A stretch of 47,007 nucleotides of DNA from Thiobacillus sp. 65-29 (GTDB lineage: Bacteria; Pseudomonadota; Gammaproteobacteria; Burkholderiales; Thiobacillaceae), in assembly GCA_001899775.1 (NCBI GenBank), contig MKWN01000047.1:1-47007 (forward strand), written 5' to 3'. Numbering within the stretch: the stretch's first letter is position 1; every line of letters begins with the position of its first letter. The notes beneath the pieces were generated by a model, which ran no database searches, was not told the origin of the DNA, and worked only from the letters and a program-made list of their open reading frames with translations. Positions 1 through 47,007 of this stretch are shown here, in pieces. Position numbers and translations under genes: made by a program.

Positions 1-2831
<2,831 letters not shown>

Positions 2832-2835
<4 letters not shown>

Positions 2836-3179
2836 TGTTCTCGGCCGTCTTCCGTGCCCGGCTCGGCGAGCGAGGCGGGAATGTCGCGGGCACCGTGGAG
2901 CACACGGACGATGTGAATGCGTTCGGTATCTTCGGTGTAAAAGACGAGATACGGAAACGGCTTCAGCGACCAGTGCCGCAAGTTGCCCAGCCCCAATGCA
3001 TCCGCCCAACGGGAAGAACCTGTGGCGGGGTGACGGGCGACATGAGCATAAGCTGCGTTCAGCGCGACGACAAACCGCTCCGCGAGCGCTTCACCCCCCT
3101 CGTCCATATACCAATCGATGGCCGCCAGGACGTCAGCGCGTGCCGACCCCCGAAAAACCAGCCGTTTGGCGCCTGCCAC
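2832..3179 (-). CDS. parE: ParE/RelE-family toxin
   Basis: A 115-residue ParE/RelE-superfamily toxin. The compact fold signature is visible: an N-terminal helix with [13 protein letters not shown], a helix ending in VARHPATGS, then the strands [19 protein letters not shown] and [12 protein letters not shown] that form the family's conserved C-terminal sheet. ParE toxins usually act on DNA gyrase and RelE toxins cleave ribosome-bound mRNA; the sequence alone does not decide, though the fit to ParE is better. It starts at a GTG six bases after the parD stop, so it is probably coupled to the antitoxin. Its TGA overlaps the GTG of hsdR. A 13-residue acidic tail follows the last recognisable strand. 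Confidence 0.85.
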
Positions 3180-3185
3180 GATCGC

Positions 3186-3470
3186 TTACGCGCTACGTAC
3201 TGTCTTCGGCCGCGCCCGGCCGCTGGTCTTCTTCTCGGCGGCGGATTCCCGGATGTACTGGCGTAGGCCATCAAAATAGGCCTCGTCAACCTCGCCGGCC
3301 AGGGGACTTGCCAGCCCCTCCAGCAACAGCCCGCGCAGCTTCTCGCGGTCCCGTTCGCGGCGGATCAGCTCGCGCACATACTCGCTGCTGCTGGTATAGC
3401 CGCGGCTGCCGACCTGTTCGTCGACGAAGGCTTTCAGTTCTTCCGGGAGGGAAATGTTCATCGTGCTCAT
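3186..3470 (-). CDS. parD: ParD-type ribbon-helix-helix antitoxin
   Basis: A 94-residue antitoxin partner of the adjacent toxin. Residues 4-45 (MNISLPEELKAFVDEQV, then YTSSSEYVRELIRRE) form a ribbon-helix-helix DNA-binding domain of the ParD/CopG class. The rest (about 46-80) is the flexible toxin-wrapping segment, ending in a basic tail. ParD proteins dimerise, bind their own promoter and neutralise ParE. ATG at 3470 was chosen; an in-frame ATG at 3461 (MNISLP) is an equally likely start, and neither has a strong Shine-Dalgarno sequence. The gene sits 85 bp after hsdS, far enough for a private promoter, so it could autoregulate both the toxin and the downstream hsdR. Confidence 0.88.
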   Translation of the reverse strand: MSTMNISLPEELKAFVDEQVGSRGYTSSSEYVRELIRRERDREKLRGLLLEGLASPLAGEVDEAYFDGLRQYIRESAAEKKTSGRARPKTVRSA

Positions 3471-3555
3471 GGCGTCAACATAGCGGGTTTGGCAAAGATT
3501 GGCAATGCGTGTCGATATGGCCGGGACAGGTGTTCGAACCGGGCGAGCGTGGGCT

Positions 3556-4971
3556 TCATGCGAGGGCGTCCTCCAGTTGTTTCCGGGCTTCGGGCAGGCG
3601 GAGCTTGCCGGAGATGAGGCGGGGAAGAAGCGTGTCTCGTAAATCTGTCAGCCCTGTACGTTGTTGCTCGTTGGCAGCGACGCGCTCGAAGAGTGCGCCT
3701 CCAACTTCGGCAAAGCGTGCGACGACCTCTGGCGGCGGTAACACCAGCGGAATCGGGCGGAAGGCGGCCTTGCTGATTTCCATGAAGGTCGAGCCGTTGG
3801 CCTTCTGTTTGATGGCATCCATGTTGGCCTGACACCAGAAGTACAGATAAATCGGGGGAAGCAGACCGCCCGGACGCATGGCGATGAAGCCTTGGTTGAC
3901 CGCCACCGGAATCTTCGAGATGGCAAGGTAGCCGATGGGCGCGCGGGAAGACATCAGCAAGGTTCCGGGCGGCAGAATCCCGCTGCTGACCTTCTTGAGT
4001 CCAGCATCCGACAGGCGTCGCTCGGTGGCGCAGAGAACGGGCGAACCCAGGCCGGATAAATCCTTGGGTGTAGCCCAGGAATGCACGGGGGGCTCCCAGT
4101 AGGCGGCTTCCTTCGTGCTGGGCGTGCCGCCACCGACGCAATCGGCCGCCTGGCCGAGTTCGCCAACGCTCCACCCCTTCGGAATCAACCCCAGCGCCGA
4201 TTCCTCGAACTCGGCCGGGAAAAGTGCGGCCGTGGCGGCATCCATGCCCTCGGGCTCGCGGCCGGCCTGCTTGGCGCGCACCGGGTCGAAGTCGATGAAC
4301 CAGCTCTTGAACAGGGCCTGGGCGATGGATTCGAGGGTGGTGTTGGTTTGGCGCAGGAGGTTGATGCGGTCGTCGAGCATCCCAAGAATGTCGGCGACAC
4401 CGCGCTGTATGTCCCTCGGCGGCAGGGCAACGTGGAAAGCCTTCACCTCGGGGAAGTAGATGGTCTGGTGTGTGGTTCCCGAAGCAAACCGCAAGAAACT
4501 GCTGCGTTCCCCAAGCAAGACGTACTTAAGGTACCGATAGTCGAGGTCGGGGCCGCAGACCCAGTTCACAAAGTCCTGGCTTGTAGCCATGGGAACACCC
4601 ATGACGACAACGTACCCCACGGATGCGGTACGGGAGAGACATACGGTGTTTGCGGGCAGGATGCGTGCAGACGAGTTCCGGATGCCGAGTTCATTTGTGT
4701 ACTGGGCAGTCTCGTATATGGTCCTTCCATGGTTTCCAGTGGCATCACGAATGCCTATCCAAGGGACCGCCCCTCCCCAGTATTCAGAATGTCGCCGACT
4801 CGGTGTGTGGCCTGTTTCCAGCCGTGCTACGTCAGTGAGTGGGCGCCATTTCCAGCCCGTGGGTAGAGGTGACTCAGGGTTGCCAACCGAAATGGCAATA
4901 TCGCCGGGAATGACACCTGTTGTGGCCGCACGGCCACCCGTGCGGGATTCTAGCGGCCGTTCAGACCGCAT
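3556..4971 (-). CDS. hsdS: Type I restriction-modification specificity subunit HsdS
   Basis: A 471-residue DNA-recognition subunit that sets the bipartite target for HsdM methylation and HsdR cleavage. It has the classical two-TRD layout: TRD1 about residues 35-190, a conserved coiled helix about 195-235 ([22 protein letters not shown]), TRD2 about 265-420 starting at [14 protein letters not shown], and a second spacer helix about 425-460 ending in [16 protein letters not shown]. Length is normal for the family. Its ATG overlaps the hsdM stop by 11 bp. The two TRDs differ in sequence, so the target should be an asymmetric split motif that cannot be read from the protein by eye. Confidence 0.93.
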
Positions 4972-6604
4972 ACCCCATCCCTCCCAGCTTCTCCCGAATC
5001 ACCGCATCCAGTTCGGCCCCCTTCGCCATCTGCTCGGCGAGTTGCGCGGTCAGGCGTTCCATCTTTTCGTTGAAGGCCTCGTCGTCGTCCTCGGCTGCCT
5101 CGGCACCCACGTAGCGGCCGGGCGTCAGCACATGGCCGTGCTCGCCAATCTCGGCCAGCTTCACGGCGCGGCAGAAGCCAGGCACGTCTGCGTAGGGTTC
5201 GTCGGCGCCATCCTCGCCGTCGGCGCGCCAGCGGTGCACCGTCGCCGCAATGCGCGCCACGTCCTCGTCGTCGAACACCCGGTTGACGCGCGTATCCATG
5301 CGGCCGAGCTTGCGGGCGTCGATGAAAAGGACTTCGCCGCGGCGGTCGCGGCCCCTGCGCTGCTGGCCCTCTCCCCCGGCCGAAATTCCCCTCTCCCCTA
5401 CCCCTCTCCCGCTTGCGGGAGAGGGGAGTAAAGCGCCGGACTTGTCCCTGGCGAGGAACCACAGGCAGGCCGGAATCTGGGTGTTGAAGAAAAGCTGCGG
5501 CGGCAGCGCGACCATGACGTCGACCACGTCGGCTTCGACCATCGCGCGGCGGATGGCGCCTTCGTTGTTCTGGTTGGAACTCATGCTGCCGTTGGCGAGC
5601 ACGACGCCGGCCTGGCCGCGCGGGCTCAGGTGGTGGAGGATGTGTTGCAGCCAGGCGTAGTTGGCGTTGCCGGCCGGCGGGGTGCCGTAGACCCAGCGTT
5701 TGTCGTCCGTCAGGCGCTCGCCGCCCCAGTCGCTGATATTGAAAGGGGGATTGGCGAGGATGTAGTCGGCCTTGAGGTCGGGGTGCTGGTCGCGGTGGAA
5801 GGTGTCGGCAGGTTCGCGTCCGAGGTCGGCGGCGAAGCCGCGGATGGCGAGGTTCATGGCGACCAGGCGCCAGGTGGTGGGGTTGGCTTCCTGCCCGTAG
5901 ATGCTGATGTCGTCGACCTTGCCGCCGTGGGCCTCGATGAATTTCTCGCTCTGCACGAACATGCCGCCGGAGCCGCAGGCGGGGTCGTAGACGCGACCGT
6001 GATGCGGGGCGAGCACTTCGACCAGCACCTTGACCACCGAGGCCGGGGTGTAGAACTGGCCGCCCTTCTTGCCTTCGGCGCTGGCGAACTGGCCGAGGAA
6101 GTATTCGTAGACTTCGCCGAGCAGGTCCTTGGCGTGGTGGCCGGCGCCGAAGCCGATGGTGGAAATCAGGTCGACCAGTTCGCCGAGCTTGCCGGGTTCG
6201 AGCTGGGTGCGCCCGAAGCGTTTGTCGAGGATGCCCTTCAAGCGCGGGTTGTCGGCTTCGATGGCCTCCAGCGCGGCGTCGATGCGCACGCCGATGTGCG
6301 ACTGCTTGGCCTGGGCGCGGATGGCTTCCCAGCGCGCCGTCTCCGGCACCCAGAAGGCGTTGACCATGGTGTAGTAGTCGCGCTCTTCGAGTGCCTCGTC
6401 ATGATCGGCGGCATCCGGCAGGTACAGTTCGTCGTCCGCGTCGGCGAAGGCCGCGCGCAGTTCATCGCGGCGCTCGTCGAAGGCGTCGGAAATGTATTTG
6501 AGGAAGATGAGGCCGAGCACGATGTGCTTGTATTCGGCGGCGTCCATCGACGCGCGCAGCTTGTCGGCGGCGGCCCAGAGCGTTTTCTTGAGGTCCTGGT
6601 TCAC
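4961..6604 (-). CDS. hsdM: Type I restriction-modification N6-adenine methyltransferase HsdM
   Basis: A 547-residue SAM-dependent adenine methyltransferase, partner of HsdS. The N-terminal helical HsdM_N domain is followed by the SAM-binding motif [10 protein letters not shown] (about residue 207) and the catalytic motif NPPF (284-287), both intact. The start is a GTG at 6604 giving [17 protein letters not shown], the usual HsdM N-terminus; no strong Shine-Dalgarno is visible. Between WFLARDKSG and the conserved [11 protein letters not shown] (about residues 391-420) lies an extra Gly/Arg/Ser-rich stretch encoded by a palindromic repeat that preserves the frame. The insert falls in a surface loop outside both active-site motifs, so the enzyme may still work. 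First gene of the operon. Confidence 0.94.
5367..5430. repeat. Palindromic REP-like element inserted in frame in hsdM
   Basis: A G/C-rich element inside hsdM. Its core is a perfect 12-bp inverted repeat, CCCCTCTCCCGC at 5401-5412 and GCGGGAGAGGGG at 5415-5426, separated by TT. A second degenerate CCCTCTCCC block lies at about 5367-5400. On the coding strand it encodes [12 protein letters not shown], a peptide I recognise from similar elements read through in other proteobacterial genes. No stop codon is introduced and the downstream HsdM frame is conserved. Confidence 0.8.
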
Positions 6605-6767
6605 GGGTGTTTTTTCTGTGTGGCGTGCTCTTCTATGGGGAGCTTACCGCACAGGCCGGATGATGCGTAAGGATGCGCTTGCGGGGCGCAGCCGGGGATT
6701 GTCGATATTGCCCCGAACACCACGTCGCTTCGCGCCTCGCGATGGGGGAATGGATCAGGTCGAAGCC

Positions 6768-7350
6768 CCCATCGGGCCGGGGGCGGCCTTCCCCCCCTCT
6801 ATGTAGGAGCGGCGCCCTCGCCGCGATTTGGGCGGTGGAACCTTCACGGCATCGGGCCGGGGGCGGCCCTCCTACAACAGCGCGCGCCCCTGTAGGAGCG
6901 GCGCCCTCGCCGCGATTTGGGCGGTGGAACCTTCACGGCATCGGGCCGGGGGCGGCCCTCCTACAAGGGCACGGCGCCCCTGTGGGAGCGGCGCCCTCGC
7001 CGCGATTTGGGCGGTGGAAGCATTACGGCAATCGGGCCGGGGGCGGCCCTCCTACAAGGGCACGGCGCCCCTGTGGGAGCGGCGCCCTCGCCGCGATTTG
7101 GGCGGTGGAAGCATTACGGCAATCGGGCCGGGGGCGGCCCTCCTACAAGGGCACGGCGCCCCTGTAGGAGCGGCGCCCTCGCCGCGATTTGGGCGGTGGG
7201 ACCTTCACGGCATCGGGCCGAGGGCGGCCCTCCTACAAGGGCACGGCGCCCCTGTAGGAGCGGCGCCCTCGCCGCGATTTGGGCGATGGAACCTTCACGG
7301 CATCGGGCCGAGGGCGGCCCTCCTACAACAGCGCACGCCCCTGTAGGAGC
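6768..7350. repeat. Tandem array of ~90-bp palindromic (BIME-like) repeat units
   Basis: Six complete units begin at 6802, 6891, 6981, 7072, 7163 and 7253 (periods 89, 90, 91, 91, 90 bp). A seventh start at 7342 keeps only TGTAGGAGC before diverging, and a half unit precedes the array at 6768-6801. Each unit opens with TGTAGGAGCGGCGCC and a short GGC/GCC stem, has a spacer containing ATTTGGGCGGTGG, and closes with an inverted arm GGGCGGCCCTCCTACA, so the ends are complementary. Units 3 and 4 are identical and share a variant spacer. The GTAGGAGC...GCCGCGA arm is a widespread REP-type sequence. Open frames through it are artefacts. The flank 6605-6767 shows no gene, only hsdM upstream DNA. Confidence 0.9.
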
Positions 7351-7368
7351 ACCCGCAAGGGGCAGGCC

Positions 7369-7402
7369 GTGGTTGTAATGCCAATGAATTGGCAACAACC
7401 AC
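7369..7402. terminator. Strong hairpin downstream of the porin gene
   Basis: GTGGTTGT (7369-7376) pairs with ACAACCAC (7395-7402), and TGCCAA (7379-7384) pairs with TTGGCA (7389-7394), giving 14 paired bases with a two-base bulge and a TGAA loop. It lies 62-95 bases past the porin stop on the minus strand and borders the repeat array. No U-tract follows, so termination is an inference; it could also protect the 3' end. Confidence 0.45.
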
Positions 7403-7407
7403 GCACC

Positions 7408-7440
7408 GGCACCTTTATGCCCTCCGGGCGCTCGCCGCGA
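7408..7440 (+). repeat. Dispersed repeat fragment shared with 24142-24174
   Basis: A 33-bp segment containing ATGCCCTCCGGGCGCTCG matches the reverse complement of 24142-24174 at 29 of 33 positions by eye. It ends in the CTCGCCGCGA arm that is also part of each ~90-bp array unit, so it is a member of the same repeat superfamily with a different loop. Confidence 0.65.
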
Positions 7441-7463
7441 GGCAACGAAGGGGCCATCCCGGT

Positions 7464-8758
7464 TCAATACGTCCACGTCAACTGCGCGCTGACGCGGTCG
7501 CCGAGGTTGGCGGGGATGGCCATGGCGTTGGCGCGCTCGACCGGGTTGGCGATGGCCTCGGGGTGGGCGACTGCGCCGCGCCGCCATTCGTAGTTGACGC
7601 TGATGCGGGTGTCCTTGCGCAGGAAATGCTGGAGCGCGAGGGTGGTGGTCTGCGGGAGGCGGGTGTTGATGGGGTGCCGCGTCATGAGGTGGAGCACGCT
7701 GTGGCGCAGGTCGACTTCCCATTTTGGCTGGAAGCGCCAGCCGCCTTCCAGATACCAGCCGTCCGCCTTTTCGTCGGTGGCGACGGCATAGGCCTGGCCG
7801 GCAAAGGGCGGGTTGAGTCCGGCGATGATCATGCCGTCGCCACGCAGCCAGGAGCCGGCCAGCCGGTGCGGGCCCTTGAGGTATTTGAACCCCACGCCTT
7901 CGCGGATACGCGAATGATCGGCACCGCCGAAGCGCCGCTCGCCCTCCTGCCGCCAGGCGAACAGCGAGAGATCCTGGCGGGCGGGGCCGGCACCGCCGAA
8001 GATGTACGAAACCTGCGCGCGCAGGGTGAGGTCCTTGTTGCCGTCCTGATCGCCGGGGTTTTCGAGTTCACCGCCGTTGGACAGCATGGCCGCGTAGGAG
8101 ACTTCCCACGGGCCGCGGCGAAACCAGTCGTAGACCTGGACGCCCCAGTCGTGCAGGCAGTTGCAACCGCTGACCATTTCGCCCCGGGTGAGCGTGGGGT
8201 TCGACGACGGTCCGAGTGCGCGCAGCGGCGGCTCGACCAGCAGGTTCTGCACGACGTCGCTGAAGTAGACGTAGGGGGAAAGACTCGGCCCCGCCATGAC
8301 GGCTTCCTCGTCGGTCGGCAGCTTGAACAGCCCGACGCGGATGCGCGCGCCCGGCAGGTGGTTGAAGGTGAGCGACAGGCCGGCGAGCACGACGTCGCGT
8401 TGCAGGGTCATGGGATTGTCGCCGGCCTCGATCAGGGCGTAGTAGTTGATGCGGTCGGTGAGACGGCCGCGCGCGCCAGGCGGGCGCGCATGACCAGCAG
8501 GCGGGAGGTGTCACCGAAATCGGGCGGCACCTGGTTGGTGAAGATGTAGCGTCCGTTGTAGGCGGCGAGCGGCCCCTGCAGACTGGAGATCGGCTCGGCG
8601 TCGATGCGGGTCCAGGTCGGCTGGACGATCGCGAACGGACGGAAATACGGTGCATCGGCCGCTTCGTTGCCGAACACTTCCAGCCAGTTGGCGGCGTGTG
8701 CCGCGAGCGACACGACGCCGGCGCAGACCGCGAACAGACGCAGCATGCATGTGCGCAT
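7464..8758 (-). pseudogene. Porin (OprO/OprP-like), interrupted by a one-base frameshift
   Basis: An outer-membrane beta-barrel porin, best matching phosphate-selective porin OprO/OprP-type proteins. The ATG at 8758 has a good Shine-Dalgarno (GGGGAG seven bases upstream) and gives a signal peptide ending LAAHAA, then NWLEVFGNEAADAPYFRP. After RLLVMRARLAR (about 8464-8476, in a run of GC dinucleotides) the frame is lost. The homologous sequence RLTDRINYYALIEAG resumes in the next frame and runs to 7464, ending in the barrel-type terminus VSAQLTWTY. The span of 1295 bp is one base short of a multiple of three; one added base gives 431 residues, a normal porin size. Either a sequencing error or a recent inactivating deletion. 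It lies one base after the GGDEF-EAL gene, so the two should be co-transcribed. Confidence 0.72.
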
Positions 8759-8759
8759 G

Positions 8760-11480
8760 TCAACTCCCCGTTTCAGCGGCGAGGCTGTGCGCCGCCTCCC
8801 CTGCTCCGTATTGTGCCGCATTGTCCAGCAGCCAGGTTTTTAGCTGCGCGAAGGGCATCGGTCTGGCAAACAGATAGCCCTGCAGGCAGGTGACGCCCAT
8901 CGCGGCGAGAATGTCGGCGGTATCCTGCGTTTCCACGCCTTCGGCGACGGTGTTCATGCCGAGCGCGCTGGCCATGTTGACGATGGCCTGCACCATGCTG
9001 CGCCCGGCCGGCTCGTGCAGGCGGCGCACGAAGGAAATGTCGATTTTCAGCTCGACGGCGCTCATTTCGTGCAACTGGGAAAGCGAGGAATAGCCGGTGC
9101 CGAAATCGTCGATGGCGATGAGGAAGCCGGCGCGACGCAGGTCCTGCACATGATCGGCGCCGCGTGCGACGTCGTGCAGAGCGACGCTCTCGGTCACTTC
9201 GAGCACCAACTGGCGCGGTTGCAGACCGCGCCGCGCGACTTCCGCGGCGATCTGTCCGGAAAATTCGCGCACGAACAACTGGCGCTTGGAAATGTTGACC
9301 GCCATCAGGACGCCCAGGCCACCCTGTTGCAGGCGCTGCAGGGCGTCCAGGCTGTCGAGCAGGATGCGCTGACCGAGTGCATGGATGAGGCCGAGATTCT
9401 CGGCCATGGGAATGAATATGGCCGGGCTGATCCAGCCGAGTTCGGCGTCGTGCCAGCGCGCCAGCACCTCCACGGCGGTGCAGCGGCCGCTGCGTGCATC
9501 GATGATGGGCTGGAACCAGGCCTCGATGAGCCCCTGCTCGATGGCCACGGCGAGACGGTTCTGGATGTAGAGCTCGCGCTTGTCGGGAACCTCTGTCGCC
9601 ACGTCCTGGAAGAAACAGACCTGGTTGCGCCCCTGTTCCTTGGCATGGAACATCGCCCGGTCGGCGTGGGAAAACAGGGTTTCGACGTCCTCGCCGTCGT
9701 GCGGAAAGATGGCGGCACCCATGCTGAAGGTGACGCGGATATCGCTGCCGTCCAGTTCGAACGGCTGTTGCAGCGCGGCGCTCACCTTGTCGGCGACCTG
9801 GCGCACGTCGGATTCGTGCGCCAGGTCCGGCAACAGCAGCACGAATTCGTCGCCGCCCCAGCGCGCCAGCGTATCGCCCGCGCGCAGGCTGCCTCGCAGG
9901 CGCTCGGCAAACGCCACCAGCAGGCGGTCGCCGGCCTTGTGGCCGAGCGTATCGTTGATCGTCTTGAAGTGGTCGAGGTCGATGAAACATACGCCGACCG
10001 TGTCCTCGTTGCGCGACGCGAGGCGCAGTGCGACCTTGAAGCGATCCTCCAGCAGCACGCGGTTGGGCAGCCCGGTGAGCGCGTCGTGCAGCGCCATGTG
10101 GGTGATCTGCTGCTCCTGCAGACAGGTCTGGGTGACATCGCGCAGGACTCCACGCAAATGGGTTTCCTGCGCGTCGGTCCGTCCGAGCGCCATCAGCCGG
10201 GCTTCCACCCAGGTCTCGTGAGCCTGGCCCGGCCGTGGCCGCAGCCTCAGCCGCAGTGTCGCCGAGGCGGTGTGACCTTCGAGCAGATCAGCGATCCGGC
10301 TCTGCAAGAGCGGGGCGTCATCCGCATGCAGGCAGGACTGCAACGTGCTGCCAGGCGTCACCTCGTCGTGGACGAGCGTGCTCCAGCCCGGGCTCGCCCG
10401 CAGGATGCGTCCAGTGCCATCGAATTCGATGACGGCTTCATCCAGCAAGGCCAGGGTATCGAGATAGCGGCGCTGCTCTTCGTCGCGCGCCTCGATCGTC
10501 TGGACCAGATACTGGAACGCGCGGGCGGTCTGCTGGATCTCGTCCTCGTGGCGCAGGGCGGGTGCCAGCGCGCAATCGAACGCGGTGCGGTCGTGTCCTT
10601 CGGCGTAGCACCGGGCGCCCTCCTCCAGTGCGGCGATGCGCCGGGTGGTGCGCGAAAGCCAGCGGCCCAGGCCCAGCCACAGGAGGCCGACGATGAAGAT
10701 CGCTGCCAACAGGGGGCGGAAAGCGAACTGCGAAAAAGGGTACAGATCACCTTGATCCCGATGGACCACCAGCACAGGAACGTCCGTGCCGTCCGCACGC
10801 GCTTCGCTCCACGGAATCTCCACCCGCATGCGCTGGCTCGCGCCCCCGGTATCGGGCTGCCAAGCCTCGTCCGAGCTTGCCATGAACTTTTTCCGATAGA
10901 ACAACTGCAAATGGGTCTGCGGAATGGCGAGGTTGCGCAGATGGGCATCCGACAATGTCTTGAACAGTAGGAGCTGGCCATGTCCGTGGTCACCCATCCA
11001 CAGCGGCATGCGGTGTACGACAAAAAACTGCTGCGGCTGCGGTAGATACAACCACCCACCAGACTCGGCAACACGTAGCCGCAGAGTGTTGGCTTCCGGG
11101 CCGTAGCCGTACAACACCCGGCCCGCGCTGTCGAGAATCAGCAGGTTGGAAAAATCGTTGGATGCCCACTGGGCGTCGAGAAACGCGGTCAGCATCGGCC
11201 AGCGGCGCTCCCCTGCCCCTTCCAGGATGCGCGAATACTCCAGCCGCGTGACGATCTGCGCCGCCGCCTGCTGGCGCGCGTGTTCCAGCCTTGGCAGGGT
11301 GTCGGCGTAATACTGGCGGATCTGCTCGTCGCGCAGGGCCAGCTCGCGCTGGTTCAGGAACTGGAAGGAAAACGCACCAATGACGAACAGGATCGTGCTG
11401 GCGATGAGGCCCACCAACAGCAGGCGCCGGCTGGCCTGAGTGCGGAGGGAGGTTCGACGGTCGGAGGTTTTTCTCGCCAT
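8760..11480 (-). CDS. Membrane GGDEF-EAL protein with periplasmic sensor domain and PAS
   Basis: A 906-residue bifunctional c-di-GMP enzyme of the inner membrane. Order: TM1 (about 20-42, LLLVGLIASTILFVIGAF), a periplasmic sensor domain (about 43-265) resembling CHASE4 (FSNLLILDSAGRVLYGYG), TM2 (LLAAIFIVGLLWLGL), a HAMP-like linker, a PAS domain (about 350-480), GGDEF and EAL. The cyclase motif GGDEF starts at residue 542 with the inhibitory RxxD five residues before it (RAGD). The EAL motif reads EVLAR (671-675), a tolerated variant. The other PDE residues are present: DDFGTGYSSL, the Lys of VELKID, and AEGVET. Both activities are therefore possible. I chose ATG 11480 (MARKTSDRR); the frame is open further upstream, but that stretch does not look like protein. 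Its TGA is one base before the porin ATG. Confidence 0.9.
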   Translation of the reverse strand: MARKTSDRRTSLRTQASRRLLLVGLIASTILFVIGAFSFQFLNQRELALRDEQIRQYYADTLPRLEHARQQAAAQIVTRLEYSRILEGAGERRWPMLTAFLDAQWASNDFSNLLILDSAGRVLYGYGPEANTLRLRVAESGGWLYLPQPQQFFVVHRMPLWMGDHGHGQLLLFKTLSDAHLRNLAIPQTHLQLFYRKKFMASSDEAWQPDTGGASQRMRVEIPWSEARADGTDVPVLVVHRDQGDLYPFSQFAFRPLLAAIFIVGLLWLGLGRWLSRTTRRIAALEEGARCYAEGHDRTAFDCALAPALRHEDEIQQTARAFQYLVQTIEARDEEQRRYLDTLALLDEAVIEFDGTGRILRASPGWSTLVHDEVTPGSTLQSCLHADDAPLLQSRIADLLEGHTASATLRLRLRPRPGQAHETWVEARLMALGRTDAQETHLRGVLRDVTQTCLQEQQITHMALHDALTGLPNRVLLEDRFKVALRLASRNEDTVGVCFIDLDHFKTINDTLGHKAGDRLLVAFAERLRGSLRAGDTLARWGGDEFVLLLPDLAHESDVRQVADKVSAALQQPFELDGSDIRVTFSMGAAIFPHDGEDVETLFSHADRAMFHAKEQGRNQVCFFQDVATEVPDKRELYIQNRLAVAIEQGLIEAWFQPIIDARSGRCTAVEVLARWHDAELGWISPAIFIPMAENLGLIHALGQRILLDSLDALQRLQQGGLGVLMAVNISKRQLFVREFSGQIAAEVARRGLQPRQLVLEVTESVALHDVARGADHVQDLRRAGFLIAIDDFGTGYSSLSQLHEMSAVELKIDISFVRRLHEPAGRSMVQAIVNMASALGMNTVAEGVETQDTADILAAMGVTCLQGYLFARPMPFAQLKTWLLDNAAQYGAGEAAHSLAAETGS

Positions 11481-11724
11481 CAGCGTGCGTGCCCCGAGTG
11501 GATATCCAGCGTCAACAAGGCCCGCAACGCGGTTTGTCTGTTCATCGTGTGCATGCCTGGCTTTTTGCTCCCGGTGGCCGTGTCGGTTTTTTTCCCCGGC
11601 GAGAACGAGAAAAACATCCTGTAGGATCAACGGCAAACGGCGGGCGAACTTGAAGGCCCGGCCCGGTAGCTCATGCACTGCGCCCGAGGCACAGCTCACA
11701 GGGTGCCAATACTTGATTTGTCAC

Positions 11725-11743
11725 ATTGCAAATTGCTTGCAAT
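11725..11743. promoter_or_regulatory. Inverted repeat in A+T-rich patch (possible operator)
   Basis: ATTGCAA (11725-11731), five bases, TTGCAAT (11737-11743): perfect 7-bp arms, followed by the palindrome AATGCATT at 11741-11748. It lies about 245 bases upstream of the GGDEF-EAL start. A regulator-binding site is a guess from symmetry only. Confidence 0.35.
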
Positions 11744-11804
11744 GCATTGTTCTGTATTGTTTATTTAGTCAATTTGCGGGTCGCACCACCAAGGGTTGCA
11801 GGAC

Positions 11805-11828
11805 ATGCCGGAACGGCAATTCCGGCAT
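11805..11828 (-). terminator. Hairpin at the end of the efflux operon
   Basis: ATGCCGGAA (11805-11813) and TTCCGGCAT (11820-11828) form a perfect 9-bp stem with a six-base loop, 33-56 bases past the outer-membrane channel gene stop. There is no clear U-run, so a terminator role is inferred from position. Confidence 0.5.
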
Positions 11829-11860
11829 CGTTCAGCGTTTCCCCGCCGGCCTGCCCCGAA

Positions 11861-13252
11861 TCAGCGCCACCCGCCGCCCAGAACTTTGTACAGCGTGACG
11901 CGGTTCGCCACATCGGTAAGCCGCACGCCGATGAGGCCCTGTTCGGCGACGTAGAGGGCGCGCTGGGCGTCGAGCAGGCCGAGATAACTGTCGACGCCGG
12001 CTTGATAACGGGCATCCGAGAGGCGGAAGCTCGCCGCCGTTGCCTCGACCAGGCGGCGCCGCGCGTCGAGCTGTTCGGCCAGCGTGGCGCGTTCGGCGAG
12101 TACATCGGCGACTTCGCGGAATGCGGACTGGATCGCCTTTTCATACTGCGCGACCTGGATGTCGCGCTGCACTTCGGCAACGTCGAGGCTCGCCTGCAAC
12201 CGCCCCGCCTCGAAAATCGGGACGCGAAGCTGCGGAATGAAGCTCCAGGTTCCGGAACCGCTGCCGAACAGGTCGCCGAGGGAGGTGCTTGCGGTGCCGG
12301 CGCCGGCGGTGAGCGTGATGCGCGGGAAGAAGGCCGCGCGCGCCGCACCGATGCTGGCATTGGCGGCGCGCAAGGCGCGTTCCGCCTGCAGGATGTCCGG
12401 GCGGCGCGTCAGGGTTTCGGACGGCACACCCGCCGGCAGCTCGGCGACGGCGGTGATGCCGTCCGGCAGTTCCGCGGGCAGCCATTCGGCGGGTAGCGGG
12501 GCGCCGGCGAGCAACGCGAGCGCGTGCTCGTCCTGCGCCACCACGCTGCGGTAGCGCGCGGCGTCGGCGCGTGCGCCCTGCAGCAGCGTCTCCACTTGCC
12601 GCAGGTCGAGCGCGGACACAGCGCCGGCGTCGAAGCTGCGCTGTGTGAGGTCGAAGGATTTCTGCCGTGTTTCCAGCGTGCGCTGCGCCAGCGCCAGATG
12701 CTCGCGGTCGGCGGCAAGCGTCAGCCAGGCGTTGGCGACTTCGGCGACCAGACTGATCTGCGCACTGCGGCGTGCTTCCTCGGTGGCGAGGTAGAGTTCG
12801 AGCGCCTGTGCATTGAGGCTGCGGATGCGGCCGAAGAAATCCAGCTCGTAGGCGGAGAAACCAACGGTGGCGCTGTAGGTGCGGCTGACGTCGCCACCAC
12901 CGGAACCGTCGGGCAGACGCTGCGCGGTCTGGCCGGCGTTCGCGCCGATGGCGGGATAGAGATCCGCGCGCTGGATGCCGTATTGCGCGCGCGCCTTTTC
13001 GATGTTGAGTGCGGCGACGCGCAGGTCGCGGTTGTTGGCCAGGGCAAGGGCGATCACCTCGCGCAGGCGTGCGTCGGAAAAATGGTCACGCCAGGCGACG
13101 CTGTCTGCCGCCGGCGCATCCGCCGCCACCTGGGGCGCGTTGGGAAAGACTTGCGGTACCGGCGCCGCCGGGCGCAGGTAATCGGGGATCAGCGAGCAGC
13201 CGCCCGCCAGGGTGGCGGCGAGTGCAACGGTGAACGTGCGGAGCGCGAACAT
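11861..13252 (-). CDS. RND efflux outer-membrane channel lipoprotein (OprM/NodT family)
   Basis: A 463-residue TolC-like outer-membrane factor that completes the tripartite pump. The N-terminus [19 protein letters not shown] is a lipoprotein signal with Cys at residue 19, followed by SLIPDYLRP as in OprM-type channels. Two long alpha-barrel repeats are visible, including YELDFFGRIRSLNAQALE and the second-repeat VPIFEAGRLQASLDVAEVQRD; these are the paired OEP motifs. The length fits the family. ATG 13252 shares one base with the pump TGA (TGATG), so it is translationally coupled. A longer in-frame extension upstream exists but lies within the pump gene and lacks homology. Confidence 0.93.
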   Translation of the reverse strand: MFALRTFTVALAATLAGGCSLIPDYLRPAAPVPQVFPNAPQVAADAPAADSVAWRDHFSDARLREVIALALANNRDLRVAALNIEKARAQYGIQRADLYPAIGANAGQTAQRLPDGSGGGDVSRTYSATVGFSAYELDFFGRIRSLNAQALELYLATEEARRSAQISLVAEVANAWLTLAADREHLALAQRTLETRQKSFDLTQRSFDAGAVSALDLRQVETLLQGARADAARYRSVVAQDEHALALLAGAPLPAEWLPAELPDGITAVAELPAGVPSETLTRRPDILQAERALRAANASIGAARAAFFPRITLTAGAGTASTSLGDLFGSGSGTWSFIPQLRVPIFEAGRLQASLDVAEVQRDIQVAQYEKAIQSAFREVADVLAERATLAEQLDARRRLVEATAASFRLSDARYQAGVDSYLGLLDAQRALYVAEQGLIGVRLTDVANRVTLYKVLGGGWR

Positions 13253-16200
13253 CACTTGACCTCCTGCGCGGCGGGGACGGCGCCCGGCGCCTGCGACGAG
13301 CCGCGGAAAATGCGCTTGATCACGACGTAGAACAGCGGAATGAAGAAAATGCCGAGTAGCGTGCCGGCGATGGTGCCGCCCAGCACGCCCGTGCCCACGG
13401 CGTTCTGTGCGCCGGAGCCGGCGCCGGTGGCGATCGCCAGCGGCAGCACGCCGAAACCGAAGGCGAGCGAGGTCATGACGATGGGGCGCAGGCGCATGCG
13501 TACTGCCTCCAGTGTTGCGGTGGTCAGGTCCTTGCCTTCCTGTTCCATCTGCGCCTTGGCGAACTCGACGATCAGGATCGCGTTTTTCGACGACAGGCCC
13601 ATCGTCGCCAGCAGGGCGACCTGAAAATACACGTCGTTCGCGAGTCCGCGCCCGGTCGCCGCAAGCAGTGCGCCCACCACACCGAGGGGCACCACCATCA
13701 TGACCGCGAAGGGCACGGACCAGCTCTCGTACAGGGCGGCAAGGCACAGAAACACCACCAGCAGCGACAGCGCGTAGAGCGCCGGCGCTCGTGCACCCGA
13801 GCGGCGCTCCTCGAAGGAGGTGCCGGTCCATTCGTAACCGATACCGGCCGGCAGCCTGGCGACGATCTCCTCCACGGCCGCCATGGCGTCGCCCGACGAC
13901 AGGCCGGGGGCGGCCTGGCCGAGCAGTTCCACCGAGGGCTGGCCGTTGTAGCGTTCCAGGCGCGGCGAGCCGTAGCTCCATTTCGCCGTGGTAAACGCCG
14001 ACAGCGGTACCATCTCGCCTCGCTTGTTGCGCACGTACCATTTGCCGACATCGTCCGGTGTCATGCGTGCGCCGGCGTCGGCCTGCACGTACACCTTCTT
14101 GATACGGCCCCGATCGATGAAATCGTTGACGTAGCTGCCGCCCCAGGCGGTGGCGAGCGTGTCGTTGATGTCCGCGACCGCGACGCCGAGTGCGCCGGCC
14201 TTGGCGTGGTCGACCTCGATGAGGAATTCGGGCACATCCTCCTGGCCGTTCGGCCGCACGCCGACCAGCCGCTTGTCCTGCGCGGCCATGCCGAGGAACT
14301 GGTTGCGCGCGGCGATCAGGGCGTCATGACCGAGACCGGCGCGGTCCTGCAACTGTACGTTGAAACCGGTGGACGTACCGAGTTCGAGCACCGCCGGCGG
14401 CACGAAGGCGAACACCATTGCTTCCTTGATCTGCGCGAACGCGGCCATTGCCCGCCCGGCGATCGATTTCACGTCCGCACCCGCTTCGTGGCGCTGGTCC
14501 CACGGCTCCATGTTGACGAAGCCGATGCCCATGTTCTGGCCCTGTCCCGCGAAGCTGAAGCCCGCGGCGGCGAAAATCGAGCGTACCTTGCCCTTCTCGC
14601 CTTCGAGATACCGCCGCTCGACCTTCTTCACCACTTCGAGCGTGCGCTCCTGGGTCGCGCCGCCCGGCAGGATGATCTGAGTGAACATCACGCCCTGGTC
14701 TTCGTCCGGCAGGAACGCCGTCGGCATGCGCACGAACAGCAGCGCCAGCACGCCGATGATGGCGATGTAGATGGCGAGGAAGCGCAGGCTGCGCGCCAGG
14801 ATCTTGCCCACTGCCGACTCATAGCGCCGGGCGTTGCGCGCGAACATGCGGTTGAACCAGCCGAAGAATCCGCGCTCCCGGCGTGCGTGGCCCTTTTCCA
14901 CCGGCTTCAGCATGGTGGCGCAGAGTGCGGGCGTGAAGATGATCGCCACCAGCACCGACAAGGCCATGGCCGAGACGATGGTGATGGAGAACTGACGATA
15001 GATCACGCCGGTCGAGCCGCCGAAGAACGCCATCGGCACGAATACGGCCGACAGTACGAGACCGATGCCGACCAGCGCCCCGGTGATCTGCCCCATCGAC
15101 TTCTTGGTCGCTTCCTTCGGCGACAAACCTTCCTCGCTCATGATGCGTTCGACGTTCTCCACCACCACGATGGCGTCGTCGACCAGCAGGCCGATGGCGA
15201 GCACCAGACCGAACATGGTCAGCGTGTTGATCGAGAACCCGGCGACCGCCATCACGCCGAAGGTACCGAGCAGCACCACCGGCACCGCGATGGTCGGGAT
15301 CAGCGTCGCGCGCAGGTTCTGCAGGAACAGGTACATCACCAGGAACACCAGGACGATCGCCTCGATGAGCGTGTACACCACGTTCATGATGGAAATTTTC
15401 ACGAATGGTGTGGTGTCGTAGGGCACCACGATATCGAGTCCCGGCGGGAAATAGGGCTTCATCTGCTCGATCCGCGCGTTGACCGCTTTCGCTGTGTCGA
15501 GCGCGTTGGCCCCCGCAGCGAGCTTGATACCGATGCCGGAGGCGGGCTGGCCGTTGAAGCGGCCGATGATGCCGTAGTTCTCCGCGCCGATCTCGATGCG
15601 GGCAACGTCCTTCAGGCGCACCTCGCCACCCTGCTCCGAGGTCTTCAGCAGGATGCGCTCGAACTCGCCGACGGTCTGCAACCGGCTCTGCGCGGTGACC
15701 GACGCGGTGAAGCCCTGTCCCGCCAGGGCCGGCGTACCGCCCAGCTGGCCCGCCGATACCTGGTTGTTCTGTGCACGGATCGCCGCCTGCACGTCGCCGG
15801 GGGTGAGCCGGAATTCATTGAGCCTGGCCGGATCGAGCCAGATACGCATGGCGTACTGCGCGCCGAATACCTGCACCTCGCCGACGCCGGTGACGCGCGA
15901 CAGCGGCTCCACCACCGTGGAATTGAGAAAGTCGGCCAGGTCGGTGCGGCTCATGCTGCCGTCCCTGGAGACGAAACCGACGATCATCAGGAAGTTGCGC
16001 GTCGATTTCACCACCTGCACACCCTGCTGCTGCACCGCCATGGGGAGGAGCGGCAGCGCGAGTTGCAGCTTGTTCTGCGTTTGCACCTGGGCGATGTCGG
16101 GGTCGGTACCGGCGTCGAAGGTCAGCGTCACAGTCGCGCGGCCGTAGGAATCGGACTGCGAGTTCATATAGAGCAGTCCGTCCAGACCGGTAAGCTTCTG

Positions 16201-16398
16201 TTCGATCACCTGGGTGACGGAATCTTCCACGGTCTTCGCCGACGCGCCGGGATAGCTGGCATTGATGGCGATGGTGGGCGGTGCGATGGCCGGATACTGG
16301 GTGATCGGCAGCGTCACGATGGACAGCGCCCCCGCGAGCATGATGACCAGGGCGATGACCCACGCGAAAATGGGTCGGTCGATGAAGAAACGCGCCAT
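13252..16398 (-). CDS. RND multidrug efflux permease (AcrB/MexB/TtgB type)
   Basis: A 1048-residue HAE1-family proton/drug antiporter of the inner membrane. It starts [23 protein letters not shown], the canonical N-terminus. The proton-relay aspartates are present as D407 and D408 in TM4 ([17 protein letters not shown]), and the TM10 lysine lies in [14 protein letters not shown]. Twelve TM segments and two large periplasmic loops are recognisable, and the length is that of AcrB/MexB. It follows the adaptor gene by 6 bp and overlaps the channel gene by one base. The substrate range cannot be read from the sequence; AcrB-type pumps export dyes, solvents, detergents and antibiotics. Confidence 0.95.
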
Positions 16399-16404
16399 GG
16401 CCGT

Positions 16405-17601
16405 TTACCCTTTTGCCGGCGCGGCGGCAGCGGGTTGCGGCGCGGCGGCGTCCTGCGGCTGCACCGGCGCGCCGGGTTTCACACGCTGGAGCCCTTCGAC
16501 GATGACGCGATCGCCTGCGGCCAGCCCCTCGATGACCATCCACTTGTCGCCCACCGACTGCGTGGCCTTGACGGGACGCGCCTCGGCCTGGTTCTGGGCG
16601 TTCACCACCATGACCGAAGCATTGCCCTTGGGATCGCGTATCAACGCCGCATGCGGCAGCAGGAAGACGCCATCCCGGCTGCCCTGCGCCAGGCGTGCGC
16701 GCACGTACATGCCGGGCAACAGCTCGCCCCTGGGATTGGGGAACACCGCGCGCAGGGTCACGCTGCCGGTGCCGGGGTCGACCGTCACTTCGGAAAACGC
16801 CAGCCTGCCTTCGCGCGCGTAGACGCTGCCGTCTTCCAGCACGAGCTGCGCCGCCACGCCGTTGCCGCCCGTTCGTCGCATGACGCCGGCCTCGAAATCG
16901 CGTTTCATGCGCAACAGGTCGGCGCTGGACTGGGTGACATCGACATGGATAGGATCGAGTTGCTGTACGGTGGCGAGTGCGTCGCTCTGGTTGGCGGTGA
17001 CGAGCGCGCCCGGCGTCACCGCCGAGCGGCCGATGCGTCCCGAAATGGGCGAGGTCACCCGGGTGTAGGCAAGGTCGATGCGTGCACGATCGAGCCCCGC
17101 GCGGGCGGCGCTGACCTCGGCTTGTCCCTGTTTCAACGCCGCCGCGGCGTCGTCGTTGTCCTGCTTGCTCACCGCCTCGATCTTCACCAGTTCGGCATAG
17201 CGCTCGGCCTTGATGCGGGCCGCATCGAGATTCGCTTCGGCGCGCGCGAGGCTGGCGCGGGCGCTGTCGAAGGTCGCCTGGTACGTCGCCGGGTCGATCT
17301 GGTAGAGCACCTCGCCCGCCTTCACCGTGCCACCTTCGGTGAACAGGCGCGCCTTGATGATGCCGCTCACCTGCGGGCGCAGTTCGGCGACGAGATAGGG
17401 CGTGGTGCGTCCGGGCAGCTCGGTCGTCACCGGCACCGATCCGGGCTGCACCGTCACCACGGTGACGGCCGCCGCGCCGGGTGCACCGGGCCCGCCGGCG
17501 CCGGGTGGCGGCTCGGCAGGCTTGCCGCATGCGGCGAGCGACAGCGCGGCGCTCAGCGTGAGCGCAAGGGACAGGGTAGACAGGGGGCGTGGGGTCTGCA
17601 T
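16405..17601 (-). CDS. RND efflux periplasmic adaptor lipoprotein (AcrA/MexA type)
   Basis: A 398-residue membrane-fusion protein. ATG 17601 (preceded by GAGAG) gives MQTPRPLSTLSLALTLSAALSLAAC, a lipoprotein signal with the lipobox LAAC. After a Pro/Gly-rich linker come the lipoyl/barrel-sandwich halves (EGGTVKAGEVLYQIDPATY and YTRVTSPISGRIGRSAVTPG), the helical hairpin between them, and the beta-barrel and membrane-proximal domains (GLLQ-type end GLQRVKPG). The tail is Ala/Pro/Gln-rich. First gene of the efflux operon, divergent from tetR and presumably repressed by it. A longer open frame upstream (to 17664) would place the signal peptide internally, so it was rejected. Confidence 0.93.
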   Translation of the reverse strand: MQTPRPLSTLSLALTLSAALSLAACGKPAEPPPGAGGPGAPGAAAVTVVTVQPGSVPVTTELPGRTTPYLVAELRPQVSGIIKARLFTEGGTVKAGEVLYQIDPATYQATFDSARASLARAEANLDAARIKAERYAELVKIEAVSKQDNDDAAAALKQGQAEVSAARAGLDRARIDLAYTRVTSPISGRIGRSAVTPGALVTANQSDALATVQQLDPIHVDVTQSSADLLRMKRDFEAGVMRRTGGNGVAAQLVLEDGSVYAREGRLAFSEVTVDPGTGSVTLRAVFPNPRGELLPGMYVRARLAQGSRDGVFLLPHAALIRDPKGNASVMVVNAQNQAEARPVKATQSVGDKWMVIEGLAAGDRVIVEGLQRVKPGAPVQPQDAAAPQPAAAAPAKG

Positions 17602-17648
17602 GAAAGCTCTCAGTCGGCGTCCGGCACGACAGTCGTCCGTGCCGGCAA

Positions 17649-17677
17649 TTGAAACAGGGGGCAATTCTGATTAGAAT
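17649..17677 (+). promoter_or_regulatory. Predicted sigma-70 promoter of tetR
   Basis: TTGAAA (17649-17654), a 17-base spacer, and TAGAAT (17672-17677) make a near-consensus promoter reading toward tetR, with a transcription start expected near 17684. The palindrome at 17673-17690 overlaps the -10 box, consistent with autorepression. Confidence 0.6.
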
Positions 17678-17690
17678 GAATGTTCAATCT
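17673..17690. promoter_or_regulatory. Probable TetR operator between tetR and the efflux operon
   Basis: AGAATGAATGTTCAATCT is an 18-bp imperfect palindrome (arms AGAATGAA and TTCAATCT, seven of eight paired, centre TG). It overlaps the tetR -10 and lies in the divergent control region, the usual place for an AcrR/TtgR-type operator. Assignment to this regulator is inference. Confidence 0.55.
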
Positions 17691-17700
17691 ATCTTAGAAT

Positions 17701-17744
17701 GCTTCGAAGCGCAAGTCCCGATCGTACCCTCCGATCGGGACTTG
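17701..17744. promoter_or_regulatory. Palindrome plus 13-bp perfect hairpin in the tetR leader
   Basis: GCTTCGAAGC (17701-17710) is a perfect 10-bp palindrome. It is followed by CAAGTCCCGATCG (17712-17724) and CGATCGGGACTTG (17732-17744), perfect 13-bp arms with a seven-base loop. If transcription starts near 17684, the hairpin lies in the tetR 5' leader, ending 28 bases before the ATG and about 15 before the AGGAG ribosome-binding site. It could be a second operator, an attenuator or an mRNA-stability element. Confidence 0.5.
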
Positions 17745-17772
17745 AATTCTCCATCGTTCCAGGAGCTGAGCC

Positions 17773-18396
17773 ATGACCTCCACCCCGCCTCCCACCCAGC
17801 CGGTTTCCTCGCCGCGTGCCGATGCGCGACGCGCCCAGGTGCGCAGCGCCGCCGCGGAGTGTTTTCGCGAGTATGGCTTCCATGGCACCAGCATCGCGCA
17901 GATTTCGAAACGCGCCGGCATGAGTACCGGCCACATTTACCATTATTTCGAGAACAAGGAAGCGATCATTGCCGACATCGTCGCCGAGGACGTGCAGCGT
18001 CTGGTCCAGATGACCACGGAACTGCGGCGCGCGCGCGACGTCAAGGCGGCGATGGTCGAGCGCGCCGTCGACGGCGTGGAAAACAACCTCGATCCGGGCG
18101 CCGCCGGCCTGCAACTGGAGATCGTCGCCGAGGCCGCGCGCAATGCGAACATCGCGGCCATCGTGCAGGCGGCCGACCGGCAATGCCGCGAGAGCCTCGC
18201 CACGACGCTGCGCACCCACCGCCAGAGCGCGGGCCATCAGAACAACGAGGCGGCGATCGCGGGCATGGTCGAAGCCATCGCCGCGATGTTCGAGGGCCTG
18301 CGGATCCGCGCCATCCGCAACCCCGAGATCGATCGCGATGCCGTGGTGCAGGTGTTCAGGCGCATGCTTGGCGACCTGCTGGGGCAGCCCGGGTGA
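17773..18396 (+). CDS. TetR/AcrR-family repressor of the efflux operon
   Basis: A 207-residue TetR-family regulator. The N-terminal DNA-binding domain (about residues 17-64) has the family pattern: VRSAAAECFREYGFHGTSIAQI then KRAGMSTGHIYHYFENKEAI. The remaining all-helical part is the ligand-binding and dimerisation domain. A clear AGGAG precedes the ATG. It is divergent from the adaptor-pump-channel operon, the standard arrangement for a local repressor released by pump substrates. The leader contains a promoter overlapped by a palindrome and a long hairpin. It converges with the next gene, with three bases between stops. Confidence 0.92.
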   Translation: MTSTPPPTQPVSSPRADARRAQVRSAAAECFREYGFHGTSIAQISKRAGMSTGHIYHYFENKEAIIADIVAEDVQRLVQMTTELRRARDVKAAMVERAVDGVENNLDPGAAGLQLEIVAEAARNANIAAIVQAADRQCRESLATTLRTHRQSAGHQNNEAAIAGMVEAIAAMFEGLRIRAIRNPEIDRDAVVQVFRRMLGDLLGQPG

Positions 18397-18399
18397 GCG

Positions 18400-19116
18400 T
18401 CAGCGCCGCTCCGGCCCGCGTCCGCCGTCGCGTGGCCCCTCGCCGTGCGGCCGCGGACCTTCGCCACGGGGCTGCTGACTCTCGCCGCGGGGTTGCTGAC
18501 CCGGGCCGCGGGATCGCTGCTCGTCGTAGCGCCGTGTGAACTCCTCGCGCGGCTGGTAGCGGTAACGCTCGGTGCGGATCGTGCGCTGACGCTCGAGCTC
18601 ACCCGGATAACGGTCCCCCGAATAGTGTTTCTGGTAGGCCGGCAGCGGCGCGCGCGGGGGCGGCGGGGCGTGGCGATCGCGGCGCTCCCATCCGCTGCGA
18701 CGGTCCTGCCAGTCGCGGCCCCAGTGTTCCTGCCAGCGCGGCGGTGCATCGACGCGCCAGCCGCGGAAATACGGCGGCGGCAGGCGGTAATAGCGCACCG
18801 GCACGCGCAGCACATACACCGGCACGTCGAAGGGGTCGACCCAGTCCCACGGCCCGTTGTACCAGGCGCTGACGTACCAGTTGTCATCCTGGAACACCCA
18901 GTACAGCCCATCGTAGAAAAACAGGTTCACGCGCAGATAGGGGTCGTAGTAGACGGGGTAGTTGGGTACGCGCACGAGACGTGGATAGGCGGGAATATTG
19001 ATGCCGATGGACACGCCGGGCGTGTGGATGCCGATGCCGACGCTCACTTCCGCATGTGCGGGCGCAGGCGCGAGCGGGATGAACAGCAAGGACGCAAGGA
19101 TCAACAGATGGCGCAC
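18400..19116 (-). CDS. Secreted Arg/Pro-rich protein of unknown function
   Basis: A 238-residue exported protein. A GTG start at 19116 with GGGGAG eight bases upstream gives a signal peptide cleaved after PAHA. The mature N-terminal part (about 22-115) is rich in Gly, Pro, Tyr and Trp: VSVGIGIHTPGVSIGINIP, then FYDGLYWVFQDDNWYVSAWY. This resembles a group of conserved hypothetical periplasmic proteins of proteobacteria. The C-terminal half is low-complexity, Arg/Gln/Pro-rich and positively charged, ending in short repeats of the type QQPRGE. Function unknown; a cell-envelope or surface role is a guess. Its stop faces the tetR stop. Confidence 0.75.
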   Translation of the reverse strand: MRHLLILASLLFIPLAPAPAHAEVSVGIGIHTPGVSIGINIPAYPRLVRVPNYPVYYDPYLRVNLFFYDGLYWVFQDDNWYVSAWYNGPWDWVDPFDVPVYVLRVPVRYYRLPPPYFRGWRVDAPPRWQEHWGRDWQDRRSGWERRDRHAPPPPRAPLPAYQKHYSGDRYPGELERQRTIRTERYRYQPREEFTRRYDEQRSRGPGQQPRGESQQPRGEGPRPHGEGPRDGGRGPERR

Positions 19117-19184
19117 GGGTCATTCTCCCCAAGACTATGCGACGAGCCAGCGGCTGCCGGGCACGCGGACTTTGGTTGACGGAT

Positions 19185-19463
19185 TCATTCAGTGTCTCCC
19201 CGAATTTTGTCCGACTCGCGTCCTGCGTTTCGGGTTCCCGCCAGCCCGTGACGCTTCGTCAGATTGCCCTCCCACTGACATTCGAACTGCTGGCAGCGAA
19301 AGCGGTATACGTCGATGAACAGGCTCAACAGGCGGTCGATGGGACGGCGATGGATACGAATGAGGCCCCGGTTTCCACAAAGAGGGCATGCGGGCACGCC
19401 CGCGTCGCGCCCCGCAAGCTCCGGGGGGACCATTGCGCGACGCCACAGACCGCTGACTGCCAT
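19185..19463 (-). CDS. Small zinc-ribbon-like protein of unknown function
   Basis: A 92-residue protein with CPLCG (about residue 26) and a second Cys pair spaced as CQQFECQWEG, a likely zinc ribbon. The segment between them, RIHRRPIDRLLSLF then YRFRC, fits a family of short bacterial hypothetical proteins with a CPLCG...R.HRR...YRFRC layout. The ATG at 19463 has AAAGGA eight bases upstream. It is divergent from the molybdopterin enzyme and may share its control region. A nucleic-acid-binding or metal-binding role is only inferred from the cysteines. Confidence 0.65.
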   Translation of the reverse strand: MAVSGLWRRAMVPPELAGRDAGVPACPLCGNRGLIRIHRRPIDRLLSLFIDVYRFRCQQFECQWEGNLTKRHGLAGTRNAGRESDKIRGDTE

Positions 19464-19570
19464 GATGTGGATCCTTTCTTCCCCAGTTCCGCCATTCCAT
19501 CCCCTTTCATTGTCTATCTTTTATGGATAGCAGAAAACACGCCGGACCGCAGTACACTGGACTACGCCCC

Positions 19571-21634
19571 ATGCATCAAATCCTTCCCACCTATTGCGCC
19601 CTGTGCATTTCGCGCTGCGGCTGCCTCGCCACCGTCGAGAACGGGCGCCTGTTGCGCATCGATCCCGATCCGCAACACCCGACCGGCAAGGCGGTGTGCA
19701 TCAAGGCACGCGCGGCGCCGGAACTGACGATGCATCCGCAGCGCCTGACCACGCCGCTGCGCCGCACCCGCCCCAAGGGTGAGGCCGATCCCGGCTGGCA
19801 GCCGATTTCCTGGGATGCGGCGCTGGCGCTGGCGGGCGAACGTCTCGCCGCTGCTGGCCCGCAAGCGACGGCGTTCGCGGTGGCGACGCCGAGCGGCACG
19901 GCGATCGCGGACAGCTTCGGCTGGATTCATCGCCTGGTGCATCGCTGGGGCAGCCCGAACCTGGTGTTCGCCACCGAGAACTGCAACTGGCACCGCGATT
20001 TCACGCCGCGCCTGACCTGGGGCGCCACACTTGGCACACCGGATTTCGACGCGGCTGCCACCATCGTGCTGTGGGGCTGCAATCCGGCGACCACCTGGCT
20101 CGCCCAGGCCGAGCGCGTGCGCACGGCGCAGCGGCGCGGGGCGCGCCTGATCGTGGTCGATCCGCGCCAGGGCGGCCTTGCGCGCAGCGCCGACCTGTGG
20201 CTGCCGGTGCGTCCGGGCAGCGACGCGGCGCTCGCGCTCGGCCTCGTTCATCTGTTGCTCGAAAACGGCGCCGCCGATGGCGAATTTCTGCGCCGCCAGT
20301 CCGACGCCTTCGATCCGGCGCCCGATGGCGCGGGAACCGTCCTCGACCACCTCGCCGCGGCCGCCGCGGCATGGCCCGTGGCGCGGGTGGAAGCCGTCAC
20401 CGGGATCGACGCGGCGCGCCTGCGGCAAGCGGCGACACTCCTCGCCGAAGCCCGCCCGGTCAGCCTCGCCACCTGGACCGGCACCGGCCAGCAGGCGCAG
20501 ACCACCGCCGCCACCCGTGCCATCAACATCCTCTACGCGCTCACCGGCAGTCTGGGCCAGCCAGGCGGTAACCGCTGGTTCCCGCGCCCGCGTCTCAACG
20601 ACATCGCCGCGTTCGACACCCGCACCGCGATCGCCGCGGACACCCTGGGGCTCGCCGAGCGCCCGCTCGGCCCGCCGGCGCACGGCTGGATCACCAGCCG
20701 CGACCTGTTCCGCGCGGTGGTCGAGGGCCAGCCCTACCCGATCCGCGCGCTGGTCGCCTTCGGCAGCAATTTCCTGGTGTCCAAGCCGGCCACCCGCCAC
20801 GCCGAGGCGGCGCTGGCGAAACTTGATTTCTTCGTGCAGACGGAATTGTTCGAGACCCCGACCGCGCGCTGGGCGGACCTGCTGCTGCCGGCGGCCTCGT
20901 GCTGGGAGCGCGAAGGGCTGCAGGCGGGTTTCATGGTGAGTGCGGCGGCGGAGGCCCACCTGCAACTTCGCCCGGCGGTGGTGGCGCCGCCCGGCGAGGC
21001 GTGGTCCGACACGCGCATCGTGTTCGCGCTGGCCCACGCGCTGGGGCTGGACGCTGACTTCTTCGACGGCGATGCGGAAGCCGGGCTTGCCCACCTGCTC
21101 GCACCGTCCGGTGTCACTGCGGCAGCGCTGCGCGCGGCGCGCGGGGGACTGCACGCCCCGAACCTGACGGCGGAGCCACCGGTTCCCCGCGTCACCCTGT
21201 GGTCGGAAGCGCTCGCCACTGCCGGCGACGGCGCCCTGCCCGACTACGTGCCGCCGCTGCCCGACGCCGAATTTCCCTATGTGCTCACCTGCGGCAAGAC
21301 GGTCGCCTACTGCCATAGCCAGTTCCGGCAGCTCGACGGCCTGCGGCGCCGACAGCCACGGCCCGAAGCCGAGCTGGCCCCCGATGTCGCGGCCGCGTGC
21401 GGCGTCACGGCGGGTGACGCCATCACGCTGCGCACGCGCCAGGGCACCCTGCACTGCCACGCCCGCGTCAATCCCCAGCTGGCCGCGGGCACGGTATGGG
21501 CCGAATATGGCTGGTGGGACGCCCAGGCACCGATCAACTACAACGCGTGCATGGATGGCGAGCGTTTCGATGCGGTTTCCGGCAGCAACGCCCTGCGCGG
21601 TGTGGCGTGCGCGGTCGAGCGTCGCAGCGGCTGA
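19571..21634 (+). CDS. Molybdopterin-dependent oxidoreductase (DMSO-reductase family)
   Basis: A 687-residue enzyme with a bis-molybdopterin-guanine-dinucleotide cofactor. The start at 19571 (MHQILPTYC) places the 4Fe-4S ligands at C9, C12, C16 and C43, the spacing of this family. TENCNWHRDF puts a Cys at residue 138, the expected position of the molybdenum ligand. The GCNPATTW motif and the C-terminal molydopterin-dinucleotide-binding domain (about 560-685, YVLTCGK to NALRGVACAV) are present. There is no Tat signal and no electron-transfer subunit next door, so it is predicted to be cytoplasmic. Substrate unknown. An MFS transporter follows 80 bp later and may import the substrate or export the product. 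An in-frame upstream start (19523) would add 16 residues that do not fit the family. Confidence 0.88.
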   Translation: MHQILPTYCALCISRCGCLATVENGRLLRIDPDPQHPTGKAVCIKARAAPELTMHPQRLTTPLRRTRPKGEADPGWQPISWDAALALAGERLAAAGPQATAFAVATPSGTAIADSFGWIHRLVHRWGSPNLVFATENCNWHRDFTPRLTWGATLGTPDFDAAATIVLWGCNPATTWLAQAERVRTAQRRGARLIVVDPRQGGLARSADLWLPVRPGSDAALALGLVHLLLENGAADGEFLRRQSDAFDPAPDGAGTVLDHLAAAAAAWPVARVEAVTGIDAARLRQAATLLAEARPVSLATWTGTGQQAQTTAATRAINILYALTGSLGQPGGNRWFPRPRLNDIAAFDTRTAIAADTLGLAERPLGPPAHGWITSRDLFRAVVEGQPYPIRALVAFGSNFLVSKPATRHAEAALAKLDFFVQTELFETPTARWADLLLPAASCWEREGLQAGFMVSAAAEAHLQLRPAVVAPPGEAWSDTRIVFALAHALGLDADFFDGDAEAGLAHLLAPSGVTAAALRAARGGLHAPNLTAEPPVPRVTLWSEALATAGDGALPDYVPPLPDAEFPYVLTCGKTVAYCHSQFRQLDGLRRRQPRPEAELAPDVAAACGVTAGDAITLRTRQGTLHCHARVNPQLAAGTVWAEYGWWDAQAPINYNACMDGERFDAVSGSNALRGVACAVERRSG

Positions 21635-21714
21635 ACATCGGGTGGGCGGCGGTGTGAGGTGCCCGCCGGCCACAACGGGTACTATGCGCCCTTTGCCGAA
21701 CTGCACGCCGCACC

Positions 21715-22899
21715 ATGCCCTCCGCCTCCCCCCGCCGCAATGTCACGATCCTCGCTCTGAGCCAGGCGCTGATGCTGTCCTCCATCGTGCTGGCGATGAC
21801 GCTCGCCGCAATTCTTGGCAGCATGCTCGCCGCCGACAAGGCACTGGCGACGCTGCCGGTCGCTGCGATGGTGATCGGTACCGCGCTGGCCTCGCTGCCG
21901 GCGGCGCGGATGATGCGCCGGCTGGGGCGCCGCCCCGGATTCCTGCTCGGCGCGCTCCTCGGTCTGGCCGGAAGCGCCGCGAGTGCGCTGGCGCTGCACC
22001 GCGCCGATTTCACGCTGTTCGTCATCGGCCATGTCCTGCTCGGCAGCTATCAGGGTTTCGCCAACTACTACCGCTTCGCCGCGGTGGAAGCCGCAGGACC
22101 GCAGCGTGCGAGCCAGGCGATCGCGCTGGTCGTCGCGGGGGGTGTGGTGGCGGCCTTCGCCGGGCCGCAGCTTGCGCTGTGGGGGCGCGACTGGATCGCG
22201 GGCGAGGCGTTCGTCGGTTCGTATCTCGCGCAAAGCGTGCTGAGTCTCGCGGCCCTGGCGCTGCTCGCCTTCCTGCGCCTGCCGCGACTCGATGTCGCGC
22301 ATGCCGGCCCCGCGCGGCGGCTGGCCGAACTCGTGCGCCAACCTGCCCTGCCCGTCGCGGTGCTCGGCGCTGCCGTCGGTTACGCGGTGATGATCATGGT
22401 GATGACGGCGACGCCGCTCGCCATCCTCGGTTGCGGCCTGCCCGGAGAAAGCGTCACGCCGGTGATCCAGTGGCACGTGGTCGGCATGTTCGCGCCGTCC
22501 TTCTTCACCGGCACCTTGATCCGGCGCCATGGCGCGCCACGCATCATGCAGGCCGGATTCGTCCTGTTGCTCGGCCATGTGCTCCTCGCGCTTTCCGGCG
22601 TCGAGTTCACGCATTTCCTGTCGGCGCTGGTCCTGCTCGGCGTCGGCTGGAATTTCGCGTTCATCGGCGGCACCACCCTGTTGACGCAGACCTATCGTCC
22701 CGCCGAGCAGGCGAAGGTACAGGCGGCCAACGAGTTCACGGTGTTCGGCCTGGTCGCCCTGGCTACGCTGTCAGCGGGCTGGCTCTACGACCGCTTCGGC
22801 TGGTTCGCACTGAATCTCGCGGTGGTGCCGCTGCTGGTGGCGGCGCTCCTCGCGGCGATCGCCATCGAGCGCCATCTGCGGCGCGCACCGGTTGCCTAG
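21715..22899 (+). CDS. Major facilitator superfamily transporter
   Basis: A 394-residue inner-membrane transporter with about 12 predicted TM segments, starting ATILALSQALMLSSIVLAMTL-like after a short basic N-terminus. The loop 2-3 signature is recognisable as RMMRRLGRRPGFLLGALLG. The second half begins near LPVAVLGAAVGYAVMIM. It lies 80 bp after the molybdopterin oxidoreductase on the same strand, suggesting one functional unit, though the gap allows its own promoter. Substrate unknown. Its stop abuts the stop of the convergent 82-residue gene with no base between. Confidence 0.87.
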   Translation: MPSASPRRNVTILALSQALMLSSIVLAMTLAAILGSMLAADKALATLPVAAMVIGTALASLPAARMMRRLGRRPGFLLGALLGLAGSAASALALHRADFTLFVIGHVLLGSYQGFANYYRFAAVEAAGPQRASQAIALVVAGGVVAAFAGPQLALWGRDWIAGEAFVGSYLAQSVLSLAALALLAFLRLPRLDVAHAGPARRLAELVRQPALPVAVLGAAVGYAVMIMVMTATPLAILGCGLPGESVTPVIQWHVVGMFAPSFFTGTLIRRHGAPRIMQAGFVLLLGHVLLALSGVEFTHFLSALVLLGVGWNFAFIGGTTLLTQTYRPAEQAKVQAANEFTVFGLVALATLSAGWLYDRFGWFALNLAVVPLLVAALLAAIAIERHLRRAPVA

Positions 22900-23148
22900 T
22901 CAGATCCGGGCCGTGTCGGGCAGGTCGCGGGTCAGCTGCGCGTTCAATTCCGACATGCGCGCGCGCCACTCGTTGAGGTCGTCGTCGTCGCTTTCCCGTT
23001 GCAGCGCGATGACTTCGAGCGGGCTCAGCCTTTCCTCGTCCAGTCGGCGCCGCAGTTTGCCGTGTAGCCTGGACAGCAGACGCTCGATCTCGTTGCCAGA
23101 CAGACGCCGGGCCCTTTCCAGATATTCATCCTTGGGGGTTCGTTTCAT
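22900..23148 (-). CDS. Small charged conserved hypothetical protein
   Basis: An 82-residue, strongly charged, probably all-helical protein: MKRTPKDEYLERARRLSG, then EIERLLSRLHGKLRRRLDEERLSPLEVIALQ. It has the look of a short cytoplasmic coiled-coil protein conserved in betaproteobacteria. GGAGC precedes the ATG. No membrane segment, Cys motif or known domain is visible. It is convergent with the MFS gene. Confidence 0.6.
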   Translation of the reverse strand: MKRTPKDEYLERARRLSGNEIERLLSRLHGKLRRRLDEERLSPLEVIALQRESDDDDLNEWRARMSELNAQLTRDLPDTARI

Positions 23149-23471
23149 CGCAATGTGCTCCAGACTTGTGAAATTCGGCTGCGGCCATGTCGCGGCAGGT
23201 GAAATAATACCTGCATATCCGCTTTGTGTGCCAGCTCGACCGGTGCGCTTCGGACTTGCGGAACCAATTGCCCTCTGCCATAACTAACCAGACAGCGTTA
23301 ACACACCTGAAACAATTCAGGCGACGCCAGCAGAGAAGCAACTCGAACACCACGCGGCAAGCCCCGCGGCTGAAACAAAAAATCACTCCGGTGTTCAAGC
23401 AGGCTTCACGTTCCGGGCGCAGGATTGCCGCCCCGGACGCGTATCCGGATGCAACGTCTATGGAGGTCACC
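23149..23471. other. Divergent intergenic region upstream of the PAS protein
   Basis: No gene is supported. Composition is noticeably lower in G+C than the genes. A weak plus-strand promoter is possible (TTGCGG 23256-23261, 17 bases, CATAAC 23279-23284), and there is a small inverted repeat CCTGAA/TTCAGG near 23308-23325. Open frames crossing it on both strands have no protein-like character. Confidence 0.45.
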
Positions 23472-23864
23472 ATGGCGATAGCCAGCAATACGCAGTTGAA
23501 GTATTCCCACGACACGAACGCCCCACGCTCCCCTGCCGCCGCCGATGACAATCTGGCAGTGATCGCACTCGACGATACGGGCGAAATCAGCGATTGCAGC
23601 CGCGGTTGCGAAGAGATTTTCGGCTACCACCCGGACGAACTGGCCGGCCGCCACGTTTCCACGCTGCTGCCGCAACTCGGCGGCACCGAACTGGTTCTCG
23701 ACGACCGCGTGCACCCTCGCCTCGCCTTCCTCTGCCACTGTGCCATGCCGTTCGAGGCACGCCATCGCAACGGCACGCGCTTCGACAGCGAGTTGTTCAT
23801 CAACCGCCTCGACCGTCACAAGGTCGTTGTGCTCGTCCGCAGTCTGGCGGCCGGCGCCGCATAA
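23472..23864 (+). CDS. Single PAS-domain protein
   Basis: A 130-residue cytoplasmic protein consisting of a PAS domain (about residues 28-125): LAVIALDDTGEISDCSRGCEEIFGY, then HPDELAGRHVSTLLPQL, with the later strand RHRNGTRFDSELFINRL. There is no output domain, so it would act as a stand-alone sensor, a binding partner or a remnant of a larger sensor. The ATG at 23472 has a perfect GGAGG six bases upstream; an ATG at 23460 overlaps that site and is less likely. A GC-rich hairpin follows the stop immediately. Confidence 0.78.
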   Translation: MAIASNTQLKYSHDTNAPRSPAAADDNLAVIALDDTGEISDCSRGCEEIFGYHPDELAGRHVSTLLPQLGGTELVLDDRVHPRLAFLCHCAMPFEARHRNGTRFDSELFINRLDRHKVVVLVRSLAAGAA

Positions 23865-23869
23865 CCCAG

Positions 23870-23888
23870 GCGGCAGCGCTGCTGCCGC
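23870..23888 (+). terminator. GC-rich hairpin after the PAS gene
   Basis: GCGGCAGC (23870-23877), a three-base loop, GCTGCCGC (23881-23888): a perfect 8-bp stem starting five bases after the stop codon. It has no U-tract; terminator by position. Confidence 0.5.
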
Positions 23889-24102
23889 GCACTTCGCCGG
23901 ACACGCCGGGTCCGTCACGGTCGCGACCCGGTGCGCGTCACCCAGCCGGTACGCAGCGATCTCACCCGGCAGATAAAGGTTGGCAAGGGCGCAAGAGCCA
24001 GTATTCATCCCGGATTGTCCATCAGGCGGCAGGATCCCCCTTGCACGCCGAATCCGGCTCGCGCGCGGTGCCAATGCCCATTTGCCCTGCAAGGGATGTG
24101 GT

Positions 24103-24182
24103 GTTGTAGCCCGATGCCGTGAAGGTTCCACCACCCGAAAATCGCGACGAGCACCCGGAGGGCATGAAGGCGCCGCTCCCAT
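24103..24182 (-). repeat. Solitary mosaic copy of the array repeat
   Basis: Read on the minus strand it starts TGGGAGCGGCGCC like an array unit, then carries an inserted ATGCCCTCCGGGTG arm (shared with 7408-7440). It continues with the unit spacer TGGAACCTTCACGGCATC, which is identical to the array, and ends in GGGCTACAAC, a shortened closing arm. This shows that the array unit also exists as a dispersed element about 17 kb away. Confidence 0.7.
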
Positions 24183-24353
24183 TCCTTTGGTTTCATCGTG
24201 CCTGTCTTTTCCATTCATCGTCCGTTGCGTCCAGTCTGGCACCGTTCGATGGCCAGTCACGCCATTCGGGCAAGGTCCGCATCGGCTGCTATAAAAAGGG
24301 TGTGGTTATCGGAAATCCGGCACCGTGGTGTGCCGATCCAGTGGGAGGTCTCC

Positions 24354-24854
24354 ATGACGAACAACCCCATCGATGTCGCCAGCCTGGTGAGCCCACGGCT
24401 CTCCGCGCTTCTTTTGAGCCGCATCAACGACCCGGAAACGGAGCAGCCGGTCAGCCTGGTGATGGTGCGGCGATTCCTCGCCGACCTCCTGCCGGAGGAT
24501 TTTCGCGAAGCCGAGCAGATGCACCACTTCGATGTCGATGCGTCGATGCTCGACGAACTGGATGCCCTGATCGAGGAATACGGCCCCGCGGCGCTCGCCA
24601 TCGACTTTGCGCAGGCCTCCGCCAGCGAGGCGTTGAGTTGCGTGATCGAGGCGCTGCTCGACGACGACAACCGAGAAAACCTGACCACGCTGGGTACCGT
24701 GCGCGAGGCGATCCTGAGCGGGCTGGCGGCGCGCCTGGTGGGCGATGGCGCGCTGGAAGACGATGAGGACGACACCCTGCTGGCCGAAGTGGATGCCCTG
24801 ATCGAGCAGTATGGGGTCGATGCGCCCGCCGAGACCTGCCTGTATCACGAATGA
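24354..24854 (+). CDS. Acidic hypothetical protein with internal duplication
   Basis: A 166-residue acidic cytoplasmic protein. The ATG at 24354 has GGGAGG six bases upstream; the frame is open further up but that stretch covers intergenic DNA. The phrase DELDALIEEYG (about 64-74) recurs as LAEVDALIEQYGVD (about 143-156), suggesting two repeated helical units. No known domain, signal peptide or TM segment. It leads a cluster of three small genes with spacings of 16 and 38 bp. Function unknown. Confidence 0.68.
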   Translation: MTNNPIDVASLVSPRLSALLLSRINDPETEQPVSLVMVRRFLADLLPEDFREAEQMHHFDVDASMLDELDALIEEYGPAALAIDFAQASASEALSCVIEALLDDDNRENLTTLGTVREAILSGLAARLVGDGALEDDEDDTLLAEVDALIEQYGVDAPAETCLYHE

Positions 24855-24870
24855 AAGGGGCGCACCGGAC

Positions 24871-25038
24871 ATGCTGAGATCTCGTACCGCACGACGCACC
24901 ACGTCTGGCGCATTCGTCGTTCTAGGCGGCGTACTGATTTTTCTTGCGCCGGAAATGTGGCTGGGCGTGGTGCTGCTCGCCGTCGGGGTTGCACTCGAAA
25001 TAGCCGGGATAGCCCTGGAACGCCGGCCTCCCGCGTAA
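24871..25038 (+). CDS. Small two-helix membrane protein
   Basis: A 55-residue protein: a basic N-terminus (MLRSRTARRTT) followed by two hydrophobic helices, AFVVLGGVLIFLAPEMWLG and VVLLAVGVALEIAGIAL, and a short basic tail. The topology suggests a cytoplasmic N- and C-terminus. AAAGGGG lies about 11 bases before the ATG. It sits 16 bp after the acidic protein and 38 bp before the BCAM0308-family gene. Function unknown. Confidence 0.6.
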   Translation: MLRSRTARRTTSGAFVVLGGVLIFLAPEMWLGVVLLAVGVALEIAGIALERRPPA

Positions 25039-25076
25039 ACATGACGTTTTTTGGTTCCCAACGACAAGGAGCATCC

Positions 25077-25571
25077 ATGAAAAACCGATTTGCCGGTTTC
25101 CAGCCCGTTCGGCGCGATCGCCTGCTGCAGGAGTCGCGTCACGATCCCTACCAGGCGAAGCGCAAACTACCCGAACCTACCGTATGCCCGGACTGTGGCG
25201 CAGTTTTTCATGGTGGGCGGTGGCAATGGCTCACCGCCTCCGCCGATGCGCACAAGGCGAGCTGCCCCGCCTGCCAGCGCCAGCGGGAAAGGATGCCAGC
25301 CGGATACGTCAGCATCTCGGGCGATTTTTTCAATGGCCATCGCGAGGAACTGCTGCAACTCATCCAGAATGAAGAGAAGCATGCGAAGACCGCAGGCCCG
25401 CTCAAGCGCATCCTCGGCATTACCGACGAGAACGGCGGCGTGCTCGTCACCACCACCGACATTCATCTTGCGCGTACCATCGGTGACGCGCTGCATCGCG
25501 CCTATCAGGGCGAACTGGAATATCACTACAACGAGCAGGAACATCTGCTGCGTGTCGCCTGGCAACGGTGA
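25077..25571 (+). CDS. BCAM0308-family protein with two Cys pairs
   Basis: A 164-residue cytoplasmic protein with a CPDCG motif (about residue 38) and SCPACQRQRE (about residue 64), probably one zinc-binding unit, followed by GYVSISGDFFNGHREELLQLIQNEE and PLKRILGITDENGG. This pattern is the conserved BCAM0308 family of proteobacteria, function unknown; it faintly recalls Nmd3-like zinc proteins. AAGGAG stands six bases before the ATG at 25077. Last gene of the small-gene cluster. Confidence 0.82.
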   Translation: MKNRFAGFQPVRRDRLLQESRHDPYQAKRKLPEPTVCPDCGAVFHGGRWQWLTASADAHKASCPACQRQRERMPAGYVSISGDFFNGHREELLQLIQNEEKHAKTAGPLKRILGITDENGGVLVTTTDIHLARTIGDALHRAYQGELEYHYNEQEHLLRVAWQR

Positions 25572-25635
25572 GGGGCCGGCGCCACGCGCGCTCCCCGTGT
25601 CACGCCGGATACAGTCGAGTTCAGGACCGCAATCG

Positions 25636-25669
25636 CCTGTACACGCGTCACACCTGTACAATCGTCACG
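25636..25669 (+). promoter_or_regulatory. Abutting 17-bp direct repeats upstream of the binding-protein/GGDEF operon
   Basis: GCCTGTACACGCGTCAC (25636-25652) is followed directly by ACCTGTACAATCGTCAC (25653-25669), 14 of 17 matching, each with a TGTACA palindrome. The pair ends 35 bases before the start codon of the binding-protein gene. A TAGAAT at 25693-25698 could be the -10, putting the repeats at typical activator positions. Confidence 0.5.
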
Positions 25670-25692
25670 GTGCGAAAGAACACGTCTGCGGC

Positions 25693-25698
25693 TAGAAT
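25693..25698 (+). promoter_or_regulatory. Candidate -10 box, possibly giving a leaderless mRNA
   Basis: TAGAAT ends seven bases before the ATG at 25705. There is no Shine-Dalgarno sequence before that ATG and no good -35 at the right spacing, so an activator-dependent promoter with a start at or near the A of the ATG is plausible. Weak evidence. Confidence 0.3.
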
Positions 25699-25704
25699 CG
25701 CCGC

Positions 25705-26928
25705 ATGAAATTCCGCCCGGGTCATCTGCTGGCGTCCTTCGCCCTGCTGCTCGTGATCGGGCTGTGGCTGCGGCATTCCAGCGCGCCACCATCGATCCGC
25801 ATCGGCGTGCTGCATTCGCTGAGCGGCACGATGGCCGCAAGCGAACGCCCGCTGGTGGATGCGGTGCGCCTGGCGGTCGAGGAAATCAATGCGGGCGGCG
25901 GCCTGCTCGGCCGTCCGGTCGAAATGGTAATCGCCGACGGCAAGTCGGACGCGCGCACCTTCGCCGCCGAAGCGGAACGGCTCATCGCCGCGGAGCACGT
26001 CAGCGCGTTGTTCGCCTGCTGGACCTCGGCCTGCCGCAAGGCGGTGAAGCCGGTGGTGGAGCGGCACCGCCACCTGTTCTTCTATCCGCTGCAATACGAA
26101 GGCCTGGAGCAGTCCCCATATATTTATTATATGGGCTCGGCACCCAACCAGCAGATCATCCCCGGCACCCGCTGGGCACTCGACACGCTGGGTAAACGCG
26201 TCTATCTGGTGGGTTCGGACTACGTGTTCCCGCGCACCGCCAACCTCATCGTCCGTGATCTCGTGCGAGCCAACCATGGCAACGTGCTCGCGGAACGCTA
26301 CCGTCCCCTGGGCGACGCCGATTTCAGCGGCATCGTCGCCGAACTACGCGCGCTGCGGCCGGACGTGGTGTTGAACACGATCAATGGCGACAGCAACGGT
26401 CATTTCTTCCGCGCGCTGCACGCCGCCGGACTCGGCGGCATCCCGGTGATGTCGTTCAGCCTTGCCGAGGATGGCCTCCGGACGATCGGCCCCGACGCCT
26501 TTCACGCCAACCATTATGCGGTGTGGAACTATTTCCAGAGCCTGCCGGGTGGAACCAACCAGCGTTTTGTCGAGGCCTTCCGAAAACGCTATGGCGCCGA
26601 CCGCGTGACCAGCGATCCCATCGAGGCCACGTATGTCAGTGTCCAGTTGTGGGCGCAGGCCGTGCGCGACGCCCGCACCGACGAGGCGGAAACGGTCAAC
26701 CTGGCCATGGCGGTGCAGAGCATGGCCGCGCCCTCGGGGATTGCCGCGGTTGACCGGCGCACGCGTCATCTGTGGAAGCATGTGCGCATCGGCAAGGCGC
26801 GTTCCGACTATCAGTTCGAGCAGGTGTGGGAAGCGGGCGACGCATTGCGCCCGGAACCTTTCCCGGACTACCGGTCGCGTGCCGAATGGCAAGACCTGGT
26901 CGCAGATCTGCCGGAGGCCGCTCCGTGA
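25705..26928 (+). CDS. Urea/amide-type periplasmic binding protein, sensor partner
   Basis: A 407-residue type I periplasmic binding protein of the UrtA/AmiC/FmdD group. Residues 1-22 form a signal/anchor segment (HLLASFALLLVIGLWL). Then IRIGVLHSLSGTMAASERPLV, AVEEINAGGGLLGR and FACWTSACRKAVKPV follow the UrtA pattern closely. QYEGLEQSPYIYYMGSAPNQQ and NHYAVWNYF are ligand-cleft segments typical of urea/short-amide binders. No permease or ATPase gene is nearby. The stop overlaps the GTG of the GGDEF-EAL receptor (GTGA), so the two are made together. I infer that it reports ligand to that receptor rather than feeding a transporter, as NspS does for MbaA in Vibrio cholerae. The ligand is not certain. 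Confidence 0.85.
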   Translation: MKFRPGHLLASFALLLVIGLWLRHSSAPPSIRIGVLHSLSGTMAASERPLVDAVRLAVEEINAGGGLLGRPVEMVIADGKSDARTFAAEAERLIAAEHVSALFACWTSACRKAVKPVVERHRHLFFYPLQYEGLEQSPYIYYMGSAPNQQIIPGTRWALDTLGKRVYLVGSDYVFPRTANLIVRDLVRANHGNVLAERYRPLGDADFSGIVAELRALRPDVVLNTINGDSNGHFFRALHAAGLGGIPVMSFSLAEDGLRTIGPDAFHANHYAVWNYFQSLPGGTNQRFVEAFRKRYGADRVTSDPIEATYVSVQLWAQAVRDARTDEAETVNLAMAVQSMAAPSGIAAVDRRTRHLWKHVRIGKARSDYQFEQVWEAGDALRPEPFPDYRSRAEWQDLVADLPEAAP

Positions 26929-29900
26929 ATACGCGCCGCATCGCCACGCGTCTCCTGCTGAGTTACCTGCTGGTGGCCGTGCTGCCGCTCGCCGGCCTCG
27001 CCGCGTTCTTTCTCGCTTCGTTCGAGACTTCGCTGCGCGATACCGTGCTGGCGAACATGGCAGCCATCGCCGACAAGAAGGCCGAGCAGATCGACACCTA
27101 CGTGGCCGGGCGGCTGAACGACGCCCGGCTGTTCAGCGAGCGCCCCAGCCTGCGCCAACACATGGCCGCGCTCACGCGGGCCTACCGCGCGGGCGGCATT
27201 CAAGGGGCGGCATACCGCGCCGCCGCCGCCGAGGCCCATGGCAACTTCCGTCGCACCTTCGAATCGGACAGCTTTCACGACCTGCTGCTGATCGATCCGG
27301 CCGGGAACGTCGTGTTTTCCATGGCGAAGGAGGCGGACCTGGGCGCCCATCTCAGGGATGGCGCTCACCGCGGCAGCGAACTCGCGCGCGGATTCGAACT
27401 GACCATACGCGCCCTGCAGACCCATGTCAGCCGATTTGCACCGTATGCCCCCTCGGGCAACCGGCCGGCCGCGTTCCTCCTGGCGCCGGTCATGGAAGAC
27501 GGACTGGCTATCGGCGTGCTGGCCCTGCAGCTGGACGTGAAGAAACTGGAGGCGGTGACGTCCGACCGCACCGGCCTGGGCCGCAGCGGCGAGACCCTGC
27601 TGGCGCAGGAGATCGACGGCGAAGCGCTCTTCATGGGGCCGCTCAGGCACGTTTCGCAGGCAGCGTTCCGCTACCGGGTTCCGCTGCGCTCGACGGCCTT
27701 GCCGATCCAGCAGGTGCTGCGGGGTGAACACGGCAGCGGTTTCGTGCGCGATTATGCCGATGTGGACGTGGTCGCCGCCTGGCGCTACCTGCCTGCGCTG
27801 GCCTGGGGCATGGTGGTGAAGATCGACGCCGACGAGGCTCTGGCGCCTGCGGTACGGCTGCGCCACATCACCTATTCGGCCGTGCTCACCTTCCTGGTGC
27901 TGTCCGCGCTCGCCGCGCTGTATCTCGGGCGGGGGTTGTCACGTCCCATCCAGGCGCTGACCGCGGTCGCCGACCGCATCTCGACGGGAGATCTCGGCCA
28001 GCGCGCCGAACTCGGCGACATCGAGGAATTGAACCGGCTCGCGTTGGCGTTCAATCACATGACGACGGCCCTGTCCGAGTCCCGCCAGAATCTTGAAGCC
28101 CGGGTCGAGGCGCGTTCGCAGGAATTGCGCGCGCTCACCACGCTGCAGAATGCGATTCTCGACAACGCCAGCGCTCTGGTGACGGTGCTCGACCGCGACG
28201 GCCGCATCTGCCGGTTCAACCGTGCATGCGAGACGCTGAGCCAGTATTCCTTCGCTGAGGTCGAAGGACGGTTCGTCTGGGATTTTCTGCTGCCGCCCGA
28301 GGAGTGCGACGACATGCGCGACAAGGCGTTCCGCGCGCTCGTAGAGCATCCGGAGCGGATGCGCGGGGTCCACACCAACCACTGGGTCGCGCGCGACGGC
28401 ACGCGGCGGCTGATCGAATGGTCGAACAGCCTGCTGCTCGACGAGCAGGGGCGGGTCCAGTTCCTGATCGGCATCGGCATCGACGTCACCGACAAGACGC
28501 TTGCCGCCGCAGCGCTCGCGGAAAGCGAAAAGAACCTGCATCATGCCCAGCGTATCGCCCAGGTCGGCAGCTGGGAGCTCGACCTTGTCAGTGGCAAGCT
28601 CGACTGGTCGGACGAAGTCTATCGCCTGTTCGAAATCGACAAGACGCGTTTTGGCGCCACTTACGACGCTTTTCTCTCAGGCATCCATCCGGACGACCGC
28701 GAGCGGGTGAACCGCGCCTATTCCGAATCGGTGGCCTCCCGCACCCCTTACGAGATCACCCACCGCCTGCGCATGGCGGATGGTCGTATCAAGTGGGTGA
28801 ACGAGCGCTGCGAGACACAGTACGACGAAACCGGCCGCGCGCTGCGTTCCAGCGGTACCATCCAGGACATTACCGCGCGCAAACTCGCCGACGAAACCCT
28901 GCGCCTCTACGCCAATGTTTTCGAGCACAGCGGCGAGGCCATCCTCATCACCGACAGCGCAGGCCGCATTCTGGCGGTGAATCCCGCCTTCACGCAGTTG
29001 ACCGGATACACGCTTGCGGACATCGCGGGCAAGAACCCCAAAATCCTGTCCTCCGGACAGACGTCCGCCGAGACCTACCGGTCCATGTGGATGTCTCTCG
29101 GCGAGACCGGCTACTGGCAGGGCGAGATCGTAGACCGTCGCAAGGATGGTACGCTGTACCCGAAATGGCTGACGATCTCCGCCGTACGCCAGCCGGATGG
29201 CGGTGTTACGCATTACGTCGGCAGCTTCACCGATATCTCCGAGCGCAAGAAGGCCGAGGCCCGAATCACCCAAATGGCCTATCACGACGGACTGACCGGC
29301 ATGCTCAACCGCATCGGGCTGCAAAGCCAGCTGGACCAGGCGCTCGCCATGGCCGGCCGGGAGCGGCGCGAATTGGCCGTGATTTTCCTTGACGTGGACC
29401 GTTTCAAGACCATCAACGACACCATGGGGCACGCGGTCGGCGACGAGCTGCTCGTCGAGGTGGCGTATCGCCTGCGCAACAGCCTGCGCGCCAGCGACAT
29501 CGTCGCGCGCTTCGGCGGCGACGAATTCGTGGCGGTGCTGACCGAGGTGGACGATGCCCCCGCGGCGGCTCGCGTGGCCGAGAAGATCCTGCACGCGCTG
29601 GGCGCACCCTACCTCATCGACGAACACGAACTGCATTCGAGCGCAAGCATCGGCATCGCCTTCTATCCGGGCGACGGCAATGACGCGGACACGCTGATGA
29701 AGAACGCCGACACCGCGATGTACCATGCCAAGGCGCAGGGGCGGAACAACCTGCAGTTCTTCACCGCGGAAATGAACCGGGCGGCAGTGAGACGTCTGAC
29801 GCTCGAGCAGGATCTGCGGGTTGCCATGGAAGCCCGCCAGTTCGTGCTGCATTACCAGCCGAAGCTCGATGGTGCCACCGGCCGCCCCGTCGCTGTCGAG

Positions 29901-30566
29901 GCGCTGGTGCGCTGGCAGCATCCGCACAGAGGACTGCTTACGCCAGCCGATTTCATTTCAGTCGCCGAGGAAACCGGGCTGATCCTGCAACTGGGCGACT
30001 GGGTTCTGGACGAAGCCTGCCGCCAGTTGCGCAACTGGCGCGAAGCCGGCTTGGTCGATCTGGTCATGGCGGTCAACCTGTCGGCGCATCAGTTGCGTTC
30101 CCCCAGCCTGCTGGCCGGTGTTGCGGACGCCCTCGACAAGTATGATCTGCAAGGCTCCGAACTCGAACTGGAAGTCACGGAATCCGTGGCGATGCACGAT
30201 CCCGATACCAGTATCCGCAAGCTGAAGTCGCTGCGCGACCTCGGCGTGCGGCTGGCGATCGACGATTTCGGCACCGGCTATTCATCGCTCAGCTATCTCA
30301 AGCTGCTGCCGATCCAGGCCCTCAAGCTCGACAAGTCCTTCGTGCGCGATATCGAAACCGACAGCAACGATGTCGCCATCTGCACCGCCACCATCGCCCT
30401 GGCGCACAGCCTCGGCCTCGCCGTCGTGGCCGAAGGTGTCGAGAGCGAGGCGCAGCGCCTGCTGCTCGCCTCGCACCAGTGCGACTTCATGCAGGGCTAC
30501 CTGTTCAGCCGGCCGCTGCCGCCGGAGGCCGCGCTCGAATTCGTCCGCCAGCGGCTTGTGATGTGA
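26925..30566 (+). CDS. dCache-HAMP-PAS3-GGDEF-EAL membrane receptor
   Basis: A 1213-residue inner-membrane c-di-GMP enzyme starting at GTG 26925. Order: TM1 (about 7-29), a large periplasmic dCache-like sensor (about 35-305, with HDLLLIDPAGNVVFSM and the second module), TM2 (about 313-332), HAMP (SRPIQALTAVADRISTGDL), three PAS domains (about 400-520, 535-650, 660-775), GGDEF (motif at 864-868) and EAL (motif at 992-994). The inhibitory RxxD is present as RASD five residues before GGDEF. PDE residues DDFGTGYSSLSYL, ALKLDKSFV and AEGVES are intact. It may therefore switch between synthesis and breakdown of c-di-GMP. Coupled to the upstream binding protein. Confidence 0.92.
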   Translation: MNTRRIATRLLLSYLLVAVLPLAGLAAFFLASFETSLRDTVLANMAAIADKKAEQIDTYVAGRLNDARLFSERPSLRQHMAALTRAYRAGGIQGAAYRAAAAEAHGNFRRTFESDSFHDLLLIDPAGNVVFSMAKEADLGAHLRDGAHRGSELARGFELTIRALQTHVSRFAPYAPSGNRPAAFLLAPVMEDGLAIGVLALQLDVKKLEAVTSDRTGLGRSGETLLAQEIDGEALFMGPLRHVSQAAFRYRVPLRSTALPIQQVLRGEHGSGFVRDYADVDVVAAWRYLPALAWGMVVKIDADEALAPAVRLRHITYSAVLTFLVLSALAALYLGRGLSRPIQALTAVADRISTGDLGQRAELGDIEELNRLALAFNHMTTALSESRQNLEARVEARSQELRALTTLQNAILDNASALVTVLDRDGRICRFNRACETLSQYSFAEVEGRFVWDFLLPPEECDDMRDKAFRALVEHPERMRGVHTNHWVARDGTRRLIEWSNSLLLDEQGRVQFLIGIGIDVTDKTLAAAALAESEKNLHHAQRIAQVGSWELDLVSGKLDWSDEVYRLFEIDKTRFGATYDAFLSGIHPDDRERVNRAYSESVASRTPYEITHRLRMADGRIKWVNERCETQYDETGRALRSSGTIQDITARKLADETLRLYANVFEHSGEAILITDSAGRILAVNPAFTQLTGYTLADIAGKNPKILSSGQTSAETYRSMWMSLGETGYWQGEIVDRRKDGTLYPKWLTISAVRQPDGGVTHYVGSFTDISERKKAEARITQMAYHDGLTGMLNRIGLQSQLDQALAMAGRERRELAVIFLDVDRFKTINDTMGHAVGDELLVEVAYRLRNSLRASDIVARFGGDEFVAVLTEVDDAPAAARVAEKILHALGAPYLIDEHELHSSASIGIAFYPGDGNDADTLMKNADTAMYHAKAQGRNNLQFFTAEMNRAAVRRLTLEQDLRVAMEARQFVLHYQPKLDGATGRPVAVEALVRWQHPHRGLLTPADFISVAEETGLILQLGDWVLDEACRQLRNWREAGLVDLVMAVNLSAHQLRSPSLLAGVADALDKYDLQGSELELEVTESVAMHDPDTSIRKLKSLRDLGVRLAIDDFGTGYSSLSYLKLLPIQALKLDKSFVRDIETDSNDVAICTATIALAHSLGLAVVAEGVESEAQRLLLASHQCDFMQGYLFSRPLPPEAALEFVRQRLVM

Positions 30567-30623
30567 CGGCTTCGCGTGACGCCGCCGACGCCTTGAAATC
30601 GCCGCGTCAGTCCACAATTGAAG

Positions 30624-30633
30624 GATAATTATC
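30624..30633. promoter_or_regulatory. Palindrome before the DksA-like gene
   Basis: GATAATTATC is a perfect 10-bp palindrome in an A+T-rich patch 16-25 bases upstream of the ATG, just before AAAAGGAG. It resembles part of a Fur box, but only two hexamers are present; it may simply be the -10 region. Confidence 0.25.
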
Positions 30634-30648
30634 ATAAAAGGAGATCTC

Positions 30649-31047
30649 ATGGCCGCTCTCACCGTGCAGCAACTCGATCAACTGAACCAGCAACTGAAAC
30701 AGTCCTACCAGGATCTCCTGCAGGAAATCCACAGCGAACTGGACAACACCGGCGATCAGCATCGCATCGACCTGCTCAACCGCGAGCCGGGCGACAGCGG
30801 TGACGAATCGCTGGCCAACGCGCTTGCGGACTTCAACGTGCTGCGCTTCGATCGCCACATCCGCGACCTGCGTGACATCGAAGCCGCGTTCGGGCGCATC
30901 AAGGCGGGCGAGTACGGCGTGTGCACCGACTGCGGCGACGACATCGCTTTCGAGCGCCTGCGCGCCTATCCGACCGCCAAACGCTGCATCGTCTGCCAGC
31001 AACGGCACGAAAAGCAATTCGCCCACGAAGGGCACCCCAAACTCTGA
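30649..31047 (+). CDS. DksA/TraR-family zinc-finger protein
   Basis: A 132-residue protein of the DksA/TraR family, which bind the RNA polymerase secondary channel and modulate initiation. An N-terminal coiled coil (about 5-45 and 60-85) leads to the C4 zinc finger CTDCG...CIVCQ (about 97-121). The coiled-coil tip reads GDSGDESLAN, an acidic tip that differs from the DxxDxA tip of DksA, so ppGpp synergy is uncertain. A strong AAAAGGAG precedes the ATG. Shorter than E. coli DksA (151 residues), so a paralogue rather than the housekeeping gene is likely. It lies 15 bp before hpf. Confidence 0.88.
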   Translation: MAALTVQQLDQLNQQLKQSYQDLLQEIHSELDNTGDQHRIDLLNREPGDSGDESLANALADFNVLRFDRHIRDLRDIEAAFGRIKAGEYGVCTDCGDDIAFERLRAYPTAKRCIVCQQRHEKQFAHEGHPKL

Positions 31048-31062
31048 CCAAAGGGACGCAAG

Positions 31063-31368
31063 ATGAAAACACCGCTGCAGATCACTTTCCGCGACATGGA
31101 GCGCTCGGATGCGCTGGAAACCCACATCCGCGAAAAGGCGGAGAAGCTCGAACAGTTCTTCGCCGACATCGTGAGTTGCCGCGTCGTCGTCGAACAGGCC
31201 GCGAAGCACCAGCAGCAGGGCAAGCCCTTCAACGTGCGCATCGAACTTGGCGTCCCGGGCAAGACGCTCATCATCGACAAACAGGTCCACGAGGATGCCT
31301 ACGTGGCCCTGCGCGACGCCTTCGACGCTGCCAAACGCCAGCTGGAAGATTACGCGCGGCAGTTGTGA
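31063..31368 (+). CDS. hpf: Short ribosome hibernation-promoting factor (HPF/RaiA family)
   Basis: A 101-residue S30AE/HPF-fold protein: LQITFRDMERSDALETHIREKAEKLEQFF, then RVVVEQAAKHQQQGKPFNVRIELGVPG, and the last helix YVALRDAFDAAKRQLEDYAR. These proteins bind the ribosome decoding region and promote hibernation in stationary phase. It lacks the C-terminal dimerisation domain of long HPF. It follows the DksA-like gene by 15 bp, and pairing two starvation-response proteins in one unit is coherent. AAGGGACGCAAG precedes the ATG. A kinase gene starts 19 bp downstream. Confidence 0.88.
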   Translation: MKTPLQITFRDMERSDALETHIREKAEKLEQFFADIVSCRVVVEQAAKHQQQGKPFNVRIELGVPGKTLIIDKQVHEDAYVALRDAFDAAKRQLEDYARQL

Positions 31369-31387
31369 CGCCAATGCACAGGCGGTC

Positions 31388-32917
31388 ATGGACGACACCC
31401 CCGAACTGATCCGCCACCTGCTCGATCCGGCCTGCTACGACCATCCGGCCGGCCCGGTGCGCCTGATCGAAACGCACATTTCCTGGGTGCTGCTCACGGG
31501 CGAGATCGCCTACAAGCTGAAGAAGCCGCTCGACCTCGGTTTTCTCGACTTCAGCAGCCTTGCCAAGCGGCTCGATGCCTGCCGCGAGGAAGTGCGTCTG
31601 AACCGGCGGCTGGCACCGGACATCTACCTCGGTGTCGTTCCCATCACCGGTACACCGCACGCGCCCCGCGTCAACGGCGGCGGGGAGGCGTTCGAATACG
31701 CGGTGAAGATGCGCCAGTTTCCGGTCGACGCGACGCTCGACCGCCTCGATGCCGCCGGTACGCTGGATGCCGCGCAGATCGAGGCCATCGCCGCCACCGT
31801 GGCGCGCTTTCATGAAAACGATTGCGCACGCGCGCCGGCCGACAGTGCCTGGGGCAGCCCCGACACCCTCTGGCAGCCGGTCGCACAGAATTTCGTGCAG
31901 ATCGCGCCCAGGCTCGATGCCGATGCCGACCGCGAGCGGCTCGCCGTGCTGGAACGCTGGAGCACCGCCGAACATGCCCGCCTGGCGCCGCTGATGACTG
32001 CGCGCAAGCGCGCCGGCTGGGTGCGCGAATGTCACGGCGATCTGCATCTGGGCAACCTCGCGTGGGTCGACGGTCGCCCGCTGGTGTTCGACTGCATCGA
32101 ATTCAATCCGGCGCTGCGCTGGATCGACGTGCAGTCGGAAATCGCCTTCTGCTACATGGATCTCTTGCAGCGTGGGCATTCGCAGTGGGCGTGGCTGTTC
32201 CTCAACGTCTGGCTGGAATACACGGGCGATTTTTCCGGACTGGCCCTGCTGCGCTATTACGCTGTCTACCGCGCATTGGTGCGTGCCAAGGTCGCCGTGC
32301 TGCGCGCGGGGCAACTCGACGGCGCCGCGCGGCGCGACGCCTTCGACGAGGTGCGCACCCTGCTCGATCTGGCCCTGTCATTGACCCAGGCAGCGCCCGC
32401 GTGCCTTGATATCACTCACGGTCTGTCCGGCTCCGGCAAGACCACGGTGACGCATCGTCTGATGCAGACACCGGGCGCAATCCGCGTGCGCTCCGACGTC
32501 GAACGCAAGCGCCTGGCCGGCCTCGACGCGCTGGCGAAAAGCGGCTCGGGTGTGGGCGCAGGGCTGTATGCCGGCGACGCCACGCGGCGCACTTATACCC
32601 ATCTTGCCGCCTGCGCCGGCGCGCTGCTCGACGCGGGCTGGCCGGTCATCGTCGATGCCACTTTTCTCGCGCGCTGGCAGCGCGAGCTGTTGGACGAAAC
32701 CGCGCGCAGCCACGGCGTGCCCTTCCGCATCCTCGATTTTCCGGCGGACCTTGCCACCCTGCGCGCGCGCATCGTCGAGCGCGCACGGGCCGGGGGCGAC
32801 GCCTCCGAAGCGAACCTGGAGGTGCTGCAGCATCAGCTCGACAGCCAGGAGATCCTCACTGCGGAAGAGCAGGCGCTGTGTGTGAACGCCGGGGAGATTC
32901 GGCGACACGAGGGATGA
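31388..32917 (+). CDS. Two-domain kinase: APH-like phosphotransferase plus P-loop kinase
   Basis: A 509-residue cytoplasmic protein. Residues about 1-335 form an aminoglycoside-phosphotransferase/choline-kinase-like domain, with the catalytic loop CHGDLHLGNL and the metal-binding Asp in VFDCIEFNP. Residues about 340-500 form a P-loop kinase (gluconate-kinase/Zeta-toxin-like) with Walker A GLSGSGKTT and a DATF/RW motif. This fused architecture is conserved in many proteobacteria but its substrate is unknown. The MDDTPELIRHLL start at 31388 was chosen. Its TGA overlaps the ATG of the phosphatase gene (ATGA), so the two are translationally coupled. Not an antibiotic-resistance gene on this evidence. 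Confidence 0.85.
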   Translation: MDDTPELIRHLLDPACYDHPAGPVRLIETHISWVLLTGEIAYKLKKPLDLGFLDFSSLAKRLDACREEVRLNRRLAPDIYLGVVPITGTPHAPRVNGGGEAFEYAVKMRQFPVDATLDRLDAAGTLDAAQIEAIAATVARFHENDCARAPADSAWGSPDTLWQPVAQNFVQIAPRLDADADRERLAVLERWSTAEHARLAPLMTARKRAGWVRECHGDLHLGNLAWVDGRPLVFDCIEFNPALRWIDVQSEIAFCYMDLLQRGHSQWAWLFLNVWLEYTGDFSGLALLRYYAVYRALVRAKVAVLRAGQLDGAARRDAFDEVRTLLDLALSLTQAAPACLDITHGLSGSGKTTVTHRLMQTPGAIRVRSDVERKRLAGLDALAKSGSGVGAGLYAGDATRRTYTHLAACAGALLDAGWPVIVDATFLARWQRELLDETARSHGVPFRILDFPADLATLRARIVERARAGGDASEANLEVLQHQLDSQEILTAEEQALCVNAGEIRRHEG

Positions 32918-34107
32918 TGGCTGCGTCCCACCGGCGGCGGCACGATGAGGACTGTGTGCTGCCGGACTACGGCGGCGGCAGCATCGTCAATTTGATGAGT
33001 TCCATCGCCCTGGCGCTGGGGGCGCGCAGCGGCCATGCACCGCTGCACGCGCTGCCGCCCCAGGCGCTCGCCGGCGCGCGCCACGTGCTGCTGCTGGTCG
33101 CCGATGGACTGGGCCACGCCTTTCTCGCGCAGCGCGACGGCGCACTGCCGCGCCACCTGCGCGCGGCGATCACCTCGGTGTTTCCCTCGACGACGGCAAG
33201 CGCCATTCCCACCTTTCTCACCGGCCTCGCTCCGCAGCAGCACGGTCTGACCGGCTGGCACATGTACTGCCGCGAGCTCGGCGCCGTCATTGCGCCCCTG
33301 CCCTTCCGCACGCGCACCGGACGCCGTTCCCTGCGCGACGCCGGCGTTACACCGGCCTCCCTGTTCCGGCCCGCGCCGCTGTTCGACCGCCTGCCCGTGT
33401 CCTGCCACGTGGTGAGCCCGCAAGCGATCGTGCATTCGGATTTCAACGCCGCCCTGTCCGGCCGCGCGGAGCGCCACGGCTACGAAACCCTGGAGGAGAT
33501 GTTCGACATTCTCGCAACACTCCTGCGACGCGAGGCGCCGCGCAGCTACATCTACGCCTACTGGCCACAACTCGACAGCCTGGCGCACGAATTCGGCATC
33601 GACAGCGCTCCGGTCGCGGACGCCTTCGCTGCGCTCGACGCCGGTTTTGCCGAACTCGTTACGGTCGCCGGTGGCAGCCGCATCCTCGTCACCGCCGACC
33701 ACGGCTTCGTCGATACCTCGCCCGCGGACACCCTCGATCTCGACGACCATGCCGAATTGCGCGAAACACTGCTACTGCCGCTGTGCGGCGAACCGCGCGC
33801 GGCCTATGCCTACGTCCGCTCGGGACATGCCGCGCGCTTCAGGGATTACGTGCGCACGCATCTGGCCGAGCGTGTACGCATGATCCGCAGCGCGGATGTG
33901 GTGCGACGCGGCTGGCTGGGACCGGGTGCGGCGCACCCCGAGCTCGCCCGCCGCCTCGGCGATTACATCCTGGTTCCGCGTGGCCGCGCCATCCTGCGCG
34001 ACTGGCTGGCGGGCGAGGAGCGCTACACGCATGTCGGCGTGCATGGCGGGCTGTCCGCAGCGGAGATGCGCGTGCCACTCGTGGTCGCGCCGCGCCTGGC
34101 CGACTGA
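32914..34107 (+). CDS. Alkaline-phosphatase-superfamily hydrolase (nucleotide pyrophosphatase/phosphodiesterase-like)
   Basis: A 397-residue metal-dependent hydrolase of the type I phosphodiesterase/nucleotide pyrophosphatase group. The first metal Asp is in VLLLVADGLGHAFL, the nucleophile Thr lies in VFPSTTASAIPTFLTG, and later ligands appear in YWPQLDSLAHEFG (Asp/His) and ILVTADHGF (Asp-His). A last His is present in THVGVHGGLSAAEMRVPLVV. No signal peptide, so it is cytoplasmic. It starts ATGA-overlapped with the two-domain kinase; paired kinase and phosphohydrolase genes suggest they act on a shared small phospho-compound. Substrate unknown. Confidence 0.85.
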   Translation: MMAASHRRRHDEDCVLPDYGGGSIVNLMSSIALALGARSGHAPLHALPPQALAGARHVLLLVADGLGHAFLAQRDGALPRHLRAAITSVFPSTTASAIPTFLTGLAPQQHGLTGWHMYCRELGAVIAPLPFRTRTGRRSLRDAGVTPASLFRPAPLFDRLPVSCHVVSPQAIVHSDFNAALSGRAERHGYETLEEMFDILATLLRREAPRSYIYAYWPQLDSLAHEFGIDSAPVADAFAALDAGFAELVTVAGGSRILVTADHGFVDTSPADTLDLDDHAELRETLLLPLCGEPRAAYAYVRSGHAARFRDYVRTHLAERVRMIRSADVVRRGWLGPGAAHPELARRLGDYILVPRGRAILRDWLAGEERYTHVGVHGGLSAAEMRVPLVVAPRLAD

Positions 34108-34219
34108 AGCGCCCCCGCGTCGGCCGGGTGGTCCATCTTGCGGGCATGCGTCGGCGATCCGGATGCGGAGAGTATGACGCCGCCGGACATGCTGGAGCGG
34201 AGCTCCACGCGCGGCAAAA

Positions 34220-36682
34220 TCAAGCGCGAGGCGTTCCCGCAGAAGTACGCCGGCTTGTTGGCAAAGTGGTCCCCGTGGGCCAGGTGCTGGCGAGGGGGGC
34301 GCGCAGTCGGGCCTCCGCCTCCATCGCCGGCAGCGGCCGGCTGAGGAGAAAGCCTTGCATATCCGTGCAGCCGGCATCGCACAGGAAGGCGTGCTGTTCC
34401 GGCGTCTCGACACCTTCGGCGATGATGCCCAAGCGCAGGCTTTTCGCCAGCTGGACGATGGCCTGGACGATGGCGGCCTGATCCGCGTCGTGGGTGACAT
34501 CGCGCACGAAGGACTGGTCGATCTTCAGGCGGTCGACCGCGAAGCGCTTGAGATAGCTCAGCGACGAATAGCCGGTGCCGAAGTCGTCGAGCGACAGGCG
34601 CACGCCCAGCGCCTTGAGCCGCTGCACGGTATCGAGCGTATTCTCGACATCCTGCAGGAGGATCGACTCGGTCAGTTCCAGTTCCAGCAGATGGGGGGGC
34701 AGACCGCTGCGCGCCAGCGCACCGGATACCGTTTCGACAAGCCCGCCGCGGCGGAACTGCATCGCCGAAAGGTTCACCGACATGACGAGGTCGGGCAGGC
34801 CCGCCTGGCGCCAGGCCTGCGCCTGACGGCACGCCTGCTCCAGGACCCAGGCGCCGATCGGCACGATGAGGCCGCAGTCTTCCGCCACCGGGATGAAGCG
34901 CCCCGGTGGCACCTCGCCCAGCTCCGGATTGCGCCAGCGCAGCAGCGCCTCGGCGCCGATCGCCCGGCCGCTGGCGACGTCGAACTGGGGCTGGTAATGC
35001 AGGTGCAGTTCGGCACGGAAAAGGGCCTGATGCAGTCCATTCTGCAACAGCAGGTGCTCCTGTGCCTGGAGGTTCATGCGCTCGTCGAAGAAGCGATAGG
35101 TGTTGCGCCCCGCATTCTTGGCGTTGTACATCGCCGTGTCGGCCTTCTGCAGCAAGCGGTCGAAATCACTGCCGTCTTCGGGATATACCACGACCCCGAT
35201 GCTGCACGAGGCGGCCAGTTCGTGGCTGCCAATCAGGATCGGCTCGGCGAGGTGTTCGAGAATTTCGCCGGCGACCCGTTCCACCGCTTCCATGTCCGGA
35301 ACGCTGTCGAGCAGCACGATGAATTCGTCGCCCCCTTGCCGGCTGATGGTGTCGCTGTCGCGTGTGCAGCGCGCGAGGCGTGTGACGACCGACAGCAGCA
35401 GTTCATCGCCGGCCGCGTGGCCGAGCGTATCGTTGACCACCTTGAAATTGTCCAGGTCGAGAAACAGCAGGCCGACCCGGGCATGCGCCCGCCTCGCCTG
35501 CGCCACCGCATGCTCGAAGCGGTCACGCAGGAGCACGCGGTTGGGCAGACCGGTCAGCGCGTCGTGGTGCGCCAGATATTCGATGCGCGCCTCGGTCTGC
35601 ACCCGTTCCGTCACATCGCGATCCACGCCCTGGAAGCCGGCCAGCTTGCCCGTTTCATCGAACAGCGGCGAAGCGTTCGATTCGAGAATGCGGTAGCTGC
35701 CATTGCGGTGGCGCCAGCGCAGGGTCACATTGGCCCAGCCATGGCGTCCCGCCACGGCTGCGGCGAACGTCGTGCGGTAAAGCGGAAGATCGTCGGGGTG
35801 AATGAGCGCCTCGGCCGGCATGGCCAACAACTCGTCCGTCGTGTAACCCAGCGCCTCGACCACATGCGTGTTGCTGTACACGTGCCGGCCATTGGCATCG
35901 AGCGCCCAGATCCAGTCCGCCGAATGCTCCGCCATGGCGCGGAAGCGTGCCTCGCTCTCGCGCAGCGACTGCTCCATGCGCGTGCGCTCGCTGATGTCCG
36001 CGAAAGAGACCACCGTCCCCACCAGTGTGCCGTCACGGTATAGCGGCTGGGAACGGTATTCGACCGGGAAACTGGTGCCATCCTTGCGCCAGTGCACCTC
36101 GTCGTCGACCTGCGCCGCTTCGCCCGCCTGCGTGGCGAGGCGCACGCGGCATTCCTCCCTGGGATAGGGGCGGCCGTCCGGATGCGAATGGTGGATGAGA
36201 GGGTGCACGAACTGGCCCAGCATCTCCTCGCGCGTATAGCCCAGCATGTCGAGGCAGGCGCGGTTGACGAAGGTGCAGACGCCGTTCGTGTCGATGCCGA
36301 AAATACCCTGGGGCGAGGAATCGAGCAGCAACCGGAAGCGCGCCTCGCTCTCGCGCAGCGCCGCGAAGGCAGCCGCACTTGCGTCGCTTGCGGCTGCGCG
36401 ACCGGCGGCCTTGCGCATCATGGCGGGGTCCTGTCCGGATTTCAGTTGCGCGCGCGCCGCCTGGCGCCGGCGTCGTGCCTCGCGCAGTCCAACCTCCGGA
36501 TACACGCCAAGCGCCAGAGTCTTGCGCTTGCCGCCATAGCGGTAGTCCAGCCGCCAGTAGCGCGACCCATCCGGCTTGATCAGCAGGTACATGCCACCAC
36601 CATCCGCAAGCTTCAGTGGCCTGTCGGCGGGCATCGCTTCATGGATGCGTTGGACGGTAAGTGGGGTGGCGGTGCGGATCAT
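34220..36682 (-). CDS. Integrase arm-domain/PAS-PAS-GGDEF-EAL fusion
   Basis: An 820-residue cytoplasmic c-di-GMP enzyme with an unexpected N-terminus. Residues about 8-90 (LKLADGGGMYLLIKPDGSRY, YRYGGKRKTLALGVYPEVGL, then REARRRRQAARAQLKSGQDP) match the DUF4102 arm-type DNA-binding domain that opens P4-like phage integrases. The integrase core-binding and catalytic domains are absent. After an Ala-rich linker come PAS1 (about 115-235), PAS2 (about 240-360), GGDEF (motif 450-454, I-site RDSD at 441-444) and EAL (motif 578-580, DDFGTGYSS 699-707, AEGVET). All catalytic motifs are intact. ATG 36682 is supported because the homology begins within the first ten residues. There is no TM segment. 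A basic low-complexity tail follows EAL. Confidence 0.92.
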   Translation of the reverse strand: MIRTATPLTVQRIHEAMPADRPLKLADGGGMYLLIKPDGSRYWRLDYRYGGKRKTLALGVYPEVGLREARRRRQAARAQLKSGQDPAMMRKAAGRAAASDASAAAFAALRESEARFRLLLDSSPQGIFGIDTNGVCTFVNRACLDMLGYTREEMLGQFVHPLIHHSHPDGRPYPREECRVRLATQAGEAAQVDDEVHWRKDGTSFPVEYRSQPLYRDGTLVGTVVSFADISERTRMEQSLRESEARFRAMAEHSADWIWALDANGRHVYSNTHVVEALGYTTDELLAMPAEALIHPDDLPLYRTTFAAAVAGRHGWANVTLRWRHRNGSYRILESNASPLFDETGKLAGFQGVDRDVTERVQTEARIEYLAHHDALTGLPNRVLLRDRFEHAVAQARRAHARVGLLFLDLDNFKVVNDTLGHAAGDELLLSVVTRLARCTRDSDTISRQGGDEFIVLLDSVPDMEAVERVAGEILEHLAEPILIGSHELAASCSIGVVVYPEDGSDFDRLLQKADTAMYNAKNAGRNTYRFFDERMNLQAQEHLLLQNGLHQALFRAELHLHYQPQFDVASGRAIGAEALLRWRNPELGEVPPGRFIPVAEDCGLIVPIGAWVLEQACRQAQAWRQAGLPDLVMSVNLSAMQFRRGGLVETVSGALARSGLPPHLLELELTESILLQDVENTLDTVQRLKALGVRLSLDDFGTGYSSLSYLKRFAVDRLKIDQSFVRDVTHDADQAAIVQAIVQLAKSLRLGIIAEGVETPEQHAFLCDAGCTDMQGFLLSRPLPAMEAEARLRAPLASTWPTGTTLPTSRRTSAGTPRA

Positions 36683-36723
36683 GGAAGCGGATGGCGGGAA
36701 CCGGCTCGACGTGATGGCTCGCT

Positions 36724-36747
36724 GATACCGTCAAGGATACCGACAAA
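36724..36747. promoter_or_regulatory. Abutting 12-bp direct repeats upstream of the arm-domain fusion gene
   Basis: GATACCGTCAAG (36724-36735) and GATACCGACAAA (36736-36747) match at 10 of 12 positions and touch each other, 42-65 bases upstream of the ATG. A short inverted repeat TGGTA/TACCA follows at about 36762-36777. Arm-type domains of integrases bind direct repeats, so this is a candidate binding site; only the repeat itself is seen. Confidence 0.45.
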
Positions 36748-36829
36748 AGCGCATTCGATAATGGTACGCAATTACCAGAACGACGAATTCCGCAGTCTCA
36801 TGCAGCCGGCGGCCCCCTGCCATCGGGGC

Positions 36830-37447
36830 TCAAAGCAGTCCGCGCCGTCGCAACTGCCGGGTATGCACGCCGGACAGCAGCAACAAGGCGGCGATGGCGC
36901 CGAGCAGCGCGAGCAGCATGTCCCACTGGGTGTCCCAGACATCGCCCTGGGTAGCGAGAAAGGCGACGGCCTCATCGCCCGAGGCGACGGCGACCCACCA
37001 TTCCACGAGCTCATAGAATGCGCTGATCGCCAGCGCCACGCACAACACGAGAAACGTCAGCCACTTGCCCGGGCGCAAGGGCGAGGTACGCAGCAGGATT
37101 TCGCGGGCGAGGATGGCGGGCACGAAGCCCTGAACGACATGCCCGACCCGGTCGTAGTGGTTGCGCGCCCAGCCCAGTTCGCCCTGCAACCACTCGAACA
37201 CGGGCATTTCCGCGTAGGTGTAATGGCCGCCGACCATTAGGACGACGGCGTGCATCGCCATGAGACCGTACGCCAGGCGGGTGAACGGAAACGCGCGCCG
37301 GGTCAGGAACAGCAGCGGCAACGCCAGCAGCACGGGCAACACTTCCAGGAACCAGGTGAAGCGGTCCCTGGGCTCGTGGCCGGACCAGACCAGCACCGCC
37401 AGCACGATGCCCAGCAGCACAAGAAGGAAGGAACGATCACGCGCCAC
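36830..37447 (-). CDS. YjdF-like DUF2238 inner-membrane protein
   Basis: A 205-residue polytopic membrane protein of the DUF2238 family (E. coli YjdF, about 209 residues). Hydrophobic segments include FLLVLLGIVLAVLVW, LPVLLALPLLFL and FLVLCVALAISAFYELVEWW. The family signature GGHYTYAEMP, then NHYDRVGHVVQGFVPAILAREILLR, is clear, as is DTQWDMLLALLGA. A GTG at 37447 gives the right length and a basic N-terminus; a longer frame upstream is not protein-like. It follows ppx by 53 bp on the same strand. Function unknown. Confidence 0.85.
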   Translation of the reverse strand: MARDRSFLLVLLGIVLAVLVWSGHEPRDRFTWFLEVLPVLLALPLLFLTRRAFPFTRLAYGLMAMHAVVLMVGGHYTYAEMPVFEWLQGELGWARNHYDRVGHVVQGFVPAILAREILLRTSPLRPGKWLTFLVLCVALAISAFYELVEWWVAVASGDEAVAFLATQGDVWDTQWDMLLALLGAIAALLLLSGVHTRQLRRRGLL

Positions 37448-37500
37448 GCGGCAATTCCTCGACCCGAACGCTGCATGAAAAATATCCGGCCGGCATCGCG

Positions 37501-38976
37501 TCAGGCAAGCAGGTACTTGATCCCCACGGCCTGCCAGTAGGCCGCCTCGTCTTCCAGCGCGCGGCGCGTGAGCGGGCGATGTGCGAGCCAGTCTTCCGGC
37601 AGCACGAGGCGGAAGCGCTTGCCGCCGGTCTGCACCGTCAACTCGGGCAGGTGCGGCGCGGCCCGGCTGCGGCACAGGATCACCGCCTGGCGCAGCAGCC
37701 ACACCAGCATGCGATCGTGCTCCGCTACCGTACCCGCGGCAAAGGCCGGCAACTTGGCGAGTGCGCCGCGTTGCGCATACGCAAGCAGCGCCAGACGTGC
37801 CTGCTCGGTCCGCGAAAAACCGGGCATGTCGGCGTTCTCCAGGATGTAGCCGGAATGACGATGATAGCCGCCGTGCGAAACCGACAGTCCGATCTCGTGC
37901 AGTCGCGCGGCCCAGTCGAGGAAGCGTGTGTCCTGTTCATCCGGAATGCCTGCGCCCTCCCGCAGTGCCTGCGCCACGCGCGCGACGCATGCAGCCTGCT
38001 GCGTGTCGACGTGGTAGCGGCGCATGAATTCGTCGACCGTCGCTTCGCGCATGTCCTGTTGCTGGAAACGCCCAAGGAGGTCGTAGAGGATGCCTTCACG
38101 CATCGCGGTCTCGGCAACGTCCATCTGCTCGATGCCGAGCTCGGCGAACAGACCGGCCATGATCGCGAAGCCGCCGGCGATGACCGGGCGGCGGTCACGT
38201 GCGAGTCCCGCCAGTTGCAGTACGTCGACGTGACCAGCCCTGGCGAACTGGGCACGCAGGCGCGCGAGGCCGTCGGCAGTGATGCCGCGCGCGGACCAGC
38301 CGTTCTGTTCAAGAAGGTCGCGCAGCGCACGCGCGGTGCCGCTCGATCCGATCGCCTGTTGCCAGTTCGTCCTGGAAAACTTGCGTCCAATGCGCTCGAC
38401 TTCGACGCGCGCGGCCATCTCCGCCGTCTTCAGCGCCGCCTTGCCGAGTGCGCCGCCGGCAAAGAAGCGCTGCGAGAAATTCACACAGCCCATGTGCAGG
38501 CTCTCGCGTTCGTGCGGCGTCAGGCCGTGACCGACGATGAGCTCGGTGGAACCGCCGCCGATGTCGATCACCAGCCGGCGATCGGGCGAAGCCGGCAGCG
38601 AATGGGCGACACCCAGATAGATGAGGCGTGCCTCCTCGCGCCCGGCGACGATCTCGATGGGGTGGCCCAGCGCGCGCTCGGCCTGCGCAATGAACTGGGC
38701 CGCGTTACGGGCGACCCGCAGCGTCGAGGTGCCGACGCAGCGCACCGCGTCCGGCGGCACACCACGCAACCGCTCGCCGAAGCGTTGCAGGCAGGCGAGC
38801 GCGCGCACCTGCGTGGCATCGTCGAGCCGCTTGTCGCCACCGAGACCCCCGGCCAGACGCACGGTTTCCTTCAGCGAATCGAGGGGGTAGAGCTGCTCAC
38901 CGATTACGCGCGCGACTTCCAGCCGGAACGAGTTGGAACCCAGATCGACGGCGGCAAGGGTATCGTGGGTTTTCAT
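37501..38976 (-). CDS. ppx: Exopolyphosphatase (Ppx/GppA family)
   Basis: A 491-residue cytosolic enzyme that degrades polyphosphate and may also hydrolyse pppGpp. Two actin-like ATPase-fold domains are visible: LAAVDLGSNSFRLEVARV (phosphate 1), VAGREEARLIYLGV, and the phosphate 2 motif VIDIGGGSTELIVG. The C-terminal helical part has an HD-type region (DWAARLHEIGLSVSHGGYHRHSGYI). Length is normal. Its ATG overlaps the stop of the upstream SpmAB-like gene (ATGA), so it is translationally coupled. Confidence 0.92.
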   Translation of the reverse strand: MKTHDTLAAVDLGSNSFRLEVARVIGEQLYPLDSLKETVRLAGGLGGDKRLDDATQVRALACLQRFGERLRGVPPDAVRCVGTSTLRVARNAAQFIAQAERALGHPIEIVAGREEARLIYLGVAHSLPASPDRRLVIDIGGGSTELIVGHGLTPHERESLHMGCVNFSQRFFAGGALGKAALKTAEMAARVEVERIGRKFSRTNWQQAIGSSGTARALRDLLEQNGWSARGITADGLARLRAQFARAGHVDVLQLAGLARDRRPVIAGGFAIMAGLFAELGIEQMDVAETAMREGILYDLLGRFQQQDMREATVDEFMRRYHVDTQQAACVARVAQALREGAGIPDEQDTRFLDWAARLHEIGLSVSHGGYHRHSGYILENADMPGFSRTEQARLALLAYAQRGALAKLPAFAAGTVAEHDRMLVWLLRQAVILCRSRAAPHLPELTVQTGGKRFRLVLPEDWLAHRPLTRRALEDEAAYWQAVGIKYLLA

Positions 38977-40211
38977 GCGCTGGCGCCGAAGAAGAGATAG
39001 GCCATGCCGATCGCCGCGAGAATGCCGGCGACGTCGGCGATCAGCCCGCAGGCGACGGCATGGCGCACGCGGCGGATGCCGACCGCGCCGAAATACACCG
39101 CCAGCACGTAGAAGGTCGTCTCGGTGCTGCCCTGCACGATCGACGCCAGGCGTCCGGCGAAGGAATCGGCGCCGTGCGCCTGCATGGTGTCGATCATCAT
39201 GGCGCGTGCGCCGCTGCCGGAAAACGGCTTCATCAGTGCGGTCGGCAGGCCGTCGACCCAGCGCGCGTCGAAGCCGAGTCCGAGCACCGCGCCCCGCACG
39301 CCCCCCATCAGCAGGTCCAGCGCGCCGCTGGCCCGGAACACGCCGATCGCGACGAGCATGGCGACCAGATACGGAATGATGGTGACCGCCGTGTGAAAAC
39401 CTTCCTTCGCGCCTTCGACGAAGGCCTCGTACGCGTTGATGCGCCTGCGCACCGCCATGAGCAGGAAGGTCGCGATGATGCCGAACAGCACGATGTTGCT
39501 CAGTACCGTCGATTGGCGCGTCATCGTGGCCGCGTCGAGGCCGGAAAAATAAAAGGCGAGTCCTCCCACCAGCGCCGTGGCACCGCCCAGATAGGCGAGC
39601 GTGACGCGATTCCACAGGTGCAGCTTCTGGAAGAACCCGGTGACGAAAAGCCCGACCAGGGTGCCGATATACGTGGTCATCAGGAGCGGCACGAACACAT
39701 CGGTGGGGTCGGCGGCACCCAACTGGGCACGGTAGGTGAAGATGGTCACCGGCAGCAGCGTCACGGACGCGGTGTTGATGACGAGAAACAGCACCTGCGC
39801 GTCGCTCGCGGTGTCCCGCGACGGGTTGAGCGTCTGCAATTCCTGCATCGCCTTGATGCCGAGTGGCGTCGCGGCGTTGTCGAGTCCCAGCATGTTCGCG
39901 CCCATGTTCATGGTCATCGCGGCCAGCGCGGGGTGGTTGGCGGGCACCTCGGGAAACAGGCGGCGGAACAGCGGCGCGAGTCCGCGCGTCAGCAGATCGA
40001 GCATGCCGGCGCGTTCACCGATTTTCATCACGCCCAGCCACAGTGCCATCACGCCGGTCAGCCCCAGCGCGATCTCGAAGGCGCTCCTGCTGCTGTCGAA
40101 CAGCGCCTTGACCAGCGCGGCCAGCACGTCCGCATCGCCGAGAAAAACCAGCTTGCCCAGCGCGATCAGGAAGGCGACGAGAAAGAATCCGATCCAGAGC
40201 GCGTTGAGCAT
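38973..40211 (-). CDS. Fused SpmA-SpmB nucleoside-recognition membrane protein
   Basis: A 412-residue polytopic inner-membrane protein of the Gate/nucleoside-recognition family. The first half is SpmA-like, with the signature NMGANMLGLDNAATPLGIKA. The second half (from about residue 235) is SpmB-like, with MKPFSGSGARAMMID and GSTETTFYVLAVYFG. In Bacillus the two are separate spore-maturation proteins; in Gram-negative non-sporulating bacteria the fusion is common and its role unknown. I chose ATG 40211 (MLNALWIGFFLVAF), 13 bp after the CobD-like stop. The stop overlaps the ppx ATG. Confidence 0.87.
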   Translation of the reverse strand: MLNALWIGFFLVAFLIALGKLVFLGDADVLAALVKALFDSSRSAFEIALGLTGVMALWLGVMKIGERAGMLDLLTRGLAPLFRRLFPEVPANHPALAAMTMNMGANMLGLDNAATPLGIKAMQELQTLNPSRDTASDAQVLFLVINTASVTLLPVTIFTYRAQLGAADPTDVFVPLLMTTYIGTLVGLFVTGFFQKLHLWNRVTLAYLGGATALVGGLAFYFSGLDAATMTRQSTVLSNIVLFGIIATFLLMAVRRRINAYEAFVEGAKEGFHTAVTIIPYLVAMLVAIGVFRASGALDLLMGGVRGAVLGLGFDARWVDGLPTALMKPFSGSGARAMMIDTMQAHGADSFAGRLASIVQGSTETTFYVLAVYFGAVGIRRVRHAVACGLIADVAGILAAIGMAYLFFGASA

Positions 40212-40224
40212 CGGTGCCGCGCGT

Positions 40225-41142
40225 TTACGAGACCCAGCCGGCAATGACGATGAGCAGGCCGGCCGCGAGCCAGATCACCAGGCCGCGCCAGATCATGCTG
40301 ACGGCGCTGTCGATGCAATCGGCGTCCGGATCCTGCCCGGTCCCCAGTTCCGGACGCCACACGGATTCGCCCGCGACCGTCACGGGTTGTCCGAGTTTCA
40401 GACCCATCGCGCCGGCGCCGGCAGCGACCACCACGCCCTCTTCCGGATCAGGCCAGCTTTCCGCCTGGGTGCGCCAGCAATAGGTGGCATCCTCGAAATT
40501 GCCGGCGATGGCATAGGTCAGCGCGGTGAGGCGTGCCGGCAGCCAGTTGAGCGCGAGAAAGGCGCGCTGGGCAAAGATCCCGAACAGGCCGCGGCTCGCC
40601 GTCCAGCGCCGCGACAGGATCGAGGCCGCGCGAAACAGCACCGCACCGACCGGACCGAGCGGCACCAGCAACACGAACCAGAACAGCACGCCGAACATCT
40701 GCCGATGGCTCGCCGCAAGGGTCTGTTCGATGGTGACGCGCGCGAGATCGTCCGCGGAAAAGGCGCTGGCATCGCCGCCGCGCCATCCGGCGAGCAGCGC
40801 ACGCGCACCGTCCAGATCGTCGCTGCGCAACAGGCGCGCGATGCGTTCGGCGTCGTCGCTGTAGTACTTGAAGCCGAGGGTGAAATACAGCACTGCGACG
40901 TTCCAGGCCCAGCCGAGCAGTGGACTGACGCCGTCGAGGAGGACATACACCAGCCAGACCGCCGCGATCAGCGGCAGCACTGCCAGGGCCCAGGCGATTG
41001 CGCCGTGGCTGTATTCCCCCGCATTGAGGCGGTGTTCGATGTACTGCAACAGACGCGAATAGTGCTGGTAGTGCGGCAGCGGTCGCCGCAGCGGGCGCAG
41101 ATGTTCGAGGACGACGGCACCGAGCACCGAGAAAAAGGCCAT
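40225..41142 (-). CDS. CobD/CbiB-like membrane protein
   Basis: A 305-residue membrane protein of the CobD/CbiB-like family found in betaproteobacteria outside cobalamin clusters. It starts MAFFSVLGAVVLEHLRPL; hydrophobic segments include WALAVLPLIAAVWLVYVLLDG, FGVLFWFVLLVPLGPVGAVLF and the C-terminal IWRGLVIWLAAGLLIVIAG. RAFLALNWLPARLTALTYAIAGNFEDATYCWR is the family signature, also seen in AmpE-like proteins. No other cobalamin gene is nearby, so a cobinamide synthase role is doubtful. Its ATG shares one base with the upstream TGA (TGATG). Confidence 0.85.
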   Translation of the reverse strand: MAFFSVLGAVVLEHLRPLRRPLPHYQHYSRLLQYIEHRLNAGEYSHGAIAWALAVLPLIAAVWLVYVLLDGVSPLLGWAWNVAVLYFTLGFKYYSDDAERIARLLRSDDLDGARALLAGWRGGDASAFSADDLARVTIEQTLAASHRQMFGVLFWFVLLVPLGPVGAVLFRAASILSRRWTASRGLFGIFAQRAFLALNWLPARLTALTYAIAGNFEDATYCWRTQAESWPDPEEGVVVAAGAGAMGLKLGQPVTVAGESVWRPELGTGQDPDADCIDSAVSMIWRGLVIWLAAGLLIVIAGWVS

Positions 41143-41669
41143 CAGCGGTTCATCTCCAGGGTGAAGGTGCCGATGCGGTTGGCCTCCCCCGTCGGGCGAT
41201 ACAGTTCGACCGTCGGCATGACGATGGTCTTCCCACGCGCGGCCAGTGCGTCGGCGAGCGCCTGATAGGCCTTCGACGGCGCCAGGATCACTGCCGCCTG
41301 CACCTCTGCCCGCCATACCGGGCGGCGCTCGATGCGGCCCTCCTTCAGCCCTTCCGGAACGGTCGCCGCCTCGGCGAGCGTGTAGCCCAGTTGCGCGTGC
41401 ACGCGGCCGTTGTCCGCGCGCGGGTCGCTGAGGATCACGCTGAGGGTGTCGCCGGCTGCCACGCCCGCGCGCTCGAACCTGTCCAGCGCGGCGCGCTGGG
41501 TCTTGCCGACATTGGACAGCGGCCCGTCATAATCCAGATAGGCGAAGCGATAGGGCCCCGCCTCGGCCTCGGTCACGTCGACCGAACGAAAACCGCCCCA
41601 CCACCAGTACACCGCCACGAGCGGCAGCACGAACGCCAGCACGAATGCTGGCCACTGTCTCCTCAACAC
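41142..41669 (-). CDS. Membrane-anchored GyrI-like domain protein
   Basis: A 175-residue protein with one N-terminal TM helix (PAFVLAFVLPLVAVYWWWG) followed by a GyrI/SOUL-like small-molecule-binding domain (about 40-175). The pattern RFAYLDYDGPLSNVGKTQ, then VILSDPRADNGRVHAQLGY and the closing TGEANRIGTFTLEMNR, supports this. The GTG at 41669 has GGAGGAG eight bases upstream and gives the TM helix near the N-terminus; a longer in-frame start at 41918 adds sequence without protein character. First gene of the five-gene coupled operon ending in the YjdF-like gene. Confidence 0.75.
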   Translation of the reverse strand: MLRRQWPAFVLAFVLPLVAVYWWWGGFRSVDVTEAEAGPYRFAYLDYDGPLSNVGKTQRAALDRFERAGVAAGDTLSVILSDPRADNGRVHAQLGYTLAEAATVPEGLKEGRIERRPVWRAEVQAAVILAPSKAYQALADALAARGKTIVMPTVELYRPTGEANRIGTFTLEMNR

Positions 41670-42016
41670 GCGTCTGACTCCTCCATACAGCGCCGAAGAT
41701 ATCACAGGCACCAGCGCGGTGCTGAACAGACCCGGGACACTGCGTGTGGCACGACGCGATCCCGAGCCGTCGTTGATCAACAGGATCGTCACGTCGTTTG
41801 CGTTCTCGTAATGACAGGCAAATCGGCTCTGCCGGGCAAGCACGTGTCGCCGGGCAGGGTCCGAATTTGGATTTCGCGCGCTTTGTCGGTACGATTTGAC
41901 CATCAGAACCCGAAACAAGCCTTTTCCCGTCCCAATTCAAGATGGCCGCACGCCCCGCCCGCGCGTCTCACCCGCAGACGCGTGCAGTTCCTCTCATTCC
42001 TCCGCGCTGAACGCGC
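41670..42016. other. Divergent intergenic region upstream of the response-regulator cyclase
   Basis: No gene is supported. A plausible plus-strand promoter is TTGGAT (41867-41872), 17 bases, TACGAT (41890-41895). An 8-bp direct repeat GCCGGGCA occurs at 41831-41838 and 41849-41856 with the palindrome CACGTG between the two copies. Confidence 0.4.
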
Positions 42017-43624
42017 ATGCTTTGCTCCCCCGAGGAACTCGTCCAGAAGAACCAGGCCCTGTCCGAGGCCTGGGCGCGTTATCGCGCCACGCCCAGCTTC
42101 GAGAGCTTCGTCGAGCTGGCGGTGTCCATCAACAGCTTCACCGAATTCCTCATCGACAAGGGGGTGACCGCCCTGCACCACGCCAGCCACCAACTCGAAC
42201 AGGTGGCGCTGGCGCGCTTCAGCGACGAGGTCGCCCATCCCCTGCCGCAGCACGAACTGGACGACCTCGATCAACGCATCACCGCGCTCGCGCAGATGAC
42301 CAGCGCCCACGCGGATGCCACCGCCGGCCGCGTCGAGCGGCGCATGGACGTCACGCCCGGCGCACGCAGCACGCTCGAAGTCACCCACACCTGGCTGATC
42401 GGCCACGATCCCGAACCGTGGCGCGCATTGCTCGCGCAACTGGGCTACTTCGGCATCGGCACCGGATTCCTCACCTGGGACAGCCCCTTGCCGCAGGACA
42501 CCGGCGGTGCGCCCTTGCTGCTGCTCGATCTCGCCAGCCTGCCGGTGGCGCAATGGAGTGAACGCATCCAGCTCCTGCGCCAGCGCTATGCCATGGGCCA
42601 GCTCATCGCCATCGGCGTGCCCTCGGAATTCGAACCCCTGCAGCAGGCGTTGCGCGGTGGCTGCGACGGCTGTCTGCTGGAAGGTACCTCGCTGCATGGC
42701 ATCGTCGAGCGCATCATGGAACTCAACGAGCGACAGGAGCAGGAAGCGTATCGCGTGCTCATCGTCGAGGATTCCAGGACCGCCGGCCATCTGATTCGGC
42801 GCACGCTCGAGGAAAATCAGATCGTCTCGGAAATCGTCAACGATCCGCGCCAGGTGCTCAACGCCCTGCGCCAGTTCAATCCGGACCTGATCCTGATGGA
42901 CATGTACATGCCGAACTGCACCGGCGTGGAGGCGGCGCGCATCATCCGCCAGCACGGCGAATTCCTCAGCACGCCCATCGTCTATCTGTCGGGCGAGACC
43001 AACGTCGCGCTCCAGGTCGACGCCATGCGTCTGGGCGGCGATCACTTCCTCACCAAACCCTTCAACCCGGTGTTCCTCAACGCCATCGTCAAGAGCAAGA
43101 TCGAACGTTACCGCGCCCTGCGCCGCACCATGTACCACGACAGCCTGACCGGACTGCTCAACCACTCCAGCGGCAAACATACGCTGGACATGCTGCTTTC
43201 CGGCATCGCCCACGACGGCGGATTGCTCTCGGTGGTGATGATGGACATCGATCATTTCAAGAAGGTCAACGACAGCTACGGCCATCCCGTCGGCGACCAG
43301 GTGATCCGCAGCCTGTCGTGGCTGCTGAAGCAGCGCCTGCGCAAGCAGGACGTGCTGTGCCGCTACGGCGGCGAGGAATTCCTCATCGCCCTGCCGCACA
43401 CCGACGCCGATCAGGCCTTCGTCATCATGGATCGCATCCGCCAGGATTTCAGCCAGATTCGCCACCCCTTCGGCAACAGCCATTTTCTCGCCACCAGCAG
43501 CGGCGGCATCGCCACCTACCCGCTCCACCAGACCGGCGATGCCCTCATCAAGGCCGCCGACGAGGCGCTCTACGAAGCCAAGCGCGGTGGCCGCAACTGC
43601 ATCCGGATCAGCGACGCCTATTGA
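42017..43624 (+). CDS. PleD-like response regulator diguanylate cyclase (Hpt-like, REC, REC, GGEEF)
   Basis: A 535-residue cytoplasmic c-di-GMP synthase controlled by phosphorylation. Residues about 8-85 look like a degenerate Hpt bundle (SFVELAVSINSFTEFLIDKG) that lacks the phosphorylatable His. Residues about 120-240 resemble a receiver without the acidic pocket. The next receiver (about 245-365) is complete: VLIVEDS, phosphoacceptor Asp near 294 in LILMDMYMP, and the Lys of LTKPFNP. The cyclase domain ends the protein with GGEEF near residue 450 and the inhibitory RxxD (RKQD) five residues before it. No EAL. Two receivers before GGDEF is the PleD layout. No histidine kinase is adjacent. 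Confidence 0.9.
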   Translation: MLCSPEELVQKNQALSEAWARYRATPSFESFVELAVSINSFTEFLIDKGVTALHHASHQLEQVALARFSDEVAHPLPQHELDDLDQRITALAQMTSAHADATAGRVERRMDVTPGARSTLEVTHTWLIGHDPEPWRALLAQLGYFGIGTGFLTWDSPLPQDTGGAPLLLLDLASLPVAQWSERIQLLRQRYAMGQLIAIGVPSEFEPLQQALRGGCDGCLLEGTSLHGIVERIMELNERQEQEAYRVLIVEDSRTAGHLIRRTLEENQIVSEIVNDPRQVLNALRQFNPDLILMDMYMPNCTGVEAARIIRQHGEFLSTPIVYLSGETNVALQVDAMRLGGDHFLTKPFNPVFLNAIVKSKIERYRALRRTMYHDSLTGLLNHSSGKHTLDMLLSGIAHDGGLLSVVMMDIDHFKKVNDSYGHPVGDQVIRSLSWLLKQRLRKQDVLCRYGGEEFLIALPHTDADQAFVIMDRIRQDFSQIRHPFGNSHFLATSSGGIATYPLHQTGDALIKAADEALYEAKRGGRNCIRISDAY

Positions 43625-43835
43625 TCCGGCACGAAGAAGTTTGAAACCGTATTGGTTTGCAAGGGCTTCAGGGGTGGACAGATTCGTTGAGCCGCCTCAA
43701 TAGAACGCCGTTTTAATTGGTTATTGCTTCGGCCCATTCACCTTCCCGACCTTGCAATATCGAATCGGATTACCCCGCCACTTCAAACTTCAGATGGCCG
43801 AATCAATAACGTCGTTCCGCTGTGTTGCGGCTTCC

Positions 43836-44480
43836 TCAGAGCAAGCCGAGTTCCTTCGCCTGCACGACCGCTTCGGTGCGGTTCACCACGTCCAGTACGC
43901 GAAAGATGCTGGCGATGTGCGCCTTCACCGTGCCTGCCTCGATATCGAGTTCGCGGCAGATCAGCTTGTTGAGCTTGCCCTGGGCCATCAGGCGCAGCAC
44001 CTGCATCTGGCGTTCGGTGAGCATGGACGATGCCCGCTCCCGGCCCCCTGCATGCGAGGGCGCGGCCGAGGTCACGGGCAGGGCTCCGGAAAGCATCTGC
44101 GGAGGAACATAGGTGCCGCCCGCGAACACCAGGCGGATCGCGGAAAGCATCACCGCCGGGGTCGAGCTCTTGGGAATGAAACCGCTGGCACCGGCGCCGA
44201 GCACCTGCTGAATCTGCTGCGGCGCCTCCGCGCCGGTCAGCACGACTACCGGCACATCCGGATACTGGGCCACGAAGCGCCGGATGCCTGCGACGCCATC
44301 CATCCCCGGCATGTCGAGATCGAGCAGGGCCAGTCGTACGTCCGGCGCGGCCGCCGCCTGCGCCAGCGCTGCATCGAGGCTGTCCGCCTCCAGCGCCTCG
44401 CAATCGGCGACCTGGCTTTTCAGCAGGAGAACGAGCCCGTTGCGGAACAAGGTATGGTCATCGGCCACGACAAGCTTCAT
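43836..44480 (-). CDS. NarL/FixJ-type response regulator
   Basis: A 214-residue transcription regulator. The receiver (1-120) has the acidic pair VVADDH, the phosphoacceptor Asp in LALLDLDMPGMDG, the Thr of VVVLTG and the Lys of FIPKSS. After a linker, the LuxR-type helix-turn-helix (about 148-210) reads LTERQMQVLRLMAQGK, then AGTVKAHIASIFRVLDVVNRTEAV. AAGGAG lies six bases before ATG 44480. No sensor kinase is adjacent, so it is an orphan here. It converges with the diguanylate cyclase gene across a 211-bp gap of lower G+C. Confidence 0.92.
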   Translation of the reverse strand: MKLVVADDHTLFRNGLVLLLKSQVADCEALEADSLDAALAQAAAAPDVRLALLDLDMPGMDGVAGIRRFVAQYPDVPVVVLTGAEAPQQIQQVLGAGASGFIPKSSTPAVMLSAIRLVFAGGTYVPPQMLSGALPVTSAAPSHAGGRERASSMLTERQMQVLRLMAQGKLNKLICRELDIEAGTVKAHIASIFRVLDVVNRTEAVVQAKELGLL

Positions 44481-44514
44481 TCCGTTCTCCTTGCACGCCC
44501 TGCCCGAGGTGCGT

Positions 44515-45387
44515 CTAGCGGGGCTTGCCTCCCGGCGCACCGCGCGTGCGCCGTCGCGGCCCGGGCGGCAAGCCCGCCCATTCCAGCACCCGCGCGACGA
44601 GGTCGTCGTCCAGTTCCGTCTTCTGCCCGCGCCGCAACTGCGGCGGCAGCGCGATGGGGCCGAAGCGCACGCGCGTCAGCCGCGACACCGTGAGGCCGAA
44701 ATGCTCGAACAGCCGGCGCACCTCGCGCTTGCGTCCTTCCTTGATGACCACGCGGTACCAGCGGTTCGCGCCCTCGCCGCCTGCCCGGAAGCAGCTTTGC
44801 AGCCGGGCCGGGCCGTCTTCCAGTTCGATGCCGTCGAGCAGTTCCTGGATCTGCTCGTCGCTCAGTTCACCCAGCACGCGCACCGCATATTCGCGCTCGA
44901 CCTCGAAGCGCGGGTGCATCAGCTTGTTGGCAAGCTCACCCGAGGTGGTGAAGATCATCAGGCCGTCGGTGTTGTAGTCGAGCCGCCCGATCGCGATCCA
45001 CTTCGCGCCGCGCAGCTTCGGCAGCGCATCGAACACCGTGGCGCGTCCCGCCGGGTCGTCACGGCTGACGATTTCGCCCTCGGATTTATGATAGATGAGA
45101 ATTCGCGTGCGCTTGTCCTCGAAGCGCAGGTAGATACGCCGGCCACTCACCTTCACCACGTCGCGCGGGCCGACCTTGCTGCCCAGCGTCGCGGTTTCGC
45201 CGTTGACCTGCACCCGGCCCTCGACGATCCACTGCTCCATTTCGCGCCGCGAGCCCAGGCCGGCCGCGGCAAGCGCCTTGTGCAAACGTTCCGCTGCGGC
45301 TTCAGGAGCCGTGGCCTGTTGCAGGCGGGCGGCCGCGCGTCCCTTGGGCGCACTCGGCGAACGCCGGATGGGAGAAGGTCGGGCCAT
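44515..45387 (-). CDS. rluB: 23S rRNA pseudouridine synthase RluB
   Basis: A 290-residue RsuA/RluB/E/F-type pseudouridine synthase; RluB modifies 23S rRNA (position 2605 in E. coli numbering). An N-terminal S4 RNA-binding domain (ERLHKALAAAGLGSRREMEQWI) precedes the catalytic domain with the nucleophile Asp in IGRLDYNTDGLM, KLMHPRFEVEREYAVRV and the closing KEGRKREVRRLFEHFG. Lys/Arg/Pro-rich tails flank the core. It starts one base after the scpB stop, and the scpA-scpB-rluB order is widespread in proteobacteria. Confidence 0.93.
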   Translation of the reverse strand: MARPSPIRRSPSAPKGRAAARLQQATAPEAAAERLHKALAAAGLGSRREMEQWIVEGRVQVNGETATLGSKVGPRDVVKVSGRRIYLRFEDKRTRILIYHKSEGEIVSRDDPAGRATVFDALPKLRGAKWIAIGRLDYNTDGLMIFTTSGELANKLMHPRFEVEREYAVRVLGELSDEQIQELLDGIELEDGPARLQSCFRAGGEGANRWYRVVIKEGRKREVRRLFEHFGLTVSRLTRVRFGPIALPPQLRRGQKTELDDDLVARVLEWAGLPPGPRRRTRGAPGGKPR

Positions 45388-45388
45388 G

Positions 45389-46069
45389 TCAGGCGGTCTC
45401 GATTGGAGTGGATGCGGTCTCGATCAGCGCACCGAACACGGGGGCGCTGGCCACTTCGACCACCGCAGCGAAGCGCTCCACAACGTCGTGCTCGCGCAGT
45501 TCGGGGATGAGCGCCGTCTCGCTCGGCACGACCAGGTTGCCCAATTCTTCCAGCGGCGGCAGCTCGGCAAGGCTGGTCATGCCCAGATCGGAAAGGAAAT
45601 GGCTGGTGGTGCCGAACAGGGCCGGCCGGCCGGGCACGTCGCGGTGCCCCACCGCCTCGATCCAGCCACGTTCCTCCAGCGTCTTGATGATATTGGGGTT
45701 GACCGAGACGCCGCGGATGTCCTCGATGTCGCCGCGCGTCACCGGCTGGCGGTAAGCGATGATGGCGAGCGTCTCCAGCACCGCGCGCGAATAGCGCGGC
45801 GGCTTCTCGTCTTTCAGGCGCGACAACCACGGCTGCATCTCCGGGCGCGTCTGGAAGCGCCAGCCGTCCGCCACCTGCACCAGTTCCACCCCCCGGTCCC
45901 GCCAGGCGTCGCGCACGCCATCCAGCGCGATACGCAGCACGTCGCTGGCCGGCGCCGGCTCGAACATGCGCTTGAGGTCGGCCAGCGTCAGCGGCTCCAC
46001 GGCCACCAGCAGTGCCGCCTCCAGCACCCGCTTCAGGTCCTCCGGGTTGTCATTCGGCTGAAGATTCAT
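45389..46069 (-). CDS. scpB: Segregation and condensation protein ScpB
   Basis: A 226-residue ScpB: two winged-helix domains that bridge ScpA and SMC in the condensin complex. Markers are [21 protein letters not shown], then [27 protein letters not shown] and [25 protein letters not shown], all family hallmarks. The ATG overlaps the scpA end by 20 bp, and the rluB ATG follows one base after its stop. Confidence 0.95.
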
Positions 46070-46877
46070 GGATTCTTACGTAAATGGGTGCGAACGGCTC
46101 GGCCTGGGAAACGTCGATCAGGGTTTCCTTGGTGAGTTCGAGCACGGCAAGAAATGTCACCACGAGTTCGTGCACGCTCGCCGATTCCGGGAACAGGGCC
46201 TTGAATTCCACGAATTCGCCAGGTGTCAGCCGCTTGAGAATACGCGTCATGACCTCGCGAATCGACAGGTCCTGGCGCGAGATGCGGTGATGCGTACGCG
46301 TTTTCGCGCGCGACAGGATCGCCAGCCACGCCGCCGCCAGCTCTTCCGGATGCAGGCTCGGCAGGCGTTTCGCCGCCGCCGGCAGCAACACGCTCACCGT
46401 CTGGAAATCGCGCCCCGCCTGCGGCAATTCGTCGAGCCGCCGCCCGGCGAGCTTCATCTGCTCGTATTCCAGCAGGCGCCGCACCAGTTCGGCGCGCGGG
46501 TCCTCGCCCTCGCTCGCCTCCTCCGCCTGCTCGCGACGCGGCAGCAGCATGCGCGACTTGATGTCGATCAGCATCGCCGCCATCAGCAGGTATTCCGCCG
46601 CCAGCTCCAGCCGCGTGGCACGCGCCACCTCCACATAGGCCATGTACTGCTTCGTCAGCGCCGCCATCGGAATATCGAGCACGTCGAGATTCTGCTTGCG
46701 GATGAGATAGAGCAGCAGGTCGAGCGGCCCCTCGAAGGCATCGAGGAACACTTCCAGTGCATCGGGCGGAATGTAGAGATCCTGCGGCAGTTCCGTGAGC
46801 GGCTCGCCGTGCACCTTGATGACGGGTACGGCAGGAGCCGCTTCCGGCGCGGGATCGAGGAGCGCGGCTTCGGTCAT
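46050..46877 (-). CDS. scpA: Segregation and condensation protein ScpA
   Basis: A 275-residue ScpA kleisin, which joins SMC heads and binds ScpB during chromosome segregation. The N-terminal signature [25 protein letters not shown] and [26 protein letters not shown] are diagnostic; a C-terminal winged helix (about 200-270) ends the protein. The first 20 or so residues are Ala/Pro-rich. The promoter of the scp operon probably lies upstream of 46877, toward the window edge. Confidence 0.95.
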
Positions 46878-46886
46878 GGCGGCATT

Positions 46887-47006
46887 TTACCCGAGGGCGG
46901 GGCTGGCGGCCGTTTCCTGATGCGGCGGCGCCGAAAGTCGGACCGGGACGCCTGCCCATAGAGAAAGCGCATTCTTCAAGGCTTCAACCATCGGGCGAGG
47001 CGGGCC
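46887..47006 (-). CDS. Possible 3' end of an unidentified upstream gene
   Basis: A minus-strand frame enters from the right edge and ends in TAA at 46887-46889, ten bases before the scpA ATG. The 39 visible residues (including EALKNALSLWAGVPVRLS) do not match a family I recognise. It may be a genuine C-terminus or chance open frame in G+C-rich DNA. Confidence 0.2.
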   Translation of the reverse strand, partial: GPPRPMVEALKNALSLWAGVPVRLSAPPHQETAASPALG

Positions 47007-47007
47007 T

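Follow-up and report, generated by a model that had tools for sequence, protein, structure and literature searches.

Enzymes of c-di-GMP metabolism that bind DNA are few. The one named as such in a review is the E. coli trigger phosphodiesterase PdeL (YahA), in which a DNA-binding domain is joined to an EAL domain, and which controls its own gene (PMC5052742, excerpt). This protein already provides the principle of such a design: a c-di-GMP phosphodiesterase that binds DNA and regulates the gene encoding it (PMC5052742, excerpt). The second relevant case is that of integrase genes: for intS (KplE1) and P4 int, the sites of the arm protein overlap the promoter of the gene itself, and repression has been measured (PMC2951348, excerpt).

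I analyzed a gene located in a 47,007-nucleotide stretch of DNA from Thiobacillus sp. 65-29 (hereafter the window), encoding a c-di-GMP enzyme whose DNA reader head is of recombinase origin. The initial annotation of this gene knew of no described system with such a design. This stands for the arm domain: no report linking DUF4102 or an arm domain to GGDEF or c-di-GMP was found in the full-text literature, in which subscription papers are thinly covered, and no such fusion system was found among the papers listed on DUF4102 and on Thiobacillus diguanylate cyclases and integrase DNA-binding domains. It does not stand for the principle, which PdeL had already provided (PMC5052742, excerpt). New here are the arm-type site shared by the fusion genes, and a rule relating residue 53 of the arm domain to one base of that site.

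Domain architecture, distribution and origin of the fusion

The initial annotation proposed an integrase arm-type domain, followed in frame by an Ala-rich linker, two PAS domains, and intact GGDEF and EAL domains, with no integrase core-binding or catalytic domain. Pfam analysis and motif inspection confirm each of these elements (Table 1). The frame begins with ATG, and the arm segment matches PF13356 (Arm-DNA-bind_3, DUF4102) well over the cut-off (82.6 bits against 27, E 2.2e-23). The EAL domain matches PF00563 (E 2.6e-73), and the I-site RDSD starts 9 residues N-terminal of GGDEF, in the stretch RDSDTISRQGGDEF. Since Pfam identifies no core-binding or catalytic family in the window protein, it is not an integrase. 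Among the matches listed, the DibA profile (NCBIfam NF045675) reaches 532.7 bits, against a cut-off of 980.

Structural comparison agrees with the profile. A PDB sequence search with the arm segment alone identified 3ju0 (E 6.9e-22) and 3jtz chains, and the only solved structures matching the window protein by sequence are 3ju0 and 3jtz/3rmp, all integrase entries. An AlphaFold model of residues 1–101 (pLDDT 86.9, pTM 0.77) superimposes on 3ju0 with TM-scores of 0.78/0.83 and an rmsd of 0.8 Å, and, with an E limit of 0.001, matches the integrase arm-type domains 3ju0, 3jtz and 3rmp and no other structure. In the full-length model the arm domain is confident, while the pTM of 0.40 is uninformative on domain arrangement.

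Table 1. Features of the fusion gene and of its upstream region (window coordinates).
Feature	Position	Strand	Basis
Fusion protein gene, 820 aa: arm, linker, PAS, PAS, GGDEF, EAL	34220..36682	(-)	ORF list and Pfam
EAL domain, residues 550–783; EALLRW at 578	34334..35035	(-)	Pfam, motif check
GGDEF domain, residues 371–527; GGDEF at 450; I-site RDSD	35102..35572	(-)	Pfam, motif check
PAS domain 2, residues 268–353	35624..35881	(-)	Pfam
PAS domain 1, residues 115–230	35993..36340	(-)	Pfam
Ala-rich linker, residues 93–113	36344..36406	(-)	Translation
Arm DNA-binding domain, PF13356, residues 8–92	36407..36661	(-)	Profile, PDB sequence match, model fold
Arg53 codon; residue tracking the base before GGTA of the arm site	36524..36526	(-)	Residue-base comparison
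Codon of Asp46, the arm domain's second position of specificity	36545..36547	(-)	Column statistics
Intergenic region, DUF2238 gene to fusion gene, with predicted operator	36683..36829	(-)	ORF list
Arm-type direct repeat 2, TGACGGTATC; offset from repeat 1, 12 bp	36724..36733	(-)	Upstream alignment
Arm-type direct repeat 1, TGTCGGTAT	36737..36745	(-)	Upstream alignment
Half-site GTACCA, inverted; repeat 1 follows 22 bp downstream	36762..36767	(-)	Upstream alignment
Extra half-site TGGTA, also in sister species L036	36773..36777	(-)	Upstream comparison

A search with residues 1–112 returned 104 proteins, of which 100 are arm-PAS proteins, and four are integrases. Within the 100, the GGDEF motif is present in 96 (with the I-site in 96), the EAL motif in 93, and a GAF domain in many as well; at least six of those without a GGDEF or EAL motif are truncated. 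The motifs GGDEF, EAL, NLS, TE, DDFG, KID and EGVE are all found in 89 of the 100. The best 80 genome-contig loci comprise 28 fusions (808–1231 aa), one locus broken by a stop (L053), and 51 frames of 151–475 aa. The fusion loci are labelled Thiobacillus, Thiobacillaceae, Hydrogenophilales, or are loosely labelled metagenome bins. Some or all of dksA, hpf and a kinase gene adjoin 6 of 29 fusion loci.

At E up to 1e-15, exactly one arm frame of 824–1244 aa was found in 33 of 56 Thiobacillus genomes, and one more genome, G008, has a broken frame; the same join is present in Thiobacillus sedimenti, on a 3.01-Mb contig (P0031). When the enzyme part was searched with the arm-less protein P0119 (E up to 1e-250), one gene was found in each of 33 genomes of the genus: 31 fusion genes, the broken gene of G008, and one in G032. 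The latter is the only candidate for an arm-less orthologue within the genus, its N-terminal part lying beyond the contig end. In 300 genomes of the order (E up to 1e-26, best 16 candidates or fewer per genome), arm frames longer than 700 aa occur only in the two Thiobacillus genomes. In a weaker search, P0122 was compared with 369 genomes of the class, taking the best two candidates per genome; it gave matches to the enzyme, none extending into the arm part, the lowest query residue being 149. Diverged fusions exist among the matches listed (P0114, P0117 and P0122), one of them named Thiohalobacteraceae. The fusion is a genus-wide family, and its single cluster spread over the genus rules out a recent one-off capture.

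In a tree of arm domains, 39 fusion rows (the window, 28 loci and 10 of the 100 proteins) and 66 integrase rows lie on opposite sides of a branch with support 99/95. An enlarged tree, to which P0107, P0110, P0114, P0117, P0122 and P0141 were added and from which three long integrase rows were left out, separates 45 fusion from 63 integrase rows (support 99/93). The integrases nearest to the fusion arms are L076, L077, L079, L083, L100 and P0100 (joint group 99/97). These unrooted trees are compatible with a single origin of the fusion arms, short of proving it. Of the annotated idea of an integrase piece captured by a signalling gene, the in-frame joining of a P4-type arm domain to a complete c-di-GMP enzyme is supported, and so is the separation of fusion arms from integrase arms, the fusion arms forming one clade; the family spans the genus, and is no one-off capture.

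The arm dN/dS lies between 0.05 and 0.22 in 10 of 11 pairs, and is 0.44 in one pair with a dS of 0.06. Pairwise comparison of 29 fusions gives a mean identity of 77% over the arm, 78% over GGDEF and 82% over EAL, and the mean among 63 integrase arms is 59%. These comparisons indicate that the arm domain is under purifying selection. The match to the arm starts directly at a start codon in all 28 fusion loci. A translation start downstream of residue 100, which would remove the arm domain from the protein, is unlikely because of this selection on arm codons and these start positions.

The upstream element

The DNA upstream of the window gene (TGTCGGTATCCTTGACGGTATC) contains an element that is common to 30 upstream regions, those of the window gene, 28 fusions and L053, where it is located 62–68 bp before the start codon, decayed in some. 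It consists of a GTACCA-like (TACC) half-site and, 22–24 bp on, TGACGGTAY-N3-TGACGGCATC, forming a 12-bp tandem. Many of its columns reach 1.4–2 bits in these regions, those outside mostly 0–0.6 bit. Searched at 3 mismatches, the window element has one match in the window, and 0 in 100 shuffles. The best scores in the 30 regions are 15–22 of 22, and 16–22 in 12 of 13 additional fusion loci read; 41 of 8144 background windows, which include integrase sites, reach 16. The second repeat is decayed in L048, L053, L078 and L153, and the core is altered in L027, L045, L047 and L059. As scores of 15–18 overlap the background tail, position and alignment carry the claim for such weak-site loci.

A TANNAT sequence lies 6–8 bp after repeat 2, and 27–33 bp before the start, in 28 of the 30 regions. 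The two regions where it does not follow the repeats are those of the window gene and of its sister L036, so the repression geometry described below does not apply to the window gene. Visual inspection shows no -35 hexamer at the normal spacing from TANNAT, which would suit activation too.

Across the genus, a strict form of the pattern (one mismatch or fewer) gave 28 sites in 25 of 56 genomes, and its reversed control 0. Of these sites, 24 precede a fusion gene, one precedes an integrase gene (G020), and three lie inside one homologous coding gene (proteins 63–68% identical). Outside that coding gene, these counts correspond to a strict site in 24 of 33 fusion genomes, against 1 of 23 others; it is absent in 9 of the 33. 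The initial annotation supposed that the protein can be tethered to specific DNA; sequence comparison supplies a predicted site for it, in its own promoter region.

Arm-site identity and the residue-base rule

The same 12-bp tandem is found before integrase starts in other bacteria (e.g., L062, L073, L100, L101 and L109), and variant tandems, such as TGGGGGTAT, TGAGGGTAT and TGTTGGTAT, precede further integrase genes. The fusion upstream element is an arm-type site of the kind that stands before P4-type integrase genes.

I compared arm domains and sites in a sample of 320 loci (the best 80, 233 among the matches listed in further searches, six more, and that of the window gene). For 223 of 320, at least 150 bp of upstream DNA and a readable arm motif were available, corresponding to 161 distinct arm sequences: 132 integrases, 28 fusions and L053. 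Any arm domain that is not part of a fusion is called an integrase here, the domains having been checked individually only in a sample of 10 rows, all of which possess PF22022 and PF00589. The catalytic H-x-F/L/M-R is present in 110 of the 132 integrase rows, most of the other 22 being short or cut frames. The site caller was blind to protein sequence; it called a tandem site in 133 of the 161 arm rows, the 28 without a strict tandem including four intact fusions.

In the integrases, the residue at position 53 matches the base preceding GGTA without exception among 106 with a clear site: Arg53 with C (33/33), Glu53 with G (46/46), Gln53 with T (25/25), and Phe53 with G (2). Three further integrase rows, one with His53, are ambiguous in base. 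On the complementary strand, Arg would face G, Gln would face A and Glu would face C, which is chemically sensible. Position 53 carries all 1.53 bits of information on the base, position 46 carries 1.49, and the next column 0.60. On the best tree, built without these columns, residue and base each change 17 times; since only one independent residue-base pair falls on well-supported branches, the independence of these changes is weakly supported by the sequences. The 16 nearest disjoint pairs differing at position 53 (68–78% identical elsewhere) all differ in base as predicted. A hold-out set of 28 new loci gave 25 readable arms, 18 with a site and 7 without, and all 18 sites obey the rule (Glu-G 10, Arg-C 4, Gln-T 4). 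No report of this rule was found among the full-text papers listed, a search sparse in subscription papers; it may be known from the work behind 3rmp, for which no paper was found.

All 100 fusions carry Asp46 and Arg53, and the base before GGTA in the fusion loci is C in 22 of 22 clear calls, with two ambiguous and four without a strict site. The diverged fusions include His53 (P0114) and Glu46 (P0122). As for the other three PF13356 matches in the window genome, L002 has Lys46 and Glu53, whereas the divergence of L003 and L004 is too great for these positions to be assigned. In the fusions of G021 and G022 (L026/L059, L027), the arm is changed at Tyr42, Arg48, Lys52 and Val60, and the repeats are altered too, which suits a linked protein-site pair. 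A counter-case is given by L048 and L078, where the repeats are decayed but those four arm residues are unchanged.

Proposed circuit and comparison with known systems

Taken as a whole, the interpretation in the initial annotation is partly supported; the control it proposed between DNA occupancy and c-di-GMP turnover, in either direction, may exist. The arm-PAS-PAS-GGDEF-EAL protein probably binds the repeats of its own promoter region; it would thereby control its own gene in step with c-di-GMP. The arm domain is predicted to read the TGACGG-type repeats before its own gene, because its residue pair equals that of real integrases with such sites. The bound protein would sit around -35 to -20 of a promoter whose -10 would be TANNAT, and since this position is next to TANNAT, autorepression is the likely outcome, by analogy with P4 Int and IntS at their own promoters. 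PAS input, and c-di-GMP at the EAL domain or the I-site, may set the oligomer state and thereby DNA occupancy, as proposed for PdeL. A single capture from an integrase gene may have brought both the arm domain and the operator. I also think it reasonably probable that a whole protein-DNA pair, integrase arm domain and operator, moved from a mobile element into host signalling, leaving an enzyme that would read its own promoter by a two-residue code (46, 53), with PAS input, c-di-GMP and DNA occupancy forming one circuit. If true, this would be a domesticated integrase arm domain with an address predictable from sequence.

The protein could instead act as an activator at this operator, in a positive feedback like that of PdeL, the arm repeats replacing the missing -35. 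PdeL does activate its own gene at low c-di-GMP (PMC5052742, excerpt), and the spacing of TANNAT from repeat 2 in 28 of 30 regions, with no -35 hexamer visible by eye, would fit. The repeats would however centre near -30, where binding generally blocks polymerase, and integrases repress from similar positions (PMC2951348, excerpt); I regard activation as unlikely, if less so than the other alternatives. The arm domain might also be a multi-site DNA tether, serving c-di-GMP signalling at a local scale or a larger regulon, with its own promoter as one target. At three mismatches or fewer, matches occur in 54 of 56 genomes, more than for the reversed control, which has few, leaving room for further targets by a weaker motif. 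Against this, the strict motif revealed no broad regulon across the 56 genus genomes: its sites stand before the fusion gene in 24 of 28 cases, the rest being the integrase site and the three in one coding gene. I consider the tether quite improbable.

A reading in which the arm domain is a fold or dimer element without DNA binding, the repeats being kept as a promoter for other factors, seems a shade more doubtful still. It would account for lineages in which sites are decayed while the protein is intact, but not for the two site-tracking residues, 46 and 53, being invariant throughout the 100 fusions, nor for the kept bases being those of the cognate arm site at the cognate 12-bp spacing. 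Finally, a chance in-frame joining or an assembly artefact without function is refuted, and deserves practically no credence: the join is seen in 100 arm-PAS proteins, in 33 of 56 genomes, and in many separate assemblies including that of Thiobacillus sedimenti (P0031), and the arm is under purifying selection. Predicted control of its own gene by the fusion enzyme, probably by repression, is the reading retained here.

The analysis predicts an operator exactly and supplies a comparative set covering the genus, together with point changes that can be tested (residue 53, and the base before GGTA). The residue-base rule would also predict the arm sites of P4-type integrases generally, and so aid in mapping the attachment regions of genomic islands.

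Besides PdeL, three groups of proteins resemble the fusion. The dual PAS-GGDEF-EAL proteins without an arm (P0119–P0121, P0123 and DibA) have the same sensor and enzyme part. P0119 is 69% identical over query residues 106–420, among the matches listed, and P0119–P0121 and P0123 begin at the PAS linker or shortly upstream of it, without an arm domain. The P4-type integrases (DUF4102, IntSXT subgroup; PMC8138268, excerpt) are alike in arm profile, fold and specificity residues, and in the tandem 12-bp arm-type repeats before the gene; in the fusion, in contrast, signalling domains take the place of the core-binding and catalytic domains. The intS and P4 int products are recombinases with measured repression, whereas repression by the fusion is predicted from its site.

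By analogy, the closest reading is that of an integrase-derived enzyme working like the trigger phosphodiesterase PdeL. In both, a DNA-binding domain at the N-terminus precedes an EAL domain of the active type. What sets the fusion apart is the arm domain of integrase type, the tandem repeats close to the promoter, and the presence of GGDEF and two PAS domains; PdeL is an EAL protein that is not known to carry PAS or GGDEF. PdeL uses a LuxR-type helix-turn-helix, a far-upstream imperfect palindrome and positive autoregulation (PMC5052742, excerpt). It binds its own promoter region, with c-di-GMP acting on the control of the gene (PMC5052742, excerpt); the fusion is predicted to bind its own repeats, and c-di-GMP may act there in a similar way.

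Upstream and neighbouring genes of the fusion in the window

Among the 30 fusion upstream regions compared, the TANNAT motif that follows the 12-bp tandem repeats is absent only from the region before the window gene (36683-36829) and from that of L036, the fusion locus of the sister species. Both carry an additional TGGTA half-site instead, and the promoter may lie at another position in these two genes.

The window encodes a second GGDEF-EAL protein, ~3.6 kb away from the fusion gene and lacking the arm domain. The remaining neighbours listed in the table are found, in part or all together, adjoining 6 of 29 fusion loci.

Genes neighbouring the fusion gene in the window
Feature	Coordinates	Strand	Remarks
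dCache-HAMP-PAS-GGDEF-EAL protein, arm-less, 1264 aa	26772-30566	+	dCache score below the curated cut-off
dksA-type, S30EA-type and AAA/APH kinase genes	30649-32917	+	close to fusion gene

Broken, diverged and distant arm-domain sequences

Three proteins (P0114, P0117 and P0122, one of which carries the name Thiohalobacteraceae) are diverged fusions of an arm domain to GGDEF-EAL, with altered arm residues, including His53 in P0114 and Glu46 in P0122. At L053, on contig 295 of the same-genus genome G008, a stop shortly past the arm domain breaks the fusion gene, and the second upstream repeat is decayed. A distant arm-domain match (33% identity) was identified on contig 37 of another, G013 (73817-74071), within a 677-aa frame, which is long for a typical integrase. 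The contig of fusion locus L055 is titled Rhizobium sp., a bin label that looks wrong.

Arm-domain recognition in P4-type integrases

Comparison of arm residues 46 and 53 of P4-type integrases with the bases preceding GGTA, across integrase loci L060-L114, L160-L392 and L427-L453, suggests a recognition rule for the arm domain based on these two residues. It is obeyed in all 104 clear Arg/Glu/Gln integrase cases, as well as in 18/18 held-out cases. The use of such a rule would reach well past the fusion gene.
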